Positions 1 through 61,343 of a DNA stretch of 61,343 nt are shown one piece after another. A program made the position numbers and the translations under genes. This DNA is from Candidatus Palauibacter polyketidifaciens (lineage in GTDB: Bacteria > Gemmatimonadota > Gemmatimonadetes > Palauibacterales > Palauibacteraceae). Location: the NCBI RefSeq assembly GCF_947581785.1, contig NZ_CANPVO010000001.1, positions 1 to 61,343 of the forward strand, read 5' to 3'. Under the pieces are notes generated by a model that was given only the letters and a program-made list of their open reading frames with translations, ran no database searches and had not been told where the DNA came from. The stretch's first letter is position 1. Every line of letters starts with the position of its first letter.

Positions 1-2
1 TC

Positions 3-896
3 TTCGACATCCGCACGGCGACGGAGTGGGAGATGTGGGGCCGCACCAGCAACTTCGGCCAGAGCCGCTTTGCGGGGGAGAACCCCGCCCCCGGCGCGTG
101 GATCCACTTCCATCTCTCGGAGGACGCCGCGGAAGCGGCAGGCAACTCGGTCGACGTACGCATCACGGACCGCAACGGCACCCTCGTGCGCGAGTTCGAG
201 CACCGCGACGTCACGCCGGGCCTCAACCGCGCGGTCTGGGACCTCCGCTGGGCCGGTGCGGAACCGATTCCGGGACAGGGTCCTCCGGGTGGAGGGTTCT
301 TCTTCTTCGGCCCGTCGGGCCCGCCCGCCGTCCCGGGCACCTACACGGCGACGATCGACGTGGGCGGCACCGAGCTGTCGAAGGACTTCCAGCTCCGAGG
401 CGACCCGAACGTGGCGGCTTCGCAGGCCGTGTACGACGAGCGCTTCACCGCGGCCATGCGCGCACGCGACCTCGAGACGCAACTCAATCGGATGATGGGC
501 ACGATCAACGACCTGGACGGACAGATCGACGGACTCCTCGAGTCCATCGAAGGCAAGAACCTGTCCAACGAAGAACAGGTGAAAGCCGTCGCCGACGATG
601 CTCAGAGTCAGCTGACGGCGGTGTCGAGCGAAGTGCGGCGTCCGCCGGGATCGATGGGCTACCGCGATTGGCCGCGCCTCATCGAGCAGCTTCGCAACAT
701 CTCCCGCGCGGTCTCGGGCCCGCAGGCGCGACCGACGGTCGGGCAGATGGAGGTGCTGACCGAGATCGAAGCCGGCGCCGCTCAGCGGGCCGAGGAGCTT
801 TCCGGCATCGTGAACGGCGTGATCGCCGACCTCAACGACCTCCTGGAGGACGCGCCGAAGATCATTACGAACTGGAGGCGGGTGGTGATCAGCTGA
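3..896 (+). CDS. C-terminal part of a sortilin/BNR-repeat (VPS10-like) exported protein
   Basis: The gene enters from the left edge; the frame is open from base 3, and the first ATG (33) is probably internal. The visible 297 residues carry the tail typical of large bacterial WD40/YVTN/BNR-like 'glycosyl hydrolase' proteins: an Ig-like segment with GENPAPGAWI, then GLNRAVWDLRW and PGTYTATIDVGG. A helical, Gln/Glu/Asp-rich end follows, which could form a short coiled coil. In this family the missing N-terminal part is a beta-propeller of sortilin type, secreted to the cell surface or periplasm; the substrate is not known. Despite the family name, I see no evidence for glycosidase activity here. 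The family call is good; the function is open. Confidence 0.72.
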   Translation, partial: FDIRTATEWEMWGRTSNFGQSRFAGENPAPGAWIHFHLSEDAAEAAGNSVDVRITDRNGTLVREFEHRDVTPGLNRAVWDLRWAGAEPIPGQGPPGGGFFFFGPSGPPAVPGTYTATIDVGGTELSKDFQLRGDPNVAASQAVYDERFTAAMRARDLETQLNRMMGTINDLDGQIDGLLESIEGKNLSNEEQVKAVADDAQSQLTAVSSEVRRPPGSMGYRDWPRLIEQLRNISRAVSGPQARPTVGQMEVLTEIEAGAAQRAEELSGIVNGVIADLNDLLEDAPKIITNWRRVVIS

Positions 897-924
897 ACGC
901 GGGCAGCCCGGAGGCGGCGGCGGG

Positions 925-1860
925 ATGGACATGTGGTTTCTGATCGGCACGCTCTCGCGCTGGGCGTTGTTCGCGGGCCTCCTCGTCGCGGTGGGGGCGG
1001 TGGCCTTCAAGCTGGTCATCCTCCGGCGCTTTCCGGGGTTCGAGCCGGAGGAGGATGGAGCCGCCGGCGTGACGCCCGAGAGGCTGGCCGCGCGGATCGG
1101 CGGCTTGGCGGTACTCCTCGCCGGCGCGGGCACGCTGGGTCGCCTCGCGGCGGAGGCGAGCATCTTTCGCGATCCGTTCGAACCCCTGGGGGCGGAGCTT
1201 CGCCTGCTCGTGACCGGGACTTCGTGGGGCCGGGCGTGGCTCGGACAGGTCGCGGCGGTCGTTGTCTCCGGACTGGCCTTCGCACTCGCCGCGGCGCGGG
1301 GGGCGCGGGCGGAATTCGGCTGGATCGCGGCCACGGCGGGGGTGGCCCTCCTCGCGTATACGCCGGCGCTGGCCGGGCATGCAGCCGGAGCCGAGCACTT
1401 CGTCACTCCCGCGATCACCGCCGATATCTTCCACATGGTGGCGGGAGGCGTGTGGCTGGGCACGCTGGCCGTGATGGCGGGGGTCCTTTATCTCGGTCGG
1501 CGCCGGGGGGCTTCGCTGTCGAAACGCCGCATCGTCGACTGGATCTCGGCCTTCTCGCCGCTCGCGCTGGGCTCGGCGGCGGTCATCGCCGTTACCGGAC
1601 TCTTCGCGGCATGGCTCCATCTCGGCTCCATCTCGGCGCTCTGGACCGAACCCTGGGGCCGGACGCTGAGTCTGAAGCTCTTCGTCGTTCTCGCGATCGC
1701 GGGTTGCGGCGCGTACAACTGGCGACGCGCTCGCGGCCGGGTGGGGGAAGCCGAGGATCCACCGCGTCTCCCGCCGACCGTCACCGTCGAACTGGGCGCG
1801 GCGGGTCTGCTTCTCCTCGTCACGGCCGTCCTCACCGGCACGACGCCCCCGGCCCATTGA
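925..1860 (+). CDS. CopD-like copper resistance/uptake membrane protein
   Basis: A 311-residue protein with about eight hydrophobic segments. The central HMVAGGVWLGTLAVM segment matches the CopD domain, in which membrane His residues are thought to handle copper during passage across the inner membrane. It stands 28 bases after the BNR-like gene. No CopC-like periplasmic copper binder is seen next to it, so it may act alone. The ATG at 925 (Met-Asp-Met-Trp) leads straight into the first membrane segment. A tandem duplication of the last codons lies at its 3' end. The family is likely; copper transport itself is inferred. Confidence 0.78.
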   Translation: MDMWFLIGTLSRWALFAGLLVAVGAVAFKLVILRRFPGFEPEEDGAAGVTPERLAARIGGLAVLLAGAGTLGRLAAEASIFRDPFEPLGAELRLLVTGTSWGRAWLGQVAAVVVSGLAFALAAARGARAEFGWIAATAGVALLAYTPALAGHAAGAEHFVTPAITADIFHMVAGGVWLGTLAVMAGVLYLGRRRGASLSKRRIVDWISAFSPLALGSAAVIAVTGLFAAWLHLGSISALWTEPWGRTLSLKLFVVLAIAGCGAYNWRRARGRVGEAEDPPRLPPTVTVELGAAGLLLLVTAVLTGTTPPAH

Positions 1861-1888
1861 ACCGGCATGACGGCCCCGGCCCATTGAA
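1835..1888 (+). repeat. 27-bp tandem duplication across the copD-like stop codon
   Basis: Bases 1835-1861 and 1862-1888 are two adjacent 27-base units differing at two positions. The first contains the last codons and TGA stop of the CopD-like gene; the second repeats that end after the stop. The unit is a multiple of three, so both copies would be read in the same frame. It looks like a recent slippage or unequal-recombination event with no obvious effect on the protein. Confidence 0.85.
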
Positions 1889-1933
1889 GCCGATGAGACG
1901 CTCGGCGAGACACGCATTGGCGGGTCCCGGACC

Positions 1934-3241
1934 GTGACCGCGATCTCCGGACTCCGGGTGAACGGAGACCGGCTCTGGGGGCGCCTCGAGGCGATGGCGC
2001 GCATCGGCGCCACTCCGGCCGGGGGCGTCCACCGCCTCGCCCTGAGCGACGAGGACCGTCGGGCGCGCGATCTCTTCCGGGGGTGGGCCGAGTCGCTGGG
2101 CCTCGCGGTGTCCGTCGACGGGATCGGCAACATGTTCGCCCGCCGGGATGGGACCGGCGGCGCCGGGGCCGAAGGCCGACCCCCTCTCGTGCTCGGGAGT
2201 CACCTCGACAGCCAGCCGACGGGGGGGCGGTTCGACGGGCCGCTCGGCGTCCTCGCGGCGCTGGAGGTCGTGGAAACGCTCGAGGAGCACGGGGTGCGGA
2301 CGGCTCTACCGATCGAAGTGGTGAACTGGACGAACGAGGAGGGCGCCCGCTTTCCGCCCGCCATGATGGGCTCGGGCGCCTTCTCCGGCCGCTTTGCGCT
2401 CGCGGACGCGCTCGGCGCGACGGACGCGGACGGGGTCACGGTCTCCGACGCCATCGACCGCATCGGCTATCGCGGCGCGCTTCCCGTCGGGGGCCGCCCG
2501 CTCGCCGCCGCTCTCGAGTTGCACATCGAGCAGGGCCCGATTCTCGAGGAGAGTGGGTGCGAGATCGGTGTGGTGACCGGCGTGCAGGGCGCCCGCTGGT
2601 TCGACATGACGATCACGGGAGAGGAGGCGCACGCAGGGTCGACGCCGCTGTCCCGGCGGACGGATCCGGTGGCGGTGTTCGGGCGGTTTCTCGTCGACGC
2701 GTTTCACCGCATCGAACGCGACTTCGCGCCCCACGGCCGGCTGACCTTCGGGGTTCTCGCGGCGGAGCCGGCGTCGCGGAACACCGTGCCCGGGCGCGTC
2801 ACGGTGAGCGTGGACCTCCGTCACCCCGACGACGCGACCCTCGACGACATGGAGGACGGTCTGCGCGAGGCGGCGAACCGCGCCTGCCTCGAACGCGGAG
2901 CGGCGTGGCGGCTCGATGACGTCTGGCGCTCTCCTCCGGTGCGGTTTTCCGGCCGTTGCATCGACGCCGTCCGCGCGGCGGCGGATCTCTGCGGCTATGC
3001 CTCCATGCCGATGGTGGCCGGCGCCGGCCATGACTCCGTGCACACGAACGACGTCGCGCCGACGGGGATGGTCTTCGTCCCCTGCGAAGACGGCATCAGC
3101 CACAACGAGGCGGAGAACATCACGCCCGCACAGGCGGAGGCGGGCGCCAACGTCCTCCTCCACGCGGCGCTCGCACTCGTGGAGCCGACGTCGGCTGATA
3201 TGTTGTCCGCGCCGACACACCAACTAGGAGGCGCCGCGTGA
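1934..3241 (+). CDS. Zn-dependent amidohydrolase of the N-carbamoyl-amino-acid / allantoate family (M20)
   Basis: A 435-residue protein beginning at GTG. The M20 di-metal site is visible: His90 in GSHLDSQ, Asp101 in GRFDGPLG, Glu135-Glu136 in NEEGARF, a His in LHIEQG, and the C-terminal His in ISHNEAEN. NEEGARFP and AGAGHDS are typical of the HyuC/AllC/beta-ureidopropionase branch, which removes a carbamoyl group from N-carbamoyl amino acids or hydrolyses allantoate. The stop overlaps the GTG of the next gene (GTGA), an aminotransferase, so the two are probably co-translated. One fitting role is N-carbamoyl-beta-alanine to beta-alanine in pyrimidine breakdown, but the exact substrate cannot be read from sequence. 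Confidence 0.85.
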   Translation: MTAISGLRVNGDRLWGRLEAMARIGATPAGGVHRLALSDEDRRARDLFRGWAESLGLAVSVDGIGNMFARRDGTGGAGAEGRPPLVLGSHLDSQPTGGRFDGPLGVLAALEVVETLEEHGVRTALPIEVVNWTNEEGARFPPAMMGSGAFSGRFALADALGATDADGVTVSDAIDRIGYRGALPVGGRPLAAALELHIEQGPILEESGCEIGVVTGVQGARWFDMTITGEEAHAGSTPLSRRTDPVAVFGRFLVDAFHRIERDFAPHGRLTFGVLAAEPASRNTVPGRVTVSVDLRHPDDATLDDMEDGLREAANRACLERGAAWRLDDVWRSPPVRFSGRCIDAVRAAADLCGYASMPMVAGAGHDSVHTNDVAPTGMVFVPCEDGISHNEAENITPAQAEAGANVLLHAALALVEPTSADMLSAPTHQLGGAA

Positions 3242-4638
3242 CCGCCACGACGAACCCCGCCACGGCGAACCCCGCCGGGACCGCAACGGCGCAATGGCAG
3301 GACATCGACCGACGCCACCACGTCCACCCCTTCATCGACCCCAGGGTCGTCGCCGAGAAGGGGACGCGCGTGATCGTGGGCGCGGAGGGCCGCCACCTCA
3401 TCGACTCCGATGGCCGGCGCATCCTCGACGGCATGGGCGGCCTGTGGTGCGTGAATCTCGGCTACGGACGGGAGGAACTTGCGAGGGCGGCGTACGACCA
3501 GATGGTCGAACTCCCCTACTACAACACGTTCTTCCGTTCGGCGCCCCCGGCCACGATCGAGCTGTCGCGGGTCCTCGCGGAGCTCACGCCCGGCGCGATC
3601 GCGCACACCTTCTTCTCGAGCTCCGGCTCCGAAGCGAACGACACCATCGTCCGCCTCGTCCGCCGATACTGGGACCTCCGCGGAAAACCCGAAAAGAAGA
3701 CGTTCATCAGCCGAACCTACGCGTATCACGGCAGCACGATGGCCGCCGCCAGTCTGGGCGGTTTCGAGGCCATGCACGCGGTGGGCGACCTGCCGTTGCC
3801 CGGCTTCGAGCACGTAATGCCCCCGTACTGGTTTGCCATGGGAGCGCCCGGCGAGACGCCGGAAGAGACCGGCGCGCGGGCGGCGCGGGCGGTGGAGGAG
3901 AAGATCGCCGAACTCGGTGCGGATCGCGTGGCGGCGTTCATCGGCGAGCCCGTCATCGGCGCCGGAGGCGTCATCGTGCCGCCGGACAATTACTGGCCCG
4001 AGATCCAGCGCATCTGCCGCGCGAACGATGTGCTCGTGGTCTGCGACGAGGTGATCACCGGCTTCGGCCGCACGGGCGAGTGGTTCGGCGCCGAGAAGTT
4101 CGGGATCGAGGCCGACCTCATGACGATCGCCAAGGGACTCACGTCCGGCTATCTGCCGATGTCCGCCGTGCTCATGACCGATGCGGTGTACGACGTCTTG
4201 GCCGAAGGCGGGGTGATCCCGCACGGCTACACCTATTCGGGCCACCCGGTCTCCGCCGCCGTGGCCCTGGAGAACCTCCGGATCATGAGGGAGGAAGGCG
4301 TCGTCGACCGGGTGAGGGAGGACACCGGCCCCTACTTCCAGGCGCGGCTGAGGGAGTTGAACGATCACCCGCTCGTGGGCGAGGTGCGGGGCGTCGGACT
4401 CGTGGCCAGTGTCGAACTCTCGAAGGACAAGGCGACCCGGGAGCTGTTCGAGCCCATGGGCGAGGTGGGCGCCCTCTGTCACGAGCACCTCTACGACGAA
4501 GGGGTCGTGTTCCGCGCCATGCGCGACGTCATCTGCACGAGTCCGCCGCTCACGATCACCCGCGACGAGGTCGACGAACTCGTGACGAAGGCCCGGGCGG
4601 GCATCGATCGGACGGCGCGGGACCTCGGCATGATGTAG
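3238..4638 (+). CDS. Class III PLP-dependent aminotransferase (omega-amino acid / polyamine type)
   Basis: A 466-residue fold type I aminotransferase. The PLP lysine is Lys299 in TIAKGLTSGYLP, preceded by the conserved Asp-Glu pair in VVCDEVITGFGRTG. SSSGSEAND and the GHPVSAAVALENL stretch are also typical. The group includes beta-alanine:pyruvate, putrescine:pyruvate (SpuC-like) and other omega transaminases. Overlap with the upstream amidohydrolase suggests the two act in sequence, for example turning released beta-alanine into malonate semialdehyde. Start at GTG 3238, coupled to the upstream TGA. The class is certain; the substrate is inferred. Confidence 0.88.
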   Translation: MTATTNPATANPAGTATAQWQDIDRRHHVHPFIDPRVVAEKGTRVIVGAEGRHLIDSDGRRILDGMGGLWCVNLGYGREELARAAYDQMVELPYYNTFFRSAPPATIELSRVLAELTPGAIAHTFFSSSGSEANDTIVRLVRRYWDLRGKPEKKTFISRTYAYHGSTMAAASLGGFEAMHAVGDLPLPGFEHVMPPYWFAMGAPGETPEETGARAARAVEEKIAELGADRVAAFIGEPVIGAGGVIVPPDNYWPEIQRICRANDVLVVCDEVITGFGRTGEWFGAEKFGIEADLMTIAKGLTSGYLPMSAVLMTDAVYDVLAEGGVIPHGYTYSGHPVSAAVALENLRIMREEGVVDRVREDTGPYFQARLRELNDHPLVGEVRGVGLVASVELSKDKATRELFEPMGEVGALCHEHLYDEGVVFRAMRDVICTSPPLTITRDEVDELVTKARAGIDRTARDLGMM

Positions 4639-4661
4639 CGGTCCGCGCGCGGGGGCTGCCT

Positions 4662-5765
4662 TCAGACCCCTTCGAGCGTCTCCGCCATAAGGTGCCGGAC
4701 CACGGCCCGCACGTCGCCGGTCTCTTCGTACACGGCGAGTTGCCGCTGCGAACTCGACCCTTCCCTGAGGATCCGGAGCGCGTATTCCACCTCCGCGCGG
4801 GTGCCGAGTTCGTCGACCACGTCGTCGAGGAACCACTCGATGAGTTCGACGATCAGGTCGGTCGCGGGGTGCTCGCTCTGCCGCCCGAAATCGATGAGCT
4901 TGCCCGTCAGCCCGTACCGGGCGGCGCGCCACTTGTTCTCCGCCAGGAGGACTTCGGGATAGAGGCGGAAGGTGAGGTTGTCCCGCCGCAGCTTCCAGAG
5001 TTTCGCCACCAGCGCCTGGAAGATGGCGGCGATGCACACGACCTCCTCCACCCGCGTGCACATGTCGCACACGCGGAATTCGAGCGTCGGGAACTTGTGG
5101 TTGGGACGCACATCCCACCAGATCTTGGTCGGGTCCGGGATCGTGTTCGAGCGGACCATCGTCTCGATGAAGTGGTCGTACTCGCTCCAGCCTCCGAAGC
5201 TCATCGGGATGCCCGTGCGCGGAAAGTTGCGCCAGATGATGCTTCGGTACGAATGAAGGCCCGTCTTCGACCCCTCCCAGAAGGGGGAACTGGTGGAGAG
5301 GGCGAGGACGTGCGGGAGGAAGTACCGCGAGACGTTCATCGCATCCACCATGAAATCCCGATCCTCGATGCCCACATGGATGTGGGTGCCGAAGATCAGG
5401 TTCCGTTCGGCGACCTGCTGCAGATCCTCCCGCAGTCCGACGTAACGGTCGAGCGGCGTGATGTCCTGCTGCTCCCAGGTCGAGAAGGGGTGCGTGCCCG
5501 CGGCCACGATGGCGAGCCCCTTCTCGGCGACCGTGCCGCTGACGAGGCGTCGCATGCGCACGACCTCCTCGCGCGCCTCCGCCACATCCCGGCAGACCTC
5601 GCTCGCCGTCTCCACGCACGCCTGGTGAAGTTCCGGGTGGATCTGCCCGCGCGTCTCCGGATCACCTTCGAGAATCTCGGTGATGAACGACGTGAGTTCG
5701 CCGGTCTCCGGATGGACGACCTGGTACTCCTCTTCGATCCCGAGCGTGAGTGAAGGCGCTTTCAT
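4662..5765 (-). CDS. Carboxylate-amine ligase, glutamate-cysteine ligase family 2 (YbdK/EgtA-like)
   Basis: A 367-residue GCS2-family ATP-dependent ligase, shown by GIEEEYQVV at the N-terminus, TWEQQDITPLDRY, and GTHIHVGIEDR in the centre. Family members join an amino acid to the gamma-carboxylate of glutamate (gamma-Glu-Cys synthesis, or ergothioneine-type chemistry), though many YbdK-like proteins have no proven substrate. The frame is open upstream, but the ATG at 5765 has a good ribosome site (GGAGAGG, about 5 bases before) and starts right at the family N-terminus. It converges on the aminotransferase with a 23-base gap. Confidence 0.85.
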   Translation of the reverse strand: MKAPSLTLGIEEEYQVVHPETGELTSFITEILEGDPETRGQIHPELHQACVETASEVCRDVAEAREEVVRMRRLVSGTVAEKGLAIVAAGTHPFSTWEQQDITPLDRYVGLREDLQQVAERNLIFGTHIHVGIEDRDFMVDAMNVSRYFLPHVLALSTSSPFWEGSKTGLHSYRSIIWRNFPRTGIPMSFGGWSEYDHFIETMVRSNTIPDPTKIWWDVRPNHKFPTLEFRVCDMCTRVEEVVCIAAIFQALVAKLWKLRRDNLTFRLYPEVLLAENKWRAARYGLTGKLIDFGRQSEHPATDLIVELIEWFLDDVVDELGTRAEVEYALRILREGSSSQRQLAVYEETGDVRAVVRHLMAETLEGV

Positions 5766-5889
5766 TGTGACCCTCTCCGGGAGAGCGTTTCGAAGCCGCG
5801 GGGGCAAGCTACTTTCGAGGATCGCCGGAGGCCATGTATGTTCCCCCGTCCCCAACCCGACCCGGTTTCCCGACACGGAGGCTGCACTG

Positions 5890-6210
5890 ATGGACTGGCT
5901 CTTCGCAATCTGCATCTTCTGGCTTGTGGCTGCGGTCTTCTTCGGCGGCCTCTACGACGCGGAGACCGGCTCGCCCGGCCGCCAGGTGCTGGGGCTTCTG
6001 CTCAACTTCGTCGTTTTCCTCGGCATCTTCGCCGTGCTGCGGCTCGCACTCGGCGGCCTGGGCGGGGAGAGCGCCTTCCTGCGCACCGTGTGGGGGACCG
6101 TCCTGCCCACGGCCCTGCCGACGATGCTGATCGGCCGGATCGGGAACGTGGTTTTCAAGCTCGCCGGTGTCACGATGACACGAAAAGTGTTCTCGGCGGA
6201 CGCCCACTAG
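5890..6210 (+). CDS. Small membrane protein, unknown function
   Basis: A 106-residue protein with three or four hydrophobic stretches (residues about 3-22, 32-53 and 65-85). I do not recognise a family. The frame runs farther upstream, but ATG 5890 (Met-Asp-Trp-Leu-Phe) starts directly at the first membrane segment and lies in the expected place after the divergent ligase promoter region. It precedes the HU gene by 111 bases on the same strand. Nothing in it points to a catalytic role. Confidence 0.6.
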   Translation: MDWLFAICIFWLVAAVFFGGLYDAETGSPGRQVLGLLLNFVVFLGIFAVLRLALGGLGGESAFLRTVWGTVLPTALPTMLIGRIGNVVFKLAGVTMTRKVFSADAH

Positions 6211-6244
6211 CCGGCCCTTCCGCAGGCGATATCGAGCGCCACAC

Positions 6245-6273
6245 TTGCAATCCCGCGATGGCGGGCGAATTAT
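6245..6273 (+). promoter_or_regulatory. Possible sigma-70-type promoter for the HU gene
   Basis: TTGCAA at 6245 and AATTAT at 6268 are separated by 17 bases and lie about 50 bases before the HU start. The -35 is close to consensus and the -10 matches at four of six positions. The spacer contains a CCCGC/GCGGG hairpin that could bind a regulator. Read by eye only. Confidence 0.35.
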
Positions 6274-6321
6274 GCGCCCGGATCGCTCGTCGGAGCTTAC
6301 TTTCAACAGGGAGAACCCAGG

Positions 6322-6615
6322 ATGACCAAAGACGATTTCGCGGCGAAGCTCGCCTCACAGGCCGGCCTGAGCAAAGCCAGCGCCAGGGATGTGATCGACT
6401 GCATTTTCTCGACGGATTCGGGCAAAGGGATCATCGCAGGCGAGCTTGACGCCGGCCGCGACTTCACGGTCACCGGCTTCGGCACGTTCGGCACCCGGCA
6501 CCGCAAGGCGCGCATGGGTCGGAACCCGCAGACCGGCGAGTCGATTCAGATTGCGGCCATGAACGTTCCCACCTTCAAGGCGGGCAAGGGGCTCAAGGAC
6601 CGCGTCCGAGCCTAG
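6322..6615 (+). CDS. HU/IHF-family DNA-binding protein
   Basis: A 97-residue nucleoid protein. It shows the HU layout: an N-terminal helical dimer region (MTKDDFAAKLASQAGLSKA), the FTVTGFGTFGTRHRKAR core, a DNA-binding arm with RMGRNPQTGESIQI, and the C-terminal FKAGKGLKD helix. HU dimers bend DNA and affect replication, recombination and transcription. The ATG has a GGGAG ribosome site. It is a single-gene unit with its own terminator, as expected for an abundant protein. The insertion DCIFSTDSGKGIIAGELDAG in the middle is slightly longer than in E. coli HU. Confidence 0.92.
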   Translation: MTKDDFAAKLASQAGLSKASARDVIDCIFSTDSGKGIIAGELDAGRDFTVTGFGTFGTRHRKARMGRNPQTGESIQIAAMNVPTFKAGKGLKDRVRA

Positions 6616-6622
6616 ATCGGTC

Positions 6623-6662
6623 ACCGCGACGGGACCCGGAGTCCCCCGGGTCCCGTCGCGGT
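6623..6662 (+). terminator. Rho-independent-type terminator after the HU gene
   Basis: A perfect 17-base-pair inverted repeat (6623-6639 with 6646-6662) with a 6-base loop begins 7 bases after the HU stop. A weak T-containing run follows. The stem is very GC-rich. It may also end transcription coming from the opposite side, where the VWA gene stops at 6694. Confidence 0.85.
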
Positions 6663-6693
6663 CGCTTTCAATCTCCGTCTCGTCGTTCCTCCG

Positions 6694-7830
6694 TCACAAC
6701 CTGAGCAGCCCCGGGAGCGTCCTCAGCGCTTCGAGGCTGTGTCCCGACTGGAAGTAATCCACGTACGGGAGGGCGGTGCGCATGCCCCGGGCTTCGGGCG
6801 CGTAGCGTGAACTCTCGAGCAGGGGATTGAGCCAGATCACCCGGCGCGCTCGCCGCTGAATCCAGCCCATCGCGCGCCGGAGGGGTTCGACCTCGCCCTG
6901 GTCGAGTCCGTCGGAGAGGATGATCACGAGCGTCCGCCGACCGAGCATCCGGCGGCCGTGCCGGGTCACGAACGTCTCCAGGCACTCGCCGATCCGCGTC
7001 CCGCTCGACCAGCCGCGGGCCCTCAGGCGGTCCAGCGCGGGATCGATCTCTTCGCCGGCCAGCCATGGCGTGAGGTGCGTGAGGCGTGTACTGAACGCGA
7101 AGGTCTGGATGTCCCGCGCGCGCCCGCACCCCAGCAGGAAACGCAGCAGGAAGCGGCTGTAGCGCTCCATCGAGCCGCTCACGTCGCACAGGACGACGAG
7201 TTGCGGCGGTACGTGCCGTCGCCGTCGCCGCGCCAGCCGGACGAGTTCGCCCTCGTGCGCGACGAGCGACCGCAGCGTTCTCCGGACGTCGATCGGTCCC
7301 CGGCGGCCGCCGGGCTCAAGTCGGCGGCTGCGTCGCGTGGAAAGCCGCACCATCAGCCGCTCGAGCCAGGCGTCGACCTCGCGCAGCTCCTCGTCGCCGA
7401 TCGAGGCGAAGGAACGCCGCGCGAGCGAGTGGGCGGCGCTGTAGACGGCGCCGGTCGGGCGCTCCGGGGAGTCCGGCTCCTCGCGCACGTGCTCCCCGAG
7501 GTCGTGCCGGGCCACCGGAGGCGGACCGTCGGGTCCGGAAACGCCGGGCGGCTGGCGAGCCCCCCGATCCGCCGCGGCTTTCGACAGGAGGTTCTCGACC
7601 GCGGATGACGGCTGTACTCCCCGCCACCACGCGGGGAAGCAGCGCTCGAAGATCTCGAGATCCGCGGCGCTCGAGCAGAACGCCGCGCGGAGGCCCGCTC
7701 TCACATCCTCCACGTCCTCCGTGTCGATATGCGGGAGCGCGGCGACGGCCGTCGTGGACTCGGAAAGCGCGCAGGCCACCCCTTCGCCGCGCAGCCGCCG
7801 GCCCAGGTCGACGACGCGCTCCGGCGTCAA
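6694..7830 (-). CDS. CoxE-like VWA domain protein
   Basis: A 378-residue protein with a C-terminal von Willebrand A domain. The metal-site motif is DVSGSM in LVVLCDVSGSM, and IILSDGLDQGE lies farther on, as in CoxE/YehP-type proteins. These work with MoxR ATPases to insert metal or mature large enzymes; in the cox operon of aerobic CO dehydrogenase they help build the Mo-Cu centre. The start is most likely TTG 7830, which overlaps the TGA of the MoxR gene (TTGA) and has GGAGG 9-13 bases before it. Longer readings of this frame overlap the MoxR gene and are not credible. Confidence 0.82.
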   Translation of the reverse strand: MTPERVVDLGRRLRGEGVACALSESTTAVAALPHIDTEDVEDVRAGLRAAFCSSAADLEIFERCFPAWWRGVQPSSAVENLLSKAAADRGARQPPGVSGPDGPPPVARHDLGEHVREEPDSPERPTGAVYSAAHSLARRSFASIGDEELREVDAWLERLMVRLSTRRSRRLEPGGRRGPIDVRRTLRSLVAHEGELVRLARRRRRHVPPQLVVLCDVSGSMERYSRFLLRFLLGCGRARDIQTFAFSTRLTHLTPWLAGEEIDPALDRLRARGWSSGTRIGECLETFVTRHGRRMLGRRTLVIILSDGLDQGEVEPLRRAMGWIQRRARRVIWLNPLLESSRYAPEARGMRTALPYVDYFQSGHSLEALRTLPGLLRL

Positions 7831-8711
7831 CCCGCGCCGTCCTCCGATGAGGCGAGCAGCTCCCCCAGCCGTTCCTCCGTCAGTCCGGCCAGGTCGTTCG
7901 GGTCCTTCACGAGCGCCCCGATCGCGTCGCGCGCCGTCGCCGGACGCAACGGCTCCGGCCCCAGGTGCTCGAGCGCCGCGGCGAAGTCCAGCGTCTCCGC
8001 TACGCCGGGGGGCTTGGCCAGCCGCTCGCGCCGCAGCCGCTGGGCGAGCCTCACGGCCTCCCGCGCCCGGGCGGTCGCGATGTCCGGTCGTCGCCGCCGC
8101 AGAATCTCGATCTCCCGCGCCGGCTCGGGATAATCGATCCACAGATAGAGGCATCGGCGGCGCAGCGCGTCGGACAGCTCGCGCGTCCCGTTCGAGGTGA
8201 GCACGACGACAGGTCGCGTCCGGGCCTCGACCGTACCCAGCTCCGGGATCGAGACCTGAAAGTCCGACAGCAACTCGAGCAGGAACGCCTCGAACTCCTC
8301 GTCCGCCCGGTCCACCTCGTCGATGAGAAGGACCGGACGCGTCTCGCAGCGAATCGCGCGCAGGAGCGGCCGCTCGAGGAGGAAGTTCGGCCCGAAGATC
8401 GTGCGCTGGACCGCCTCGGCATCGCGGTCGCCGTCCTGCAGGCGGATGTGGAGGAGCTGCTTCTGGTAGTTCCACTCGTAGAGGGCCGTGGGAAGGTCGA
8501 GCCCCTCGTAGCACTGGAGGCGAATGAGCTCCGTTTCGAGCCACGTGGCGATCGCCTTGGCGATCTCGGTCTTGCCGACGCCGGCGGCCCCCTCGACGAG
8601 CAGCGGCTTCTCCATGGCGAGGCCGAGATGGACCGCCGTCGCGATCCCCCGGTCGGCGATATAGCCCACCGCTTCGAGTTCCTCGATGATCTTCGCGATG
8701 TCCGGTTGCAA
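7827..8711 (-). CDS. MoxR-family AAA+ ATPase (CoxD-like)
   Basis: A 294-residue AAA+ ATPase with Walker A GAAGVGKT at residues 41-48 and Walker B LLIDEVDRADEEF. Sensor residues lie in VLTSNGTRELSDALRRRCL, a MoxR hallmark. MoxR proteins act as chaperones with a VWA partner, which here is the next gene, overlapping by 4 bases. With the CoxG-like gene upstream on the other strand, the set resembles the coxG-coxD-coxE accessory genes of molybdenum CO dehydrogenase. No catalytic CO dehydrogenase subunit is in this window. Confidence 0.88.
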   Translation of the reverse strand: MQPDIAKIIEELEAVGYIADRGIATAVHLGLAMEKPLLVEGAAGVGKTEIAKAIATWLETELIRLQCYEGLDLPTALYEWNYQKQLLHIRLQDGDRDAEAVQRTIFGPNFLLERPLLRAIRCETRPVLLIDEVDRADEEFEAFLLELLSDFQVSIPELGTVEARTRPVVVLTSNGTRELSDALRRRCLYLWIDYPEPAREIEILRRRRPDIATARAREAVRLAQRLRRERLAKPPGVAETLDFAAALEHLGPEPLRPATARDAIGALVKDPNDLAGLTEERLGELLASSEDGAG

Positions 8712-8885
8712 GGCGGCGACCTCCCCGGTTGCGGGTGCGACGCGGCAATCTCAGCTTCCGGTGGAAGCCGATCCGCGGTAGAGCCGCTCCCGGCAATATA
8801 ACCGCTCCCCCGGAGACGACGCCCGACCCGCGATCCGTTCCCGTCCGGCTTCGCTCCACGCACACGCAACCCCCGAGGAACGACG

Positions 8886-9353
8886 ATGGCGATCGAGATA
8901 GAAAAGAGTTTCGAGGTTCCGCAGCCCGTGGACGAGGTCTGGAGCTTCCTGACGGATCCCGAGCGCATCGTCGAGTGCCTGCCGGGCGCGACACTGCTCG
9001 AAGCTGTCGACGAGCGTACGTACCGGGGCGAGATCGGACTGAAGCTCGGCCCCATCGGGACCCGCTTCCTGGGCGAGATCCGCTTCGACGAACTCGACGC
9101 CCGGCGCCATCACATGAAGATGACGGGGGAGGGACGGGATCGCCGAGGCAGCGGCAACGTGAGAATGACGATGTTGAGTCAACTCCAGTCTGTAGAAGAG
9201 GAGGAGGGCGGAGGAACCCGGATATGGGTGTCGCAGTCCATCGCGCTGACCGGACGGCTTGCGTCGTTCGGGCGCGGCGGCGTGATTCAATCGGTGTCGA
9301 ATGTTATGTTCAACCGCTTCACGGGCTGTGTGCGTGAGAAGCTGGCGCGGTGA
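8886..9353 (+). CDS. coxG: CoxG-like SRPBCC (START-fold) protein
   Basis: A 155-residue protein of the CO dehydrogenase subunit G family, with MAIEIEKSFEVPQPVDEVWSFLTDPE at the start, then CLPGATLLE and GEIGLKLGPI. The SRPBCC fold has a hydrophobic cavity. In CO oxidisers CoxG helps attach the enzyme to the membrane or aids maturation, but homologues occur widely without CO dehydrogenase. It is divergent from the MoxR/VWA pair, separated by 174 bases that could hold a shared control region. The ATG follows a GAGGAACG ribosome site. Confidence 0.82.
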   Translation: MAIEIEKSFEVPQPVDEVWSFLTDPERIVECLPGATLLEAVDERTYRGEIGLKLGPIGTRFLGEIRFDELDARRHHMKMTGEGRDRRGSGNVRMTMLSQLQSVEEEEGGGTRIWVSQSIALTGRLASFGRGGVIQSVSNVMFNRFTGCVREKLAR

Positions 9354-9495
9354 TCCGCGGGTCACGACTTGCGCGCGGCGGCAGCTTGCATTAATCGACC
9401 TTGATACCCTTGTTTCGAAGTGATGCCGGTTTTGGTGTGTCGCACGGCCCTGTGATCCGTGCGCTGTCTGTTGCACGAACCGTCCGAGGTACTCG

Positions 9496-11286
9496 ATGAG
9501 AAGCACGCGGAACATTCTCCCGTGGGTGGCGGCCGGAGTCGCCGTCCTCTCCCTTCCGGCGGCGCCTCGGGCGCTCGAAGCGCAGACGAGCGACCTGCTG
9601 ATCCTTGTCGCGCCGGTCACGACGACCGAGCCGGTCGACCGCCGTTTCGGAGAGCGGATCGCCGAGGAAGTCCGGGATGCGCTCAGGATCTTCCCCGGCT
9701 ACATCGCGATCGAACGCGATGATGCCCGCGATCGGATCGACGATTTCGATCTCGACGAGAGAACGATGACCCCGATCGACTGGCGGCAACTCGGGGGGCA
9801 GATGGATGCCGCTCTCGTCATGACCGGAACAGCGGTCACGGCCGCCGGAGGCGTTGAAGTCGACGTCACCTTCGTCGAACCCCGGAGCGGGGACGAACTC
9901 CCGATGGAGCCGTTCACGGTGGCGGACGACGACTCCCACGAGGAGGCGGGCGCTCAGATCGTGGGGCAGCTCGGGCAGGGCGTCGAATACCTCCGTTCGC
10001 TCGCGTTCTGCGGCGACTACCTGGCGTCGGAACAGCCCATGGACGCGATCTCCAACTGCAACGCGGCCCTGGCGCTCAACCCCGCAAGCGACCGGGCGCA
10101 CTATCTGCGCGGCCGCGCGTACATGCTCAACGAGGCGTGGAGTGATGCGGCCGCCGACCTGCAGGGCGTCGTCGACAACAGCCCGTCGAACACCGACGCC
10201 CTCGAATCGCTCGCGTTCACGTACGCGCAGCTGGGCGACGGCGCCGCGTCGCTTCGCTACTACCAGCAATTCCTCGACTTCCGGCCGGACGATGTCGACA
10301 CGCGGCTGCGGATCGCCTACGAGCTCACGCAGGCCGAGCGCTGGGCCGAGACGGTGCAACTCCTCCAGGATGGCGTGGAGCGCGCGCCGGATAACGTGGC
10401 CCTCCTCGAGTACCTGACCGCCGCGTCGCTTGAGGCCGGACAGACGGCAGGCGAGGTCACCGATGCCGCGATGCTTCGCGTCGCCGTCGAGACATCCGAC
10501 AAGCTGGTCGCGTTGCAGGGGGACGCCGTGACCCCCTCGACGCTCTCCAACGCGACGAATGCGTACATGCTCATCGAGGAGTACGCCGACGCGCTCGCGT
10601 TCTCGGACCGTGCGCTCGAGTCGATCTCCAGCTCGGACGGGAACGGCGAGGGCGAGATGTCCCGCGAGGAGTTGCTCGCCCAGGTCCATTCTTCACGCGC
10701 CACGATTTATGATCGGATGGACAATCCGGCGATGGGCGTGGCCGAGCTGGAGCAAGCGCTTGCGTACGACCCGAACGTGCCGAACGGACGGCAGCAACTT
10801 GCGGTGCTCAAGTTGAAGACCGGCGACGTCGAAGGGGCGATCGCCGATTTTCGTGCCGCAGTCGAAGACGGAGCGGACCCGAACCAGATCGCGAACGCGA
10901 TCTTCAGTCTTGCGTACACGAATCACTTCGAGGCCCAGTCCAGGGCGCTGTCCAACCCGGCCACGATCGATGTGCGCGAGGTCGCCACGGCGCTCGAACT
11001 GTTCACGGTTGCCGCGGAGTTCGTCGTGGATCCGGCTGCATCGGAACAGATGCACTTCTTCATCGCGTTCGGGTACTACCTGCAGGGAAGCGCCTACGAC
11101 GGCCGCAACGAAAACGATGAAGCCTGCGCGCCCGCGCGCAGCGCCCTGAACGCGTTCCAGCGGGTGAGCACGCACCTGGCGCAGGCAGGGAGCCATCAGG
11201 CCGCCAGCCAGCAGCAGATCCGCGAGGCGATCGATGTCCAGCTGTACCGCCAGGAGTCGATTATCGAGGCGTCCTGCAGCCGCTGA
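9496..11286 (+). CDS. Exported TPR-repeat protein
   Basis: A 596-residue protein with a signal peptide (about residues 1-30, ending near ALEAQ). The first 150 residues form an alpha/beta domain (LLILVAPVTT, later DAALVMTGTAV) that resembles the N-terminal domains of TolB or CsgG-like proteins. Multiple tetratricopeptide repeats follow, for example DRAHYLRGRAYMLNEAWSDA and NTDALESLAFTYAQLGD. Such proteins are periplasmic scaffolds; the partner is unknown. It is a single-gene unit with a strong terminator, so it is independent of the dcw cluster that follows. Confidence 0.75.
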   Translation: MRSTRNILPWVAAGVAVLSLPAAPRALEAQTSDLLILVAPVTTTEPVDRRFGERIAEEVRDALRIFPGYIAIERDDARDRIDDFDLDERTMTPIDWRQLGGQMDAALVMTGTAVTAAGGVEVDVTFVEPRSGDELPMEPFTVADDDSHEEAGAQIVGQLGQGVEYLRSLAFCGDYLASEQPMDAISNCNAALALNPASDRAHYLRGRAYMLNEAWSDAAADLQGVVDNSPSNTDALESLAFTYAQLGDGAASLRYYQQFLDFRPDDVDTRLRIAYELTQAERWAETVQLLQDGVERAPDNVALLEYLTAASLEAGQTAGEVTDAAMLRVAVETSDKLVALQGDAVTPSTLSNATNAYMLIEEYADALAFSDRALESISSSDGNGEGEMSREELLAQVHSSRATIYDRMDNPAMGVAELEQALAYDPNVPNGRQQLAVLKLKTGDVEGAIADFRAAVEDGADPNQIANAIFSLAYTNHFEAQSRALSNPATIDVREVATALELFTVAAEFVVDPAASEQMHFFIAFGYYLQGSAYDGRNENDEACAPARSALNAFQRVSTHLAQAGSHQAASQQQIREAIDVQLYRQESIIEASCSR

Positions 11287-11296
11287 ACCCCGAGGA

Positions 11297-11333
11297 TCCC
11301 GGCCCGCGTCGGTGCGGGCCGGGACTTTTTTTT
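11297..11333 (+). terminator. Rho-independent terminator after the TPR gene
   Basis: An 11-base-pair GC-rich stem (11297-11307 with 11314-11324), a 6-base loop and then eight T residues. It begins 11 bases after the stop of the TPR gene and separates it from the dcw promoter. This is the cleanest terminator in the window. Confidence 0.95.
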
Positions 11334-11343
11334 ATCCTCGAAA

Positions 11344-11368
11344 TGGGGCAAGATGGGGAGAAAAGGGG
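11344..11368 (+). promoter_or_regulatory. Upstream MraZ-box array (three 10-bp-spaced repeats)
   Basis: TGGGG at 11344, TGGGG at 11354 and AGGGG at 11364 repeat with an exact 10-base period, directly before a TTGACA -35 element. MraZ is known to bind TGGGN direct repeats separated by about 5 bases in front of its own operon. This match to the known operator, immediately upstream of mraZ, supports autoregulation of the dcw cluster. Confidence 0.75.
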
Positions 11369-11397
11369 TTGACACCCATCGCAAGGGTGTGTAAGGT
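11369..11397 (+). promoter_or_regulatory. Sigma-70-type promoter of the dcw cluster
   Basis: TTGACA (11369) and TAAGGT (11392) are separated by 17 bases. The -35 is a perfect consensus; the -10 matches at three of six positions. The promoter lies about 65 bases before the mraZ start and is sandwiched between two TGGG repeat arrays, with the last T of the -10 shared with the first repeat of the downstream array. Confidence 0.7.
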
Positions 11398-11430
11398 GGG
11401 ATTCGGTGGGTGGAAACGGGTCGTTCTGGG
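11397..11430 (+). promoter_or_regulatory. Downstream MraZ-box array (four 10-bp-spaced repeats)
   Basis: TGGG at 11397, TGGG at 11407, CGGG at 11417 and TGGG at 11427 repeat with an exact 10-base period. The array begins inside the -10 element and covers the expected transcription start, so MraZ bound here would block the polymerase. Compared with the E. coli operator of three repeats, this region has seven in two groups 33 bases apart. Confidence 0.75.
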
Positions 11431-11463
11431 AGGGACACCCTCGAAGAATGTCGAAGGCACGAT

Positions 11464-11895
11464 TTGCCAGGCTTTCTGGGGAGTTATCGACATCAACTCG
11501 ACTCGCAGGGTCGGGTCAGCCTACCGGCGCCTTTTCGAAGGGGCCGGGAACGGGAGCCGTTCGTCCTCCTCAAGACGCAACCCGACGCGCTGTCGCTCTA
11601 TCCGGAGGAGGCTTGGGAAGGCGTGCAGGACGAACTCCGGGAGATGTCGAGACGGCAACCGCATTTCCGCCCCCAGTTGCTTCGCATCACGGCGGACGCC
11701 CTTCAGGTCACGCCGGATGCGCAGGGCAGGATCCTGATACCGGAGAGGATGAGGAAGGCGGTCGCGCTCGGAAGTGAGGCTCTGGTCGTCGGCGCGATCA
11801 GCCACGTCCAGATCTGGAATCCGGAGACGTTCGAGCGTGTGACGAGGGCGACGGACGAGGACTTCGACCGATTGATAGAGACGGTGTTCGCCTGA
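11464..11895 (+). CDS. mraZ: MraZ transcriptional regulator
   Basis: About 143 residues with two AbrB-like (SpoVT) DNA-binding repeats: FLGSYRHQLDSQGRVSLPAP near the N-terminus and LQVTPDAQGRILIPERMR in the middle. MraZ binds TGGGN repeats in front of its own operon and represses the dcw cluster. The frame is open farther upstream, but a GTG at 11410 would lie inside the repeat array. The TTG at 11464 puts the conserved FLGSY motif at the usual position and is preceded by GAAGG. It is the first gene of a long co-directional cluster. Confidence 0.9.
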   Translation: MPGFLGSYRHQLDSQGRVSLPAPFRRGREREPFVLLKTQPDALSLYPEEAWEGVQDELREMSRRQPHFRPQLLRITADALQVTPDAQGRILIPERMRKAVALGSEALVVGAISHVQIWNPETFERVTRATDEDFDRLIETVFA

Positions 11896-11944
11896 CGGGT
11901 TTTCCGATCGCGGCACGGTGGGGGGAGTCGAGGAAGCCGACGGA

Positions 11945-12907
11945 GTGACAGAGGAGACGTTTCAGCACACGCCGGTCATGCCGGATGAGGTGCTGCGGTG
12001 GCTTCGCCCGGAGTGCGGAGGCGTTTTCCTGGATGCGACGGTCGGCGGTGCGGGGCATGCGATCCGGCTGCTGGAGACCGGGTCGGCCGTGCGCGTGATC
12101 GGGATCGATCAGGATGCGGAGGCGATCGAGGCCGCGCGGCGGAGGCTCGCCTCGGCGGGCGAACGGGTGAAGCTGATACGGGCGAACTTCAGGGATGTGG
12201 CTCGTCCCGGGTTCGCCGCGGAGATGGACGGTCTGGCGGGAGCCCTGATGGACCTGGGCGTCTCGTCGCACCAGATCGACACACAGGAGCGCGGGTTTTC
12301 GTTCCGTCCGGGCACGCCGCTGCGTATGCGGATGGACGAGAGGGCGCGCGAGACAAGGTCCGCAGCCGAGCTGTTGAATCGGGCGGACGAACGCGAGTTG
12401 GGCCGGGTCTTCCGTGATGGGGAAGAGCGTAGGTGGCGGACGCTCTCACGTGAGGTGGTGCGGCGGAGGAAGATCCGGCCCTTCAGCACGAGCGACGACC
12501 TCGTGGCCGCGCTGTCGGCGGTCCTGGGTCGTTCGGCGCAGGAGAAGCAGAAGGCCAGGCTGTTCCAGGCTTTGCGGATCGCGGTCAACGACGAGCTGGC
12601 CGCGCTGAGCGAGGGGCTCAAAGGGATACGGGGCCGGCTCGCTCCGGGTGGGCGGTTGGCGGTGCTCTCGTACCACTCGCTGGAGGACCGGTTGGTGAAG
12701 GACGCGTTTCGCAACTGGTCCGCCGACTGCCGCTGTCCTCCGGGTCTCCCGGAGTGCCGGTGTCGCGGGAGGTCGCTGGGGCGCACGCTGACGCGTCGGC
12801 CTCTGCGCCCTTCGGCCGAGGAGGTGGCCGGTAATCCGCGGGCGCGCAGTGCGCGACTACGGGTGTGGGAGAAGCGCGGGACGGACGAGCAGGCGGGCGG
12901 CGCATGA
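11945..12907 (+). CDS. rsmH: 16S rRNA (cytosine1402-N4)-methyltransferase
   Basis: About 320 residues. RsmH methylates N4 of C1402 in 16S rRNA using S-adenosylmethionine. Seen: FQHTPVMPDEVLRWL at the start, the SAM-binding DATVGGAGHA, MDLGVSSHQID, the RGFSFR motif and LSYHSLEDRLVK near the end. The GTG at 11945 is preceded by GAGGAAG and places the conserved HTPV motif near residue 8; an upstream GTG at 11918 would add nine residues but lacks a ribosome site. A Cys-rich insertion (CRCPPGLPECRCRG) is normal for the family. It overlaps ftsL by ATGA. Confidence 0.95.
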   Translation: MTEETFQHTPVMPDEVLRWLRPECGGVFLDATVGGAGHAIRLLETGSAVRVIGIDQDAEAIEAARRRLASAGERVKLIRANFRDVARPGFAAEMDGLAGALMDLGVSSHQIDTQERGFSFRPGTPLRMRMDERARETRSAAELLNRADERELGRVFRDGEERRWRTLSREVVRRRKIRPFSTSDDLVAALSAVLGRSAQEKQKARLFQALRIAVNDELAALSEGLKGIRGRLAPGGRLAVLSYHSLEDRLVKDAFRNWSADCRCPPGLPECRCRGRSLGRTLTRRPLRPSAEEVAGNPRARSARLRVWEKRGTDEQAGGA

Positions 12908-13266
12908 ACCACTGGAGCGGGAGCGTACGGAGGATCCGTCGCAGAACCCTGATCCGGTGGATGACGGCCGCGACGGCCGTCATCGCGCTGGCAGTCTCGC
13001 TGATGAGCGTGGTCCGTCGGGGCGAGGACGGGCGGAGGTTGACGGCCGAACTTCGAGGACTCGAGGCGGAGGATCGGATCGTCACGGACCGGATCGACGC
13101 GGCGCGGACGAGAGTCGATTCACTCGCGGCGCCGGCGCGGATAGAACGCGAGGCGGAGGCGCTCGGGCTGCAGCGGGCAGCGGAAGAGCAACTGCTGCAG
13201 GTCGACGCCGGAACCTCGCCGGCTGAAGAAGAGGTGGACGTCTCCGGCAGGGGAGCGGACAGGTGA
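12904..13266 (+). CDS. ftsL: Cell division protein FtsL
   Basis: A 120-residue bitopic membrane protein: a basic cytoplasmic N-terminus, one membrane segment (about residues 22-36) and a periplasmic coiled coil rich in Arg, Glu and Leu, with the typical EAEALGLQRA end. FtsL joins FtsB and FtsQ to activate septal peptidoglycan synthesis by FtsWI. Sequence identity in this family is always low; the call rests on topology and position between rsmH and ftsI. ATG overlaps the rsmH stop, and the TGA overlaps the GTG of ftsI. Confidence 0.85.
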   Translation: MNHWSGSVRRIRRRTLIRWMTAATAVIALAVSLMSVVRRGEDGRRLTAELRGLEAEDRIVTDRIDAARTRVDSLAAPARIEREAEALGLQRAAEEQLLQVDAGTSPAEEEVDVSGRGADR

Positions 13267-15287
13267 CGCGTTTCGGCATTCACAGCACGACGCAGCTCGA
13301 GGGCTTCGCGGGCGATGCGCAGGAGGCGGCGATCGCACGGACGCAGCGCGTCCGGCATCGTGCGCTGGGCGTCGCGTTCACCCTCGTCGCGTTGGTCTAT
13401 GCCGTGCGTCTCGGCGACCTCCAGATCCTCGAGAGCGAGGCGCATCGCGCGAGGCAGGTCGCGCAGAGCGCGGAGTGGGAGTCGTTGCCCGCGGTGCGCG
13501 GACGGATTCTGGATCGGCACGGCCGCGTCCTCGCGGCGCCGGACACACGCTACCAGGCTTTCCTCGCCGTTAACGAACTGCGCGTCGACCGGGCGGAGGC
13601 CATCGAGACGGTGGCCGCGGTCGTGCCCGTGGCGCCGGAGCGCCGGAGCGCCATCGCGGAAGCCTCGGGCGGCTGGTCTCTCGTCGCGAGCGACGTGAGC
13701 GACGAAGAGCGCGTGCGGCTGCAGCGGACGATCGGGCAGGGGATCTACTTCGAGAGCCGGTCAGCGAGAGAATACCCCCGCAGCATGGGCCGCCGTCTTA
13801 TCGGCGCCGTGGGCTCCGATGGCAAGGGCGGAACGGGCCTCGAGGCCGATCTCGACTCATGGCTGGTCGGCGAGTCCGGCCGCGCGGAGGTGCGACTCGA
13901 TGGCCATCGCAACGCGTACCGTCCCCCCGGCGGACAGGTCATCGATGCGGTGCCCGGTCACGACGTCGTGCTCACGCTCGACTCCGAACTCCAGCGGATC
14001 GCCGAAAACGAACTTGCGCGCGCGCTCGCGAAGACGGGGGCGAACGGGGGCGACATCGTCCTCCTCGATCCGCGTACCGGCGAAATCCTCGCGCTGGCGA
14101 GCGAACGCACCGACGGAGCGGTCGACCAGATCTCGGGTCTCAGCGATCCCTACGAACCCGGCTCCACGCTGAAGCCGTTCCTTCTCGCGTCCCTCCTCAG
14201 CGAGGGCGTCGTCGATCTTGACGAGATCGTGGATGTGGAGGACGGGAGGCTGCGGATCGGCTCGAGGGTGATCTCGGACGTCCACGGCTACGACACGCTC
14301 AGCGTGCGACGGATCATCTCCAAATCGAGCAACGTGGGGGCCGCGAAGCTGTCCGCGCGCCTGACGCCTGCGGTGCAGCATCGCTACCTTCGCGACTTCG
14401 GTTTCGGCATGCGGACGCAGTTGGGGCACCTCTCGGAGTCGCCGGGACGCCTCAGCCGGCCCGAGTCGTGGACCTCGCTCAGCCCCGCTTCGCACGCGAT
14501 CGGGTACGAGATCTCCGCCACATCGCTGCAACTCGCACTGGCCTACGGCGCCATTGCGAACGGCGGCGTGCTGATGCGGCCGAGCCTCGTCAGAGAGATA
14601 CGGGACCCGTCCGGGCGACTGGTGCGGCGCTTCGACCCGATCCCCGTGCGGCGCGTCATATCCGAAGAGGTGGCGGAGGCGGTTCGCGGCGTGCTGGAGG
14701 AGGTCGTCCGGGACGGCACCGGGACGCTCGCCGGCATGGCGCGGTTCGCGGTAGCCGGAAAGACCGGAACGGCCCGCCTCGCCGTGGACGGCCGCTACGC
14801 ACCGGGACGCTACCGCGCCTCCTTCGTCGGCTTCGCGCCGGCGGACGATCCGCGAATCGTCATCCTCACGCGACTCGAAGACCCGACGGGCGGGGTCTAC
14901 TACGGGGGCGCGATCGCGGCGCCCACCAGCCAGGCGACCCTCAAGGCGGCGCTCGCGGCCGACGGCGTGCAGGTGGATCCGCGTCTCGTCGTTTCCGACG
15001 CCCGTCCCCGGCCGTGGTCGGGCGGAGGTTCCGCCGGCACGCCGGAAGGCACCGTCATCTTCGTCTCCAGCGGCACGGGCGCGCCCGGCACGGACGACGT
15101 CACCGACATGAGCGGGAGAGGCGTCGTCGCCCTGCCGGACCTCGCCGGATTGTCCGCACGGGCGGCCGCCGCGCGCCTGCACGCGCTCGGCCTCCGCGTG
15201 GAATGGCGCGGACAGGGGAGCGTCGCGGGACAGAGCCCCGCGCCCGGGAGCGAGCTGCTCCGGGGTGAGACCGTCGTGCTGAGGTAA
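13263..15287 (+). CDS. ftsI: Septal peptidoglycan transpeptidase (class B PBP) with a PASTA domain
   Basis: A 674-residue penicillin-binding protein. There is one N-terminal membrane helix (about 34-52) and a dimerisation region starting with RGRILDRHGRVLA. The transpeptidase has catalytic Ser301 in STLK (Lys304), SSN at 355-357 and KTGT starting at Lys500. The last 60 residues (VALPDLAGLSARAAAARL and on) form one PASTA domain, known to bind peptidoglycan or beta-lactams; this resembles SpoVD/PBP2x-like proteins more than E. coli FtsI. It crosslinks septal cell wall with FtsW. GTG start overlapping the ftsL stop. Confidence 0.95.
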   Translation: MTRFGIHSTTQLEGFAGDAQEAAIARTQRVRHRALGVAFTLVALVYAVRLGDLQILESEAHRARQVAQSAEWESLPAVRGRILDRHGRVLAAPDTRYQAFLAVNELRVDRAEAIETVAAVVPVAPERRSAIAEASGGWSLVASDVSDEERVRLQRTIGQGIYFESRSAREYPRSMGRRLIGAVGSDGKGGTGLEADLDSWLVGESGRAEVRLDGHRNAYRPPGGQVIDAVPGHDVVLTLDSELQRIAENELARALAKTGANGGDIVLLDPRTGEILALASERTDGAVDQISGLSDPYEPGSTLKPFLLASLLSEGVVDLDEIVDVEDGRLRIGSRVISDVHGYDTLSVRRIISKSSNVGAAKLSARLTPAVQHRYLRDFGFGMRTQLGHLSESPGRLSRPESWTSLSPASHAIGYEISATSLQLALAYGAIANGGVLMRPSLVREIRDPSGRLVRRFDPIPVRRVISEEVAEAVRGVLEEVVRDGTGTLAGMARFAVAGKTGTARLAVDGRYAPGRYRASFVGFAPADDPRIVILTRLEDPTGGVYYGGAIAAPTSQATLKAALAADGVQVDPRLVVSDARPRPWSGGGSAGTPEGTVIFVSSGTGAPGTDDVTDMSGRGVVALPDLAGLSARAAAARLHALGLRVEWRGQGSVAGQSPAPGSELLRGETVVLR

Positions 15288-15347
15288 CCGGGCGAACGAA
15301 GAAGGGTCTCGGGGATACAAGGTTGGAGGGAGGTTAACCACTGGACT

Positions 15348-16844
15348 TTGCCGCAACAGACCACAACGAACCGACACGTTGAGCGCAGGCTTGACGAAGC
15401 GGGCCTCGAACCAAGGTGGAGAGGGGTTCCTCCCGCGGAGTTCCCGGCGTTGCGCTCGGACTCCCGCCTGGTCGGCGCCGGCGACCTCTTCTGCGCGATT
15501 CCGGGGACGCGCGTCGATGGCCACGCTTTTGTGGAAGCCGCCGGGCGTGCCGGAGCCGGCGCCGCCGTCGTAGAGCGCGTCGCCGACGTCGACCTCCCGC
15601 AACTGGCCGTCCGCGACGCCCGGGCGGCCGTATCCCACCTCGCCGCACTCTTCGCCGGCGACCCCGGCGAAGCGCTCCGCCTCGTCGGCATCACGGGAAC
15701 CAACGGCAAGTCGACTACCGCGTGGCTCACGCGGTGGATCCTGGCCGACATGGGACCCGCCGCGGCGCTGGGCACCCTGGGCACCGTATCCATCGACGGT
15801 GAAATCGGCGCTCCGGGGCTGACGACGCCCGATCCGATCGACCTGGCCCTCGAACTCTCCGCGTTGCGGGCGAGTGGCGCGGAGGCGGCGGTGCTCGAGG
15901 TTTCGTCGCACGCGCTCGACCAGCGCCGCGCGGATGGTTTCTCCTTCGATGCCGTGGGCTTTACGAGCTTCAGTCGCGAACACCTCGAATACCACCCCGA
16001 TCTCGAGGCGTATCGGGAGGCCAAGCTGCGCCTGCTCGAGTTGCTTGCGCCGGGCGGCGTCTGCGCGGTGAACGACGATGAACCCGCCTGGAAGGAGATC
16101 GCGCCGCCGAACGCCACGGTGCTCCGCTACGGCTTCAAGTCGACGGCCGACCTGTGGCCGGATCAACTCGTGCTCTGCGCGGGCGGCGCGCGCTTCACCT
16201 TGCGGGCGCCGGGCGAGGCCGCCGCCGTGTCGCTGCCGCTTCCGGCCGATTTCAACGTGCGCAACGCCCTCGCGGCCGCCGCGATCGCGTGGGGCTTCGG
16301 CATGCCGCTCGAAAGGATCGCCGCGCGACTCTCCGAGGCGCCTTCCGTGCCCGGGCGCATGGAAGTGCTCTCGCGCGAGCCGGTTCTCGTGGTCCGCGAT
16401 TTCGCGCACAACCCGGATTCGTGCGAGCGCGCGCTCTCCTCGTTGCGGGAGATCGTGCCGGGCCGGGTCATCGCCCTCCTCGGCTGCGGCGGCGACCGGG
16501 ACCCGGGCAAGCGGCCGCAGATGGGGAGCATCCTCGCGCGCCTGGCCGATGTCGCGATCGTCACGAGTGACAATCCCCGGTCGGAAGATCCATCGGAGAT
16601 CTGCCGCCAGATGGTCGTCGGGCTCCCGCCGGACAGCTACGAGATCGTCGTCGACCGACGAGAGGCGATTGCGCGGGGACTCGCCGAGGCCGGCCCCGCC
16701 GACGCCGTCGCGCTCCTCGGCAAGGGGCACGAGACGTACCAGGTCATCGGTGGAGAGCGACTGCCCTTCGACGAGCGCCGGATCGTCGAGGACCTCCTTC
16801 CCACGCTTCCGGACGCATCCGGGCTGCCGGGAGCGACGGCGTGA
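15348..16844 (+). CDS. murE: UDP-MurNAc-L-Ala-D-Glu:meso-diaminopimelate ligase
   Basis: A 498-residue Mur ligase. The ATP loop is GITGTNGKSTT (Lys at about 121), with EVSSHALDQ and FTSFSREHLEYH in the middle domain. DNPR at 408-411 followed by SEDP is the signature for adding meso-diaminopimelate rather than lysine. This predicts a Gram-negative-type stem peptide. The start is taken as TTG 15348; a strong GGAGGGAGG lies at 15325-15333, about 14 bases before it, which is a long spacing. The 60-base gap after ftsI is the largest inside the cluster. It overlaps murF by GTGA. Confidence 0.94.
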   Translation: MPQQTTTNRHVERRLDEAGLEPRWRGVPPAEFPALRSDSRLVGAGDLFCAIPGTRVDGHAFVEAAGRAGAGAAVVERVADVDLPQLAVRDARAAVSHLAALFAGDPGEALRLVGITGTNGKSTTAWLTRWILADMGPAAALGTLGTVSIDGEIGAPGLTTPDPIDLALELSALRASGAEAAVLEVSSHALDQRRADGFSFDAVGFTSFSREHLEYHPDLEAYREAKLRLLELLAPGGVCAVNDDEPAWKEIAPPNATVLRYGFKSTADLWPDQLVLCAGGARFTLRAPGEAAAVSLPLPADFNVRNALAAAAIAWGFGMPLERIAARLSEAPSVPGRMEVLSREPVLVVRDFAHNPDSCERALSSLREIVPGRVIALLGCGGDRDPGKRPQMGSILARLADVAIVTSDNPRSEDPSEICRQMVVGLPPDSYEIVVDRREAIARGLAEAGPADAVALLGKGHETYQVIGGERLPFDERRIVEDLLPTLPDASGLPGATA

Positions 16845-18238
16845 CGGCGGCCACGCAGGCTCCGGCGGTGCGCTCGGGCTGGATTCGGGCGGCGCTCCGC
16901 CTGGACGCCGGCGGCGCCGGAAGCCCCGGCGAGGGCGGAGAGCGGGCGTACACCGGGGCATCGTGCGATTCGAGGACGCTGAAGCCCGGCGAGCTGTTCG
17001 TCGCGCTCGCCGGTGCACGGCACGACGCCGCCGATTTCCTCCCCCAGGCGGCGGCCCGGGGCGCGCCGGGCGCGATCGTTCGCGCCGGACGGGAAGATCT
17101 CGCGCTCGGGATGGAGTACTTTCCCGTCGCCGACCCTCTGAAGGCGCTCGGCGATCTCGCGGCCCGGGTCCGGCGCGAATCCGGCGCCACCGTCGTGGCG
17201 ATCACGGGCAGCTCGGGCAAGACGACCGTGAAGGAGATGATCGCCTGCGCTCTCTCCGGATCCCGCCGCGTGTACCGCACGGAAGGGAACTACAACAGCC
17301 AGGTGGGGCTTCCGCTCACAATCCTGCGTGCCTCTCCCGATGCGGACGTCTGGGTGCTGGAAGTCGGAGCGAGCGAGCCCGGGGAGATCGCCCGCCTGGC
17401 GGAGATCGCGCGGCCCGACCACGTCGTCATCACGACCGTCGGCGCCGCGCACCTCGAGTGTTTCGGGGATGTGCGCGGCGTCCTGCGAGAGAAGATGGCG
17501 CTGGCGCACGGCGCCTCGGGCCGCGGTGCGCTCATCGTGGGAGAGGAACCCGCGATCCTCGCGGAGGCCGCACGGGCCCACCGGCCCGACGCGATCGTGG
17601 CCGGCTTCGGACCCGGGGCCGACTTCGCACCCGAGACGCACGCGGTCGAAGCGGACAGGATCGAGTTCCGCCGCGGCGGAACCCGCGTCGCGCTGGGCGT
17701 GGGCGGCGAGCACCACCTGCGGGACGCGCTGATCGCGGCGGCGCTGGCGGAATCGCTGGAGGTGCCGCCCAACGCCGCGGCCCAGGGGCTGTCGCGCTAC
17801 GAACCGCTCGGCCTGCGCGGCGCGCTGCGCCGCATCGGGCGCCTGACGGTGCTGGCCGACTGCTACAACGCCAACCCGGATTCGTTTCGCGCGGCGATCG
17901 CCCAGACGCGCGACCTGCTCCCGGGACGCCGCCGCGCCGTGTTCGCGGGCTCGATGCTCGAACTCGGCTCCCAGGAGGTGAAGGCGCACCGCGAGATCGG
18001 CGACGAGATGCGGGCGGCGGGTTTCGACGTCATCGCGGCGACGGGCCTCTTCTGCGACGCGCCGTTCGAAGGCGTGCAAGGTCATGCCCTGATCCGGGCG
18101 GAGGACCCCGAAGCGGCCCTGCGGCCGTTTGCCGACGCCCTGGAAGGAGATGAGGTCGTGCTCGTAAAGGGCTCGCGCGGCGCCCGCCTCGAGCGGGTCA
18201 TCGACGAACTGGAAGCCCGTTTCGGAGGGGACGCCTGA
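16841..18238 (+). CDS. murF: UDP-MurNAc-tripeptide:D-alanyl-D-alanine ligase
   Basis: A 465-residue Mur ligase that adds D-Ala-D-Ala to complete the UDP-MurNAc-pentapeptide. Seen: SCDSRTLKPGELFVAL in the N-terminal domain, the ATP loop AITGSSGKTTVKEM, TEGNYNSQVGLPLT, which is characteristic of MurF, and DCYNANPDSF in the C-terminal domain. No ddl gene for making D-Ala-D-Ala is present in the cluster. GTG start overlapping the murE stop; the TGA shares its A with the ATG of mraY. Confidence 0.95.
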   Translation: MTAATQAPAVRSGWIRAALRLDAGGAGSPGEGGERAYTGASCDSRTLKPGELFVALAGARHDAADFLPQAAARGAPGAIVRAGREDLALGMEYFPVADPLKALGDLAARVRRESGATVVAITGSSGKTTVKEMIACALSGSRRVYRTEGNYNSQVGLPLTILRASPDADVWVLEVGASEPGEIARLAEIARPDHVVITTVGAAHLECFGDVRGVLREKMALAHGASGRGALIVGEEPAILAEAARAHRPDAIVAGFGPGADFAPETHAVEADRIEFRRGGTRVALGVGGEHHLRDALIAAALAESLEVPPNAAAQGLSRYEPLGLRGALRRIGRLTVLADCYNANPDSFRAAIAQTRDLLPGRRRAVFAGSMLELGSQEVKAHREIGDEMRAAGFDVIAATGLFCDAPFEGVQGHALIRAEDPEAALRPFADALEGDEVVLVKGSRGARLERVIDELEARFGGDA

Positions 18239-19344
18239 TGCTCTACCACTTCCTCTTCCCACTCGCGGACCAGCATATCCTGTTCAACGTCTTCCAGTAC
18301 ATCTCGTTCCGCGCGGCCGGCGCCATGGTGACGGCCCTCCTCACCGCGTTCATCATCGGGCCGGGCGTGATCCGCAAACTCAGGAAGCACGGTATCGGCC
18401 AGATCGTGCGGGCCGAGGGGCCGGCCACGCACCTCGTGAAGGCGGGCACGCCGACGATGGGCGGCATCATCATCCTCACCGCCTGTCTCCTCCCCACCCT
18501 CCTCTGGGCACGTCTGGACAACACGTACGTGTGGGTCGCCCTCGTCGTCACCGCCTGGATGGGCGCGATCGGCTTCATGGACGACTACCTGAAGATCGTG
18601 CGCCGTCACTCGCGCGGCCTGATCGCGCGGTACAAGCTCATCTGGCAGTTCGTGCTGGGTCTGGCGCTCGGCGGGTTCCTCCTCTGGCAGCCCCTTTCCT
18701 CCTACGGGGCGACCCAGACGATGCTCCCGTTCTTCAAGGATCTGACGGTCGTCATCGAGGTGGCGATCTTCCCGCTGTTCGTCGCCATCGTCGTGGCGGG
18801 GAGCGCGAACACGGTGAACCTGACGGACGGTCTCGACGGGCTGGCCACGGGACTCGCCGCGATCGCCGCGCTCACGTTCGGCGCCTTCGCCTACGCGATC
18901 GGCCGGGTGGATACGTCGGCCTACCTCGGCGTCCTGTACCTGAACGGGGCGGGGGAACTGTCGGTGTTCTGCGCCGCGCTGGCGGGGGCGGCGATCGGCT
19001 TTCTCTGGTTCAACGCCCATCCGGCAGAGGTCATCATGGGCGACACCGGGTCGCTCGCTCTCGGAGGCGCGCTCGGGGCCGTCGCCGTCCTCCTGAAGTC
19101 GGAATTCCTCCTCGTCATCGTCGGGGGCGTGTTCGTCCTCGAAGGGTTGTCCGTGATGCTCCAGACCGGATGGTTCAAATTCAGTCGCCGGCGTTGGGGA
19201 AAGGGGCGCCGGATCCTGCGCATGGCCCCGCTGCATCACCACTTCGAGAAACTCGGCTGGCCCGAGACGCGCGTCGTCGCGCGGTTCTACATCCTTGGCG
19301 TCATCTGCGCGCTCCTCGGCCTGGCGACGCTGAAGATCCGCTGA
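18238..19344 (+). CDS. mraY: Phospho-MurNAc-pentapeptide transferase
   Basis: A 368-residue polytopic inner-membrane enzyme with about ten helices that transfers phospho-MurNAc-pentapeptide to undecaprenyl phosphate, making lipid I. Typical motifs are GTPTMGGIIIL, the catalytic Asp pair in GFMDDYLKI, NLTDGLDGLATG, and MGDTGSLALGG followed by APLHHHFEKLGWPETRVV. All catalytic residues appear present. It overlaps both neighbours by one base (TGATG), which favours coupled translation. Confidence 0.97.
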   Translation: MLYHFLFPLADQHILFNVFQYISFRAAGAMVTALLTAFIIGPGVIRKLRKHGIGQIVRAEGPATHLVKAGTPTMGGIIILTACLLPTLLWARLDNTYVWVALVVTAWMGAIGFMDDYLKIVRRHSRGLIARYKLIWQFVLGLALGGFLLWQPLSSYGATQTMLPFFKDLTVVIEVAIFPLFVAIVVAGSANTVNLTDGLDGLATGLAAIAALTFGAFAYAIGRVDTSAYLGVLYLNGAGELSVFCAALAGAAIGFLWFNAHPAEVIMGDTGSLALGGALGAVAVLLKSEFLLVIVGGVFVLEGLSVMLQTGWFKFSRRRWGKGRRILRMAPLHHHFEKLGWPETRVVARFYILGVICALLGLATLKIR

Positions 19345-20753
19345 TGGCAGACGACCGACGTCCTCCGCTCTTCGGGCCCGGCGAGCCCGTGGCCGTCCTC
19401 GGACTCGGCGTGTCGGGGACCGCCGCGGCGCGTCTCCTGCACGCACTCGGAGCGGACGTATACGCGAGCGATGCGTTCGAGGGGCCTCGCCAGCGGGAGG
19501 CCGTGGAAGCCCTCACCGCCGAGGGCATCGACGCGGAGGTGGGACAGCACGACGTGGAGCGAATCCTGAACGCCGACCTCGTCGTGACGAGTCCGGGAAT
19601 ATCGCCGACGGCCGAGATCCGGCGGACGGTGGCGGACGCGGGCGTGCCTACCGTGGCCGAAATCGAGGTCGCCTATCGGCACCTCCGCTCGCGGGTCATC
19701 GGCATCACGGGCACGAACGGCAAGACGACGACGACCGCGCTCTGCGGGCACCTGCTGCAGGAGGCCGGCGTGGACGCGCTCACCGCGGGGAACATCGGCC
19801 GCCCGCTCTCCGAGATACCGCTGATGAAGCGGCAGCCGGATTGGCTCGTGGTCGAGCTGAGTTCATTCCAGCTCGCCGACCTCAGGGCGTTCAGACCCGA
19901 GGTCGGCCTGCTCGTGAACCTCGCGGCGGACCACCTTGACTGGTATTCGAGCATCGAGCGCTACTACGAGGACAAGGCGCGCCTGTTCGCGAACGCCAAC
20001 GAGGACAGCCGATGGGTCCTGAACGGCGATGACGACGATGTGCTCGCCATGGCGGAACCGGTCGCCGGACACCGCTACATCGCTTCGATCGGGCCGCACG
20101 CGGAACCGGGAGCGTGGCTGGACGAAGCGGGGACGCTCGTCCAGCGTCTCGAGGCCGGGGGGGCGCCGGAGCCGTGGATCGCGGCCGGCGAGCTACAACT
20201 GGTCGGCGACCACAATGTCATGAACGCGCTCATGGCGGGGCTCGGGGCGGCGCTCGCCGGATGCGAGGCTGCGGCGATCGGAGCCGGACTCGCTTCCTTC
20301 CAGGGACTTCCCCATCGCCTCCAGAGAGTGGGCGAGTTCGAGCGCGTGCTGTGGATCAACGACTCCAAGGGAACGAACGTCTCCGCGACACGCGTGGCCC
20401 TCAACGCGTTCCATCGGCCCCTCGTGGCGCTCCTCGGAGGCCGGCACAAGGGCGAGTCGTACCGGTCGCTCGCCCCCGCGCTGCGCGAGAACGCGCGAGC
20501 CCTGATCGCGTTCGGAGAGGCCGCGCCGCAGATCGTGCGGGAGCTGGGCGATGTGGCGCCGGTCGAGGTCGCCCGCGGATTTCCGCAGCTCGTGCGCCTC
20601 GCCCGCGAGGCGGCCCAACCCGGCGATGTCGTCCTCTTCTCCCCCGCCTGCTCCAGCTACGACATGTTCCCGGACTACCGGAAGCGCGGCCGGACCTTCG
20701 AGGCGTGTGTCCGCGAATCGTATGAGGGACCGGCCCCGGAGCGGGCGACGTGA
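19344..20753 (+). CDS. murD: UDP-MurNAc-L-alanine:D-glutamate ligase
   Basis: A 469-residue Mur ligase that adds D-Glu. Seen: AVLGLGVSGTAAARLLHALG in the N-terminal Rossmann domain, GITGTNGKTTTTALCG, TAGNIGRPL, ELSSFQLADL, and NDSKGTNVSATRVAL in the C-terminal domain, which is typical for MurD. The frame is open far upstream inside mraY, but the ATG at 19344 overlaps the mraY stop and starts at the expected N-terminus. The end overlaps ftsW by GTGA. Confidence 0.95.
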   Translation: MADDRRPPLFGPGEPVAVLGLGVSGTAAARLLHALGADVYASDAFEGPRQREAVEALTAEGIDAEVGQHDVERILNADLVVTSPGISPTAEIRRTVADAGVPTVAEIEVAYRHLRSRVIGITGTNGKTTTTALCGHLLQEAGVDALTAGNIGRPLSEIPLMKRQPDWLVVELSSFQLADLRAFRPEVGLLVNLAADHLDWYSSIERYYEDKARLFANANEDSRWVLNGDDDDVLAMAEPVAGHRYIASIGPHAEPGAWLDEAGTLVQRLEAGGAPEPWIAAGELQLVGDHNVMNALMAGLGAALAGCEAAAIGAGLASFQGLPHRLQRVGEFERVLWINDSKGTNVSATRVALNAFHRPLVALLGGRHKGESYRSLAPALRENARALIAFGEAAPQIVRELGDVAPVEVARGFPQLVRLAREAAQPGDVVLFSPACSSYDMFPDYRKRGRTFEACVRESYEGPAPERAT

Positions 20754-21904
20754 CGGAGCACGCCCTTTCACGGGAACTCCCGCGCGTTCAGGAGTTCGCC
20801 GGTGCGCCGGCGTGGGTGCGGAATGCGCTCATCGGGATCACGCTCGTCCTCGTCGTGTTCGGGCTCCTCTCCGTTTATTCCGCGAGCTCCTTCGCGGCGC
20901 AGCAGAGCGGACTGCCGGGGAACCACGTGCTCATGAGCCAGCTGGCTCGCGCCGCCGTCGGCCTCGTGGCCCTGATCGTCGCCGCCTTCATCGATTATCG
21001 CGTGTACAGGCGGTTCGCGTGGCCGATCCTCGCGGCGGTGGCGGCTCTTCTTGTCGTCATGATCCTCCCGTTCACGACGGACATCGCGCCCGCCCGGAAC
21101 GGGTCCCGCCGCTGGCTGATGCTCGGGCCGGCGACCTTTCAGCCCTCGGAACTCGCCAAGGTGGCCGTCGTCTTCTGGACGGCCGCGCTCGCCGTTCGCA
21201 AGCAGCGGGCCTTCAACAGTTTTCTGCGCGGAGTGCTCCCGTTCCTCCTCGTCCTGGGCCCCCTGCTCGTCCTCATCGCGGCGGAGCCGCACCTCTCGGC
21301 GACGCTGATCACGGCGGCGCTGGCGGCGACCGTGCTCTTCGCGGCCGGGATGCGCATCCGGCATTTTCTGTTCCTCACGCTGCTCATCGGCGCCGGGGTG
21401 GTGTGGCTCGTGCGCTCGAACAGCTACCAGCTCACGCGGATTCTCGCGTTTCTCAATCCGGAGGCGGACACGTCGGGCGCCGGCTACCAGTTGCAGCAGG
21501 CGCAGATTGCGATCGGCTCGGGCGGGATACTGGGCGCCGGCTATGGCGAAAGCACGCAGAAGCTCCACTACCTGCCCGAAGCGCAGAACGACTTCATCTA
21601 TCCGATTATCGCAGAGGAGTGGGGGTTCGTGGGCGCGGTCACGATGATCGTCCTCTTCCTTGCGTGGACGCACCTCGGATTCCGGATCGCGAAGTCCGCC
21701 CCGGATCTGTTCGGGCGCCTGATCGCGATCGGGCTTACGACGATCATCGCCATCGGAGCGTTCGGACACATTGGAATCACGATGGGGCTGCTGCCCACGA
21801 CGGGGGTGAGCCTCCCCTTCATCAGTTCCGGTGGCACGGGGCTCGTCATGGCGCTCGGCGTCACGGGCGTCCTGCTCAACGTGGCTTCGCGGCGGAGATG
21901 CTGA
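20750..21904 (+). CDS. ftsW: Septal peptidoglycan glycosyltransferase FtsW
   Basis: A 384-residue SEDS-family membrane protein with about ten helices. It polymerises glycan strands from lipid II with its partner FtsI. SVYSASSFAA, GSRRWLMLGPATFQPSELAK, and NDFIYPIIAEEWGFVGA containing the conserved acidic residues are present, as is the end motif PTTGVSLPFISSGGTGL. GTG start overlapping the murD stop. RodA has similar motifs, but the position between murD and murG makes FtsW the clear choice. Confidence 0.95.
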   Translation: MTEHALSRELPRVQEFAGAPAWVRNALIGITLVLVVFGLLSVYSASSFAAQQSGLPGNHVLMSQLARAAVGLVALIVAAFIDYRVYRRFAWPILAAVAALLVVMILPFTTDIAPARNGSRRWLMLGPATFQPSELAKVAVVFWTAALAVRKQRAFNSFLRGVLPFLLVLGPLLVLIAAEPHLSATLITAALAATVLFAAGMRIRHFLFLTLLIGAGVVWLVRSNSYQLTRILAFLNPEADTSGAGYQLQQAQIAIGSGGILGAGYGESTQKLHYLPEAQNDFIYPIIAEEWGFVGAVTMIVLFLAWTHLGFRIAKSAPDLFGRLIAIGLTTIIAIGAFGHIGITMGLLPTTGVSLPFISSGGTGLVMALGVTGVLLNVASRRRC

Positions 21905-21907
21905 CGC

Positions 21908-23059
21908 ATGGCGTCGCCTCGTATTCTGATCGCGGGAGGCGGCACCGGCGGCCACCTGTATCCCGCCCTGAACCTGGCCGCGGCCTTCGGCCGGCTGGCC
22001 CCCGAGGTCGAATGCGTGTTCCTGGGCGGACGGCGGGGGTTGGAGGCCCGCGTGCTGCCTGACGCCGGGTACGAGTTCCGGCTCCTGCCGCTGCAACCGC
22101 TGTACCGGCAGCGGCCCTGGCGGAACTGGCGCCTGTTCGCATCGGCTCCGACCGTCCTCGCCGGCGTGCGGCGCGCGTTCCGGGATTTCGATCCGGGGCT
22201 CGTCGTGGGCACGGGGGGATATGTGGCGGGGCCCGCGCTCGCGGGAGCCCGCCTCCGCGGAGTCCCGGCGGCGATCCAGGAGCAGAATGCGGCGCCCGGT
22301 CTCGTGACGCGCCTGTTCGCGCCGGGCGTCCACCAGGTCCACCTCGGATACCCCGAGGCCGAAGCCCGCCTCCGGGTCGGCGGCCGCACGCGTCTGAGCG
22401 CGCTGGGGAACCCCGTCGCCCCCGCGATGGACCGTACGGCGGACGCCGGCGATTCAAGCCGCCCGGCTCCGGCGCGCTTCGATTGGCCCGCGGGCCGGAA
22501 CCTCCTCGTCTTCGGCGGGAGCCAGGGCGCGCTCGGCCTCAACCGCGCCTTTCTGCGAGACCTCGAGTGGGCGGCGCGGGACGCCTCGGCGTGGCCGGAC
22601 GACGTCTCGGTCGTGTGGATCGCCGGACCGGCGCACGCGGCCGAACTCGCCGCGCGCACGTCGGAACTCCCCCTCGCGGACCGCGTGCACGTCGTGTCCT
22701 ACATCGATGACCTGGGCCGACAGCTGGACAGGGTGACACTGGCGCTGTGCCGGTCGGGGGCGATGTCGCTCGCCGAGTTATGCGCCGCGGGCCGACCGGC
22801 CGTGCTCGTGCCGCTTCCGACCTCCGCCGGGGGGCACCAGCTGACGAACGCCCGGGCGCTGGCGGCGGCGGGCGCGGCGGAGGTCCGCGAGGAGGAGAGC
22901 GTCGAGGCCGGCGAGTTGTGGTCGCTCTGTCGCGATATCCTCACCGACGATGGGCGCCTGGCCCGGATGTCCGCGGCCGCCGAGAGCCGCGGCCGGCCGG
23001 ACGCGGCCCTCGAGATCGCCCGCGAGATGCTCACGCTCCTGGATCGGCGCGCGGCGTGA
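21908..23059 (+). CDS. murG: UDP-GlcNAc:lipid I N-acetylglucosaminyltransferase
   Basis: A 383-residue GT-B glycosyltransferase that makes lipid II on the inner face of the membrane. GGGTGGHLYPALNLA at residues 9-23 is the acceptor-side glycine loop, and GTGGYVAGPALAGA is also conserved. The donor domain has VFGGSQGALGLNRA, CRSGAMSLAELCAAGRPAVLVPLP and the GHQLTNARALAAAGAA motif. The ATG follows the ftsW stop by 3 bases; the TGA overlaps the GTG of murC. Confidence 0.96.
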   Translation: MASPRILIAGGGTGGHLYPALNLAAAFGRLAPEVECVFLGGRRGLEARVLPDAGYEFRLLPLQPLYRQRPWRNWRLFASAPTVLAGVRRAFRDFDPGLVVGTGGYVAGPALAGARLRGVPAAIQEQNAAPGLVTRLFAPGVHQVHLGYPEAEARLRVGGRTRLSALGNPVAPAMDRTADAGDSSRPAPARFDWPAGRNLLVFGGSQGALGLNRAFLRDLEWAARDASAWPDDVSVVWIAGPAHAAELAARTSELPLADRVHVVSYIDDLGRQLDRVTLALCRSGAMSLAELCAAGRPAVLVPLPTSAGGHQLTNARALAAAGAAEVREEESVEAGELWSLCRDILTDDGRLARMSAAAESRGRPDAALEIAREMLTLLDRRAA

Positions 23060-24474
23060 CGGGGGCGGCGACGGCTGCGCCCCGTCCGGCGGGGACCGCG
23101 GATCTCCCGGCACCCGGTGCCCACGTCCATCTGATGGGGATCGGCGGCGCCGGCATGCGCGGACTCGCCCTTCTCTTCGACCGTGCCGGCTACGTCGTGA
23201 GCGGGTGCGACCGCGCCCCCGCGGATGCCCTCGGCGACCTTGCCGCGAAAGGGATCCGGGTCGAGCGGGGGCATTCCATCGCCCACCTGTCCGGGGTCGA
23301 TCTGCTCGTTCGAAGTTCGGCCGTGCCGGCAGACGAGCCGGAGGTCGTCGGAGCGGAAGTCGCGGGCATACCGGTGATGCGCAGGGCCCGGGCGCTCGGC
23401 GCCCTCCTCAACGGGCAGGCGATGGTCGGCGTTGCGGGGACGCACGGGAAGACGACGATCACCGCGATGACCGGGCACGCGGCGGCCGCGGCCGGGCTCG
23501 ATCCCCTCGTCCTCGTCGGCGGCCGCGTCGACGCGTGGAAGGGGTTTACGCGGCTGGGGGATGGTCCCGCCATCGTGGAAGCCGATGAATTCGACCGCTC
23601 CTTCCTCGAACTTCATCCCACGCTTGCCGTGATCAGCTCGCTCGAGCCTGAGCATCTCGATACCTACGGGGACTGGGAGAGTCTCCGTTCCGCGTTCGCG
23701 GATTTCGCCGGGCGGACCCGGAACGCCGAAGGTCTCATCTACTGCCGCGATGACGAGGGCGCCCGCAAACTCGCGGAGGCGTGCGGGTTCTCCGGCACGG
23801 GGCGCGGTTTCGGGTACGGTTTCGGGGACGGAGCCTGGTGCAGGCTCGAAGAGGCGGGGCCGCGCACGCTGCGCCTCTCCTGGCCGGACGGGACGGTCGA
23901 TCTCACGCTCCGCGTGCCCGGGCGCCACAACCAGCTCAACGCCGCGGCGGCCTTCCTCGCCGCGTTGCGGCTCGGCGGCGATCCTCGGGCGGCGGCGCGC
24001 GGGCTCGGCGAGTTCCGCGGCGTGGCGCGCCGGCTCGAGATGATCGCGGCTTGGCCCGACCTCACGGTCTTTGACGACTACGCGCACCATCCGACCGAGG
24101 TCGCGGCGTCGCTCGCCGCGCTGCGGGAAGCCTATCCGGACGCCCGGCTGACGGTCGTCTTTCAGCCGCACCTGTTCACCCGGACGCGCGACTTCGCGGA
24201 CGCGTTCACCCGCGCCCTGACGACTGCGGACGAGGCGCGCGTGCTCCCCATCTATCCCGCGCGCGAAACGCCGCTTCCAGGCGTCACCTCGGAGCTGATC
24301 ATCGGCGGGGCCGGAGCGACCGCGGCGCCGATCGACCGGAAGGACGCGCGGGAACTCGTGCCGGCGGAGGTCGGCGCCGGAGAGGCGGTGCTCGTCTTCA
24401 TGGGCGCCGGCGACGTCACCGACCTCGCGCACGCGGCGGTCCAGCGGCGGGCGGGCGATGCGGTGGGAACGTGA
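23056..24474 (+). CDS. murC: UDP-MurNAc:L-alanine ligase
   Basis: A 472-residue Mur ligase, the first of the peptide-adding enzymes. HLMGIGGAGMRGLALL marks the UDP-binding domain, GVAGTHGKTTITAMTG the ATP loop and EADEFDRSFLELHP the middle domain. VFDDYAHHPTEVAASLAALR and FQPHLFTRTRDFADAF lie in the C-terminal domain and are diagnostic for MurC. GTG 23056 overlaps the murG stop; upstream open frame lies within murG and is ignored. The end overlaps murB by 17 bases. Confidence 0.96.
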   Translation: MTGAATAAPRPAGTADLPAPGAHVHLMGIGGAGMRGLALLFDRAGYVVSGCDRAPADALGDLAAKGIRVERGHSIAHLSGVDLLVRSSAVPADEPEVVGAEVAGIPVMRRARALGALLNGQAMVGVAGTHGKTTITAMTGHAAAAAGLDPLVLVGGRVDAWKGFTRLGDGPAIVEADEFDRSFLELHPTLAVISSLEPEHLDTYGDWESLRSAFADFAGRTRNAEGLIYCRDDEGARKLAEACGFSGTGRGFGYGFGDGAWCRLEEAGPRTLRLSWPDGTVDLTLRVPGRHNQLNAAAAFLAALRLGGDPRAAARGLGEFRGVARRLEMIAAWPDLTVFDDYAHHPTEVAASLAALREAYPDARLTVVFQPHLFTRTRDFADAFTRALTTADEARVLPIYPARETPLPGVTSELIIGGAGATAAPIDRKDARELVPAEVGAGEAVLVFMGAGDVTDLAHAAVQRRAGDAVGT

Positions 24475-25351
24475 CGTCCCGCTCGCGCCCCTGGTCCGCT
24501 ACCGGATCGGCGGGCCGGCCGCGCGGCTCGCGCGACCTCGCTCGATGGCGGAGCTGGACACCGCGCTGCGCGAAACGTCCGGCCGCGGCTGCCGCGTGCT
24601 GGGGACCGGTGCGAACCTCCTCATCGGGGACGACGGAGTGGCGGAACCCGTCCTCGTCCTCGAGGGCGATTTCGGGGCCGTCCGGGTCGAGGCCACCGCC
24701 ATCGAGGCGGGGGCCGGCGCCCGCCTGCCCGCCCTTGCCCAGACCGCACGCCGCAACGGACGGTCGGGATTCCACTTCCTGGAGGCCGTCCCCGGCACCC
24801 TCGGCGGAGGCCTGCGGATGAATGCCGGGTCGAGGGACGAGGGACTCTGGGACCGCGTCGAATGGGCGGAAGCCGTGACGCCGGAGGGCGAACTCGTGCG
24901 GGTCCGGCCCGAGGAGGCGCAGCCCGCGTATCGCCATGTGCGCGTGCCGGCCGACTGGGTGTTCGTGCGCGCGCGCCTCGACGCGAAGCCGGCCGAGGCG
25001 GACGCCGTTCGCGATGCACACCTGAACTTCCGCGAACGAAAGGTACGGGATCAGGTGTACGACCTGCCCTCGGTGGGTTCGACCTGGAAGAACCCGGGTC
25101 CGCCGCATCCGCCGGCCTGGAAGATCGTCGACGAGGTCGAAATGAGAGGGGCCCGGGTCGGGGGCGCGCGGATCCACGAGCGGCACGCGAACTTCATCGT
25201 CAATCTCGGCGGGGCGCGCGCCGCCGACGTGATCGGACTCATGGCGGAGACTCGCCGCCGCGCCCTCGCGCGTCTCCGCGTGGCGCTGGAGCCGGAGATC
25301 CACCTGTGGGGGTTCGATCCCGCGCAACTCGCCCGCGTGGGGGCCGCATGA
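24458..25351 (+). CDS. murB: UDP-N-acetylenolpyruvoylglucosamine reductase
   Basis: A 297-residue FAD enzyme that reduces enolpyruvyl-UDP-GlcNAc to UDP-MurNAc with NADPH. Seen: YRIGGPAARLARP, GTGANLLIGDDGV (FAD binding), AVPGTLGGGLRMNAGS, the catalytic serine in SVGSTWKNP, and the acid residue near the end in LEPEIHLWG. The short substrate loop without the type I insertion indicates type II MurB. It begins inside the 3' end of murC and overlaps ftsQ by ATGA. Confidence 0.95.
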   Translation: MRWERDVPLAPLVRYRIGGPAARLARPRSMAELDTALRETSGRGCRVLGTGANLLIGDDGVAEPVLVLEGDFGAVRVEATAIEAGAGARLPALAQTARRNGRSGFHFLEAVPGTLGGGLRMNAGSRDEGLWDRVEWAEAVTPEGELVRVRPEEAQPAYRHVRVPADWVFVRARLDAKPAEADAVRDAHLNFRERKVRDQVYDLPSVGSTWKNPGPPHPPAWKIVDEVEMRGARVGGARIHERHANFIVNLGGARAADVIGLMAETRRRALARLRVALEPEIHLWGFDPAQLARVGAA

Positions 25352-26112
25352 TCTCTCCCGGGACGTCGCGCTCCCGACGCATCACCCGCCGAGGACGCCG
25401 CAGGCTCCTCTTCGCCCTGATGGCCGCCTCGATCGGCCTTTCCGTTCCCATCTGGGTGCCGCCCCTCCTCGCGGCGCTGTCCGCGTTTCAGGTTGCGGAA
25501 CTCCACGTGACCGGGACCGAGCACATCCCGCCCGACGAGATCAGGGCACTCGCCGTCACCCCGGACGCGTCCGTGTGGGACGACCCCGCGACGTGGGAGG
25601 AGCGCGTCCGCGCACATCCGATGGTTCGCGAGGCCACGGCCCGCCGAGAGGGCTTCAACACCCTCGAGATCGCCATCGTGGAGCGACGTCCGATCGCGCT
25701 CGTGGCGACGCCCGAACTGCGTCCCGTGAGCGCGGATGGCTACGTGCTGCCGCTCGACCCCTCCGCCGAGTCGCTCGACCTGCCGATCATCCGGGGCCCG
25801 GTCGAAACGGAGGGCGGATTCGTGAAGGACCCGGGAATGCGGGAGCTCATCCTCGCGCTCGCGCGCATGGATCGGACGCGGAGCGATTTCATGTCGCTCG
25901 TCTCCGAGGTCGGGGCCGCGGCGGAGGGCGGATACCGTTTCCTCCTCCTGCCCGGCGCCGGGGCGGATGTCGTGCTTCTGCCCGGCGATGAGCCCCTGCG
26001 CGCCCTCGACCGGGTATCGATCGCGCTCGGGCAGATCGAGGATCGACGCGTCGCACGTGCGGATGCGCGGTTCAGAGGCCAAGTTGTACTGACGCGCGTG
26101 GAGGAGCGATGA
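25348..26112 (+). CDS. ftsQ: Cell division protein FtsQ
   Basis: A 254-residue bitopic membrane protein with a very basic cytoplasmic tail, one membrane segment (about residues 23-42) and a POTRA domain (FQVAELHVTGTEHIPPDEIRAL). A beta domain follows. FtsQ recruits FtsL and FtsB and links early and late division proteins. The ATG at 25348 overlaps the murB stop and gives the right topology; a longer reading of the frame runs inside murB. The TGA overlaps the ftsA start (ATGA). Confidence 0.9.
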   Translation: MISPGTSRSRRITRRGRRRLLFALMAASIGLSVPIWVPPLLAALSAFQVAELHVTGTEHIPPDEIRALAVTPDASVWDDPATWEERVRAHPMVREATARREGFNTLEIAIVERRPIALVATPELRPVSADGYVLPLDPSAESLDLPIIRGPVETEGGFVKDPGMRELILALARMDRTRSDFMSLVSEVGAAAEGGYRFLLLPGAGADVVLLPGDEPLRALDRVSIALGQIEDRRVARADARFRGQVVLTRVEER

Positions 26113-27335
26113 TTCAGGGGGCGGGCATTGTCGGGGTGGATGTGGGGTCGACCAAAACCTGTGCGGTCGTCGCCGCAGTGCATCCCGGTCGCCAGCCCAC
26201 GGACCCGCTCGAGATTCTCGGCCTCGGCGTCACGCGTTCCGACGGCATGAACGGCCCGGACATCGGGAACATCGAGGCAGCGACCCAGGCCGTTCGCACC
26301 GCCGTCAGACAGGCGGAAGCCACGGCCGGCCGCGAAGTCGAGGCCGCCTACGTGAGCGTGCCGAGCGGGAGCGTCCGGACGTCCCGATCGAAGGGCGTGC
26401 TTCAGGTCTCCGGCTCGGAGATTACGCCCGCCGACGTCAAGCGCGTGCAGGAGGTGGGCCGGGCCGTTCCGATCCCGCCCGGCCACGAGTTGATACACGC
26501 CCTGTCCCAGAAGTACACCGTCGACCATCGTGACGGGATCCGGGATCCCGTCGGCATGGCCGGCACCCGTCTCGAGGCGGACCTCTGCATCGTGACGGCG
26601 GACGTGGCGATCTGCCACGACATCTCGAAAGTCGTCGACCGCGCGGGGTACCGGCCGGACGAGCTGGTCATGGCGCCGCTTGCCACGGCGCTCGCCGTGC
26701 TTGAGGATGCCGAGCGCGAAGCCGGCGTGGCCCTGGTCGAGGTCGGGGGCGCAACGACGGACGTGCTCGTGTACGGAGGACACCGCCTCCTTCACGCGGC
26801 GACGCTGCCCTGGGGCGGATCGATCGTGACGCGGGACATTGCTCGCGGCCTCGGCGTGCACGAAGACGAAGCCGCGCAACTCAAGGAGCGACACGGCGGG
26901 GCGCTGCGCGACCGGGCCGATTCGCAGGAACTGCTCGACGTCTCGGGGGCTCGCCACGGATGCGCTCGACGTGTGTCGCGCGAGTTGCTGCTGCACATTA
27001 TCGAACAACGTCTGGACGAAATCCTGGGTCTGGTATACGAGGAGCTGGAGACGAGCGGAACGCTGGGCGGACTCGAGGCGGGGATCGTGTTGAGCGGCGG
27101 CGGGGTCTCGCTCGCGCACGCGGAAGACCTGGCCCGTTCCGTCTTCAACCGGCCCGTTCGCACCGGTATTCCTTCGCTCGGTCTCGCGGGCATGGCGGAG
27201 GGCGTCGCGCGCCCGTCGTACAGCACCGCCGCGGGACTGGCGCTGTACGGCGCTTCGCGGGCCTCGGCCGGAGGGTTGGTCGGAGCGACCCGCGCATTCG
27301 CAAGAGTCGGTGGGTGGCTACGGGAGTTTTTCTGA
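26109..27335 (+). CDS. ftsA: Cell division protein FtsA
   Basis: A 408-residue actin-fold ATPase that ties FtsZ filaments to the membrane. [14 protein letters not shown] is the phosphate-1 loop, [15 protein letters not shown] the phosphate-2 region and [18 protein letters not shown] the adenosine loop. The C-terminal end ([12 protein letters not shown]) is an amphipathic helix of the kind used for membrane targeting. Standard length. ATG overlaps the ftsQ stop. Confidence 0.95.
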
Positions 27336-27352
27336 TGGGAGGGAGGGGAGAT

Positions 27353-28819
27353 ATGGTCTTCGCATTCGACGAAAACGGCGTGCGTAACGCAAAAATGAAG
27401 GTCGTCGGCGTGGGCGGCGCCGGCGGCAATGCCGTCAACCGCATGATCGACGAGGAACTCGAGGGCGTGGAGTTCATCGCGGTCAACACCGACGCCCAGG
27501 CGCTGAAGGAATCCGGCGCCCACCTCCGAGTCCAGATCGGAAAGGAACTCACGCGAGGTCTGGGGGCCGGCGCCCGTCCCGAGATCGGGCGGCAGGCGAT
27601 TTCCGAGAGCTCCGAGGAGATCCGATCGGTGATCGCGGGTGCGGACCTCGTCTTCGTCACGGCCGGGATGGGTGGAGGCACGGGCACGGGTGCGGCCCCG
27701 ATCATCGGCGGCATGGCACGGGAAATGGGGTCGCTCTGCATCGCGATCGTCACCCGCCCCTTCCATTTCGAAGGCAAGAAGCGGATGCGGCACGCCGAGA
27801 TCGGGCTGCGGGAGCTCCGGCGCGCGGTGGACACGATGATCGTCGTGCCGAACGAGCGTCTGCTCGCCGTCGTGGGAAAGGAGATGACCTTCCGCCAGGC
27901 GCTAAAGAAGGCGGACGAGGTCCTGCTCCAGGCGACCCAGGGAATCTCCGACCTGATCTCCGTCACCGGCGAGGTGAACGTGGACTTCGCGGACGTGCGT
28001 ACGGTGATGTCGAACCGCGGGGCCGCCCTCATGGGAACCGGCGGCGCGACGGGCGAGGACCGCGCGGTGGAGGCGGCGCAGCAGGCCATTTGCTCACCCC
28101 TCCTCGACAACGTATCCATCAACGGCGCCACGGGCGTCCTCATCAACATCAGCGGCGGTCCCGACCTGACGATCGATGAGGTCACGACGATCAACTCGAT
28201 CATTCAGGAGGCTGCGGGCGACGAAGGCGAGATGATCTTCGGAGTCGTGCACGATCCCCAGCTTGAGGGCAAGCTCCGCGTGACGGTGATTGCGACGGGC
28301 TTCGGAGATATGGTGGAGGACGAGCCGGCACCGGTGGCCGAGCGGGTGATCTCCGCGCGCAAGCCGTCGCCCCTGTCTCCCGCGACCCCGGTGGTCATCG
28401 GCTCGAAGTACGAGCGTCCGAATGTGTTCGACGATCGCTCGGCGCCGCCGACGCAACCGGAGTCCAAGCCCGTCGAAGCCCCCGTGGAGGTGAAACAGGC
28501 GGGCATCGCGTTCGAGGCGCTCGCCGCCGAGGAGCCGGCGGCCGAGCCCGTGTTCGAGCCGCCGGCCGAGGCCACGACCGAGTCCGAGCCGGAACCGGAG
28601 CCTGCGCTCGACGTGCCGGTGTCCGAGGGATCGATGCCCGAAGGCATGGGGTACGAAGCCGAACCGGCGACACCGGACCCGACCACGGAGGAAGTGACGG
28701 CCGAGGAAGTGACGGCCGAGGTGGAGCCCGAAGTGCAGGACCGCGACGCGTGGACCGATGCCCGCGTCGAGTTCGAGGATCTCGAGATCCCGACTTTCAT
28801 TCGGCGACAGATGGACTGA
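27353..28819 (+). CDS. ftsZ: Cell division GTPase FtsZ
   Basis: A 488-residue tubulin-like GTPase that forms the division ring. [15 protein letters not shown] starts the GTPase domain, [13 protein letters not shown] is the tubulin signature, and [11 protein letters not shown] is the T7 loop. An unusually long acidic, Pro/Glu/Ala-rich linker (about residues 335-475) leads to the conserved tail EIPTFIRRQ, which binds FtsA. Two starts are possible: ATG 27335 overlaps the ftsA stop, but ATG 27353 is preceded by GGAGGGAGGGGAG and is preferred. Confidence 0.97.
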
Positions 28820-28825
28820 GCACGC

Positions 28826-30109
28826 TTGAGAACAAGACTTGCTGCTGCGGTTGGACTCGCCCTCGCGGGGGTCCTGGTCGTCGGTTGGGCCGCGTTGGGC
28901 CCCCGGGCCGGGCAGACGGAGCACGTCAAGGTCGTCGAAGTGCCGACGCCACCTGCGCCCGTCACGCTGGTGCATCGTCTGCAGCGGGGCGAGACGCTGG
29001 GCGATGTGTTCGAGGACCATGGCCTGAGCCCCGCAGCGACGCACGCCATCGCGGAGGCGATGGGCGAATTCGAGAGTCCGCGCCGGCTGCGGCCCGGCGT
29101 CGCGATTCACTTCGTGAGCAGACCCGGCGAGTCTCCGGCGCGCATCCGCGTCCACCTCGACCCCGACCGCATCCTCCACCTTTGGTCCGGCGACGGAGCC
29201 GCGCCCTTGTGGTCGGCGCGGCTGGACTCGGTGCAGGTCGTACGAGACACGCTTCTCCTCGCGGGTCTCATCCAGTCGAACCTGTTCGACGCGGAGATGT
29301 CGGGGGACGTGGAGGCGCTCGGCGACGGGGAACGTTTCGATGTGGCGTACCGCATCTCGCAGGTCTTCGCCTGGCAGATCGACTTCTGGCGGGACCTGCG
29401 CCGGAATGACGCCTACCGGCTTCTCATCGAGCGAGAGGTGCGGCCGGACGGATCCGTGCGCGACGCCACGGTGCTCGCCGCGGACTTCCGGAACGACCGG
29501 CGGGTCCTCACGGGCGTGCGATTCGAGCATGCCGCGGCCGAGCGCGCGGAGTACTACGACGAAGCGGGCGAAGCCCTCCGGGGCCAGTTCCTGCTCGCGC
29601 CACTGGACATCGTCCGTGTGACGAGCGGCTACAATCTCAGGCGGTTCCACCCGGTGCTCCGGCGTACCCGACCGCATCTCGGCGTCGACTACGGGGCGGC
29701 GAGAGGCACGCCCGTGCGCGCGACGGGAGCGGGACGCGTGACGCGGGCGGGGTGGTGGGGCAACTACGGGAACGCCGTCGAGATTCGTCACGCGAACAAC
29801 ATCCGCACCCGATACGCGCACCTCGCCAACGTCGCGCGCGGCGTGGCGACCGGGACTCAGGTGGAACAGGGGCAGGTCATCGGATATGTGGGCGACACCG
29901 GTCTCGCGACCGCGCCTCACCTTCACTACGAGTTTCTCCGGAACGGCGCGCAGGTGAACCCGGCCCGTCTGCAGTTGCCAAGGGCCGAGCCGATCCCCGC
30001 GGAACTGCGCGAGCGGTTTGACATCGTTCAGCACGCCGTGCTCGCGCGGTTGCGAAGCCTTCCGATGCCCATCCATCCCACGCAGCGCGCTCGCCGCACA
30101 CAGGATTGA
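28826..30109 (+). CDS. M23 metallopeptidase (MepM-like) with an OapA/LysM-like region
   Basis: A 427-residue protein with an N-terminal membrane anchor or signal (about 5-24). A LysM/OapA-like segment (LQRGETLGDVFEDHGL) follows, then a linker and a C-terminal M23 domain. The zinc ligands are the His and Asp of HLGVDYGA, and the last His is in HLHYEF. M23 enzymes cut peptidoglycan cross-bridges and allow wall growth or septum splitting. It begins with TTG six bases after ftsZ, so it likely belongs to the same transcript. Its end overlaps the next gene (TTGA). Confidence 0.88.
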   Translation: MRTRLAAAVGLALAGVLVVGWAALGPRAGQTEHVKVVEVPTPPAPVTLVHRLQRGETLGDVFEDHGLSPAATHAIAEAMGEFESPRRLRPGVAIHFVSRPGESPARIRVHLDPDRILHLWSGDGAAPLWSARLDSVQVVRDTLLLAGLIQSNLFDAEMSGDVEALGDGERFDVAYRISQVFAWQIDFWRDLRRNDAYRLLIEREVRPDGSVRDATVLAADFRNDRRVLTGVRFEHAAAERAEYYDEAGEALRGQFLLAPLDIVRVTSGYNLRRFHPVLRRTRPHLGVDYGAARGTPVRATGAGRVTRAGWWGNYGNAVEIRHANNIRTRYAHLANVARGVATGTQVEQGQVIGYVGDTGLATAPHLHYEFLRNGAQVNPARLQLPRAEPIPAELRERFDIVQHAVLARLRSLPMPIHPTQRARRTQD

Positions 30110-32076
30110 GCCCCGGCCTCTGGCTTCTCGTCGCGCTGGGCGCAGTCGCACTCGCCGGCTGGGCCTATGGCACGCGTGAGGAACGTGTCGCGGGGCGCAC
30201 CGGTCCCGCCGCCGTCCGGGCGGTGGCCGTCTTCCTGATTCTGGGCGCGCTCACCCTGCCCGCGTTGCGCGGCAGCGGTGTGGGAATGCCCGAACGCGTC
30301 GTGCTTCTCGATGTCTCGCGCAGCATGACGCTCCCGGTTCGCGCCGGCGACACCGGCGGGGCGACGCGGCTCGACTCGGCCGTGGCCCTGCTTCCCGAAC
30401 TCGCGCCGGATCGGATCTACCTGTTCGGAGACGGCCCCGTCCCCGCCCGGCTCGATTCGCTGGATGCGCTCGGAGCGACGCACGACGCGAGCCGGCTCGA
30501 ACCGGCGCTGCAGGCCGCGCGCCTGGGTGGAGCCGACAGCGTGTGGGTGCTCACCGACGGCGAGTTGACGGATCGTGACGCGGCCCGCGAGACGGCCACG
30601 GGGCTGGGCCTCGGGGTACGTGAACTCCGGGTCGCCGCGGGCGAGCCCCGGGTAGCGCTCGCTGCGCTGCAGGCACCGGAGCGGGCCCGAGCCGGCGATA
30701 CCGTCCGCGCCACGCTCGAGTTCCACGCCGGCGGGGGATCGGGCGGCGGCGAAGCGGGCGGCGGGGGCGGGTTGCCCGACAGCGTGAGCTTCCAGCTCGA
30801 GCGCGACGGCACGGTCATTGCGACCGTGCGGGCGCCCCGCCCGGCTGCCGGACGGACGGGTCGCGCGCAGATCACCTTCGTGCCGCGGGACGAAGGCGCC
30901 GAGTCCGCCTGGCGACGCTATGAGGCCGTGCTCGTCGATCCGCCGGATCCCTTCGATGTCTCCGGCCGGACGGGCGCGTGGATCGAAGTCTCGGAATCCT
31001 CGGCCGGGGCCGTGCTCGTGTCGCTGGCCCCCAACTGGGAGGCGCGTTTCCTCGTCCCCGCCCTCGACCGGCTCGTTCTGGGCGGAGCGCGCGGCTACCT
31101 GCGCCTTGCGGATGGCCGCTATCTCGAGATGGGCGCCGCTCCCCGCATCGTCGAGGCATCCCGGGTGCGCGAAGCGGTACAGGGCGCCCGGCTGCTTGCT
31201 GTGCAGGCCTCGCCGGAGGATCTGCCGCCGTGGCTGGCCGGCGCGCTGCGGGCTCACGCGCGGACGCTCTTCTTCACGGGGGGGCCGGGTGACGTGCCGG
31301 GAGTGGGGGCGCGCGTGACGGGTCCCCTGCCCGGGGAGTGGTACCCCGCCGGGCCGGTGCCCGCGAGCCCTTCGGCGGCGCTCCTCGCCGAGGCCGACCT
31401 GGACCTCCTGCCTCCGGTCCGCGAACTCTACGCCGTGGAGCCCGCGGGGAGATGGTCTGTGATCAACGCGAGCCGGAACCGGCGCGGAGAGGGAAGGCCG
31501 CTCCTGACGGCGGACGAGGACGGCACGCGCCGGTGGGCGCTCTCCGCAGCCGCCGACTGGTGGCGCTGGTCGCTGCGGGCGGACGAGCCGCGCAGCGTCT
31601 ACGAGGGTGTGTTCAGCGGCATCGTCGGCTGGCTCGTCGAGGATGCGACGCCCCGGCTCGCCTCGCTCGTGCGGACGCCGGCCCCCGGCGAGCCGCAGGT
31701 GTGGCGCATCCGTCCCGGATCCGCGGACCTCACGATCCGGCTGCTCGATGAGACGGGCGCGGAGGCGTGGAGCGAGTCCATCGCGGATCCTCCCGCCGAG
31801 ATCGTGGGCCCCGGTCTCCCGCCGGGCCGCTACGAGGCGCTCGTGACGGCGACCGGCCCCGACGGCCCCGTCGATCTCGGCCGGCCCGTCGATGTCGAAC
31901 CCGATCCGCGCGAGTTTCTTCCAGGGCCCCCGTCCGAACCGCTCGCCATCGGCGCGCAGCCTTCCCCCCGCGCTCCGGTCGACGTCCGGTCGCCCCGGCC
32001 CGTGTGGCCGCTCCTCCTCGCCGTCCTGCTCCTGTGCGGGGAATGGGTGTGGCGGCACCGGATCGGACTCCGGTGA
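30106..32076 (+). CDS. Membrane protein with a VWA domain, unknown role
   Basis: A 656-residue protein with two membrane helices at the N-terminus (about 5-21 and 37-54) and one at the very end (about 636-650). Between them is a VWA-like domain with DVSRS at residues 69-73 (metal site) and VWVLTDGELTD. A Gly-rich insertion and beta-rich segments follow. The layout resembles BatA-type or 'glutamine amidotransferase-like' VWA membrane proteins. It is locked between the M23 peptidase and ftsY by 4-base overlaps, so an envelope role is plausible. I do not know its function. TTG start. Confidence 0.65.
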   Translation: MSPGLWLLVALGAVALAGWAYGTREERVAGRTGPAAVRAVAVFLILGALTLPALRGSGVGMPERVVLLDVSRSMTLPVRAGDTGGATRLDSAVALLPELAPDRIYLFGDGPVPARLDSLDALGATHDASRLEPALQAARLGGADSVWVLTDGELTDRDAARETATGLGLGVRELRVAAGEPRVALAALQAPERARAGDTVRATLEFHAGGGSGGGEAGGGGGLPDSVSFQLERDGTVIATVRAPRPAAGRTGRAQITFVPRDEGAESAWRRYEAVLVDPPDPFDVSGRTGAWIEVSESSAGAVLVSLAPNWEARFLVPALDRLVLGGARGYLRLADGRYLEMGAAPRIVEASRVREAVQGARLLAVQASPEDLPPWLAGALRAHARTLFFTGGPGDVPGVGARVTGPLPGEWYPAGPVPASPSAALLAEADLDLLPPVRELYAVEPAGRWSVINASRNRRGEGRPLLTADEDGTRRWALSAAADWWRWSLRADEPRSVYEGVFSGIVGWLVEDATPRLASLVRTPAPGEPQVWRIRPGSADLTIRLLDETGAEAWSESIADPPAEIVGPGLPPGRYEALVTATGPDGPVDLGRPVDVEPDPREFLPGPPSEPLAIGAQPSPRAPVDVRSPRPVWPLLLAVLLLCGEWVWRHRIGLR

Positions 32077-33014
32077 CCGGCACCCTCAGCCGTCCGAAAC
32101 GCGGCCTCTGGCGCCGGATCGTCGACTTCGCGCTCACGGACGTGAACACCCTCGTCGACGGCGGACTCGACGGCGCCGCCATCGAACGCCTGGAGGAAGT
32201 CCTCCTCGAAGCGGACTTCGGGGTCGACATCACGCTCGAACTCGTCGAAGCGCTCGAGCGGGCGGCGAGCCGGGGCGCGATCGCGACGGAGAGCGACCTG
32301 CGCGATACGCTGAGGGCCCGGCTCGCCGAGGCGCTCGCCGCCGCCGCCCCGCCCGCCGGCGGGTCGCCCGCCGACTCGCTGCCGCGCGGCGGGGCGCCGG
32401 GGGTCCTCCTTCTCGTGGGCGTGAACGGCGTGGGGAAGACGACGACCGCGGCAAAGCTGGCCGCGCGCCTGCAGGCGGAGGGCGGCCGCGTGCTGCTTGC
32501 GGCGGCGGACACCTTCCGGGCGGGGGCGCAGGAGCAGCTCCGGGCGTGGGCGGAACGGCTGCAGACCGATTTCGTCGGGGGAACGCCCGGAGCGGACCCG
32601 GCCTCCGTGGCGTTTGACGCGGTGGCGGCGGCGCGCGCGCGGGATGCCGCCTGGGTGCTCGTCGACACGGCCGGCCGGCTCCACACGCAGGACGATCTGA
32701 TGCGCGAACTGGTCAAGATCGATCGAGTGCTCGGCCGACAGGTGGAGGGCGCGCCGTACGAGCGGCTGCTGGTCGTCGACGCCACCTCCGGGCAGAACGT
32801 GATGAACCAGGCGCGACAGTTCGGGGCGTCGCTCGATCTCACGGGCCTCGTGCTCGCGAAGTTCGATAGCACGGCGCGCGCCGGCACCGTCGTCTCCGTC
32901 GTGCGCGAACTCTCCGTCCCCGTCCGCTTCCTCGGCGTCGGGGAGTCCCCGGAGGACCTCGAGGAGTTCTCGCCGGACCGGTATCTCGACAAGATCCTCG
33001 CACCGGAGCCGTGA
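32073..33014 (+). CDS. ftsY: Signal recognition particle receptor FtsY
   Basis: A 313-residue SRP GTPase that docks SRP-ribosome complexes at the inner membrane. It has a short helical N domain (ERLEEVLLEADFGVDITLELVE), GVNGVGKTTTAAKLAAR (P loop), DTFRAGAQEQLRAWAERL, DTAGRLHTQDDLMREL and DATSGQNVMNQARQF. The long acidic A domain of E. coli FtsY is absent, as in many bacteria. The usual TKLDGTAKGG motif reads AKFDSTARAG, a mild variation. GTG start overlaps the VWA gene stop. Confidence 0.94.
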   Translation: MTGTLSRPKRGLWRRIVDFALTDVNTLVDGGLDGAAIERLEEVLLEADFGVDITLELVEALERAASRGAIATESDLRDTLRARLAEALAAAAPPAGGSPADSLPRGGAPGVLLLVGVNGVGKTTTAAKLAARLQAEGGRVLLAAADTFRAGAQEQLRAWAERLQTDFVGGTPGADPASVAFDAVAAARARDAAWVLVDTAGRLHTQDDLMRELVKIDRVLGRQVEGAPYERLLVVDATSGQNVMNQARQFGASLDLTGLVLAKFDSTARAGTVVSVVRELSVPVRFLGVGESPEDLEEFSPDRYLDKILAPEP

Positions 33015-33018
33015 TCGC

Positions 33019-35148
33019 GTGACGGCCGGGCGCTCCATCCTGCGGGGATCCGTGCAGTACCTGAAGGGCGTGGGCCCCCGGCGGGCGGAGCGCTTCGCGA
33101 AGATCGACGTTCACACGGGGCAGGACCTCCTCTACCACCTCCCGTACCGGTACGAGGACGCGACTACGGTCGACGCGATCTCCGAGTTGAAGGTCGGTCA
33201 GGATGCGACGGTCATCGGTCGCGTGGTCTCGAAGGGCGTCATCCCCACGCGTCGCCGGCTGCGCGTTTTCCGGGCCGTGCTCCGGGACGCGACCGGCCAC
33301 ATCGAATGCGCCTGGCCGGGACGCCCGTGGCTCGACCGCACGATCGACAAGGGCGACCTGCTGCTTACCGCCGGACCCGTGCGCTTCTACCACGGCAAGC
33401 AACTCCAGCCGCGGGAACACACCGTGCTGGCCCGCGCCTCCGACGAGAGAGGCGCCTCCGGCGACCGATCCGCCGAGCGAACCGCGGACTCCGGGGAGCG
33501 TCCCGCCGAGGGGCGGGTGTTTCCCGTCTACCCCGCCACCGAGGGGCTCACGCACCGGCAGATCCGCGCCGTCATCGAGCTGAACCTCTCCCGTCTCCTC
33601 TCCGACCTCGGAGACGACGACCCGATTCCCGGCGGCTGGCTCGAAGAACTCTACCTTCCCCCGCTCGCGGAGGCCCTTCGCACGCTGCACGGCCCGTCGG
33701 CCGTCGCCCAGGTCGGGCGCTGCCAGCGGCGCCTCGCCTTCGAGGAACTCTTCTTTCTCCAGCTTCTCCACGCCCGGGCCCGGGCGCGCCTTCGCCACGA
33801 AGTCCGCGGCATCGCCTTCGACGCTCCGGCCACGCTCACGCGCGCGCTCCTGCAGGCCCTCCCCTTCGAACTCACGGCGGCCCAGCGCCGCGCCTGGTCA
33901 CAGATCGAGGCGGACATGGCCCGGCCCGCGCCGATGAACCGCTTGCTGCAGGGGGACGTGGGGAGCGGGAAGACGGTGGTGGCCGCGCTCGCCATGCTCA
34001 AGGCGATCGAGGCGGGACGGCAGGCGGCGATCATGGCCCCGACGGAACTGCTGGCGGAGCAGCACCGGCGCACCTTCGTGAAGATGCTCGGCCCCCTCGG
34101 CGTGGAGCCCGAACTCCTGACCGGCGCCGTCACCGGGAAGGCGCGGCGGGAAACGCTGGCGCGGATCGCGGCCGGCGACGCCCGTCTCGTCGTCGGGACG
34201 CACGCCCTGATCCAGGAAGGGGTCGACTTCGCGTCCCCGGGACTCGTCGTCATCGACGAACAGCACCGCTTCGGCGTGGAGCAGCGCCGCCGGCTCCGGG
34301 AGAGCGGCGAGGCGCCCGACGCGCTCGTGATGTCCGCGACGCCGATCCCCCGCAGCCTCGCCCTCGTCCTCTACGGCGACCTCGACCTCTCGATCATCGA
34401 CGAACTCCCCCCCGGCCGACGGCCGATCCGGACCGCCGTGCGCGGACCCGAGAGCCGCGACGCCGCGTTCGACTTCCTCGGCGACCAGCTCGCGGCGGGC
34501 CGCCAGGCGTACGTCATCTATCCCCTCGTCGAGGAATCCGAGGCCCTCGAGGCCCGCGCCGCGACGGTCATGTTCGAGCAACTCCAGGCACGTTTCCCGG
34601 ACGTCGCCGTGCGGCTCCTGCACGGACGCCTCTCCTCCGCCGAGAAGGATGAGGCGATGCGGAGCTTCCTGGCGGGCGACACGAACCTCCTCGTCGCGAC
34701 CACCGTCATCGAGGTGGGCATCGACGTCCCCAACGCGACCGTGATGATCATCGAGGACGCCGAGCGTTTCGGCCTCGCGCAGCTCCACCAGCTGCGGGGA
34801 CGCGTCGGGCGCGGCGCCGAGCAGTCCTACTGCATCGTCTTCCACGCCTCCGAGACGCCATCGGAGCGGCTCGTCGCCTTCGAGAAGAAGACCGACGGAT
34901 TCGAACTCGCCGAGGAAGATCTCAGGATCCGCGGCCAGGGCGACCTCTTCGGCAAGGAACAGCACGGCGCCGTGCTCCTGCGGTTCGCGCAACTCGACCG
35001 CGATGTCGACCTGCTGGACGCCGCGCGCCGGCGGGCCCGCGCCATCGTGGACGCGGACCCCGGGCTCTCGAAGCCGGCCCACCGGCGGTTCCGTCACGAA
35101 CTCGATCTCCGCTACGCCCAGCGGGAGGCCCTCTACCACGTCGGCTGA
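33019..35148 (+). CDS. recG: ATP-dependent DNA helicase RecG
   Basis: A 709-residue superfamily 2 helicase that remodels stalled replication forks and branched DNA. The N-terminal wedge/OB domain includes YLKGVGPRRAERFAK and LLYHLPYRYED. Helicase motifs are GDVGSGKTVVAALAM (Walker A), VIDEQHRFGVEQR (DEQH box), MSATPIPRSLAL, and the C-terminal ATTVIEVGIDVPNATVM and QLHQLRGRVGRG. Full length. GTG start four bases after the ftsY stop, so the transcript probably continues. Confidence 0.96.
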   Translation: MTAGRSILRGSVQYLKGVGPRRAERFAKIDVHTGQDLLYHLPYRYEDATTVDAISELKVGQDATVIGRVVSKGVIPTRRRLRVFRAVLRDATGHIECAWPGRPWLDRTIDKGDLLLTAGPVRFYHGKQLQPREHTVLARASDERGASGDRSAERTADSGERPAEGRVFPVYPATEGLTHRQIRAVIELNLSRLLSDLGDDDPIPGGWLEELYLPPLAEALRTLHGPSAVAQVGRCQRRLAFEELFFLQLLHARARARLRHEVRGIAFDAPATLTRALLQALPFELTAAQRRAWSQIEADMARPAPMNRLLQGDVGSGKTVVAALAMLKAIEAGRQAAIMAPTELLAEQHRRTFVKMLGPLGVEPELLTGAVTGKARRETLARIAAGDARLVVGTHALIQEGVDFASPGLVVIDEQHRFGVEQRRRLRESGEAPDALVMSATPIPRSLALVLYGDLDLSIIDELPPGRRPIRTAVRGPESRDAAFDFLGDQLAAGRQAYVIYPLVEESEALEARAATVMFEQLQARFPDVAVRLLHGRLSSAEKDEAMRSFLAGDTNLLVATTVIEVGIDVPNATVMIIEDAERFGLAQLHQLRGRVGRGAEQSYCIVFHASETPSERLVAFEKKTDGFELAEEDLRIRGQGDLFGKEQHGAVLLRFAQLDRDVDLLDAARRRARAIVDADPGLSKPAHRRFRHELDLRYAQREALYHVG

Positions 35149-35212
35149 CCCGGCCGGCGCCCCGGCGGCTGCGTTTGCCCCGTCCCGAAGGGAGCCGCAA
35201 CTTGTCGCCGCC

Positions 35213-36514
35213 ATGTCCGAACACACCGTCACCATACGCGAATTGCCCGCCCGCATCGGGGACGAAGTCCGTCTCCGCGGCTGGGTCCGGCGTCTCCGCT
35301 CCAGCGGCAAGATCTCCTTTCTCGTGCTTCGCGACGGCACGGACGAGATCCAGTGCGTCTTCGTGCGCAACGAGGTCCCGCCCGAGGTGTGGGAACCGCT
35401 GACCACCGTGGGACACGAGGCGTGCGTCGCCGTGACGGGGGTCGTGCGCTCCGATGCCCGCGCCCCCTCCGGCGTCGAACTCACCGGGTCGGACTTCGAG
35501 GTGCTGGGCCCGTCGACCGACTTTCCGATCCAGCCCAAGGAGCACGGCGTCGATTTCCTCCTCGAGAACCGCCATCTGTGGCTGCGGAGCGCGCGGCAGA
35601 TCGCGATCATGCGCATCCGGGACGAGGTCATCCGCGCGATCCACGACTTCCTCCACCACGAGGGGTTCGTTCACGTCGACACCCCCATCCTCACCGGCGC
35701 CATCGGCGAGTCGGCGGGCACCCTGTTCGAGACCGAGTACTTCGATCTCGGCACCGCGTACCTCGCGCAGACGGGGCAGCTCTACGTGGAGGCCGCCGCC
35801 GCGGCGCTCGGCAAGGTGTACTGCTTCGGCCCCACCTTCCGGGCCGAGAAATCGAAGACGCGCCGGCACCTCACCGAGTTCTGGATGGTGGAACCCGAAG
35901 CCCCCTGGATCGACTCCGACGGGAACATGACGCTCCAGGAGCGCTTCATCTGCTGGATCGTGAAGCGCGTCCTCTTCAACCAGCGCGATCAGCTCGAAGC
36001 GCTGGGCCGCGACATCTCCAAACTCGAGGCCATCCAGCCTCCGTTCGACCGGATCAGCTACACCGACGCCGTCGCCTTCCTGCAGTCGAAGGGGAGCGAC
36101 ATCGAATGGGGTTCCGATCTCGGCGCCACGGCGGAGACGCTGCTCGTCGAGGGCCGGGACAAGCCCCTCTTCGTGTTCGACTATCCGAAGGGGGTCAAGG
36201 CCTTCTACATGAAGGAGAACCCGGAGGACCCCCGCACGGTGAAGTGCAACGACATGCTCGCGCCCGAGGGATACGGCGAGGTCATCGGCGGCAGCCAGCG
36301 GGAGGACGACCACGACAAGCTCCTCGCGCGCATCCGCGAGGAAGGGCTCCCGGAGGCGTCCTACGACTGGTACCTGGACCTCCGCAAATACGGGACCTTC
36401 ACACACAGCGGATTCGGGCTGGGAGTCGAGCGCACGGTGACGTGGATGTGCGGAATCGATCACCTGCGCGAGACGATCGCTTTCCCCCGCATGATGACCC
36501 GCATCACGCCATGA
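35213..36514 (+). CDS. asnS: Asparaginyl-tRNA synthetase
   Basis: A 433-residue class IIb aminoacyl-tRNA synthetase. An N-terminal OB fold (VRLRGWVRRLRSSGKISFLVLRDG) reads the anticodon. The catalytic domain shows TGAIGESAGTLFET, FGPTFRAEKSKTRRHLTEFWMVEPE (motif 2) and GFGLGVERTVTWMCG (motif 3). The FRAE and GxGxGxER residues for ATP are intact. Its length and the TEFWMVEPE sequence separate it from aspartyl enzymes. ATG 35213 is chosen because the OB fold starts right after it; it lies 64 bases after recG. Confidence 0.95.
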   Translation: MSEHTVTIRELPARIGDEVRLRGWVRRLRSSGKISFLVLRDGTDEIQCVFVRNEVPPEVWEPLTTVGHEACVAVTGVVRSDARAPSGVELTGSDFEVLGPSTDFPIQPKEHGVDFLLENRHLWLRSARQIAIMRIRDEVIRAIHDFLHHEGFVHVDTPILTGAIGESAGTLFETEYFDLGTAYLAQTGQLYVEAAAAALGKVYCFGPTFRAEKSKTRRHLTEFWMVEPEAPWIDSDGNMTLQERFICWIVKRVLFNQRDQLEALGRDISKLEAIQPPFDRISYTDAVAFLQSKGSDIEWGSDLGATAETLLVEGRDKPLFVFDYPKGVKAFYMKENPEDPRTVKCNDMLAPEGYGEVIGGSQREDDHDKLLARIREEGLPEASYDWYLDLRKYGTFTHSGFGLGVERTVTWMCGIDHLRETIAFPRMMTRITP

Positions 36515-36536
36515 GCCGGGTCTTGAAGGAGGAGAA

Positions 36537-37064
36537 ATGACAGGGAAACAGCTTTCCGGCACGACTCTCACACTGGGCGCGGCCTTGGCGGTGCTCGGGA
36601 CGGCTCTCGGGCCCGCGACGCCGCTCGCGGCGCAGGAACACGCCGAGATGGCCGAAATGATGCACTCCGTCGAGTACCTGGGCGGACGGTCCAACTCGCC
36701 CTTCTCCGAGGCCGTGCGGGTGGGGAACGTCCTCTACCTCGCCGGCAAGCTCGGGACCGTGCCCGGCGAGGGGCTCGTGGAGGGCGGGATCATCCCCGAG
36801 ACGCAACAGACGATGCGGAACATCGGGGACGCGCTCGAGCGCTACGGCTCGTCGCTGGACCAGGTCGTGAAGTGCACCGTCTTCCTGGCCGACATCGCCG
36901 ATTTTCGGGACATGAGCCGCACGTACATGGAATTCTTCCCCAACCACCGGCCGGCGCGCAGCGCGTTGGCGGTAGGCGGCCTCGTGCTGGACGCGCGCGT
37001 GGAGATCGAGTGCATCGCCACCGTCGGTCTCCCGGGCGGCGGCGACGGGGACGGCGGCTCATAG
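36537..37064 (+). CDS. Exported RidA/YjgF-family protein
   Basis: A 175-residue protein with a signal peptide (cut near LAAQ, residue 33) and a RidA domain: SPFSEAVRVGNVLYLAGKLG, then VVKCTVFLADIADFRDM and PARSALAVGGLVLDARVEIECIA. The Arg of PARS matches the catalytic Arg of enamine/imine deaminases. RidA is normally cytoplasmic; export suggests a different role, though many Gemmatimonadota-like genomes seem to carry exported forms. The ribosome site is excellent (AAGGAGGAG). Confidence 0.85.
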   Translation: MTGKQLSGTTLTLGAALAVLGTALGPATPLAAQEHAEMAEMMHSVEYLGGRSNSPFSEAVRVGNVLYLAGKLGTVPGEGLVEGGIIPETQQTMRNIGDALERYGSSLDQVVKCTVFLADIADFRDMSRTYMEFFPNHRPARSALAVGGLVLDARVEIECIATVGLPGGGDGDGGS

Positions 37065-37083
37065 ACGCCGGGCGCACGGCTCC

Positions 37084-37311
37084 GTGATCCGTCTCACCTG
37101 GATCGGCTTCGTCGTCGGCGCGGTCGTGTTCGCGGCGCTCGGGATGTGGATGAACACCCAGATCGAGTTCCCGGCGTTCTCGAACCCCGGCCCCGTGGGG
37201 ATCCTCGCCCTCATCGGCGGCACGACGTCGGGCCTCGTAAGCCCCCTCCTCTTCCGCCGCCTCGAAGCCCGCCGCCGCCGTCGTCGCGAGGGCCGCGAGC
37301 CGAGAGGGTAG
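37084..37311 (+). CDS. Small membrane protein, unknown function
   Basis: A 75-residue protein with two membrane segments (about residues 5-23 and 37-58) and a strongly basic C-terminus (RRLEARRRRRREGR). No family recognised. The GTG start lies 19 bases after the RidA gene, so they may be co-transcribed. It ends at a perfect palindrome shared with the convergent esterase gene. Confidence 0.5.
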   Translation: MIRLTWIGFVVGAVVFAALGMWMNTQIEFPAFSNPGPVGILALIGGTTSGLVSPLLFRRLEARRRRRREGREPRG

Positions 37312-37315
37312 CCCG

Positions 37316-37337
37316 AGACGTTCCCGCGGGAACGTCT
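37316..37337. terminator. Perfect 22-base palindrome between convergent genes
   Basis: Eleven bases starting AGACGTTC are exactly mirrored by the next eleven. The palindrome fills the 25-base gap between two convergent stop codons and reaches the stop of the esterase gene. It may end transcription from both sides, but there is no T run, so it could instead be a protein-binding site. Confidence 0.5.
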
Positions 37338-38017
37338 TATCCAGTCATTTCGGGCTCGGCGAGGCGCCTCAGGGTGCCGGCGTCCAGGCGGTGGCCGCCG
37401 GGATAGGTGTGGGAGGTGAACGCGACGCCGGCCGCGCCCAGGCGCGCTTCGTGGGCGTCGATGGCGGCGCGGTCGTAGTACTCGTCCTCATCACCCACAA
37501 CGAGGTGGAGGTCGGCGGCGGAGAGCGCGTCGCCATGCTCGCTCAGGTCGAGGTCGGGCGGAACGGTCGAGCCCCACAGGATCGCGCGGTCGATGCGGGC
37601 GCGGCCGAACGCGAGCCAGCGGCAGAGGGTGTGGACTCCCTGCGAGAAGCCGAGTCCGACGATCCGCGGGGGCGCCGAGCCGCCTGAAGTCTGTCGCGAC
37701 TCCTCGGCGAGGATGTGCGCGTGGAGCCGGTCGAGGTAGCCGACGTAGTCGTCGATGTCCGTGAGACGGTCTTCGCTCGTCATCCACGAGGCGCCCACCT
37801 TCCGCGACTCGCCGATGTAATGCCGGTGCAGGCCCTCGGGGGCGACGATGCACCGGGCCCCCTCGTGGATCGGCTGGAAGTAGCGCAGGAAGCGGTGGGC
37901 GAGCTGGTGGTACCCGTGCAGGGCGAACCAGATCTCCGTTACCGGCCGCTCGTGCGGCTCGAGCACGGCGAATCGCACCCGCCGCTCGATCGTGATGTGC
38001 CTCGGTTCAACCGACAC
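37337..38017 (-). CDS. Alpha/beta-hydrolase, carboxylesterase/phospholipase type
   Basis: A 226-residue serine hydrolase. EIWFALHGYHQLAHRFLRYF gives the oxyanion region, GLGFSQGVHTLCRW holds the nucleophile Ser in G-x-S-x-G, and the catalytic Asp and His probably lie in HLVVGDEDEYYD and YPGGHRLD. The GYHQ and QGV context resembles YpfH/phospholipase-carboxylesterase proteins. The frame is open to 38098, but the GTG at 38017 has GGGAGG 5 bases before it and avoids overlap with the divergent thioesterase. The substrate is unknown. Confidence 0.82.
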   Translation of the reverse strand: MSVEPRHITIERRVRFAVLEPHERPVTEIWFALHGYHQLAHRFLRYFQPIHEGARCIVAPEGLHRHYIGESRKVGASWMTSEDRLTDIDDYVGYLDRLHAHILAEESRQTSGGSAPPRIVGLGFSQGVHTLCRWLAFGRARIDRAILWGSTVPPDLDLSEHGDALSAADLHLVVGDEDEYYDRAAIDAHEARLGAAGVAFTSHTYPGGHRLDAGTLRRLAEPEMTG

Positions 38018-38096
38018 CGCGCCTCCCGACCCGCCGACCCTGGTGTCGTGACCAGGTCGCGGGCTGCCTGGGTTCGAAGGGGTGATAGATTGCCGC

Positions 38097-38558
38097 ATGG
38101 CTTCCGAGTTCGTCTACACGCGGCGCGTGGAGTTCGCGGATACGGACACCGCGAACCTCATCCACTTCACGGCGCTCCTGAAGTTCATGGAGGAGGCCGA
38201 GCACGCCCTCTACCGGTCGTTCGACCTCGTCGGCTTTCGCTGGAGCGCGGAATCCGTTTTCGGGATGCCGCGCGTCTCCGTCTCGTGCGACTACCTGGGC
38301 GCCGTCCGCTACGGCGACGAGGTTGACGTGAGACTTCGGGTGCGCGAGGTGCGCCGCAAGGCGATCCGCTACGCCGCCGAATTCACGGTCGACCGTTCCG
38401 GGGAGAGGGAAGTCGTGGCCCGCAGCGACTGGACCGTCGTCTGCGCCCGCCGCGAGCACGGCAGCCGCGACTGGCGTGGCATCGAGATCCCGCCCCCGCT
38501 CAGAGAGCGCCTCCAGTCGATGTCCGCCGTCCCCGAATCGAACATCTCAGGACAGTAA
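38097..38558 (+). CDS. Acyl-CoA thioesterase, 4HBT/YbgC type
   Basis: A 153-residue hotdog-fold thioesterase with RRVEFADTDTANLIHFTALLKF at the start; the Asp of ADTDTA is the expected catalytic residue. VSVSCDYLGAVRYGDEVDV is also typical. Family members hydrolyse 4-hydroxybenzoyl-CoA or short acyl-CoAs; in Gram-negatives YbgC belongs to the tol-pal operon, which is not here. ATG 38097 has AAGGGG about 12 bases before it; a GTG at 38082 would add five residues. Confidence 0.85.
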   Translation: MASEFVYTRRVEFADTDTANLIHFTALLKFMEEAEHALYRSFDLVGFRWSAESVFGMPRVSVSCDYLGAVRYGDEVDVRLRVREVRRKAIRYAAEFTVDRSGEREVVARSDWTVVCARREHGSRDWRGIEIPPPLRERLQSMSAVPESNISGQ

Positions 38559-38568
38559 GGGAGGCGGA

Positions 38569-39717
38569 GTGGGCTGGTCCCGTCGTGTCGGCGTCGCGCT
38601 GTTCGCCGGCGGGATGTTCCTGATCCCGGGCTGCGGCTCCGAGTCCGGCGAACCCGTGACCGCGGACGCGGCGGGGCCGACTCTCGCTCCCGTCGACAGC
38701 ATTCTGCTGCCGGAAGGCGACACGCTGTACATCGGCAACCCATACGCTCTGGTCGTCGACCCCCTCGACGGGTCCTTCTACATATCGGACATCTTTTCGG
38801 CACGGGTCCTCCGGTTCCGCAGAGACGGCAGTCTGATGCTCGTGTACGGACGGCCGGGAGAGGGGCCGGGAGAGTTTCGCGGCGGGCCCAGAACTCCGAT
38901 GCTCATCGACGATTCGACCGTAGCCGCCCAGACCACAGGGTCGCGGCGAGTGAACGTCTTCGACCGAAACACCGGAGAGACCATTCGGGTTGTGGACTTT
39001 CCCGCGCTGGGCGGAATCACGCCCCCGGTGGTGATCGGCGAGGACGTCTGGATGACGGATTTCGAGCTCCAGCGCGAAACATCGCTGACTCGTTGGCGGC
39101 CGGCCACGGACGAATTCGTGAGCATGGGCGGACTCCCGGAGCAATACGCCGCATCAGTCAGGAGCGGCAACTGGTCGTATGCGACCCTTTTTCGGATCGG
39201 TTCGCTTGCGTACGCCGACGAACGGTTCGTGCAGGGCTGGTCCGGACTGGACGAAATGTTCGTCTTGAACCTGCGGGGCGAGGTGGTGGACACGGCGGCC
39301 ATCCCGGTGGCGAGGCGGAAGGGGGTCCCGGCCGACCTCAGGGAACGCATCGACATCGAGCGCATCCCGGGCCGCGAGCAGTTGGAGGAGAGTTCGCGAC
39401 TGCGCCAACTTTTTCCGCGGCCGGGCGGCGGTTTCCTGTTCACCCACCACGACCAGACGGCACTGAGGATGGAGCCGACGCCGGTGCTCACCGCCAAGAC
39501 CTGGGTCGGGATCCTCTCGCCAGACCTCTCACAAGCGTGTGTGGACACCCTCGTTCCGCACGACTTCGAGATCCGGCCGATGGAGACCTTCCGGGGCGAT
39601 ACGCTATTCGTTCTGGACCGGCGAATCGACGATTCGGAGAAACTTCAGACCTGGATTCTGATGTTCCTGGTCTCGGACGAGGGGTGCGACTGGCTGAGCA
39701 CCCGGCCTGGAGGGTAG
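38569..39717 (+). CDS. 6-bladed beta-propeller lipoprotein
   Basis: A 382-residue protein with a lipoprotein signal (FLIPGC, Cys about residue 21) and propeller-like repeats. The hallmark is VYGRPGEGPGEF, shared with the propeller genes at about 50.4, 52.6, 55.4 and 60.8 kb. NHL-type blade sequences such as LVVDPLDGSFYISDIFSARVL are visible. No catalytic residues are known for this family; it is thought to bind ligands at the envelope. GTG start after a strong GGGAGG, 10 bases behind the thioesterase. Unlike the others it has no small Cys-rich peptide gene before it. Confidence 0.78.
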   Translation: MGWSRRVGVALFAGGMFLIPGCGSESGEPVTADAAGPTLAPVDSILLPEGDTLYIGNPYALVVDPLDGSFYISDIFSARVLRFRRDGSLMLVYGRPGEGPGEFRGGPRTPMLIDDSTVAAQTTGSRRVNVFDRNTGETIRVVDFPALGGITPPVVIGEDVWMTDFELQRETSLTRWRPATDEFVSMGGLPEQYAASVRSGNWSYATLFRIGSLAYADERFVQGWSGLDEMFVLNLRGEVVDTAAIPVARRKGVPADLRERIDIERIPGREQLEESSRLRQLFPRPGGGFLFTHHDQTALRMEPTPVLTAKTWVGILSPDLSQACVDTLVPHDFEIRPMETFRGDTLFVLDRRIDDSEKLQTWILMFLVSDEGCDWLSTRPGG

Positions 39718-42647
39718 GTTGCGTCCGACAGCACAGTGACGACGTGGCGGCCTGTGGCGTTGGCGAGGTCGGCGACCTGGTGGCGGCAGCTTGTGCCGTT
39801 GGCGACGAGCCATTCGTCGTCGCGCAGTTCGCGGACGGTGGGGAGGAGTTCGAGTTCGGCGACCTGTCGCGAGACTTCGGCGTGCTCCGCCTCGTAGCCG
39901 AAGGAGCCGGCCATGCCGCAGCAGCCGGCGGGGATCGCTTCGACCTCGAGGTCGGGGATCGCGCGGAGGACTTCCAGCGTCTGGCCGTCCGCGCCGAACG
40001 CCTTCTCGTGGCAGTGGCCGTGGACGCGGACGCGCCGGACGGGAAGAGGAGCGAGGTCGAGCCCGTCGAGCGCCGCCGCTTCGACGAGCCATTCGGTCAG
40101 CAGCCGGGCCCGGTCCGCGACCGCCGCGGCCTCGGGCCCCGAGTCCAGCGCGGGCAGTTCGTCGCGCAGCGTGAGGAGACACGACGGTTCGAGTCCCACC
40201 ACCGGGATCCCCCGCGCCACAAAGCGGCTCAGCGCCCGGACGGTCCGGTCGAGTTCGACCCGCGCCTCCTCGACCAGACCCGCGTTGAGGAAGGTGCGCC
40301 CGCAGCAGAGCGGCCGGCCCGCGGTGACGGCCTCCTCCACCCGGTAGCCCGCCCGCGACAGCACGCGAACGGCGGCGTGGGCGTTCTCCAGCTCAAAATA
40401 GCGCGTGAAGGTGTCGACGAAGAGCGCGACCCTCGGCGCGCCGTTCTCCCGGGCGGGAAGCCCGGCGGGAAGCCGGGAGGGCAGGGAAAACGGCTGCGAC
40501 GACCAGCGCGGGAGCGGCCGGTCGGCCGCCAGACCCCCGACGCGTTCCCCGAGGCGGGCGAGCGCGGGGATCCGGTTCCGCAGGTTGACGAGCGGGGCCG
40601 CGCGCGAGACGAGCGGCGCGTAGCGCGGTAGGTACGCGAGCGCGCGGTCCCGGGGCGAGAGCGGTTGCTCGGCGCGCAGGCGGTGCAGGAACTCCACCTT
40701 CATGCGCGCCATGTCCACGCCCGTCGGACACTCGCGGCGGCACCCCTTGCAGCCCAGGCAGAGGTCCATCGCCTCGTACAGTTCCGGCGACGTCCACGGG
40801 TCCTCCCCCAGCTGCCCCGACAGCGCCAGCCGCAGGGCGTTGGCGCGCCCGCGCGTGGAATGTCGTTCGTCGCTCGTGGCGCGGAAGGACGGGCACATCA
40901 CGCCGGGACTCCGCTTGAGACAGGTCCCGTTGTTGTTGCACATGTCGACGGCCGGCGAGAACCCGCCCCACGCCCTCCAGTCGAGCGCGGTCGGCAGCTT
41001 CCGGGCCTCCAGTCCGTACCGGGCCCGCAGGAGCGAGGGTTCGTTCATGCGGGGCGGGTCGACGATCTTCCCGGGGTTCAGGACGTCCTCCGGATCGAAG
41101 CGGCGTTTGATCTCTCCGAAGGCGGAGACGAGGCGCGCGCCCAGCATCGGCTCGAGGAACTCCGACCGGATCCAGCCGTCCCCGTGCTCGCCGGAATGGG
41201 AGCCGCCCAGCTCGCCCGCCAGCGCGAAGGCGTCCACCGCGATCGCGCGCAGCCGCTCCACGTCGTCCCCGTCCCGCAGGTCGAGCGCCGGCCGCACGTG
41301 GAGACAGCCGACGGACGCGTGCGCGTACCACACGGCGTGGGTGGCGTGGCGGTCGATGATCTCGGTGAGCCGGCGATACCACTCCGGCAGCCGTTCGAGC
41401 GGGATCGCGCAGTCCTCGATGAAGGCGAGCGGTTTGCGCGCGGCGGGCTGGGACATTGAAATGCTGAGCCCCGCCTTGCGCAGCGCCCAGATGCGGGCCT
41501 GGAAGGCGGGGGATTCCGCGCGGGTGACTCCCAGGGCGGTCCCGCCCAGCGCGGATTCGAGCCGCGAGAGGGAGGACGAAACGCGCTCCGGGTCGTCCCC
41601 GGCGAACTCGACCACGAGGATGTCGCGCGGCGGGCCGCTCCCGTCCTCCCCGAGCTGTCGGAGCACGCGCTCGAAACTCGGCATCTGCGCGGCCAGCCCG
41701 AGCACGGTCGCGTCGAACAGTTCCACCGCCGTCGGTTCGAGCGCGACGATCGCCGGAACTGCGGCCAGCGCCTCGCCGGTCCCGTCGAAGCGGCACACGC
41801 CGAGCGCGCGCACGGCGGGAATGGGCTGAAGGTCGAGTTCGAGCGCGGTGAAGAGCGCGAGCGTCCCCTCCGAACCCACGAGAAGATCCGATAGCCCGGC
41901 GCCCTCCCGGCCCAGGCGGTGCAGCGCATAGCCGGCCACGTGCCGGGGGACGTCCGGCACCCGCCGCGCCAGCTCGTCCGCCTCGCGCCGGTAGAGCGCC
42001 CGCATGTCGGCTCCGAGGCCGTCCCCAGGCACCGCGCCCGGCGTGGCGTCGCGGCGGAACTCGACCCGCCGGCCGTCCGCGAGCACCGCCTCGATGCCTC
42101 GGACGTGCTCGACCATGTGGCCGTAGCGCACCGACCGCGACCCCGCGCTGTTGTTGCCGGCCATGCCCCCCAGCGTCGCGCGGCTCGCCGTCGCCACGTC
42201 GATCGGGAAGAAGAGCCCGTGTGGCCGCAGGAACGCGTTCAGCCGGTCCAGGACGACCCCCGGCTCGACGACTACGCGCCGGGCCCCGGGATCGAAGTCG
42301 CGCACCCCGTCCAGCCCCCGGCTCGTGTCGAGGATCAACCCCCGCCCGATCGACTGGCCGCTCTGCGACGTCCCCGCCCCCCGCACGACGACCGACGTCC
42401 CGTGCTCCCCCGCGAGTTCCACCGCCCGCCGCACGTCGGCGGCGGATTCCGGGAACGCGACCCCCAGCGGCTCGACCTGGTAGATCGACGCGTCCGTGCT
42501 GTACAGCCCGCGCGTGAAACGGTCGAACCGGACCTCTCCCCGGAGCCCCGCCCGAAGTCGAGCTTCGAGCCGGGCCTCGCGTCGAGTGTCGAGTCCGGGC
42601 CGGGGCCGTTGCGAACCGGCGCGGTCGTGAGAGATTGGGCGGGTCAC
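39645..42647 (-). CDS. FAD- and Fe-S-containing dehydrogenase (D-2-hydroxy acid / D-lactate type)
   Basis: About 1000 residues in three parts. (1) FAD_binding_4 domain with VVRGAGTSQSGQSIGRG and GGMAGNNSAGSRS, then the FAD-oxidase C domain with HASVGCLHVRPALDLRD. (2) A 4Fe-4S domain: DLCLGCKGCRRECPTG, preceded by CPSFRAT and the RGRA motif. (3) Two CCG domains, LCCGRTFLNAG and AGCCGMAGSFGYE, as in GlpC/HdrB-like proteins. Such fusions (YdiJ/Dld-like) oxidise D-2-hydroxy acids and pass electrons to the quinone pool. GTG 42647 is preferred over an upstream ATG. It converges with, and overlaps by 73 bases, the propeller gene. Confidence 0.88.
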   Translation of the reverse strand: MTRPISHDRAGSQRPRPGLDTRREARLEARLRAGLRGEVRFDRFTRGLYSTDASIYQVEPLGVAFPESAADVRRAVELAGEHGTSVVVRGAGTSQSGQSIGRGLILDTSRGLDGVRDFDPGARRVVVEPGVVLDRLNAFLRPHGLFFPIDVATASRATLGGMAGNNSAGSRSVRYGHMVEHVRGIEAVLADGRRVEFRRDATPGAVPGDGLGADMRALYRREADELARRVPDVPRHVAGYALHRLGREGAGLSDLLVGSEGTLALFTALELDLQPIPAVRALGVCRFDGTGEALAAVPAIVALEPTAVELFDATVLGLAAQMPSFERVLRQLGEDGSGPPRDILVVEFAGDDPERVSSSLSRLESALGGTALGVTRAESPAFQARIWALRKAGLSISMSQPAARKPLAFIEDCAIPLERLPEWYRRLTEIIDRHATHAVWYAHASVGCLHVRPALDLRDGDDVERLRAIAVDAFALAGELGGSHSGEHGDGWIRSEFLEPMLGARLVSAFGEIKRRFDPEDVLNPGKIVDPPRMNEPSLLRARYGLEARKLPTALDWRAWGGFSPAVDMCNNNGTCLKRSPGVMCPSFRATSDERHSTRGRANALRLALSGQLGEDPWTSPELYEAMDLCLGCKGCRRECPTGVDMARMKVEFLHRLRAEQPLSPRDRALAYLPRYAPLVSRAAPLVNLRNRIPALARLGERVGGLAADRPLPRWSSQPFSLPSRLPAGLPARENGAPRVALFVDTFTRYFELENAHAAVRVLSRAGYRVEEAVTAGRPLCCGRTFLNAGLVEEARVELDRTVRALSRFVARGIPVVGLEPSCLLTLRDELPALDSGPEAAAVADRARLLTEWLVEAAALDGLDLAPLPVRRVRVHGHCHEKAFGADGQTLEVLRAIPDLEVEAIPAGCCGMAGSFGYEAEHAEVSRQVAELELLPTVRELRDDEWLVANGTSCRHQVADLANATGRHVVTVLSDATYPPGRVLSQSHPSSETRNIRIQV

Positions 42648-42697
42648 GAGCCAAGTTGTATCGGCGGAAGCCCCGACCTGACAAGAGCGAGCCACCT

Positions 42698-43867
42698 TTG
42701 ACCTACCGCGGCGGAAGACACTTCCTCCAGCTTCCGGGCCCGACCCCGGTGCCCGAGCGCGTATTCCAGGCCATGAACCGGTCCGTCATCGACCACCGCG
42801 GACCCGCGTTCGGCGAGATGGTGCTCGGCCTGTTCGAGGGACTCAAATGGGTGTTCGGAGACCCCGCGCACGTCTTCATCTTCCCCTCCTCCGCGACCGG
42901 GTGCTGGGAGAGCGCGCTCGCCAACGTCCTTTCCCCCGGCGACCGCGTCCTCCTCTGGAACCACGGGTTCTTCGCCTCGAAGTGGGGAGACGTGGGACGG
43001 GACCTCGGCCTGCGAGTGGAGGCCATCGACGGGGACTGGCGGCGCCCCGCGGACCCGGAGAGGATCGCGGCGCGGCTTGCGGACGACCGGGAGGGGCAGA
43101 TCCGCGCCGTGCTCGTCGTCCACAACGAGACCTCCACGGGCGTCACCAGCGACATCGCGGCCGTGCGGACGGTGCTCGACGCGACCGGCCATCCCGCCCT
43201 CCTCATGGTCGACGCCGTCTCCTCGCTCGCCGCCACGCCATTCCGGCAGGCGGAGTGGGGCGTGGACGTCACCGTGTGCGGCTCGCAGAAGGGGCTCATG
43301 CTCCCGCCCGGCCTCGGGTTCTGCGCCGTGAGCGAGAAGGCGCTCGCCCGCCACCGCGCGGGGCCGGGGGCGCCGCGCTCGTATTTCGACTGGACGGCGA
43401 TGCTGAAGGACAACGAGGGCGGCTATTTTCCATACACGCCGCCCACGACGCTCCTCTACGGGCTCGAGGCGTCGCTCGCGATGCTGCGCGAAGAGGGGGC
43501 CGAAGCCACCTTCGCCCGCCACGCCCGCCACGCCGGGGCCACGCGCCGGGCCGTCGCCGCCTGGGGTCTGCGCAACTATTGTCAGGATCCGACGGCGGTG
43601 TCGAGCGCCGGAACGACCGTGATGGTGGGGGATGGGGAGGACGCGGATGCGTTCCGTCGCGTCGTGCTCGAACGCTTCGACATGTCGCTGGGGACGGGTC
43701 TCGGCCCCCTCAAGGGGAAGGTGTTCCGGATCGGACACCTCGGGGATCTCAACGAACTCACGCTGATGGGAGCGCTGGCCGGGGTGGAGATGGGACTGAA
43801 GATGAGCGGAATCGCGCACGAACCCGGCGGCCTGTCCGCCGCCGCCGACTTCCTGGCCGGGGCATGA
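42698..43867 (+). CDS. Class V aminotransferase, serine/alanine-glyoxylate type
   Basis: A 389-residue PLP enzyme. FLQLPGPTPVPERVFQAMNR is the family N-terminus, VHNETSTGV and MVDAVSSLAA precede the PLP lysine at about 198 in GSQKGLMLPPG, and the C-terminal domain has HLGDLNELTLMGAL. These enzymes transfer an amino group between serine or alanine and glyoxylate. The divergent FAD dehydrogenase and downstream TRAP transporter suggest a shared 2-hydroxy- or 2-oxo-acid pathway. TTG 42698 is chosen because earlier codons overlap the dehydrogenase start. Confidence 0.88.
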   Translation: MTYRGGRHFLQLPGPTPVPERVFQAMNRSVIDHRGPAFGEMVLGLFEGLKWVFGDPAHVFIFPSSATGCWESALANVLSPGDRVLLWNHGFFASKWGDVGRDLGLRVEAIDGDWRRPADPERIAARLADDREGQIRAVLVVHNETSTGVTSDIAAVRTVLDATGHPALLMVDAVSSLAATPFRQAEWGVDVTVCGSQKGLMLPPGLGFCAVSEKALARHRAGPGAPRSYFDWTAMLKDNEGGYFPYTPPTTLLYGLEASLAMLREEGAEATFARHARHAGATRRAVAAWGLRNYCQDPTAVSSAGTTVMVGDGEDADAFRRVVLERFDMSLGTGLGPLKGKVFRIGHLGDLNELTLMGALAGVEMGLKMSGIAHEPGGLSAAADFLAGA

Positions 43868-44886
43868 AGCGGCCCGTGGGACGGACCCCGGTGCTCGCCG
43901 TCGCGTCGGTCGCCGCGGCGCTCCTCTCCTTCGGGTGCGGGGGAGAGGGCGGGGAACCGGGGGTCGTCGAACTCTCCCTTGGGCACGTCGGCTCTCCCGG
44001 CTCGCTCTACGACGTGACGGCCAACGAGTTCGCGCGCCGCGTGAACGAACGGCTCGCCGGCCGCGCCGAACTCCACGTCTACGGCGCGAGCCAGCTCGGC
44101 GGCGACGACGCGATGCTTCAGCGGCTGAGGCTCGGCACGCTCGACATGTCCATCCCCTCCACGATCATGTCCTCGATGGTCGACGCCTTCGGGCTGTTCG
44201 AGATGCCGTACCTCGTCCGCGACCGCGAGCACATGAAGCGGATCGAGGAGGCCGTCGTGTGGCCGGAACTGGCTCCGCGCGCGGAGGAGGGCGGTTACCG
44301 CGTCCTCGCGGTGTGGGAGAACGGGTTCCGTCACATCACGAACTCCCGCAGACCCATCCACGGGCCGGAGGACCTGAGCGGGATCAAGCTGCGCACGCCG
44401 CGCGGCGTGTGGCGCGTGAAGCTCTTCCAGGCGCTGGGCGCGAACCCGACGCCGATGCCCTTCTCCGAGGTGTTCGTCGCGCTCCAGACGGGGGTGATGG
44501 ACGGACAGGAGAACCCGCTCACGCAGGTGACGAGTTCCAAGCTGCACGAGGTGCAGGACTACCTCTCCCTCACCGGACACGTGTACAGCCCGGCCTTCGT
44601 CACGACGGGATCCGGGCCCTGGGAGCGTCACCCGGAGGACGTTCGCGCCGAGGTGGAGGCGATCGCGCGGGAGATGCAGACGTTCGTGTACGAGACGGCC
44701 GCGCGCATGGACGAGGAGTTGCTCGCCGAACTCGAGGCCACGGCGATGGAGATCAACGAGGCGGATCCGGCGCGCTTCGAGTCCGCCAGCGAGCCCGTGT
44801 ACGAGGAGTTCGCGGCGACCGTCGAAGGCGGACAGTCCCTCATCGACAGGGCGCGCGCGGCCGGAGCCCGGGAGGCCGGCTCGTAA
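43864..44886 (+). CDS. TRAP transporter substrate-binding protein (DctP family)
   Basis: A 340-residue lipoprotein (lipobox SFGC, Cys about 25) with the DctP fold: VELSLGHVGSPGSLYDVTANEFARRV at the start, then LGTLDMSIPSTI, RTPRGVWRVKLFQALGANPTPMPFSEVFVALQTGVMDGQENP. The Arg in LRTPR is the usual carboxylate-binding residue, so an organic acid is the likely ligand. ATG overlaps the aminotransferase stop (ATGA), which ties uptake to that enzyme. Confidence 0.92.
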   Translation: MKRPVGRTPVLAVASVAAALLSFGCGGEGGEPGVVELSLGHVGSPGSLYDVTANEFARRVNERLAGRAELHVYGASQLGGDDAMLQRLRLGTLDMSIPSTIMSSMVDAFGLFEMPYLVRDREHMKRIEEAVVWPELAPRAEEGGYRVLAVWENGFRHITNSRRPIHGPEDLSGIKLRTPRGVWRVKLFQALGANPTPMPFSEVFVALQTGVMDGQENPLTQVTSSKLHEVQDYLSLTGHVYSPAFVTTGSGPWERHPEDVRAEVEAIAREMQTFVYETAARMDEELLAELEATAMEINEADPARFESASEPVYEEFAATVEGGQSLIDRARAAGAREAGS

Positions 44887-44893
44887 CCGGGCC

Positions 44894-45433
44894 ATGGTGA
44901 AGACGGGAGTCCGGCGCTTCCTCGAGGGGGCGGTGCTCGTCCTCCTCGCGGCGCTCGCCATCGTTGTCGTCGTGGGAGTCGGGTTCCGGAAGGCGGGGGC
45001 GGCGCTCGTGTGGTACGACGAGGTCGCGTCGATCCTCCTCGCATGGCTCACCTACTACGGGGCCGCGCTCGCGGCGCTGCGCCGGGCGCACATCGGCGTG
45101 CCCACGCTGGTCGAGCGCCTCACGGGGCGCGCGCGGCTCGCCGTCGTGCTCGCGGCCGAGGGCGCCATCATCGCCTTCTTTGCCGCCGTCGCGTGGGCCG
45201 GCTGGCAGGTCGTCCGCGTGCTCGAGGGGACGACGCTCGTCAGCCTGCCGTCGGTGCCCGCGGCGCTGGCGCAGTCCGTGATCCCCATCGGGGCCGTCCT
45301 CTTCATCGTCGCACAGCTTCTGGGGCTGAGGGACGCGCTCTCCCCGGAGGACGCCCGCTCCGGGGAGACGGTCTCGGCCGGCGATGCGACCGGTGAGGCC
45401 GCCGGTGAGGCGATCGGGGAGGGGGAGCTATGA
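44894..45433 (+). CDS. TRAP transporter small permease (DctQ family)
   Basis: A 179-residue membrane protein with four helices; WYDEVASILLAWLTYYGAALA is typical for DctQ. It pairs with the large permease to move substrate delivered by the DctP protein, driven by a sodium gradient. The C-terminal tail holds a small repeated Gly-Glu-Ala segment that is probably disordered. It overlaps the large permease gene by 4 bases (ATGA). Confidence 0.9.
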   Translation: MVKTGVRRFLEGAVLVLLAALAIVVVVGVGFRKAGAALVWYDEVASILLAWLTYYGAALAALRRAHIGVPTLVERLTGRARLAVVLAAEGAIIAFFAAVAWAGWQVVRVLEGTTLVSLPSVPAALAQSVIPIGAVLFIVAQLLGLRDALSPEDARSGETVSAGDATGEAAGEAIGEGEL

Positions 45434-46713
45434 CCCTCCTCGTTCTCTTCGCCGGCCTGCTGCTCCTCATCGCCGTCGGCGTGCCGATCGCGGTCGCGCT
45501 CGGGATCGTCGCGCTCGTCGCCATAGCCGCCTCGGGCGGCGTCGCCATGCTCCCGAACGCCGGCCTCGTGCTGTTCGACGGGGCGACCTCGTTCCCGCTC
45601 ATCGCCATCCCGCTCTTCATCCTCGCGGGCGCGATCATGAACGCGACCGGGATCTCGCGCCGGCTCATCGCCTTCGCCTCCGCGATCGTCGGGTTCATCC
45701 GCGGCGGCCTCGCGATGGTCGGCATCTCCGCCTCGCTCTTCTTCGCCGAGATCTCGGGCTCCGCCGTGGCCGATGTCGCCGCGCTCGGCTCCATCCTCAT
45801 CCCCGCCATGAAGAAACGCGGCTACCGGACGCCCTTCGCCGCGGCCGTGACGTCCTCCTCGGCCACGCTCGCCGTCATCATCCCCCCGTCCATCCCCATG
45901 ATTCTGTACGGCGTCATGGCCGAGGCCTCGGTCGTCGAGCTGTTCGTCGCCGGCATTGTGCCCGGGGTGCTCGGCGGCCTGCTGCTGATGTTCGTGGCCT
46001 GGCTCTACGCCCGCCGCCACGACTTCCCCGTGGAGGGACGGTTCGAACTCCGCCGCGTTTGGACGACGGCGCGCGAGGCGGGGTGGGCGCTGCTCCTGCC
46101 CGCGATCATCCTCGGCGGGATCTTCAGCGGCTGGGTGACGGCGACGGAGGGAGCCGGGCTCGCCGTCGTCGCGTCGCTCGTCGTGGGCGGACTCATCTAT
46201 CGCGAACTCGACCTCGCTCACCTGCGCGAGGCGATGCTCGAGGGCGGGGTACAGACGGCCGTCGTCATGCTCCTCGTCGCGACCTCCGCCCTGCTCGGCG
46301 ACTACCTCACCGAACAGCGGCTCCCGCAGGCGGTCGCGGCCGGGATCATGGGGCTCACGGCGAACAAGTGGCTCATCCTCGCGCTGCTCAACGTCTTCTT
46401 CCTCGTCATCGGCCTCTTCCTGCACTCGGCCGCGGCCATCATCCTCGTCGTCCCCATCGTGATGCCGCTCGTGCGCGCGGCGGGGATCGACCCCGTGCAC
46501 TTCGGCCTCATCGTCACGCTCAACCTCGGCATCGGCCAGCAGACGCCGCCGGTGGCGAGCGTGCTCGTGACCGCCTGCTCCGTCGCCAAGGCGGACATCT
46601 GGGAGGTGAGCAAGGTCAACCTCCGCTTCGTCGCCGTCCTCGTCGCCGTCCTGCTCCTGGTGACGTACGTGCCCGCGATCCCCCTCGCCCTGGTCAACGT
46701 CCTCTACCACTGA
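45430..46713 (+). CDS. TRAP transporter large permease (DctM family)
   Basis: A 427-residue protein with about 12 membrane segments. FAEISGSAVADVAALGSILIPAMKKRGY and SSATLAVIIPPSIPMILYG are hallmark DctM sequences; NLGIGQQTPPVASVL closes the transport domain. With the two genes before it this forms a complete three-part TRAP system. The gene closes the unit; a weak hairpin lies 25 bases after the stop. Confidence 0.94.
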   Translation: MTLLVLFAGLLLLIAVGVPIAVALGIVALVAIAASGGVAMLPNAGLVLFDGATSFPLIAIPLFILAGAIMNATGISRRLIAFASAIVGFIRGGLAMVGISASLFFAEISGSAVADVAALGSILIPAMKKRGYRTPFAAAVTSSSATLAVIIPPSIPMILYGVMAEASVVELFVAGIVPGVLGGLLLMFVAWLYARRHDFPVEGRFELRRVWTTAREAGWALLLPAIILGGIFSGWVTATEGAGLAVVASLVVGGLIYRELDLAHLREAMLEGGVQTAVVMLLVATSALLGDYLTEQRLPQAVAAGIMGLTANKWLILALLNVFFLVIGLFLHSAAAIILVVPIVMPLVRAAGIDPVHFGLIVTLNLGIGQQTPPVASVLVTACSVAKADIWEVSKVNLRFVAVLVAVLLLVTYVPAIPLALVNVLYH

Positions 46714-46738
46714 TGTGACGCCGTGCTCACCGGCCGTA

Positions 46739-46762
46739 TCCCCGGGATCGCCTGATCGGGGA
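46739..46762 (+). terminator. Possible weak terminator after the TRAP operon
   Basis: Two stem parts, TCCCC with GGGGA and GATC with GATC, close a 4-base loop with a 2-base bulge. It lies soon after the dctM stop, but no T run follows. Confidence 0.35.
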
Positions 46763-46881
46763 GGAATCGGCGCATGAACGCGGGGTCCTCGCGTTCGGCG
46801 GCTCCGACGCGCGATGCGGCGCCGTCGTGATCTGGACGAAGCAGGGTGTGATGTAAGGTTTTTGAAGCCGGAGGCGTTTGT

Positions 46882-46989
46882 GTTACCGGGTGCGCCGTTT
46901 TCTGGCGCGCTTTCGGTAACGGACGACCGGGCTCAAAGGAGAAACACATGCGACCCGACCACTGCCGCGGCGTGATCCGTCTCGGTTAG
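46882..46989 (+). promoter_or_regulatory. Stem-loop followed by a 13-codon leader-like peptide
   Basis: An outer 7-bp stem (GTTACCG 46882-46888 with CGGTAAC 46914-46920) and an inner 5-bp stem (GCGCC with GGCGC) form a hairpin. Then AAAGGAG, a strong ribosome site, precedes ATG 46948 and a short frame MRPDHCRGVIRLG ending in TAG. The layout resembles a leader peptide or RNA switch, but I recognise no known class and no clear target gene follows closely. Confidence 0.4.
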
Positions 46990-47427
46990 ACCCGCGCGCA
47001 CGACGGCTCCCCGCGGAGCCCCGCGAAGCGTACGGCCGCCCTGCCCCGGCAACTCGGGGCAGGCCGCCGTCGCCCCACCCGGCGGCCGGTAAGCGCGCCC
47101 GGCACGTCGAGTTGGCACGCCGTCGTGAGGAGCGCCAACGGCAGCGAGCGCCGTCCAATTTTCGATGACGCTTTTTTAAGTTTCAACACTTATATCACAT
47201 TGTCATCACTACAGTTATCGATCAAAAAAACGTCGTTTACGGCCCTCTCCGTCGAGAAAAGCCGGATGGTCGCTCGCGAAGTTTTGCCCTCGGGAGGACC
47301 ATTAATTGTAGAGGGATGATTCACGCCGGCTCCATCGGTTCCGGCGCAGGGGCCCGACGACAAGGACGAAATCCTCCGTGGAAAGAGGCAAGAGGGCACG
47401 CCTGGTTGCGCGAGGTGGCGCGGTTTG

Positions 47428-47958
47428 ATGACCGCGGACCGGGAGCAGCAATTGTCGCGCAGGGCGGCGCGCGGCGATCGCCGAGCGCTGCACGCCCTGT
47501 ACGAGGAGTACTCGGGGCAGTTGTTCGCCGTTGCGTACCGCTTGACGGAGTCGTCCGCCGATGCTCGGGACGTGATGCACGGTGTCCTTGCCGACCTTCC
47601 CGAGATGTTCCGGCGCTTCGATGGCAAGCGGCCGCTGGGCCCCTAGCTTCGTTCCGTGACGGTTCACACCGCCCTCAGACACGTCCGGTCGGAGCGGAGG
47701 CGACAGGAGATCGCGATGGCCGCCGCGCCCGACGAGGAGGAGGTGATCGCCTCGCCGGAGTCCCGGATCCTGGATTCGATCGCGCTGGAACGCGCGCTGA
47801 CTTCGCTCGAGGAGGGGCTGCGGAGGGTCGTCGTTCTCAAGGAGCTGGAGGGGTATTCACACCGGGAGATCGCCGAGCTTCTCCAGATCGAGCGCGCGAC
47901 CTCGGAGGGGCGGTTGTACATGGCGCGGAAGCAGCTTCGCGCCAGGCTGTCGGAGTGA
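47428..47958 (+). pseudogene. ECF-type sigma factor interrupted by an in-frame amber codon
   Basis: The first 72 codons encode region 2 of an ECF sigma factor (RRALHALYEEYSGQLFAVAYRLT, then SSADARDVMHGVLADLPEMFRRF). A TAG at 47644-47646 follows GKRPLGP, and the same frame then continues without shift as LRSVTVHTALRHVRSERRR and region 4 (LEGYSHREIAELLQIERATSEGRL). The codon at the stop is where the family has Trp (W-L-R), so TGG to TAG is a simple explanation. Either the gene is broken, the stop is read through, or region 4 restarts at GTG 47656. The anti-sigma gene follows by 15 bases. Confidence 0.85.
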
Positions 47959-47973
47959 TAGGGGAGCTGAGAG

Positions 47974-50145
47974 ATGGAATCCTGCAAACATATCGATGAA
48001 TGGACGCTGAACCGCTACGCAGACGGGGAGTTGTCCGGACCGTCCGCCGCTGCCGTGCGGCAACACCTTCGTTCGTGCGCGATCTGTCGGCGCGAGGTCC
48101 GGCTCATTCGCGAGTTGAGTGCCGCACTCCGCGCCCTTCCCACGCCGAATCCACCTGATGGGTTGTTCGAAGAGATCTACCCGCAGGAAGCGGGCAGTGC
48201 CGCCGCGATCCCTTTCCCCGTTGCGGAGGCGCAGTCGGTTGCGTTCTCCCGACGCTTGGTTCTCTCGGGAGGGGCCTTCCTGATCGCAGGGATCGCGGCC
48301 GTCCTCGCATTGACGATCGGACCCGAGCGCGCCATGGCCGGTGCGAGCACCCTGCGGTTCCACCGAGAGGAGCCGGGCGCGCTCACGCTCCGGTACGAGA
48401 CGGTCTCGCCGCTGGCGGCGGAACCCGGCCTCCGGGCGCGGCTGCGATACTGGGTGCCCGACTCCCTCCGTTTCGCGCAGACCGAACCCGGATACCGCGT
48501 CGTCGAACTCTCCCGGGAGGACCCCGGCGTATTCTCCGGCGCGGTCGGTCTGCCCCCCGGCGCCGTGTACGCGGTCGCCGCCGTCGAACACCTGGACGGG
48601 AACTACATCGACAGCGACTTCGGCCGGTCCTGGGAGTATCTCAAGACGGACGCGGAAGGCCGAGCGACGCTGGACGCCCGCCTGTACCAGGTGCTGGCCA
48701 CCGCGGATTTGAGCCCCGCGAGGGCCGTCGAGGTGACCGGGCAGGCGCTGTCGGAGTACCCCGAGCGACCCGAGCTATGGGCAGCACTCCTCCTGTATGA
48801 GCGGGGTGCGCCGCTTGAGGACACCGGGGAGACCCCGCCGGGCGCGCACGGCGAGCGCCTTGAACGGATGGACGCGGCTGCACGGCTGAGGGCCCCCGGG
48901 CCGGGCGAAATGCATGCCTTGAGCCTCTACGCCCGCCTCCTCGGGCGGGAGGATATCGAGGCCTACTGGCGGAGCGAGTTGACCGCCGAACATCCCCGGC
49001 ACGAGTACGCGTCGCAGGCTCGCCTGAGGACGATCCTGCGGTCGTCCACGTCCCCTGCAGAAAAACTGGACGCGCTGGACCGGAGTTGGAGGCTCGCACC
49101 GATGCCCTCGGTTGCCCAGGTCGGGCTGCAGCTCGCCCAGGAGGTGTCCGATCCGGCCCTCACAAGGGTCTGGCTCGAAAGGTACGCATCCGACGCTGTG
49201 TTTCGAGATTCCCGGCTCGATGTCGAAGTGACGGAAGGCATGGCTGAGGTGCCCGCTCTTGGGGCGATCGCCGAGGAGTGGATCCTGCAACAGTTGAACG
49301 GGCAGCCGGACTGGCTCGGCCCGGATCGGCCGCTTGCCGGGACGCGAGCCAACTTCGAGGCGGAGGCCGCCGAGAGTCTGGCCCGCCTGCAGGTGCTCCT
49401 CGGACGGCTGCGGCTGACCCGAGGCGACCGGGCAGGGGCGTTCGATGCCTTCGAGCGCGCCGCCGAACTCAGCTGGAACCCCCGTGTCTTCGTGGAGTTA
49501 GCGAGATTCCACGCGGAGGCCGGGTCATCGACTCGCGCCGCCCAGTTGCTGGCGCTCGCGCAGGCGGACCCCGTCATCCCGCTCGAACCACACGTGCCTG
49601 AAGGAGAAGACTGGGCGATTGCACCGACGGAAGGCCGCTTGGCTGTAGCGCGCGCGGCGTGGCGGGAGCACCTGGCAGCGTCACTGCTCGCTGAGTGGGT
49701 CAACGGAAGCGCCCGTCTCGCGACTGCCTCCGGCAAAGAGAGCACGTTGCACGAGGCGACCGGCGGCGACGTGACCCTCGTGATCCACAGCCTGCAACCG
49801 AGCCTTGTCCCTTCCGAGAGCTTTGACCTGCTCGAGGCCAACGCCGCGAACCTTGGAGCGGAGGGCGCACAGATGTTGTTGGTCGCCGTCGAACCCGATC
49901 CCCCGAACGAGACTCAGACTGGCGCACCTGATCGCGCCGATTCGATCCCCCCCTTCCTCTACGACGGCCGATCCGAAGTCTGGGAAGCGCTAGGTGCTTG
50001 GAAGGGTGTTCAGTGCTTCGTTGTGGATGCCACTGGCATTCTGCGGTATCGCGGAGAAGATCTTGCAACGGCACTCCGCCTCACACTCATGCTGCGAGAT
50101 GGCTCGCTGTCGTCGTTAACCCAATTGAAAGGGAGCGAAAGATGA
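47974..50145 (+). CDS. Large zinc-finger anti-sigma-like membrane protein with TPR-like and thioredoxin-like parts
   Basis: A 723-residue protein. Residues 1-45 form an anti-sigma zinc finger (zf-HC2: His in QQHLRSC, then C-x2-C in SCAIC). One membrane helix lies near 90-108 (SGGAFLIAGIAAVLALTIG). A long, mostly helical periplasmic part with TPR-like stretches follows. The last 110 residues (VTLVIHSLQPSLVP, later VQCFVVDATGILRYRG) look like a thioredoxin/redoxin fold without the C-x-x-C pair. It probably controls the sigma factor encoded just upstream and senses something in the envelope. Its stop overlaps the next gene, a Cys-rich peptide (ATGA). Confidence 0.72.
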   Translation: MESCKHIDEWTLNRYADGELSGPSAAAVRQHLRSCAICRREVRLIRELSAALRALPTPNPPDGLFEEIYPQEAGSAAAIPFPVAEAQSVAFSRRLVLSGGAFLIAGIAAVLALTIGPERAMAGASTLRFHREEPGALTLRYETVSPLAAEPGLRARLRYWVPDSLRFAQTEPGYRVVELSREDPGVFSGAVGLPPGAVYAVAAVEHLDGNYIDSDFGRSWEYLKTDAEGRATLDARLYQVLATADLSPARAVEVTGQALSEYPERPELWAALLLYERGAPLEDTGETPPGAHGERLERMDAAARLRAPGPGEMHALSLYARLLGREDIEAYWRSELTAEHPRHEYASQARLRTILRSSTSPAEKLDALDRSWRLAPMPSVAQVGLQLAQEVSDPALTRVWLERYASDAVFRDSRLDVEVTEGMAEVPALGAIAEEWILQQLNGQPDWLGPDRPLAGTRANFEAEAAESLARLQVLLGRLRLTRGDRAGAFDAFERAAELSWNPRVFVELARFHAEAGSSTRAAQLLALAQADPVIPLEPHVPEGEDWAIAPTEGRLAVARAAWREHLAASLLAEWVNGSARLATASGKESTLHEATGGDVTLVIHSLQPSLVPSESFDLLEANAANLGAEGAQMLLVAVEPDPPNETQTGAPDRADSIPPFLYDGRSEVWEALGAWKGVQCFVVDATGILRYRGEDLATALRLTLMLRDGSLSSLTQLKGSER

Positions 50146-50348
50146 CCCTGAAGCGATTCGCCATGATCATTGCAGTCGCGCTGATCGCGGCCGCCGTTCC
50201 GGTCGCGGGAAAGGCAGATGGCTCCGCAGGATTGCGGTTGTCCACCGCGTCGTGTGCGGAGGCAGACTGCGGGAGCATATCGAAGGTGGATTGCATCTGT
50301 CCGGACATGCAGATGAACAATCGCAAGCCGCGCTGCGTTGAGCCCTGA
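50142..50348 (+). CDS. Small exported Cys-rich peptide
   Basis: A 68-residue protein with a clear signal peptide (residues 1-24, MTLKRFAMIIAVALIAAA then cut near VAGKA) and a short mature part with five Cys at 38, 43, 51, 53 and 65 (C-x4-C-x7-C-x-C-x11-C). No family recognised. Its ATG overlaps the stop of the anti-sigma-like gene, so it is probably translated with it, and the propeller lipoprotein gene follows by 10 bases. A GGGAGCG ribosome site precedes it. It is likely disulfide-bonded after export; its role is unknown. Confidence 0.7.
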   Translation: MTLKRFAMIIAVALIAAAVPVAGKADGSAGLRLSTASCAEADCGSISKVDCICPDMQMNNRKPRCVEP

Positions 50349-50358
50349 TCGAGTCGGA

Positions 50359-51414
50359 ATGAGGCGGTCGGTGATCGGGCTGGCGGTCGCGATCTTGGCG
50401 ATCGGCGCGTGTCGTCAGGCGGAACCGGCCGCGCTCGACACCGGCAGCCTTCCCGAGTTGACGCCGGAGGCCGTCTTCGCGGACGACTCGCTCGGCTGGA
50501 TCGTCGAGATCGCGTTGGCCGGAGACCGCGTGGTGGCGCTGGATGCGATGCTGGAGCCGTCGGTTCACGTCGTCGATCTCGAGACGCCGGGGCGCCTCGG
50601 TTCCTATGGCCGCCAGGGCGACGGGCCGGGCGAGTTCAAGGACCCGGAGCAGATCGTGATCGGGGCCGCGGAATCGCCCGACGAGGTCTGGATCCTCGAT
50701 GGCATCCATCAGCGCCTCACGCGGTTGTCCCTGCCGGAGATCGAAGCGGGGGCGGAAGTGAACCCGGAGACCGTCCCGCTGAACGGTCCGATCGCCGGAG
50801 CACTCGTGCGCGCTTCGGACGGGACGTGGTTCGCCGGCGGATGGATCACAGAGGGTCGTATCGGTCGCTACCACGCGAACCGGAGCTACGACCGCACCAT
50901 CCTGGGCTTCCCGCCCGAGGTGGCGGAGGCGCCGGGGACGACGCTCCCGCAGGCGTACGAGAGCTGGGTCGTGGCCGATCCCGCAGGGGACCGCCTGGCC
51001 GCCGCGACGCTCCTCGGCGGGCTGCTCGAGATCTTCGACCATGACGGCGTTCCGATCGCCCGGGCGGCGGTGCCCGACCCCTTCCAGCCCGCGTGGGCCC
51101 AGGGACAATCGAGCAGCGGGCGGGGCGTAATGGCCATCAGTCCGGAGACGCGTTACGGCTTCACGGACCTGGCCGCCACCCAACGCTACCTGTACGGCGT
51201 CTTCTCGGGACGGAGGGTGGATGAGGACGGGCCCGTCTGGGCGTCGCAGCAGGTGCAGGTCTACACCTGGGACGGCGCATACGTGAGGACGCTGCGCCTC
51301 GACCGGAGCGCGGAGGCCATCGCGATCGACGCCTCCGACACGTGGCTCTACGCGAGCGGACTCGAACCCACGCCGTGGATCGGCCGCTTCCGGCTCCCGG
51401 AGCTCACGCGATGA
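50359..51414 (+). CDS. 6-bladed beta-propeller lipoprotein
   Basis: A 351-residue protein with lipobox LAIGAC (Cys about 18) and the family mark SYGRQGDGPGEFKDPEQI, followed by blade-like repeats (VWILDGIHQRLTRLSL, TRLDRSAEA-type edges). It directly follows the Cys-rich peptide gene and overlaps the next small gene by 4 bases. A surface or periplasmic binding protein is likely; the ligand could be the peptide next door, which is inference. Confidence 0.78.
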   Translation: MRRSVIGLAVAILAIGACRQAEPAALDTGSLPELTPEAVFADDSLGWIVEIALAGDRVVALDAMLEPSVHVVDLETPGRLGSYGRQGDGPGEFKDPEQIVIGAAESPDEVWILDGIHQRLTRLSLPEIEAGAEVNPETVPLNGPIAGALVRASDGTWFAGGWITEGRIGRYHANRSYDRTILGFPPEVAEAPGTTLPQAYESWVVADPAGDRLAAATLLGGLLEIFDHDGVPIARAAVPDPFQPAWAQGQSSSGRGVMAISPETRYGFTDLAATQRYLYGVFSGRRVDEDGPVWASQQVQVYTWDGAYVRTLRLDRSAEAIAIDASDTWLYASGLEPTPWIGRFRLPELTR

Positions 51415-51710
51415 AGGCGGACATCTCCTACTCCGACTGGGTGGACTGGCTCGCGTTCGAGTTGGCCTTCGTCGAACTCTACAAGTCGGCGACTCCGTCT
51501 CAGCAGCAGGAGATGAGGGCGACCCTCCGCCGGCTCGTCAAAGGCATCGACGAAGCGGCAGTCGATGCCTTCGTATCGCAGGTCCCGAACTTCGAGCGGG
51601 CGCTCAGCTGTTACTCGTCCGAGGAACAGGCCGACTTCGTGCCTCAGTTCAAGACAGCCGTGACCGAATTCGCCCAGTGCTTGGCCAGCGTCGCCGGAAA
51701 ACGGGATTGA
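51411..51710 (+). CDS. Small hypothetical protein
   Basis: A 99-residue, mostly helical, soluble protein (MKADISYSDWVDWLAFELAFVEL, later VDAFVSQVPNFERALSCYSS). No signal peptide, membrane segment or known motif. ATG overlaps the propeller stop (ATGA), so it is part of the same unit as the anti-sigma gene, Cys-rich peptide and propeller. It ends at 51710. Confidence 0.6.
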   Translation: MKADISYSDWVDWLAFELAFVELYKSATPSQQQEMRATLRRLVKGIDEAAVDAFVSQVPNFERALSCYSSEEQADFVPQFKTAVTEFAQCLASVAGKRD

Positions 51711-51785
51711 AGCCGCCGTCGCCCCTGCCCCGGAGCCGCTACCACCCACCGTTGCAGCGACCTGGCAGGACAGGTGTGTGCACGC

Positions 51786-51950
51786 ATGGGTAAAGCTCGA
51801 GGCAACGCGCGCATCAGCCGGAGCTACACCCACCGCAACAGGCCGGTTGTCCGCACCGTTCTAGAGCTCGTCGACCGCCTCGGGCTCTCATCGTGTGAGG
51901 CAGAGATCACGCAGCGTGTCTTCGATGATCTTGGCGAGGCCGCGAGATGA
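51786..51950 (+). CDS. Short hypothetical protein (54 residues)
   Basis: An ATG frame of 54 codons, basic at the start (MGKARGNARISRSYTHRNRP) and helical after (VVRTVLELVDRLGL). Its TGA overlaps the ATG of the following receiver-like frame (ATGA), which supports it as a real coding unit. No family recognised; it could also be a remnant of a longer gene. Confidence 0.4.
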   Translation: MGKARGNARISRSYTHRNRPVVRTVLELVDRLGLSSCEAEITQRVFDDLGEAAR

Positions 51951-52290
51951 TTGGAGTTCTTACGGATTCCGCTCACGACGCCGCGCTCATCGAGCAAGCC
52001 GTTGGCGGCACGGCGCGGGTGGTCCACGGCTCCAAACAGTTCCCGAACGGCGACGGACCTTTCGAGTGTCTGGTCTTGGGTTGCCGCAGCCGACGTCTGA
52101 AAGAGATGACCGGGCTCTTGAAGGAACTGGAACGGACGATGCGTGGGTTCCCATCGTTCTCGTGACCGACCGCGACCCCGACGTTGCTCGCGGTTTGAGG
52201 GACGTCAGGGTGTCGGAAATCGTCTGGTTCGAAGATCTGGCTACCGGGCTCCAGCCCCGCGTCGACAAGGTGCTGGGCGCTGGACGTGCC
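51947..52290 (+). pseudogene. Receiver-like regulator gene broken by a frameshift
   Basis: The ATG frame reads MIGVLTDSAHDAALIEQAV, then FECLVLGCRSRRLKEMTGLL, like the first half of a response-regulator receiver fold, and stops at 52165. From about 52135 a second frame, one base back, carries on naturally: WVPIVLVTDRDPDVARGL, then VSEIVWFEDLATGLQPRV, the second half of such a fold. A one-base loss near 52130 explains both pieces. No DNA-binding domain is visible after it, so the gene is also probably truncated. Confidence 0.55.
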
Positions 52291-52416
52291 CGTGAGTCGG
52301 TCGACTCCGGCGGCCGCCGACCTTCACCCCGAGCATCTGCGGACCCACGCGGGCGCGGAACCGAAACGCTCGGTCCTGCGCCTCCAATCGAAACCCAAAG
52401 AACGGAGACATTATAC

Positions 52417-52568
52417 ATGATTGAGCCACTGCGATCAGATCTTGGGCAAGATGCAGACCCGAGGATCTCCCGGGTCCTGGCACATGCCAGATTTGTGAGG
52501 TAGCAAACGCGGATTGCTGGGTGCTGTTGTGTAACGGCGGCCCTATTCTCACAAACTGCGTGTTCTAG
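52417..52568 (+). other. Possible broken Cys-rich peptide gene
   Basis: A frame ending at 52568 reads TCQICEVANADC, then WVLLCNGGPILTNCVF: five Cys in 27 residues (C-x2-C-x6-C-x4-C-x8-C). It has no start codon of its own (stop at 52422-52424, no ATG or GTG after). An ATG at 52417 with a CGGAG site begins an overlapping 28-codon frame in a different phase. One indel could join them. It lies 80 bases before a propeller gene, like the intact Cys-rich peptide genes. This may also be chance. Confidence 0.3.
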
Positions 52569-54480
52569 CATTGGTCCTAAGTGTAGGATTGAGACTGAAG
52601 CGGATGTTGTCCGATAGAGGATGAAGTGAAAGGCGTCAGCGCTCCCGGGTGGACGTGAATTCTCAAGCAAACGAAAAGGAAGTCGGCAAAAAACCCGCGC
52701 GGAGAGGGGAGAGGGTTGTCGTGAAGGAAAAACTGAACGTCGTCGCGAACGTTGCAATCATTGTAACACTGTGCGTGCTGTTGCTTGGTCCGTCGGGGCC
52801 GGTCGGCGGTTGGATTGGTGACCGTTACGAGGAACGGAGCGTCAAACGCCGAATCGCGGAGCTGTGGGTAGAGTTGACGGACGCGGACAGCAAATTGGAG
52901 CCGCAATCGCCGGATGAGCGTAGGACGATAGTTGAGTTTGTGGATTACGAGTGCCCGTCGTGCAGATTGGTTTCGAGTGCGGTGTCGGAGGCAGTAGTTC
53001 GGGAGGGCGTGACCGTAGTTGTGCGGCACTTGCCCCTTGTGGGTCTTCACGCGACGGCACGTGATCGCGCCGTGGCGGCTGTGTGTGGAGAGCGAGTCGG
53101 GGCCTTTGGAGAGATTCACGGAGCCTTGATGGAAGAGCCCGTGTCGGTGGATAGCGAGCACTGGTCGGCGCTCGGCGACCGGTTGGGAGACGTAGCGGCG
53201 GCAGCTTTCCGTACGTGCGTGAGTGCGGATGCTGAAGGGCGGTTGAATGAAGATGGATACTTGGCCGCATCACTGGGCATAGCAGGTACTCCCACGTTTG
53301 TGACGCTTGGGGGCGTGTTCGTTGGGGCGGAGGGACTAGAGCGAGCCGTAAGGTCGCTACCGCCGCCGGAGACTGGGACGCGGCAGCAGGTAGAGATACG
53401 TGAGCCGTCTGAGCACTCAATGTTCGACTCGTTCCGGCACGGAAATACTTCGGTGTCGGAATTGGAGAAACTCAACACAGCGTTGTTCCTCAGCCCTGAG
53501 CGCATACTTATTGTGGACGAGGCGTGGCTCCAGTTCGTGGACCTTGGAACCGGCGATGTGGAGACGCAGGGGGGGGCTGGAGAGGGACCTGGGGAGTTTA
53601 GATCCATTTTTGATGTTCTGCGACGTCCCGATGGTGTAGTATTGCGAGATTTCGTGTTGGCTAGGCTCACGACATTCTCTACCGGAGGGGCACTGCTCGG
53701 CACGCGACGCTACGACGTGATGAAGTTCGAAAACATGCTGGTTCGACCAGTGGCAGCGTTCGTGGACGGCGCAGTAGTGTTTCGTGACACCCGGAACACC
53801 AGCGTGTGGGTGGAAGGTCGGTCTCGGGCCGCAGTGCGATACATCGAGTCGTCTGGTGACGAGCAGGTCAGGGTGATCGCACAGGAGATAGGCGATGAGA
53901 AGTACGGTTACAGATTAGCGGATGGGCGCAAGGGTACGACCGGGATACACTTCGGCCAGCGAGTCCTCGAGGGACGGATTGGCGAGAGACTCGTGGTTGC
54001 ACAGACGGATTCACCGACCGTACGGCTCTTGAACCGAGACGGGGCGGTGACGGGGAGAATCCCGTTACCGCGAGGGCTGGACGTGTCGGAGGACCATGTT
54101 CAACTGGCTCGACATGAGAGAATCGCCGAGAGGGAGCAGCGGTTCAACGCCCCGGAAATAAGGGAACGACTCGGTAGAACGGCAATGGCAAGTCGGGAAC
54201 ATCCAACCGTGCCAGCGAATGCGGTAACGCCAGGGGTTGATAAGCTCTTCGTGGATTTCGATGGTCGACTGTGGCTCCGTCTATTCGTAATGCCCGGCCA
54301 GGATGTCGTGCAATGGCAAGTGTGGGATGTCGCTAGTGCGCGTATGGAGTTCGTCGTGAGGCTTGCCCGGACGACGACCTTGCTCGATGCACAAGGGGAT
54401 CGTGTACTGCTTCATATGATGGACAGTTTTGGAGTGGACCGGGTCGTGATTCAGACGTTGGTTGCGGTGTGACGAGCACT
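52560..54480. other. Segment of visibly lower GC content
   Basis: Bases here use many A/T-ending codons and contain runs such as AAAAAACC, in contrast to the dcw region. By eye GC falls to the high fifties in percent. The segment matches the DsbA-propeller gene and its leader almost exactly, so it may have been acquired from another genome. Confidence 0.5.
52649..54472 (+). CDS. Membrane-anchored DsbA-like thioredoxin fused to a 6-bladed beta-propeller
   Basis: A 607-residue fusion. A short cytoplasmic part and one membrane helix (about 30-48) lead to a DsbA-like domain: IVEFVDYECPSC with the redox pair Cys102 and Cys105, RHLPLVGLHATARDRAVAAVCGE, and the cis-Pro loop GIAGTPTFV. From about residue 260 a propeller starts, with the family mark GGAGEGPGEFRSI. 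The domain order is typical of neither family alone. It likely makes or reshuffles disulfides in the periplasm, with the propeller giving substrate choice. Start GTG 52649; GTG 52655 is also possible. Confidence 0.8.
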   Translation: MDVNSQANEKEVGKKPARRGERVVVKEKLNVVANVAIIVTLCVLLLGPSGPVGGWIGDRYEERSVKRRIAELWVELTDADSKLEPQSPDERRTIVEFVDYECPSCRLVSSAVSEAVVREGVTVVVRHLPLVGLHATARDRAVAAVCGERVGAFGEIHGALMEEPVSVDSEHWSALGDRLGDVAAAAFRTCVSADAEGRLNEDGYLAASLGIAGTPTFVTLGGVFVGAEGLERAVRSLPPPETGTRQQVEIREPSEHSMFDSFRHGNTSVSELEKLNTALFLSPERILIVDEAWLQFVDLGTGDVETQGGAGEGPGEFRSIFDVLRRPDGVVLRDFVLARLTTFSTGGALLGTRRYDVMKFENMLVRPVAAFVDGAVVFRDTRNTSVWVEGRSRAAVRYIESSGDEQVRVIAQEIGDEKYGYRLADGRKGTTGIHFGQRVLEGRIGERLVVAQTDSPTVRLLNRDGAVTGRIPLPRGLDVSEDHVQLARHERIAEREQRFNAPEIRERLGRTAMASREHPTVPANAVTPGVDKLFVDFDGRLWLRLFVMPGQDVVQWQVWDVASARMEFVVRLARTTTLLDAQGDRVLLHMMDSFGVDRVVIQTLVAV

Positions 54481-54556
54481 TACCCGTTTAGGAATTACGA
54501 CAATCACGTGACACACGAGCTTCGCTGAATATCGTCGAATATGCCCCGCGGGAACG

Positions 54557-54958
54557 TCAGGCGTCAAGTAACCGGGCGCGGGGGAGGCTGGCCATCGCCT
54601 TGTCCAGGGTCAGGGTGTCGAGATCTGAATGCGCGTAGTCGTCGGCGATGAGCCGATCAGGCAGCCCCGCGCCGCTCGAGGCGTCCAGGAGCCTCATCAC
54701 CGAGAGCCCGTTCAAAGGTGCGACCAGGCCGCTGCCCAGCACCTGGATCAGGGCGGAACGAGCGGCGGGCTTCTGCACGCCGAAGTGGTGCTGGAGGGCG
54801 ACGTAGGCCTCGCCGATCACTTGATTGGAAACCACCACGGTGGTGCCGTCTCCGACCAGCGTCGTCAGGTGCCGCACCGTATGGGCGAACCGATCCCGGG
54901 GTCGGCCCGTGAGCAGGCGCACGAGGACGGATGTGTCAATCCCGTAGCGAAGGATCAT
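54557..54958 (-). CDS. vapC: VapC-family PIN-domain toxin
   Basis: A 133-residue PIN-domain ribonuclease. The acidic metal-site residues appear in YGIDTSVLVRLL (first Asp), NQVIGEAYVAL (Glu), DRLIADDYAH and DTLTLDKAM. VapC toxins cut specific RNAs, often tRNAs, and are held inactive by VapB. ATG 54958 is 22 bases inside the end of the antitoxin gene, the usual overlapping order antitoxin-toxin. Confidence 0.85.
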   Translation of the reverse strand: MILRYGIDTSVLVRLLTGRPRDRFAHTVRHLTTLVGDGTTVVVSNQVIGEAYVALQHHFGVQKPAARSALIQVLGSGLVAPLNGLSVMRLLDASSGAGLPDRLIADDYAHSDLDTLTLDKAMASLPRARLLDA

Positions 54959-55178
54959 GTCGCTGGGCGCGGAAGGCGTGAACGTCAAAGGGCGCGATGT
55001 CGGGGTCGATTTGCTCCCTTAGCGGGGCCAAACGCGACAGATCGATCTTGTGGGGTCGTATGACGAAGCCGTGGGGCCCCTCCAGCAGTTCGAGACGGTC
55101 GCCGGGTCGGACGCCCATGACGTCAAGGACATGCGCCGGAAACGTGACTTGTCGCTTCGCCGGTACCTTGACGAGCAT
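54936..55178 (-). CDS. vapB: AbrB-type (VapB) antitoxin
   Basis: An 80-residue AbrB/SpoVT-like DNA-binding protein: MLVKVPAKRQVTFPAHVLDVMGVRPGDRLELLEG is the swapped-hairpin domain, and the rest (LAPLREQIDPDIAPFDVHAFRA) should wrap VapC. A strong GGGAGG precedes ATG 55178. The N-terminal domain probably binds the perfect inverted repeat in its own promoter. A longer reading to 55292 would run through that promoter and is unlikely. Confidence 0.85.
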   Translation of the reverse strand: MLVKVPAKRQVTFPAHVLDVMGVRPGDRLELLEGPHGFVIRPHKIDLSRLAPLREQIDPDIAPFDVHAFRAQRHDPSLRD

Positions 55179-55205
55179 GGGTTGTCCTCCCTGGGCGGAC
55201 TCCGA

Positions 55206-55247
55206 CACCTTACGATAAAGCTTATTTTCGTAAGGTGATGCAGTCAA
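55206..55247 (-). promoter_or_regulatory. vapBC promoter with a perfect inverted-repeat operator
   Basis: On the + strand CACCTTACGA (55206-55215) and TCGTAAGGTG (55228-55237) are exact reverse complements 12 bases apart. On the - strand TTGACT (55247-55242), a 17-base spacer and TAAGCT (55224-55219) form a promoter whose -10 lies between the two half-sites. VapB-VapC binding here would shut off the operon, the usual conditional control of such pairs. Confidence 0.75.
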
Positions 55248-55403
55248 GCTCTCTGGGCGCGCTTTACGACCGTCGCCTTGAGGAAAGATCATCTCGGGGT
55301 TCGAGACAACGCGGATAGGAGGAGGGTCCCGTGGGAACTGAATTGAGTATCGGAGGATCGACTCTCCCGGTCGGCAGGCGTCGGTCCAGGGGGCGCGACG
55401 GAG

Positions 55404-56540
55404 GTGCGTCCCAGAGTTGCCGTATGGGTGAGTCTGCTGGGTTCGCTATGGGGCGGAGAGCTGGGGGGGCAGCTTCGCGACGGAATCGAAATCAGCAACG
55501 TGCCGTTGTTGGAGATCGGCGTTGCGGAGGGGGAAAACCCGTACCTGTTCAGCAAGATTTCGGGCGCGTTTCTGCTGGACGACGAACGCGTCGTCGTGTG
55601 CGACGGAGAGCTTGTGGAACTCCGTGTGTACGGACGAGATGGGAGTTTCCTGCACCGGGTAGGAGGGCGGGGGGAAGGTCCGGGTGAGTTCTTCCAGATA
55701 GATGCAGTTTGGCCAGTATCGGACGGGCGGATCGGCGTTTGGGATGCGGGGAACCTGCGCATATCTACGTTTTCGGCGGAAGGCGAACTCGTGAGCGCGG
55801 AGCGTGTGAAGATCGAGATGCAGGCGGGACGGCCGAGAAACCTGGAGCTCTTCCTCGGATCGTTCGACGACGACGATGTGATATTGGCCTCCGTGGAGGC
55901 AGGGCGCGCCTCAAGCGGTGTGGCTGCGGATCAATGGACACTGGGGCGCTTCAGCCTTGACGGTGATCCGCAGGGTCTCCTGGGGCAACTGCGCGGATTT
56001 CGAAGAATGGTCGGGTCGCCTTTGCCGTTCACGCCGATACCGTCTGTCGCGGTGCTTGGTGACACTGTATGGGCAGTGGACGGGTACGGGCCCGAGATAG
56101 GGCACCTGGACGCCGACGGGAACCTCCAGCCCGCCATCGCGGTACCGACAGTTGATCTCGAGACGGACGAAGCATGGTCACTTTTGAGGGAGGAACTACA
56201 AAGACGTGACGCCGGACTGTTTCTGCAGTTGATGGACCGACTACCGCCGCCGGATGAGATACCGCAGATCGGGGGTCTGCTTGTCGATAATGCCAGCCAG
56301 CTCTGGGTCAAGGTGTACGATCCGTCTGTCGACGCACTGTGGATCGGCGATCCTCTGCTCCCGGGCGCAGGCGGCGAATGGCGAGTCGTCGGCTCTGGCG
56401 GAGAAGCCAGGGGTGCGGTTCAGATGCCGGACGGCGTGACCCCACTTGCTATCACGGAGGACCGTCTCGTGGGGATCGCTCGCGGTGCCCTGGATGTGGA
56501 ACGGCTGGTCGTGCACCGTATCCGGCCCGGCGGAGGATAG
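55404..56540 (+). CDS. Exported 6-bladed beta-propeller protein
   Basis: A 378-residue protein with an N-terminal hydrophobic signal (VAVWVSLLGSLWGG) but no lipobox Cys. The family mark is RVGGRGEGPGEFFQI, followed by blades such as VSDGRIGVWDAGNLRISTF. No Cys-rich peptide gene is seen just before it. The GTG start has a modest site; a stronger GGAGGAGGG lies before GTG 55331 in another frame, so a lost N-terminal part or a leader peptide is possible. It is divergent from vapBC. Confidence 0.75.
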   Translation: MRPRVAVWVSLLGSLWGGELGGQLRDGIEISNVPLLEIGVAEGENPYLFSKISGAFLLDDERVVVCDGELVELRVYGRDGSFLHRVGGRGEGPGEFFQIDAVWPVSDGRIGVWDAGNLRISTFSAEGELVSAERVKIEMQAGRPRNLELFLGSFDDDDVILASVEAGRASSGVAADQWTLGRFSLDGDPQGLLGQLRGFRRMVGSPLPFTPIPSVAVLGDTVWAVDGYGPEIGHLDADGNLQPAIAVPTVDLETDEAWSLLREELQRRDAGLFLQLMDRLPPPDEIPQIGGLLVDNASQLWVKVYDPSVDALWIGDPLLPGAGGEWRVVGSGGEARGAVQMPDGVTPLAITEDRLVGIARGALDVERLVVHRIRPGGG

Positions 56541-56579
56541 TCCCGAGGCGCTCCGTAGGGCGACTCGCGTTCGAAGGCA

Positions 56580-57461
56580 CTAGAGATCGTATCTCAGGCT
56601 GAGCGTCACGGTGAAGGCGCTCGTGTCGCGTGTTTCCACGGTGTACACGATGCGGGAGCCGCGGCCCACGGTGGAGTCGTGGCTGCGGAGTTGGTCCCAC
56701 TCGCGAGGTTCGCTCTCGAACGGTCCGAGGGTCTTCGCGTAGCGTATTCGGGTTCCGACCGTGAAGCGGTCGGCGACGCGGTAGTCCACGCCCGCCAGCG
56801 CCTGGGCGCCGAACATGGTGTCGTGGAGCACCGCTGAGCCCAGCGTCGTTGTCCCGGCCAGCTTCGCGCGGAGCACCGGATCCTCGAACGTGCTGATCCG
56901 CACCGGATCGTTGTTGCGCTTCCACAGGCTGAAATAGTCGACGGCCATGCGCTGCACGCCGGCGCCGACCCCCAGGTACGGCGTCAGCCGCGCACCGCCG
57001 GTGGCGAGATCGACCGCGAGGTTCGCGAATGCGCCGTGTACGCTCACGTCGCCGGCGCCGCCGACCGCCCTCTCCAGCTCCTGGTCGGCCTTCTGCGCGG
57101 TCACCACGTCGCCGATCTCCGTCGGCGCGTAGTCGTGATACGGCGCGGCTCGGTACCGGTACTCGGCCTCGACCCGGAACCTGCCGAACCGGTATCCGGC
57201 CGCGATTCCCGTCGCCATCCCCCTCGTGCCGCCGGACTCGTTCGCCCATTCGGTCGGCGGCGGCGGGGTGTCGCACTCCGATCCCGCCTCCACCCCATCG
57301 GGGTTGATGAGCAGGTCGCAGCGCGTGCCCCAGTCGTTGTCTGTGCCGACAAGCCGCATGGCCGGAGCGAGCGTGAACCCTAACTCCGACCCGACGTACG
57401 GCTGCGCGGCGACCTCGCCCGCCGCCAAGCCGAGCGCCAGCGCGAAAACGGCTCCTCTCAT
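56580..57461 (-). CDS. Outer-membrane beta-barrel protein
   Basis: A 293-residue protein with a signal peptide (cut after AAGEVAAQ) and alternating beta-strands typical of OmpA-like or 'porin family' barrels: GYRFGRFRVEAEYRYRAAPYHDYAP, LTPYLGVGAGVQRMAVDYF, FTVTLSLRYDL ending in a hydrophobic residue. A loop with two Cys (TRCDLLINPDG to SECDTPPPP) could form a disulfide. Role unknown. It lies 27 bases downstream of the flotillin gene on the same strand. Confidence 0.8.
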   Translation of the reverse strand: MRGAVFALALGLAAGEVAAQPYVGSELGFTLAPAMRLVGTDNDWGTRCDLLINPDGVEAGSECDTPPPPTEWANESGGTRGMATGIAAGYRFGRFRVEAEYRYRAAPYHDYAPTEIGDVVTAQKADQELERAVGGAGDVSVHGAFANLAVDLATGGARLTPYLGVGAGVQRMAVDYFSLWKRNNDPVRISTFEDPVLRAKLAGTTTLGSAVLHDTMFGAQALAGVDYRVADRFTVGTRIRYAKTLGPFESEPREWDQLRSHDSTVGRGSRIVYTVETRDTSAFTVTLSLRYDL

Positions 57462-57488
57462 GGGTCGTCCCTCGTGTGAATTCGCGGG

Positions 57489-58814
57489 TCAGGCGGGCGG
57501 AAGCTCGGGGGCTGACGCCTCACCGCCGTCCGCGTCTCCTGAACCCACGGCGCGCTGCAGCACTTCCTGGATGTCAAGTCCCAGCACCGAGGCGAGTCCC
57601 TCCATCGTTCCGTAGGCGCCTCGCACCCGCTGGTTGAGAGCGTTGGACACGCCCTCTCCCTGGCCGCCGTCCATGACGACGACGCGGTCGATGTCCACGC
57701 CTTCCACCGCGCCGACGGCGATCTCGAGCAGTTCGGGGAGCTTCTCCGCCATGAACACGGCGAACGCGGCCTCGCCTCCGGTCTGGACCTCGGCGTAGAG
57801 CCGCTTCAGGACCTCGACCTGGGCCTTCCCGCGCTCCAGGATCGGCGCCGCCTCGGCCTCCGCCCGCGCGAACGCGGCCATCTTCTCGGCCTTGGCGGGC
57901 TCGATCACGTCCGCCCGCAGGCGCTGCTCCTCGCGCTCCACGCGCTTCATCTCGAGGATCTTCTCGGCCTCGACCTCGGCCTCCTGCGCCTTCACGCGCG
58001 CGATCTTCTCGGCCGTGTCGCCCTCGCGGTGCAGTTCGGCCTTGCGCACGCGCAGTTCGTTCTGGGCCTCGGCGACCTTGATCGAGGCCGCGGCCTCCCG
58101 CACCTCGGCGCGCCGCCTCGCCTCGGCCTGCGCCTCTCGCGTGTCGGCCTCCGCCTGGGCCTCGGCGATCTCCGCGGCCCGAATGGCCTCGGCCGACTTC
58201 TCCCGCCCGATCGCGTCCAGGTAGCCGCGTTCGTCGCTCACGTTCTGGATCTTGAGCACGTCGAGGTGGAAGCCGAGCGAGGCCAGATCCTCTCCCGCGT
58301 CCTCCGACAGCGCCTTGGCGAACCCCAGCCGGTCCTCGTTCACGGCTTCCGGCGTCAGCGTCGCGAGCACGCCCCGCAGGTTCCCGGTGAGCGTGTCCTG
58401 GGCGAGTTCCCGAACTTCCTCCTCCGTCTTCCCCAGCAGGCGCTCCACCGCGTTGTTGAACACCCACTCGGGCTCCGAGGCGATCTTCACGTTCGCGATC
58501 GCCTCCACGCTCAGCGGGATGTTCCCCTTCGAGAAGGCGTTGTTGACGAAGACCTCGATGGGGATGGTCTCGAGGTTCATGTGCTGGACCGTCTCGATGA
58601 TCGGGATCCGGAGGGTGCGTCCGCCCGAGATGGAGCGGTAGCCGACGGCCTGGCCATCGGTCAGCATGCGATTCCGGCCGGTGATCACGGCCGCACGGTT
58701 GGGGGGAACGATCACGATCAGGTTTTTGATCGTGATGATCGCCACGAGTACGACGACGAAGAAGACGCCCGCCATCACGACCGGGGCGGCCAGGAGATTC
58801 AGAAAGTCTTGCAT
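57489..58814 (-). CDS. Flotillin-like SPFH/band-7 protein
   Basis: A 441-residue protein with one N-terminal membrane helix (about 10-29), an SPFH domain (VPPNRAAVITGRN to NAFSKGNIPLSVEAIANVKI) and a long Glu/Ala-rich coiled coil (about 210-340) typical of flotillins (FloT/YuaG). Flotillins gather in ordered membrane patches and help membrane-bound complexes assemble. It is in the usual pair with an NfeD-like gene 7 bases upstream. Confidence 0.9.
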   Translation of the reverse strand: MQDFLNLLAAPVVMAGVFFVVVLVAIITIKNLIVIVPPNRAAVITGRNRMLTDGQAVGYRSISGGRTLRIPIIETVQHMNLETIPIEVFVNNAFSKGNIPLSVEAIANVKIASEPEWVFNNAVERLLGKTEEEVRELAQDTLTGNLRGVLATLTPEAVNEDRLGFAKALSEDAGEDLASLGFHLDVLKIQNVSDERGYLDAIGREKSAEAIRAAEIAEAQAEADTREAQAEARRRAEVREAAASIKVAEAQNELRVRKAELHREGDTAEKIARVKAQEAEVEAEKILEMKRVEREEQRLRADVIEPAKAEKMAAFARAEAEAAPILERGKAQVEVLKRLYAEVQTGGEAAFAVFMAEKLPELLEIAVGAVEGVDIDRVVVMDGGQGEGVSNALNQRVRGAYGTMEGLASVLGLDIQEVLQRAVGSGDADGGEASAPELPPA

Positions 58815-58821
58815 TTAAGCC

Positions 58822-59391
58822 TCATTCCTCGAGCAGCTTCATGTCTTCGGGATCCACGGGCGCGACATCGGCGATGCCGTCCGTCATGCGCACGACGACG
58901 ACCGACTGTCCGGCTCGGAGCGGCAGGTCGTCGGGGCAGGTCGAGTCCAGGCGGGCGCGCACGCTGTAGCGGCGCTCCCCGCGCGACACCTTCACCGTAC
59001 CCGCACCGTCCGGCGCTATTTCCATCGTGACTTCGCCCGTCAGTCCGGCCAGCGAACGCTCGCCGAGCGCGGTGCCGGCGCCCGAGCGCTTGATGTAGCG
59101 GAAGGCGGCGCCGATGAACGCCCCGGAGGCCAGCCCCGTGACGCCGGCGATGGCGGCCGTGACCGCGGGACTCGTGAACCAGTGCAGGATGGCGCCGGTC
59201 GCGCCGAACCCGAACATGGCGTAGACGATGGTCCGCAGCGAGAGGAGTCTCGCCACGTCGGCCGCGCCGCCTGCGTCCAGCTCTGCGTCCACATCCACAT
59301 CGATGTCCATGCCGTCCAGGAAGTCGCCGAACACGGACAGCGCGAGGAAACCGCCGCCCACCAGGAGACAGAAGATGTATATCGTGAACAT
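58822..59391 (-). CDS. NfeD/YuaF-like membrane protein
   Basis: A 189-residue protein with about three membrane helices in the first 105 residues and a C-terminal OB-fold domain (LTGEVTMEIAPDGAGTVKV to VDPEDMKLLEE). NfeD-like proteins work with flotillin-type partners, here the next gene. Its ATG abuts the stop of the NmrA-like gene with no gap, so all three are probably on one transcript. Confidence 0.85.
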   Translation of the reverse strand: MFTIYIFCLLVGGGFLALSVFGDFLDGMDIDVDVDAELDAGGAADVARLLSLRTIVYAMFGFGATGAILHWFTSPAVTAAIAGVTGLASGAFIGAAFRYIKRSGAGTALGERSLAGLTGEVTMEIAPDGAGTVKVSRGERRYSVRARLDSTCPDDLPLRAGQSVVVVRMTDGIADVAPVDPEDMKLLEE

Positions 59392-60276
59392 TCAGGCGCC
59401 TCCGCCGGACCAGGCCGCGACCGTTTCCCGCACGAAGTCCTCGAACACGCGCGGTGCGTGGCCCAGCACGTGGCTCATCGTCGCGAAGTCCTCCTCCGTC
59501 GCGAGGAGCCCTTCCGCGAGGAAGTGCTCCGACATGACCCGAAGGTCCCGCACGAGCCATTCCGGCAGGCTTCGGCTCGCGCGCGCCTCCCAGGCGTCGA
59601 GGTCGTCGCCGACGTACTCGATCTCGCGCCCGAGGTGTTCGCTCCAGATGCGGGCGACATGCTCGGACGTCAGCAGCTGCGGTCCGACCACCGGATACCG
59701 GATCCCCTCGTGGCCGTCATCGAGGAGCGCGTTCACGGTGGCGTCGGCGATGTCGCGGACGTCGACCCGGTGCAGCCCCGCGCCCCCGAGCGGGGCGGGA
59801 TAGACGCCGGCTTCGAGCGACCGCCTAAGCCACAGATCGTTCTGGAAGTAGTGGTTCGGTTCGATCGTCGCCCACGGGACGCCGGAGGCCCCGAGAGCGG
59901 CGAGGATCTCCATCTTGCTCGCGAAGTGGGGGATGTGGGGCGCCGCGTGCGCGCGGTGCGCGGAATGGAAGACGATCCGCTCGACGCCGGCCTCCGCGGC
60001 CGCATCGACGGCCCCGATGCCGAGCCGCGCCTCGTGCGGGTGGAGCGCCGTGAGGAGGTGCATGCGCGACACGCCTTCGAGCGCCGGCCCGAGGGTGTCG
60101 GGCCGCTCCAGGTCGCCTTGCATGAATTCGACGCGCTCGCCCGACGCCCCGGCCGACGCCCCGGCGCGGTCCGCCGAGCGCGTCAGGCACCGGACCGACG
60201 CTCCGCGGGCCACGAGGCCCTCGACGACCCGACGCCCGACGGTCCCCGTCCCGCCGACGCAAAGCACGTCCGCCAT
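59392..60276 (-). CDS. NmrA/SDR-type NAD(P)-binding protein
   Basis: A 294-residue atypical short-chain dehydrogenase. VLCVGGTGTVGRRVVEGLVARG is the nucleotide loop, VEFMQGDLERPDTLGPALEGV the next conserved piece, then IVFHSAHRAHAAPHIPHFASK and WATIEPNHYFQNDLW. The usual Tyr-x3-Lys is replaced, as in NmrA-like proteins, many of which sense NADP rather than catalyse. ATG 60276 has GGAGG 5 bases before it; longer readings lack support. First gene of the flotillin unit. Confidence 0.85.
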   Translation of the reverse strand: MADVLCVGGTGTVGRRVVEGLVARGASVRCLTRSADRAGASAGASGERVEFMQGDLERPDTLGPALEGVSRMHLLTALHPHEARLGIGAVDAAAEAGVERIVFHSAHRAHAAPHIPHFASKMEILAALGASGVPWATIEPNHYFQNDLWLRRSLEAGVYPAPLGGAGLHRVDVRDIADATVNALLDDGHEGIRYPVVGPQLLTSEHVARIWSEHLGREIEYVGDDLDAWEARASRSLPEWLVRDLRVMSEHFLAEGLLATEEDFATMSHVLGHAPRVFEDFVRETVAAWSGGGA

Positions 60277-60551
60277 CCATGCCTCCGGTTCTCCAGTGGC
60301 TCCGACTTCCCAGGTCCTGCAGGATCCCGACGATACGCGGCGCGCGAATGGCAGGCGAGTGCCGCCCGCGTCGCCCCGCCGACTGCGTGTCGAGAGCGCG
60401 TTGACACCCCGTTGATGGCCGCCCGGACTCTGAGGGCGAAATCTCGGGAGGCACGGGACGGGGGGTCCGTCCCGGAAGGTCGCGGCGAGTGCGCCAGGCA
60501 CGGCGGCGGCCGCGACCCGGCCCTCCGAAGACCCGTGAAAGGGAGGGGACG

Positions 60552-60800
60552 ATGAAGACGACGAAAGCGGGACGCTGGGTGCTACTTGGCTTCAACCTCG
60601 TGCTGGCCACGGCCATCCTGGCGCAACCCGGCCGGGCCGCGTCCGCGCGTGGCGGCGACGACTGCCTCGGGGACTGTTTCCAGGGATGGGGGGGATGCGT
60701 GCTGGACGGCGACTGGGGCTGCAACTACGAACTCAACGAATGCGTGCGGGGATGCTTCTTCCCCACGTGGGGTCCTTTTTCGGATCCCTATCTCCTCTGA
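60552..60800 (+). CDS. Small exported Cys-rich peptide with symmetric Cys spacing
   Basis: An 82-residue protein with a signal peptide (residues 1-30, cut near GRAASA) and a mature part with six Cys at 38, 42, 49, 57, 64 and 68. The spacing x3-x6-x7-x6-x3 is a mirror image around the centre, suggesting a paired-helix hairpin with disulfides; Trp and aromatic residues fill the gaps. ATG has a GGGAGGGG site. A propeller lipoprotein gene follows 10 bases later, as for the peptide at 50142. No family recognised. Confidence 0.7.
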   Translation: MKTTKAGRWVLLGFNLVLATAILAQPGRAASARGGDDCLGDCFQGWGGCVLDGDWGCNYELNECVRGCFFPTWGPFSDPYLL

Positions 60801-60810
60801 CGGAGAGCAC

Positions 60811-61343
60811 ATGAAGCTCGATGACACGGGGGCCGGCTCCCGGCCCCGTCACTGGATGGCACTCGCGGCGGCGCTGCTGGCCACCGCATGTCTGGACGGC
60901 GAGAACCCTGCCCCCACGGTCGATTCGGCAGAGCCGGGAGCGGACTTCGGAGCGGACCCCGCGCACCTTCGCGCGGGGCCGCCCCGCCTGAGGCTCGGAA
61001 GCGTGTCCGGGGAGGGGCAGACGGATTTCCATGACATCGCCGGCGTCGTGGTGGACCGGGCCGGCGGTGTGCTCGTCGTGGCGAACCGGGGCGATGCCAC
61101 GCTGCGCACGTTCGCGCTCGACGGGGAGTGGCGCGGCACCTGGGGCGGCGCGGGCGGCGGTCCGCGTGAACTGGGGGAACTGACGGCGCTCTTCCGATAC
61201 CGGGGCGATTCCGTTGTCGTATACGACGGTGAGCGGGGCGCCGCGTCCGTCTGGCCGTACGCCGGCGGGGAGGTGCGGCGCGTCTGGATGCCGATCCCTC
61301 CGGGGGACACCCTGCAATCCGCGCGACTGCAGGGTGCCATGGA
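60811..61343 (+). CDS. 6-bladed beta-propeller lipoprotein, cut off by the window end
   Basis: The frame is open for 177 codons to the right edge. It starts MKLDDTGAGSRPRHWMALAA and has lipobox LATAC (Cys about 27). GSVSGEGQTDFHDIAGVVVD and GGAGGGPRELGEL match the propeller genes in this window, with the family mark altered (PREL instead of PGEF). ATG has GGAGAG before it and lies 10 bases after the Cys-rich peptide gene. The 3' part is outside the window. Confidence 0.75.
   Translation, partial: MKLDDTGAGSRPRHWMALAAALLATACLDGENPAPTVDSAEPGADFGADPAHLRAGPPRLRLGSVSGEGQTDFHDIAGVVVDRAGGVLVVANRGDATLRTFALDGEWRGTWGGAGGGPRELGELTALFRYRGDSVVVYDGERGAASVWPYAGGEVRRVWMPIPPGDTLQSARLQGAM

Follow-up and report, generated by a model that had tools for sequence, protein, structure and literature searches.

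An exchanged hypervariable block of peptide and anti-sigma factor in an ECF sigma factor cassette of Candidatus Palauibacter

The DNA analysed here, referred to as the window, comprises 61,343 nucleotides from base 1 of contig NZ_CANPVO010000001.1 of Candidatus Palauibacter polyketidifaciens, which belongs to a MAG of 52 contigs; related records carry the names Candidatus Palauibacter, Gemmatimonadales bacterium and Gemmatimonadetes bacterium. Sponges, marine sediments and saline soils are known habitats of the order Palauibacterales, and the paper describing them makes no mention of sigma factors, quorum or propellers (PMC10469786). The features described below lie on the forward strand and centre on a cassette of four genes, encoding an ECF sigma factor (47428..47958), a membrane anti-sigma factor (47974..50145), a small exported peptide (50142..50348) and a six-bladed propeller lipoprotein (50359..51414).

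The two halves of the sigma factor match PF04542 and PF08281, so that sigma regions 2 and 4 are present and other sigma domains are absent, as the sequence-only reading of this DNA had stated in naming an ECF sigma factor. The gene is not intact, however, as codon 47644-47646 is an in-frame TAG in the window and TGG in all nine other copies. This TAG may be an inactivating change or an assembly error and, because the sigma gene carries a nonsense codon in this assembly, the window copy of the cassette may be switched off. Upstream of the gene lies a promoter-like conserved element, TTTGCCCTCGGGAGGACCATTAATTGTAGAGGG (47283..47315), to which sequence comparison points as a putative promoter. The same element precedes sigma genes in the genus, and a related core, TCG[AG]GCGGCAnnTA, precedes sigma genes in four other genera, a conservation that suggests autoregulation of the sigma operon. 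An element resembling that of the sigma operon is also found 5' of an AraC-type regulator gene in three genomes (L209-L211), and in two genomes (G100 and G011) genes for exported proteins that contain Cys and for propellers come after this regulator. Such an arrangement behind an AraC-type regulator occurs genus-wide (L209, L210 and L213-L217). Three loci (L123, L129 and L088) carry an inverted second copy of the CGAGCGGCA element farther upstream of the sigma gene, possibly a divergent promoter, and in G100 a 62-aa exported peptide with four Cys and a short protein lie 5' of the sigma gene of a second cassette (L039, 3550-4133).

The anti-sigma factor of 723 aa has an N-terminal zf-HC2 zinc finger (residues 12-39, 4.5e-8) and one predicted membrane helix at about residues 100-120 (100-115 in the model), which together with its position next to the sigma gene characterise an ECF sigma/ZAS pair. 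Its ectodomain comprises a beta domain, then a TPR superhelix at about residues 230-530 and a C-terminal, Cys-less peroxiredoxin/TlpA-like domain at about 571-711, all of these borders being approximate because the confidence of the AlphaFold model is modest (mean pLDDT 64). Foldseek and VIA-align retrieved TPR proteins and, for residues 571-711, peroxiredoxin/DsbE folds; in structure comparison the nearest folds to the C-terminal domain were Bcp and DsbE (Z about 10), and the relative L123 matches AhpC-TSA. The CxxC motif of a redox-active thioredoxin is absent from this domain in the alignment, and a PDB search for close sequence relatives gave chance matches only.

The peptide of 68 aa that follows was described in the sequence-only reading as translationally coupled to the anti-sigma factor. 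The two genes do share an ATGA overlap in the window (50142-50145), but such an overlap is present in only three of ten copies, the others having gaps of 17-30 bp at this junction. The peptide is a real gene, as it is conserved, its five Cys are invariant in the alignment and its mature part has a dN/dS of about 0.15. Ten bases separate it from the propeller gene (50348 to 50359), and the same distance, noted earlier for both intact peptides, was confirmed at the second (60800 to 60811). The propeller belongs to PF15869 TolB_like (4.5e-15; 56.2 bits against a cut-off of 29.2) and has a lipobox-like ...AIGAC at its N-terminus. Coupled to its gene is one for a 99-aa protein (51411..51710), retained 3' of the propeller in most copies of the genus, which gave no match in a Pfam search. 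In G010 (L019) the propeller gene runs in frame into part of a second propeller copy, a fused duplication. A search of plasmid records gave no propeller match, and the operon revealed neither a peptide-processing enzyme nor a site protease.

Beyond the 99-aa protein gene, the stretch up to the next propeller is degraded, as indicated by remnants of a LuxR-type regulator (51786-51950; intact homologue in L217, GerE) and an AraC-type regulator (51947-52165; intact homologue in L210, HTH_18). Downstream of these truncated genes, at 52425..52568, lies an open stretch with a Cys cluster, CQICEVANADCWVLLCNGGPILTNCVF, which had been put forward as a possible third, broken peptide. It has neither a start codon nor a signal peptide and lacks an informative homologue, being found elsewhere only in a nearly identical contig, and as a third peptide gene it was rejected. 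The homologous regulator in G100 has an intact Cys peptide behind it, and the stretch is at best a possible remnant of a third Cys peptide. There follows a gene encoding a membrane-anchored fusion of a DsbA-like domain with a propeller (52649..54472, with an alternative start at 52721), in which the DsbA-like domain noticed earlier was confirmed (PF01323, 6.8e-10, residues 93-232) and contains the CxxC motif CPSC. At 54557-55292 a PIN-domain gene adjoins an AbrB-like gene, probably a toxin-antitoxin pair of VapBC type, and at 55404..56540 another six-bladed propeller, of PF17170 type in Pfam, has no peptide in front. A second exported peptide (60552..60800; 82 aa, six Cys) is followed by a propeller lipoprotein gene cut by the end of the window (60811..61341). 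Homology between the two intact peptides was rejected, as no cross-match was found, and they therefore represent two peptide-propeller systems.

In most genomes of the genus that carry the second peptide, the gene order is peptide, propeller and DsbA-like gene, and in G001 a DsbA-like gene lies directly 3' of a peptide of this type. The order peptide-propeller-DsbA recurs in G048, and DsbA-peptide-propeller in G345. Gene neighbourhood thus supports the idea that dedicated DsbA-like proteins would oxidise such peptides. The earlier proposal assigned this oxidation to DsbA-like propeller fusions; the neighbourhoods of DsbA-like genes agree with oxidation by DsbA-like partners, but the fusion is no part of the sigma cassette in the other copies, and among the cassette copies examined it is whole only in the near-identical L016.

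The order sigma factor, anti-sigma factor, peptide, propeller is found in every one of ten copies from eight genomes of the genus. Contig C18 of the window's own genome carries a second, distant copy, whose anti-sigma factor and peptide are about 46-51% identical. Peptides of the first type were conserved between relatives (eight genomes of the genus), as were those of the second (12 of 40 relatives, all of them within the genus). When single sequences were used as queries, homologues of the cassette peptide were found in eight of the 100 relatives that were searched in addition to the genome list of the window, again within the genus only. Relatives of the anti-sigma factor are present in 15 of 138 genera sampled, with the same four genes in order in G018, G352, G019, G026 and a divergent copy of G003; in G028 the contig begins with the anti-sigma gene, and the genes of peptide and propeller follow. 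The peptides align over the signal region and three Cys (motif N-x-A-C...C...C), and a profile of the family finds members beyond its building set, several of them beside propellers. The pair of peptide and propeller also occurs without the sigma and anti-sigma genes (L122, L126, L127 and L133). Variants include three divergent Cys peptides arranged in tandem ahead of a single propeller in G263 (L180), which the family profile recovered, and a double-length peptide with two copies of the motif in G345 (L126).

An excess of Cys-rich peptides upstream of propeller genes had been predicted for related genomes. Outside the genus, with G003 counted in the set, an exported peptide with at least three Cys lies directly upstream of 11 of the 26 PF15869 propellers with enough upstream DNA, versus one of 103 control genes (Fisher P = 3e-8, a P value to be read as a guide because in some cases two of the 26 sites are propellers from a single locus), so that the association exceeds chance. 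The sole control match is a peptide already belonging to a propeller. The prediction had been framed for GPGEF propellers in general and failed in that form, as none of 19 propellers of PF17170 type has a peptide upstream, which makes the association specific to PF15869 propellers and those of the 60811 type.

No Pfam or NCBIfam model matched the cassette peptides beyond chance. NVEALA peptides (PF14055) of Bacteroidota are small, exported and Cys-containing and lie near PF15869 TolB_like propellers, a parallel that had been drawn earlier. It extends at most to arrangement, namely a small exported Cys-containing peptide with a PF15869 propeller as neighbour. Membership of the cassette peptides in this family was rejected, as the PF14055 profile gave no match to them, its cut-off was passed in none of 395 genomes and the control, Bacteroides ihuae, did match. 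The cassette propeller is itself a member of PF15869, and these Gemmatimonadota members are set in an operon with sigma factor, anti-sigma factor and peptide. Literature searches found no paper on NVEALA, the TolB-like six-bladed propeller or a propeller combined with an anti-sigma factor, and nothing fitting the combination of peptide, ECF sigma factor and pherotype.

Comparison of the copies gave a new result: the peptide and the C-terminal half of the anti-sigma factor form one hypervariable, exchanged block, delimited by pairwise identities and a peak in dS at about 48894..50379. For these comparisons the cassette was divided into a left block (sigma factor and N-terminal part of the anti-sigma factor), a middle block (48925-50345) and a right block (propeller). 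The window and L016, on contig C89 of G008, are 99.7% identical on the left, 79.9% in the middle and 98.4% on the right, whereas the window and L014 (G002) show the reverse pattern, with 84.3, 98.1 and 92.8% identity. The corresponding values are 95.7, 68.3 and 93.0% for the window and L020, 93.0, 77.8 and 91.4% for L014 and L019, and 95.7% (left) and 70.3% (middle) for L020 and L016. As L020/L016 and L014/L019 are mosaic too, the pattern depends neither on the pair of window and L016 nor on a possible chimera in the window assembly. Alleles of peptide and sensor ectodomain have thus been swapped between strains and species as one block. Contig C89 (L016 and L042) is nearly identical to window positions 44660-55353 and 56580-58000 and probably belongs to the window's own species, having been misbinned, because the region is missing from G100, a genome of the same species and the same metagenome series (SB0661), and the neighbouring SPFH-like gene has no further copy in G008; if so, the window and L016 alleles are conspecific.

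Among eight core alleles, mean dS reaches 0.76-1.0 over the thioredoxin-like domain and peptide, compared with mostly 0.2-0.4 in the sigma factor and the first 300 residues of the anti-sigma factor and 0.14-0.29 in the propeller (0.29 first, then about 0.2 or less). Three control genes at another locus in the same species, namely the unrelated 82-aa peptide, pep2 (0.26), prop4 (0.21) and an SDR gene (0.19), remain low, indicating that small exported peptides do not diverge fast by themselves. Since dN/dS also stays low (0.15 in the mature peptide and 0.31 in the thioredoxin-like domain), these appear to be functional, old alleles rather than products of decay. In an approximate Mantel test on these related alleles, of which there are only eight, all from MAGs, divergence of the mature peptide was correlated with that of the thioredoxin-like domain (r 0.85, P 0.0002) and the later TPRs (0.76), but not with the anti-sigma N-terminus, the sigma factor (-0.06) or the propeller (0.12). 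AU tests agree, in that neither the left nor the right tree is compatible with the data of the thioredoxin-like domain or of the peptide (P <= 1.4e-4) and propeller data do not reject the left tree; the coupling is strong and not perfect, as peptide data also reject the exact topology of the thioredoxin-like domain (AU P 0.0075). By eye, the residues after CICPDM fall into QERNR/MERNR and QMxN types that track the thioredoxin groups. Linkage of neighbouring peptide and thioredoxin-coding DNA is a confounder that gives some correlation, and the propeller, 10 bp from the peptide on its other side, provides an internal control for linkage and shows no such correlation.

The favoured explanation of the cassette is a peptide-sensing sigma switch in which the exported peptide would be the ligand of the anti-sigma ectodomain, a reading judged evenly poised between right and wrong. 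It is proposed because the pattern is pherotype-like, with conserved output flanks and a co-varying peptide and sensor, and because anti-sigma factors with protein ligands exist. The signal sequence would export the peptide, which would probably be oxidised outside the cytoplasm, and the mature peptide would bind the periplasmic C-terminal part of the anti-sigma factor, with its TPR and Cys-less thioredoxin-like domains. The peptide-bound anti-sigma factor would then release the ECF sigma factor, which would activate its own operon through the conserved element upstream, while the propeller lipoprotein may act as a co-factor or as a partner in surface display or uptake. Sensing by the sigma/anti-sigma pair had been suggested from the sequence-only reading, whose observations were largely right and whose interpretation is partly supported. 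The evidence supports a conserved system made up of exported Cys peptides, propeller lipoproteins and the sigma/anti-sigma pair; as for sensing, exchange and joint diversification of peptide and ectodomain favour it, with the peptide as putative ligand.

The best-known cases of peptide-based self/non-self signalling come from Gram-positive bacteria and involve histidine kinases. As in comQXPA and agr, a secreted peptide gene here adjoins the gene of a presumed membrane receptor, a role for which the anti-sigma factor is the candidate, and peptide and sensory domain are polymorphic together while the output part is conserved; in ComP, variability is likewise concentrated in the N-terminal domain that interacts with ComX (PMC4008528). 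The presumed receptor differs in being an anti-sigma factor with a TPR and thioredoxin-like ectodomain rather than part of a histidine kinase/response regulator system, and the cassette differs in its Gram-negative-type envelope, its Cys-rich peptide and its putative specificity. RsiV, the anti-sigma factor of SigV, binds lysozyme (PMC5014341), and the cassette would resemble this pair in that its membrane anti-sigma factor holds an ECF sigma factor and takes a protein as ligand through its ectodomain. Here, however, the presumed ligand is polymorphic and encoded in the same operon, and the ectodomain is of TPR and thioredoxin-like type. By analogy with peptide pherotypes, the cassette probably distinguishes self from non-self peptide.

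Other explanations account for parts of these data. The earlier view of an envelope redox or folding sentinel, in which the propeller binds a peptide oxidised by DsbA-like proteins and the anti-sigma factor monitors whether that peptide is oxidised or misfolded, draws on the DsbA-like genes that adjoin peptide-propeller pairs, the thioredoxin fold in the anti-sigma factor and the invariant Cys of the peptide. It is nevertheless considered unlikely, since the thioredoxin-like domain lacks CxxC, a DsbA gene is missing from the surroundings of most sigma cassettes and a general sentinel leaves the old, divergent alleles of peptide and ectodomain unexplained. Polymorphic antagonism, with the peptide as a narrow-range, bacteriocin-like toxin, the ectodomain and/or propeller conferring self-recognition or immunity, and competition maintaining diversity, would suit small exported Cys-rich peptides and block-wise polymorphism equally well, and the tandem peptides of L180 resemble an expanding arsenal. 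As the partner that covaries is no small immunity protein but a membrane anti-sigma factor associated with a sigma gene, and the mature peptide is under strong purifying selection, this too seems improbable and ranks behind the sentinel.

The peptide might instead be a mere subunit or ligand of the propeller lipoprotein, its co-diversity with the anti-sigma C-terminus then reflecting linkage or antigenic variation driven by phage or sponge host. Peptide-propeller pairs that lack the sigma and anti-sigma genes are compatible with this, but the propeller, with a mean identity of 92%, is conserved and shows no covariation with the peptide at a distance of 10 bp, and the explanation is held to be the least probable of these. 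In its most novel form, the peptide-sensing switch would represent, as a tentative suggestion somewhat more likely to fail than to hold, a new class of peptide communication in which a transmembrane anti-sigma factor directly senses a self-made, polymorphic, disulfide-type peptide and alleles are exchanged among sponge bacteria in the manner of pherotypes.

The exchanged block of peptide and ectodomain is the strongest new point of this analysis, and it allows the sensing hypothesis to be tested directly on naturally occurring pairs of alleles; the window with L014, L016 and L020, together with L017-L019, offers ready-made cognate and non-cognate pairs. This would give a testable role to a family of exported peptides that no Pfam or NCBIfam model matches, and to the adjoining propeller lipoproteins. 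Should the anti-sigma factor have the peptide as its ligand, the cassette would amount to a pherotype system based on an ECF sigma switch, in a phylum that has received little study and is common in sponges.
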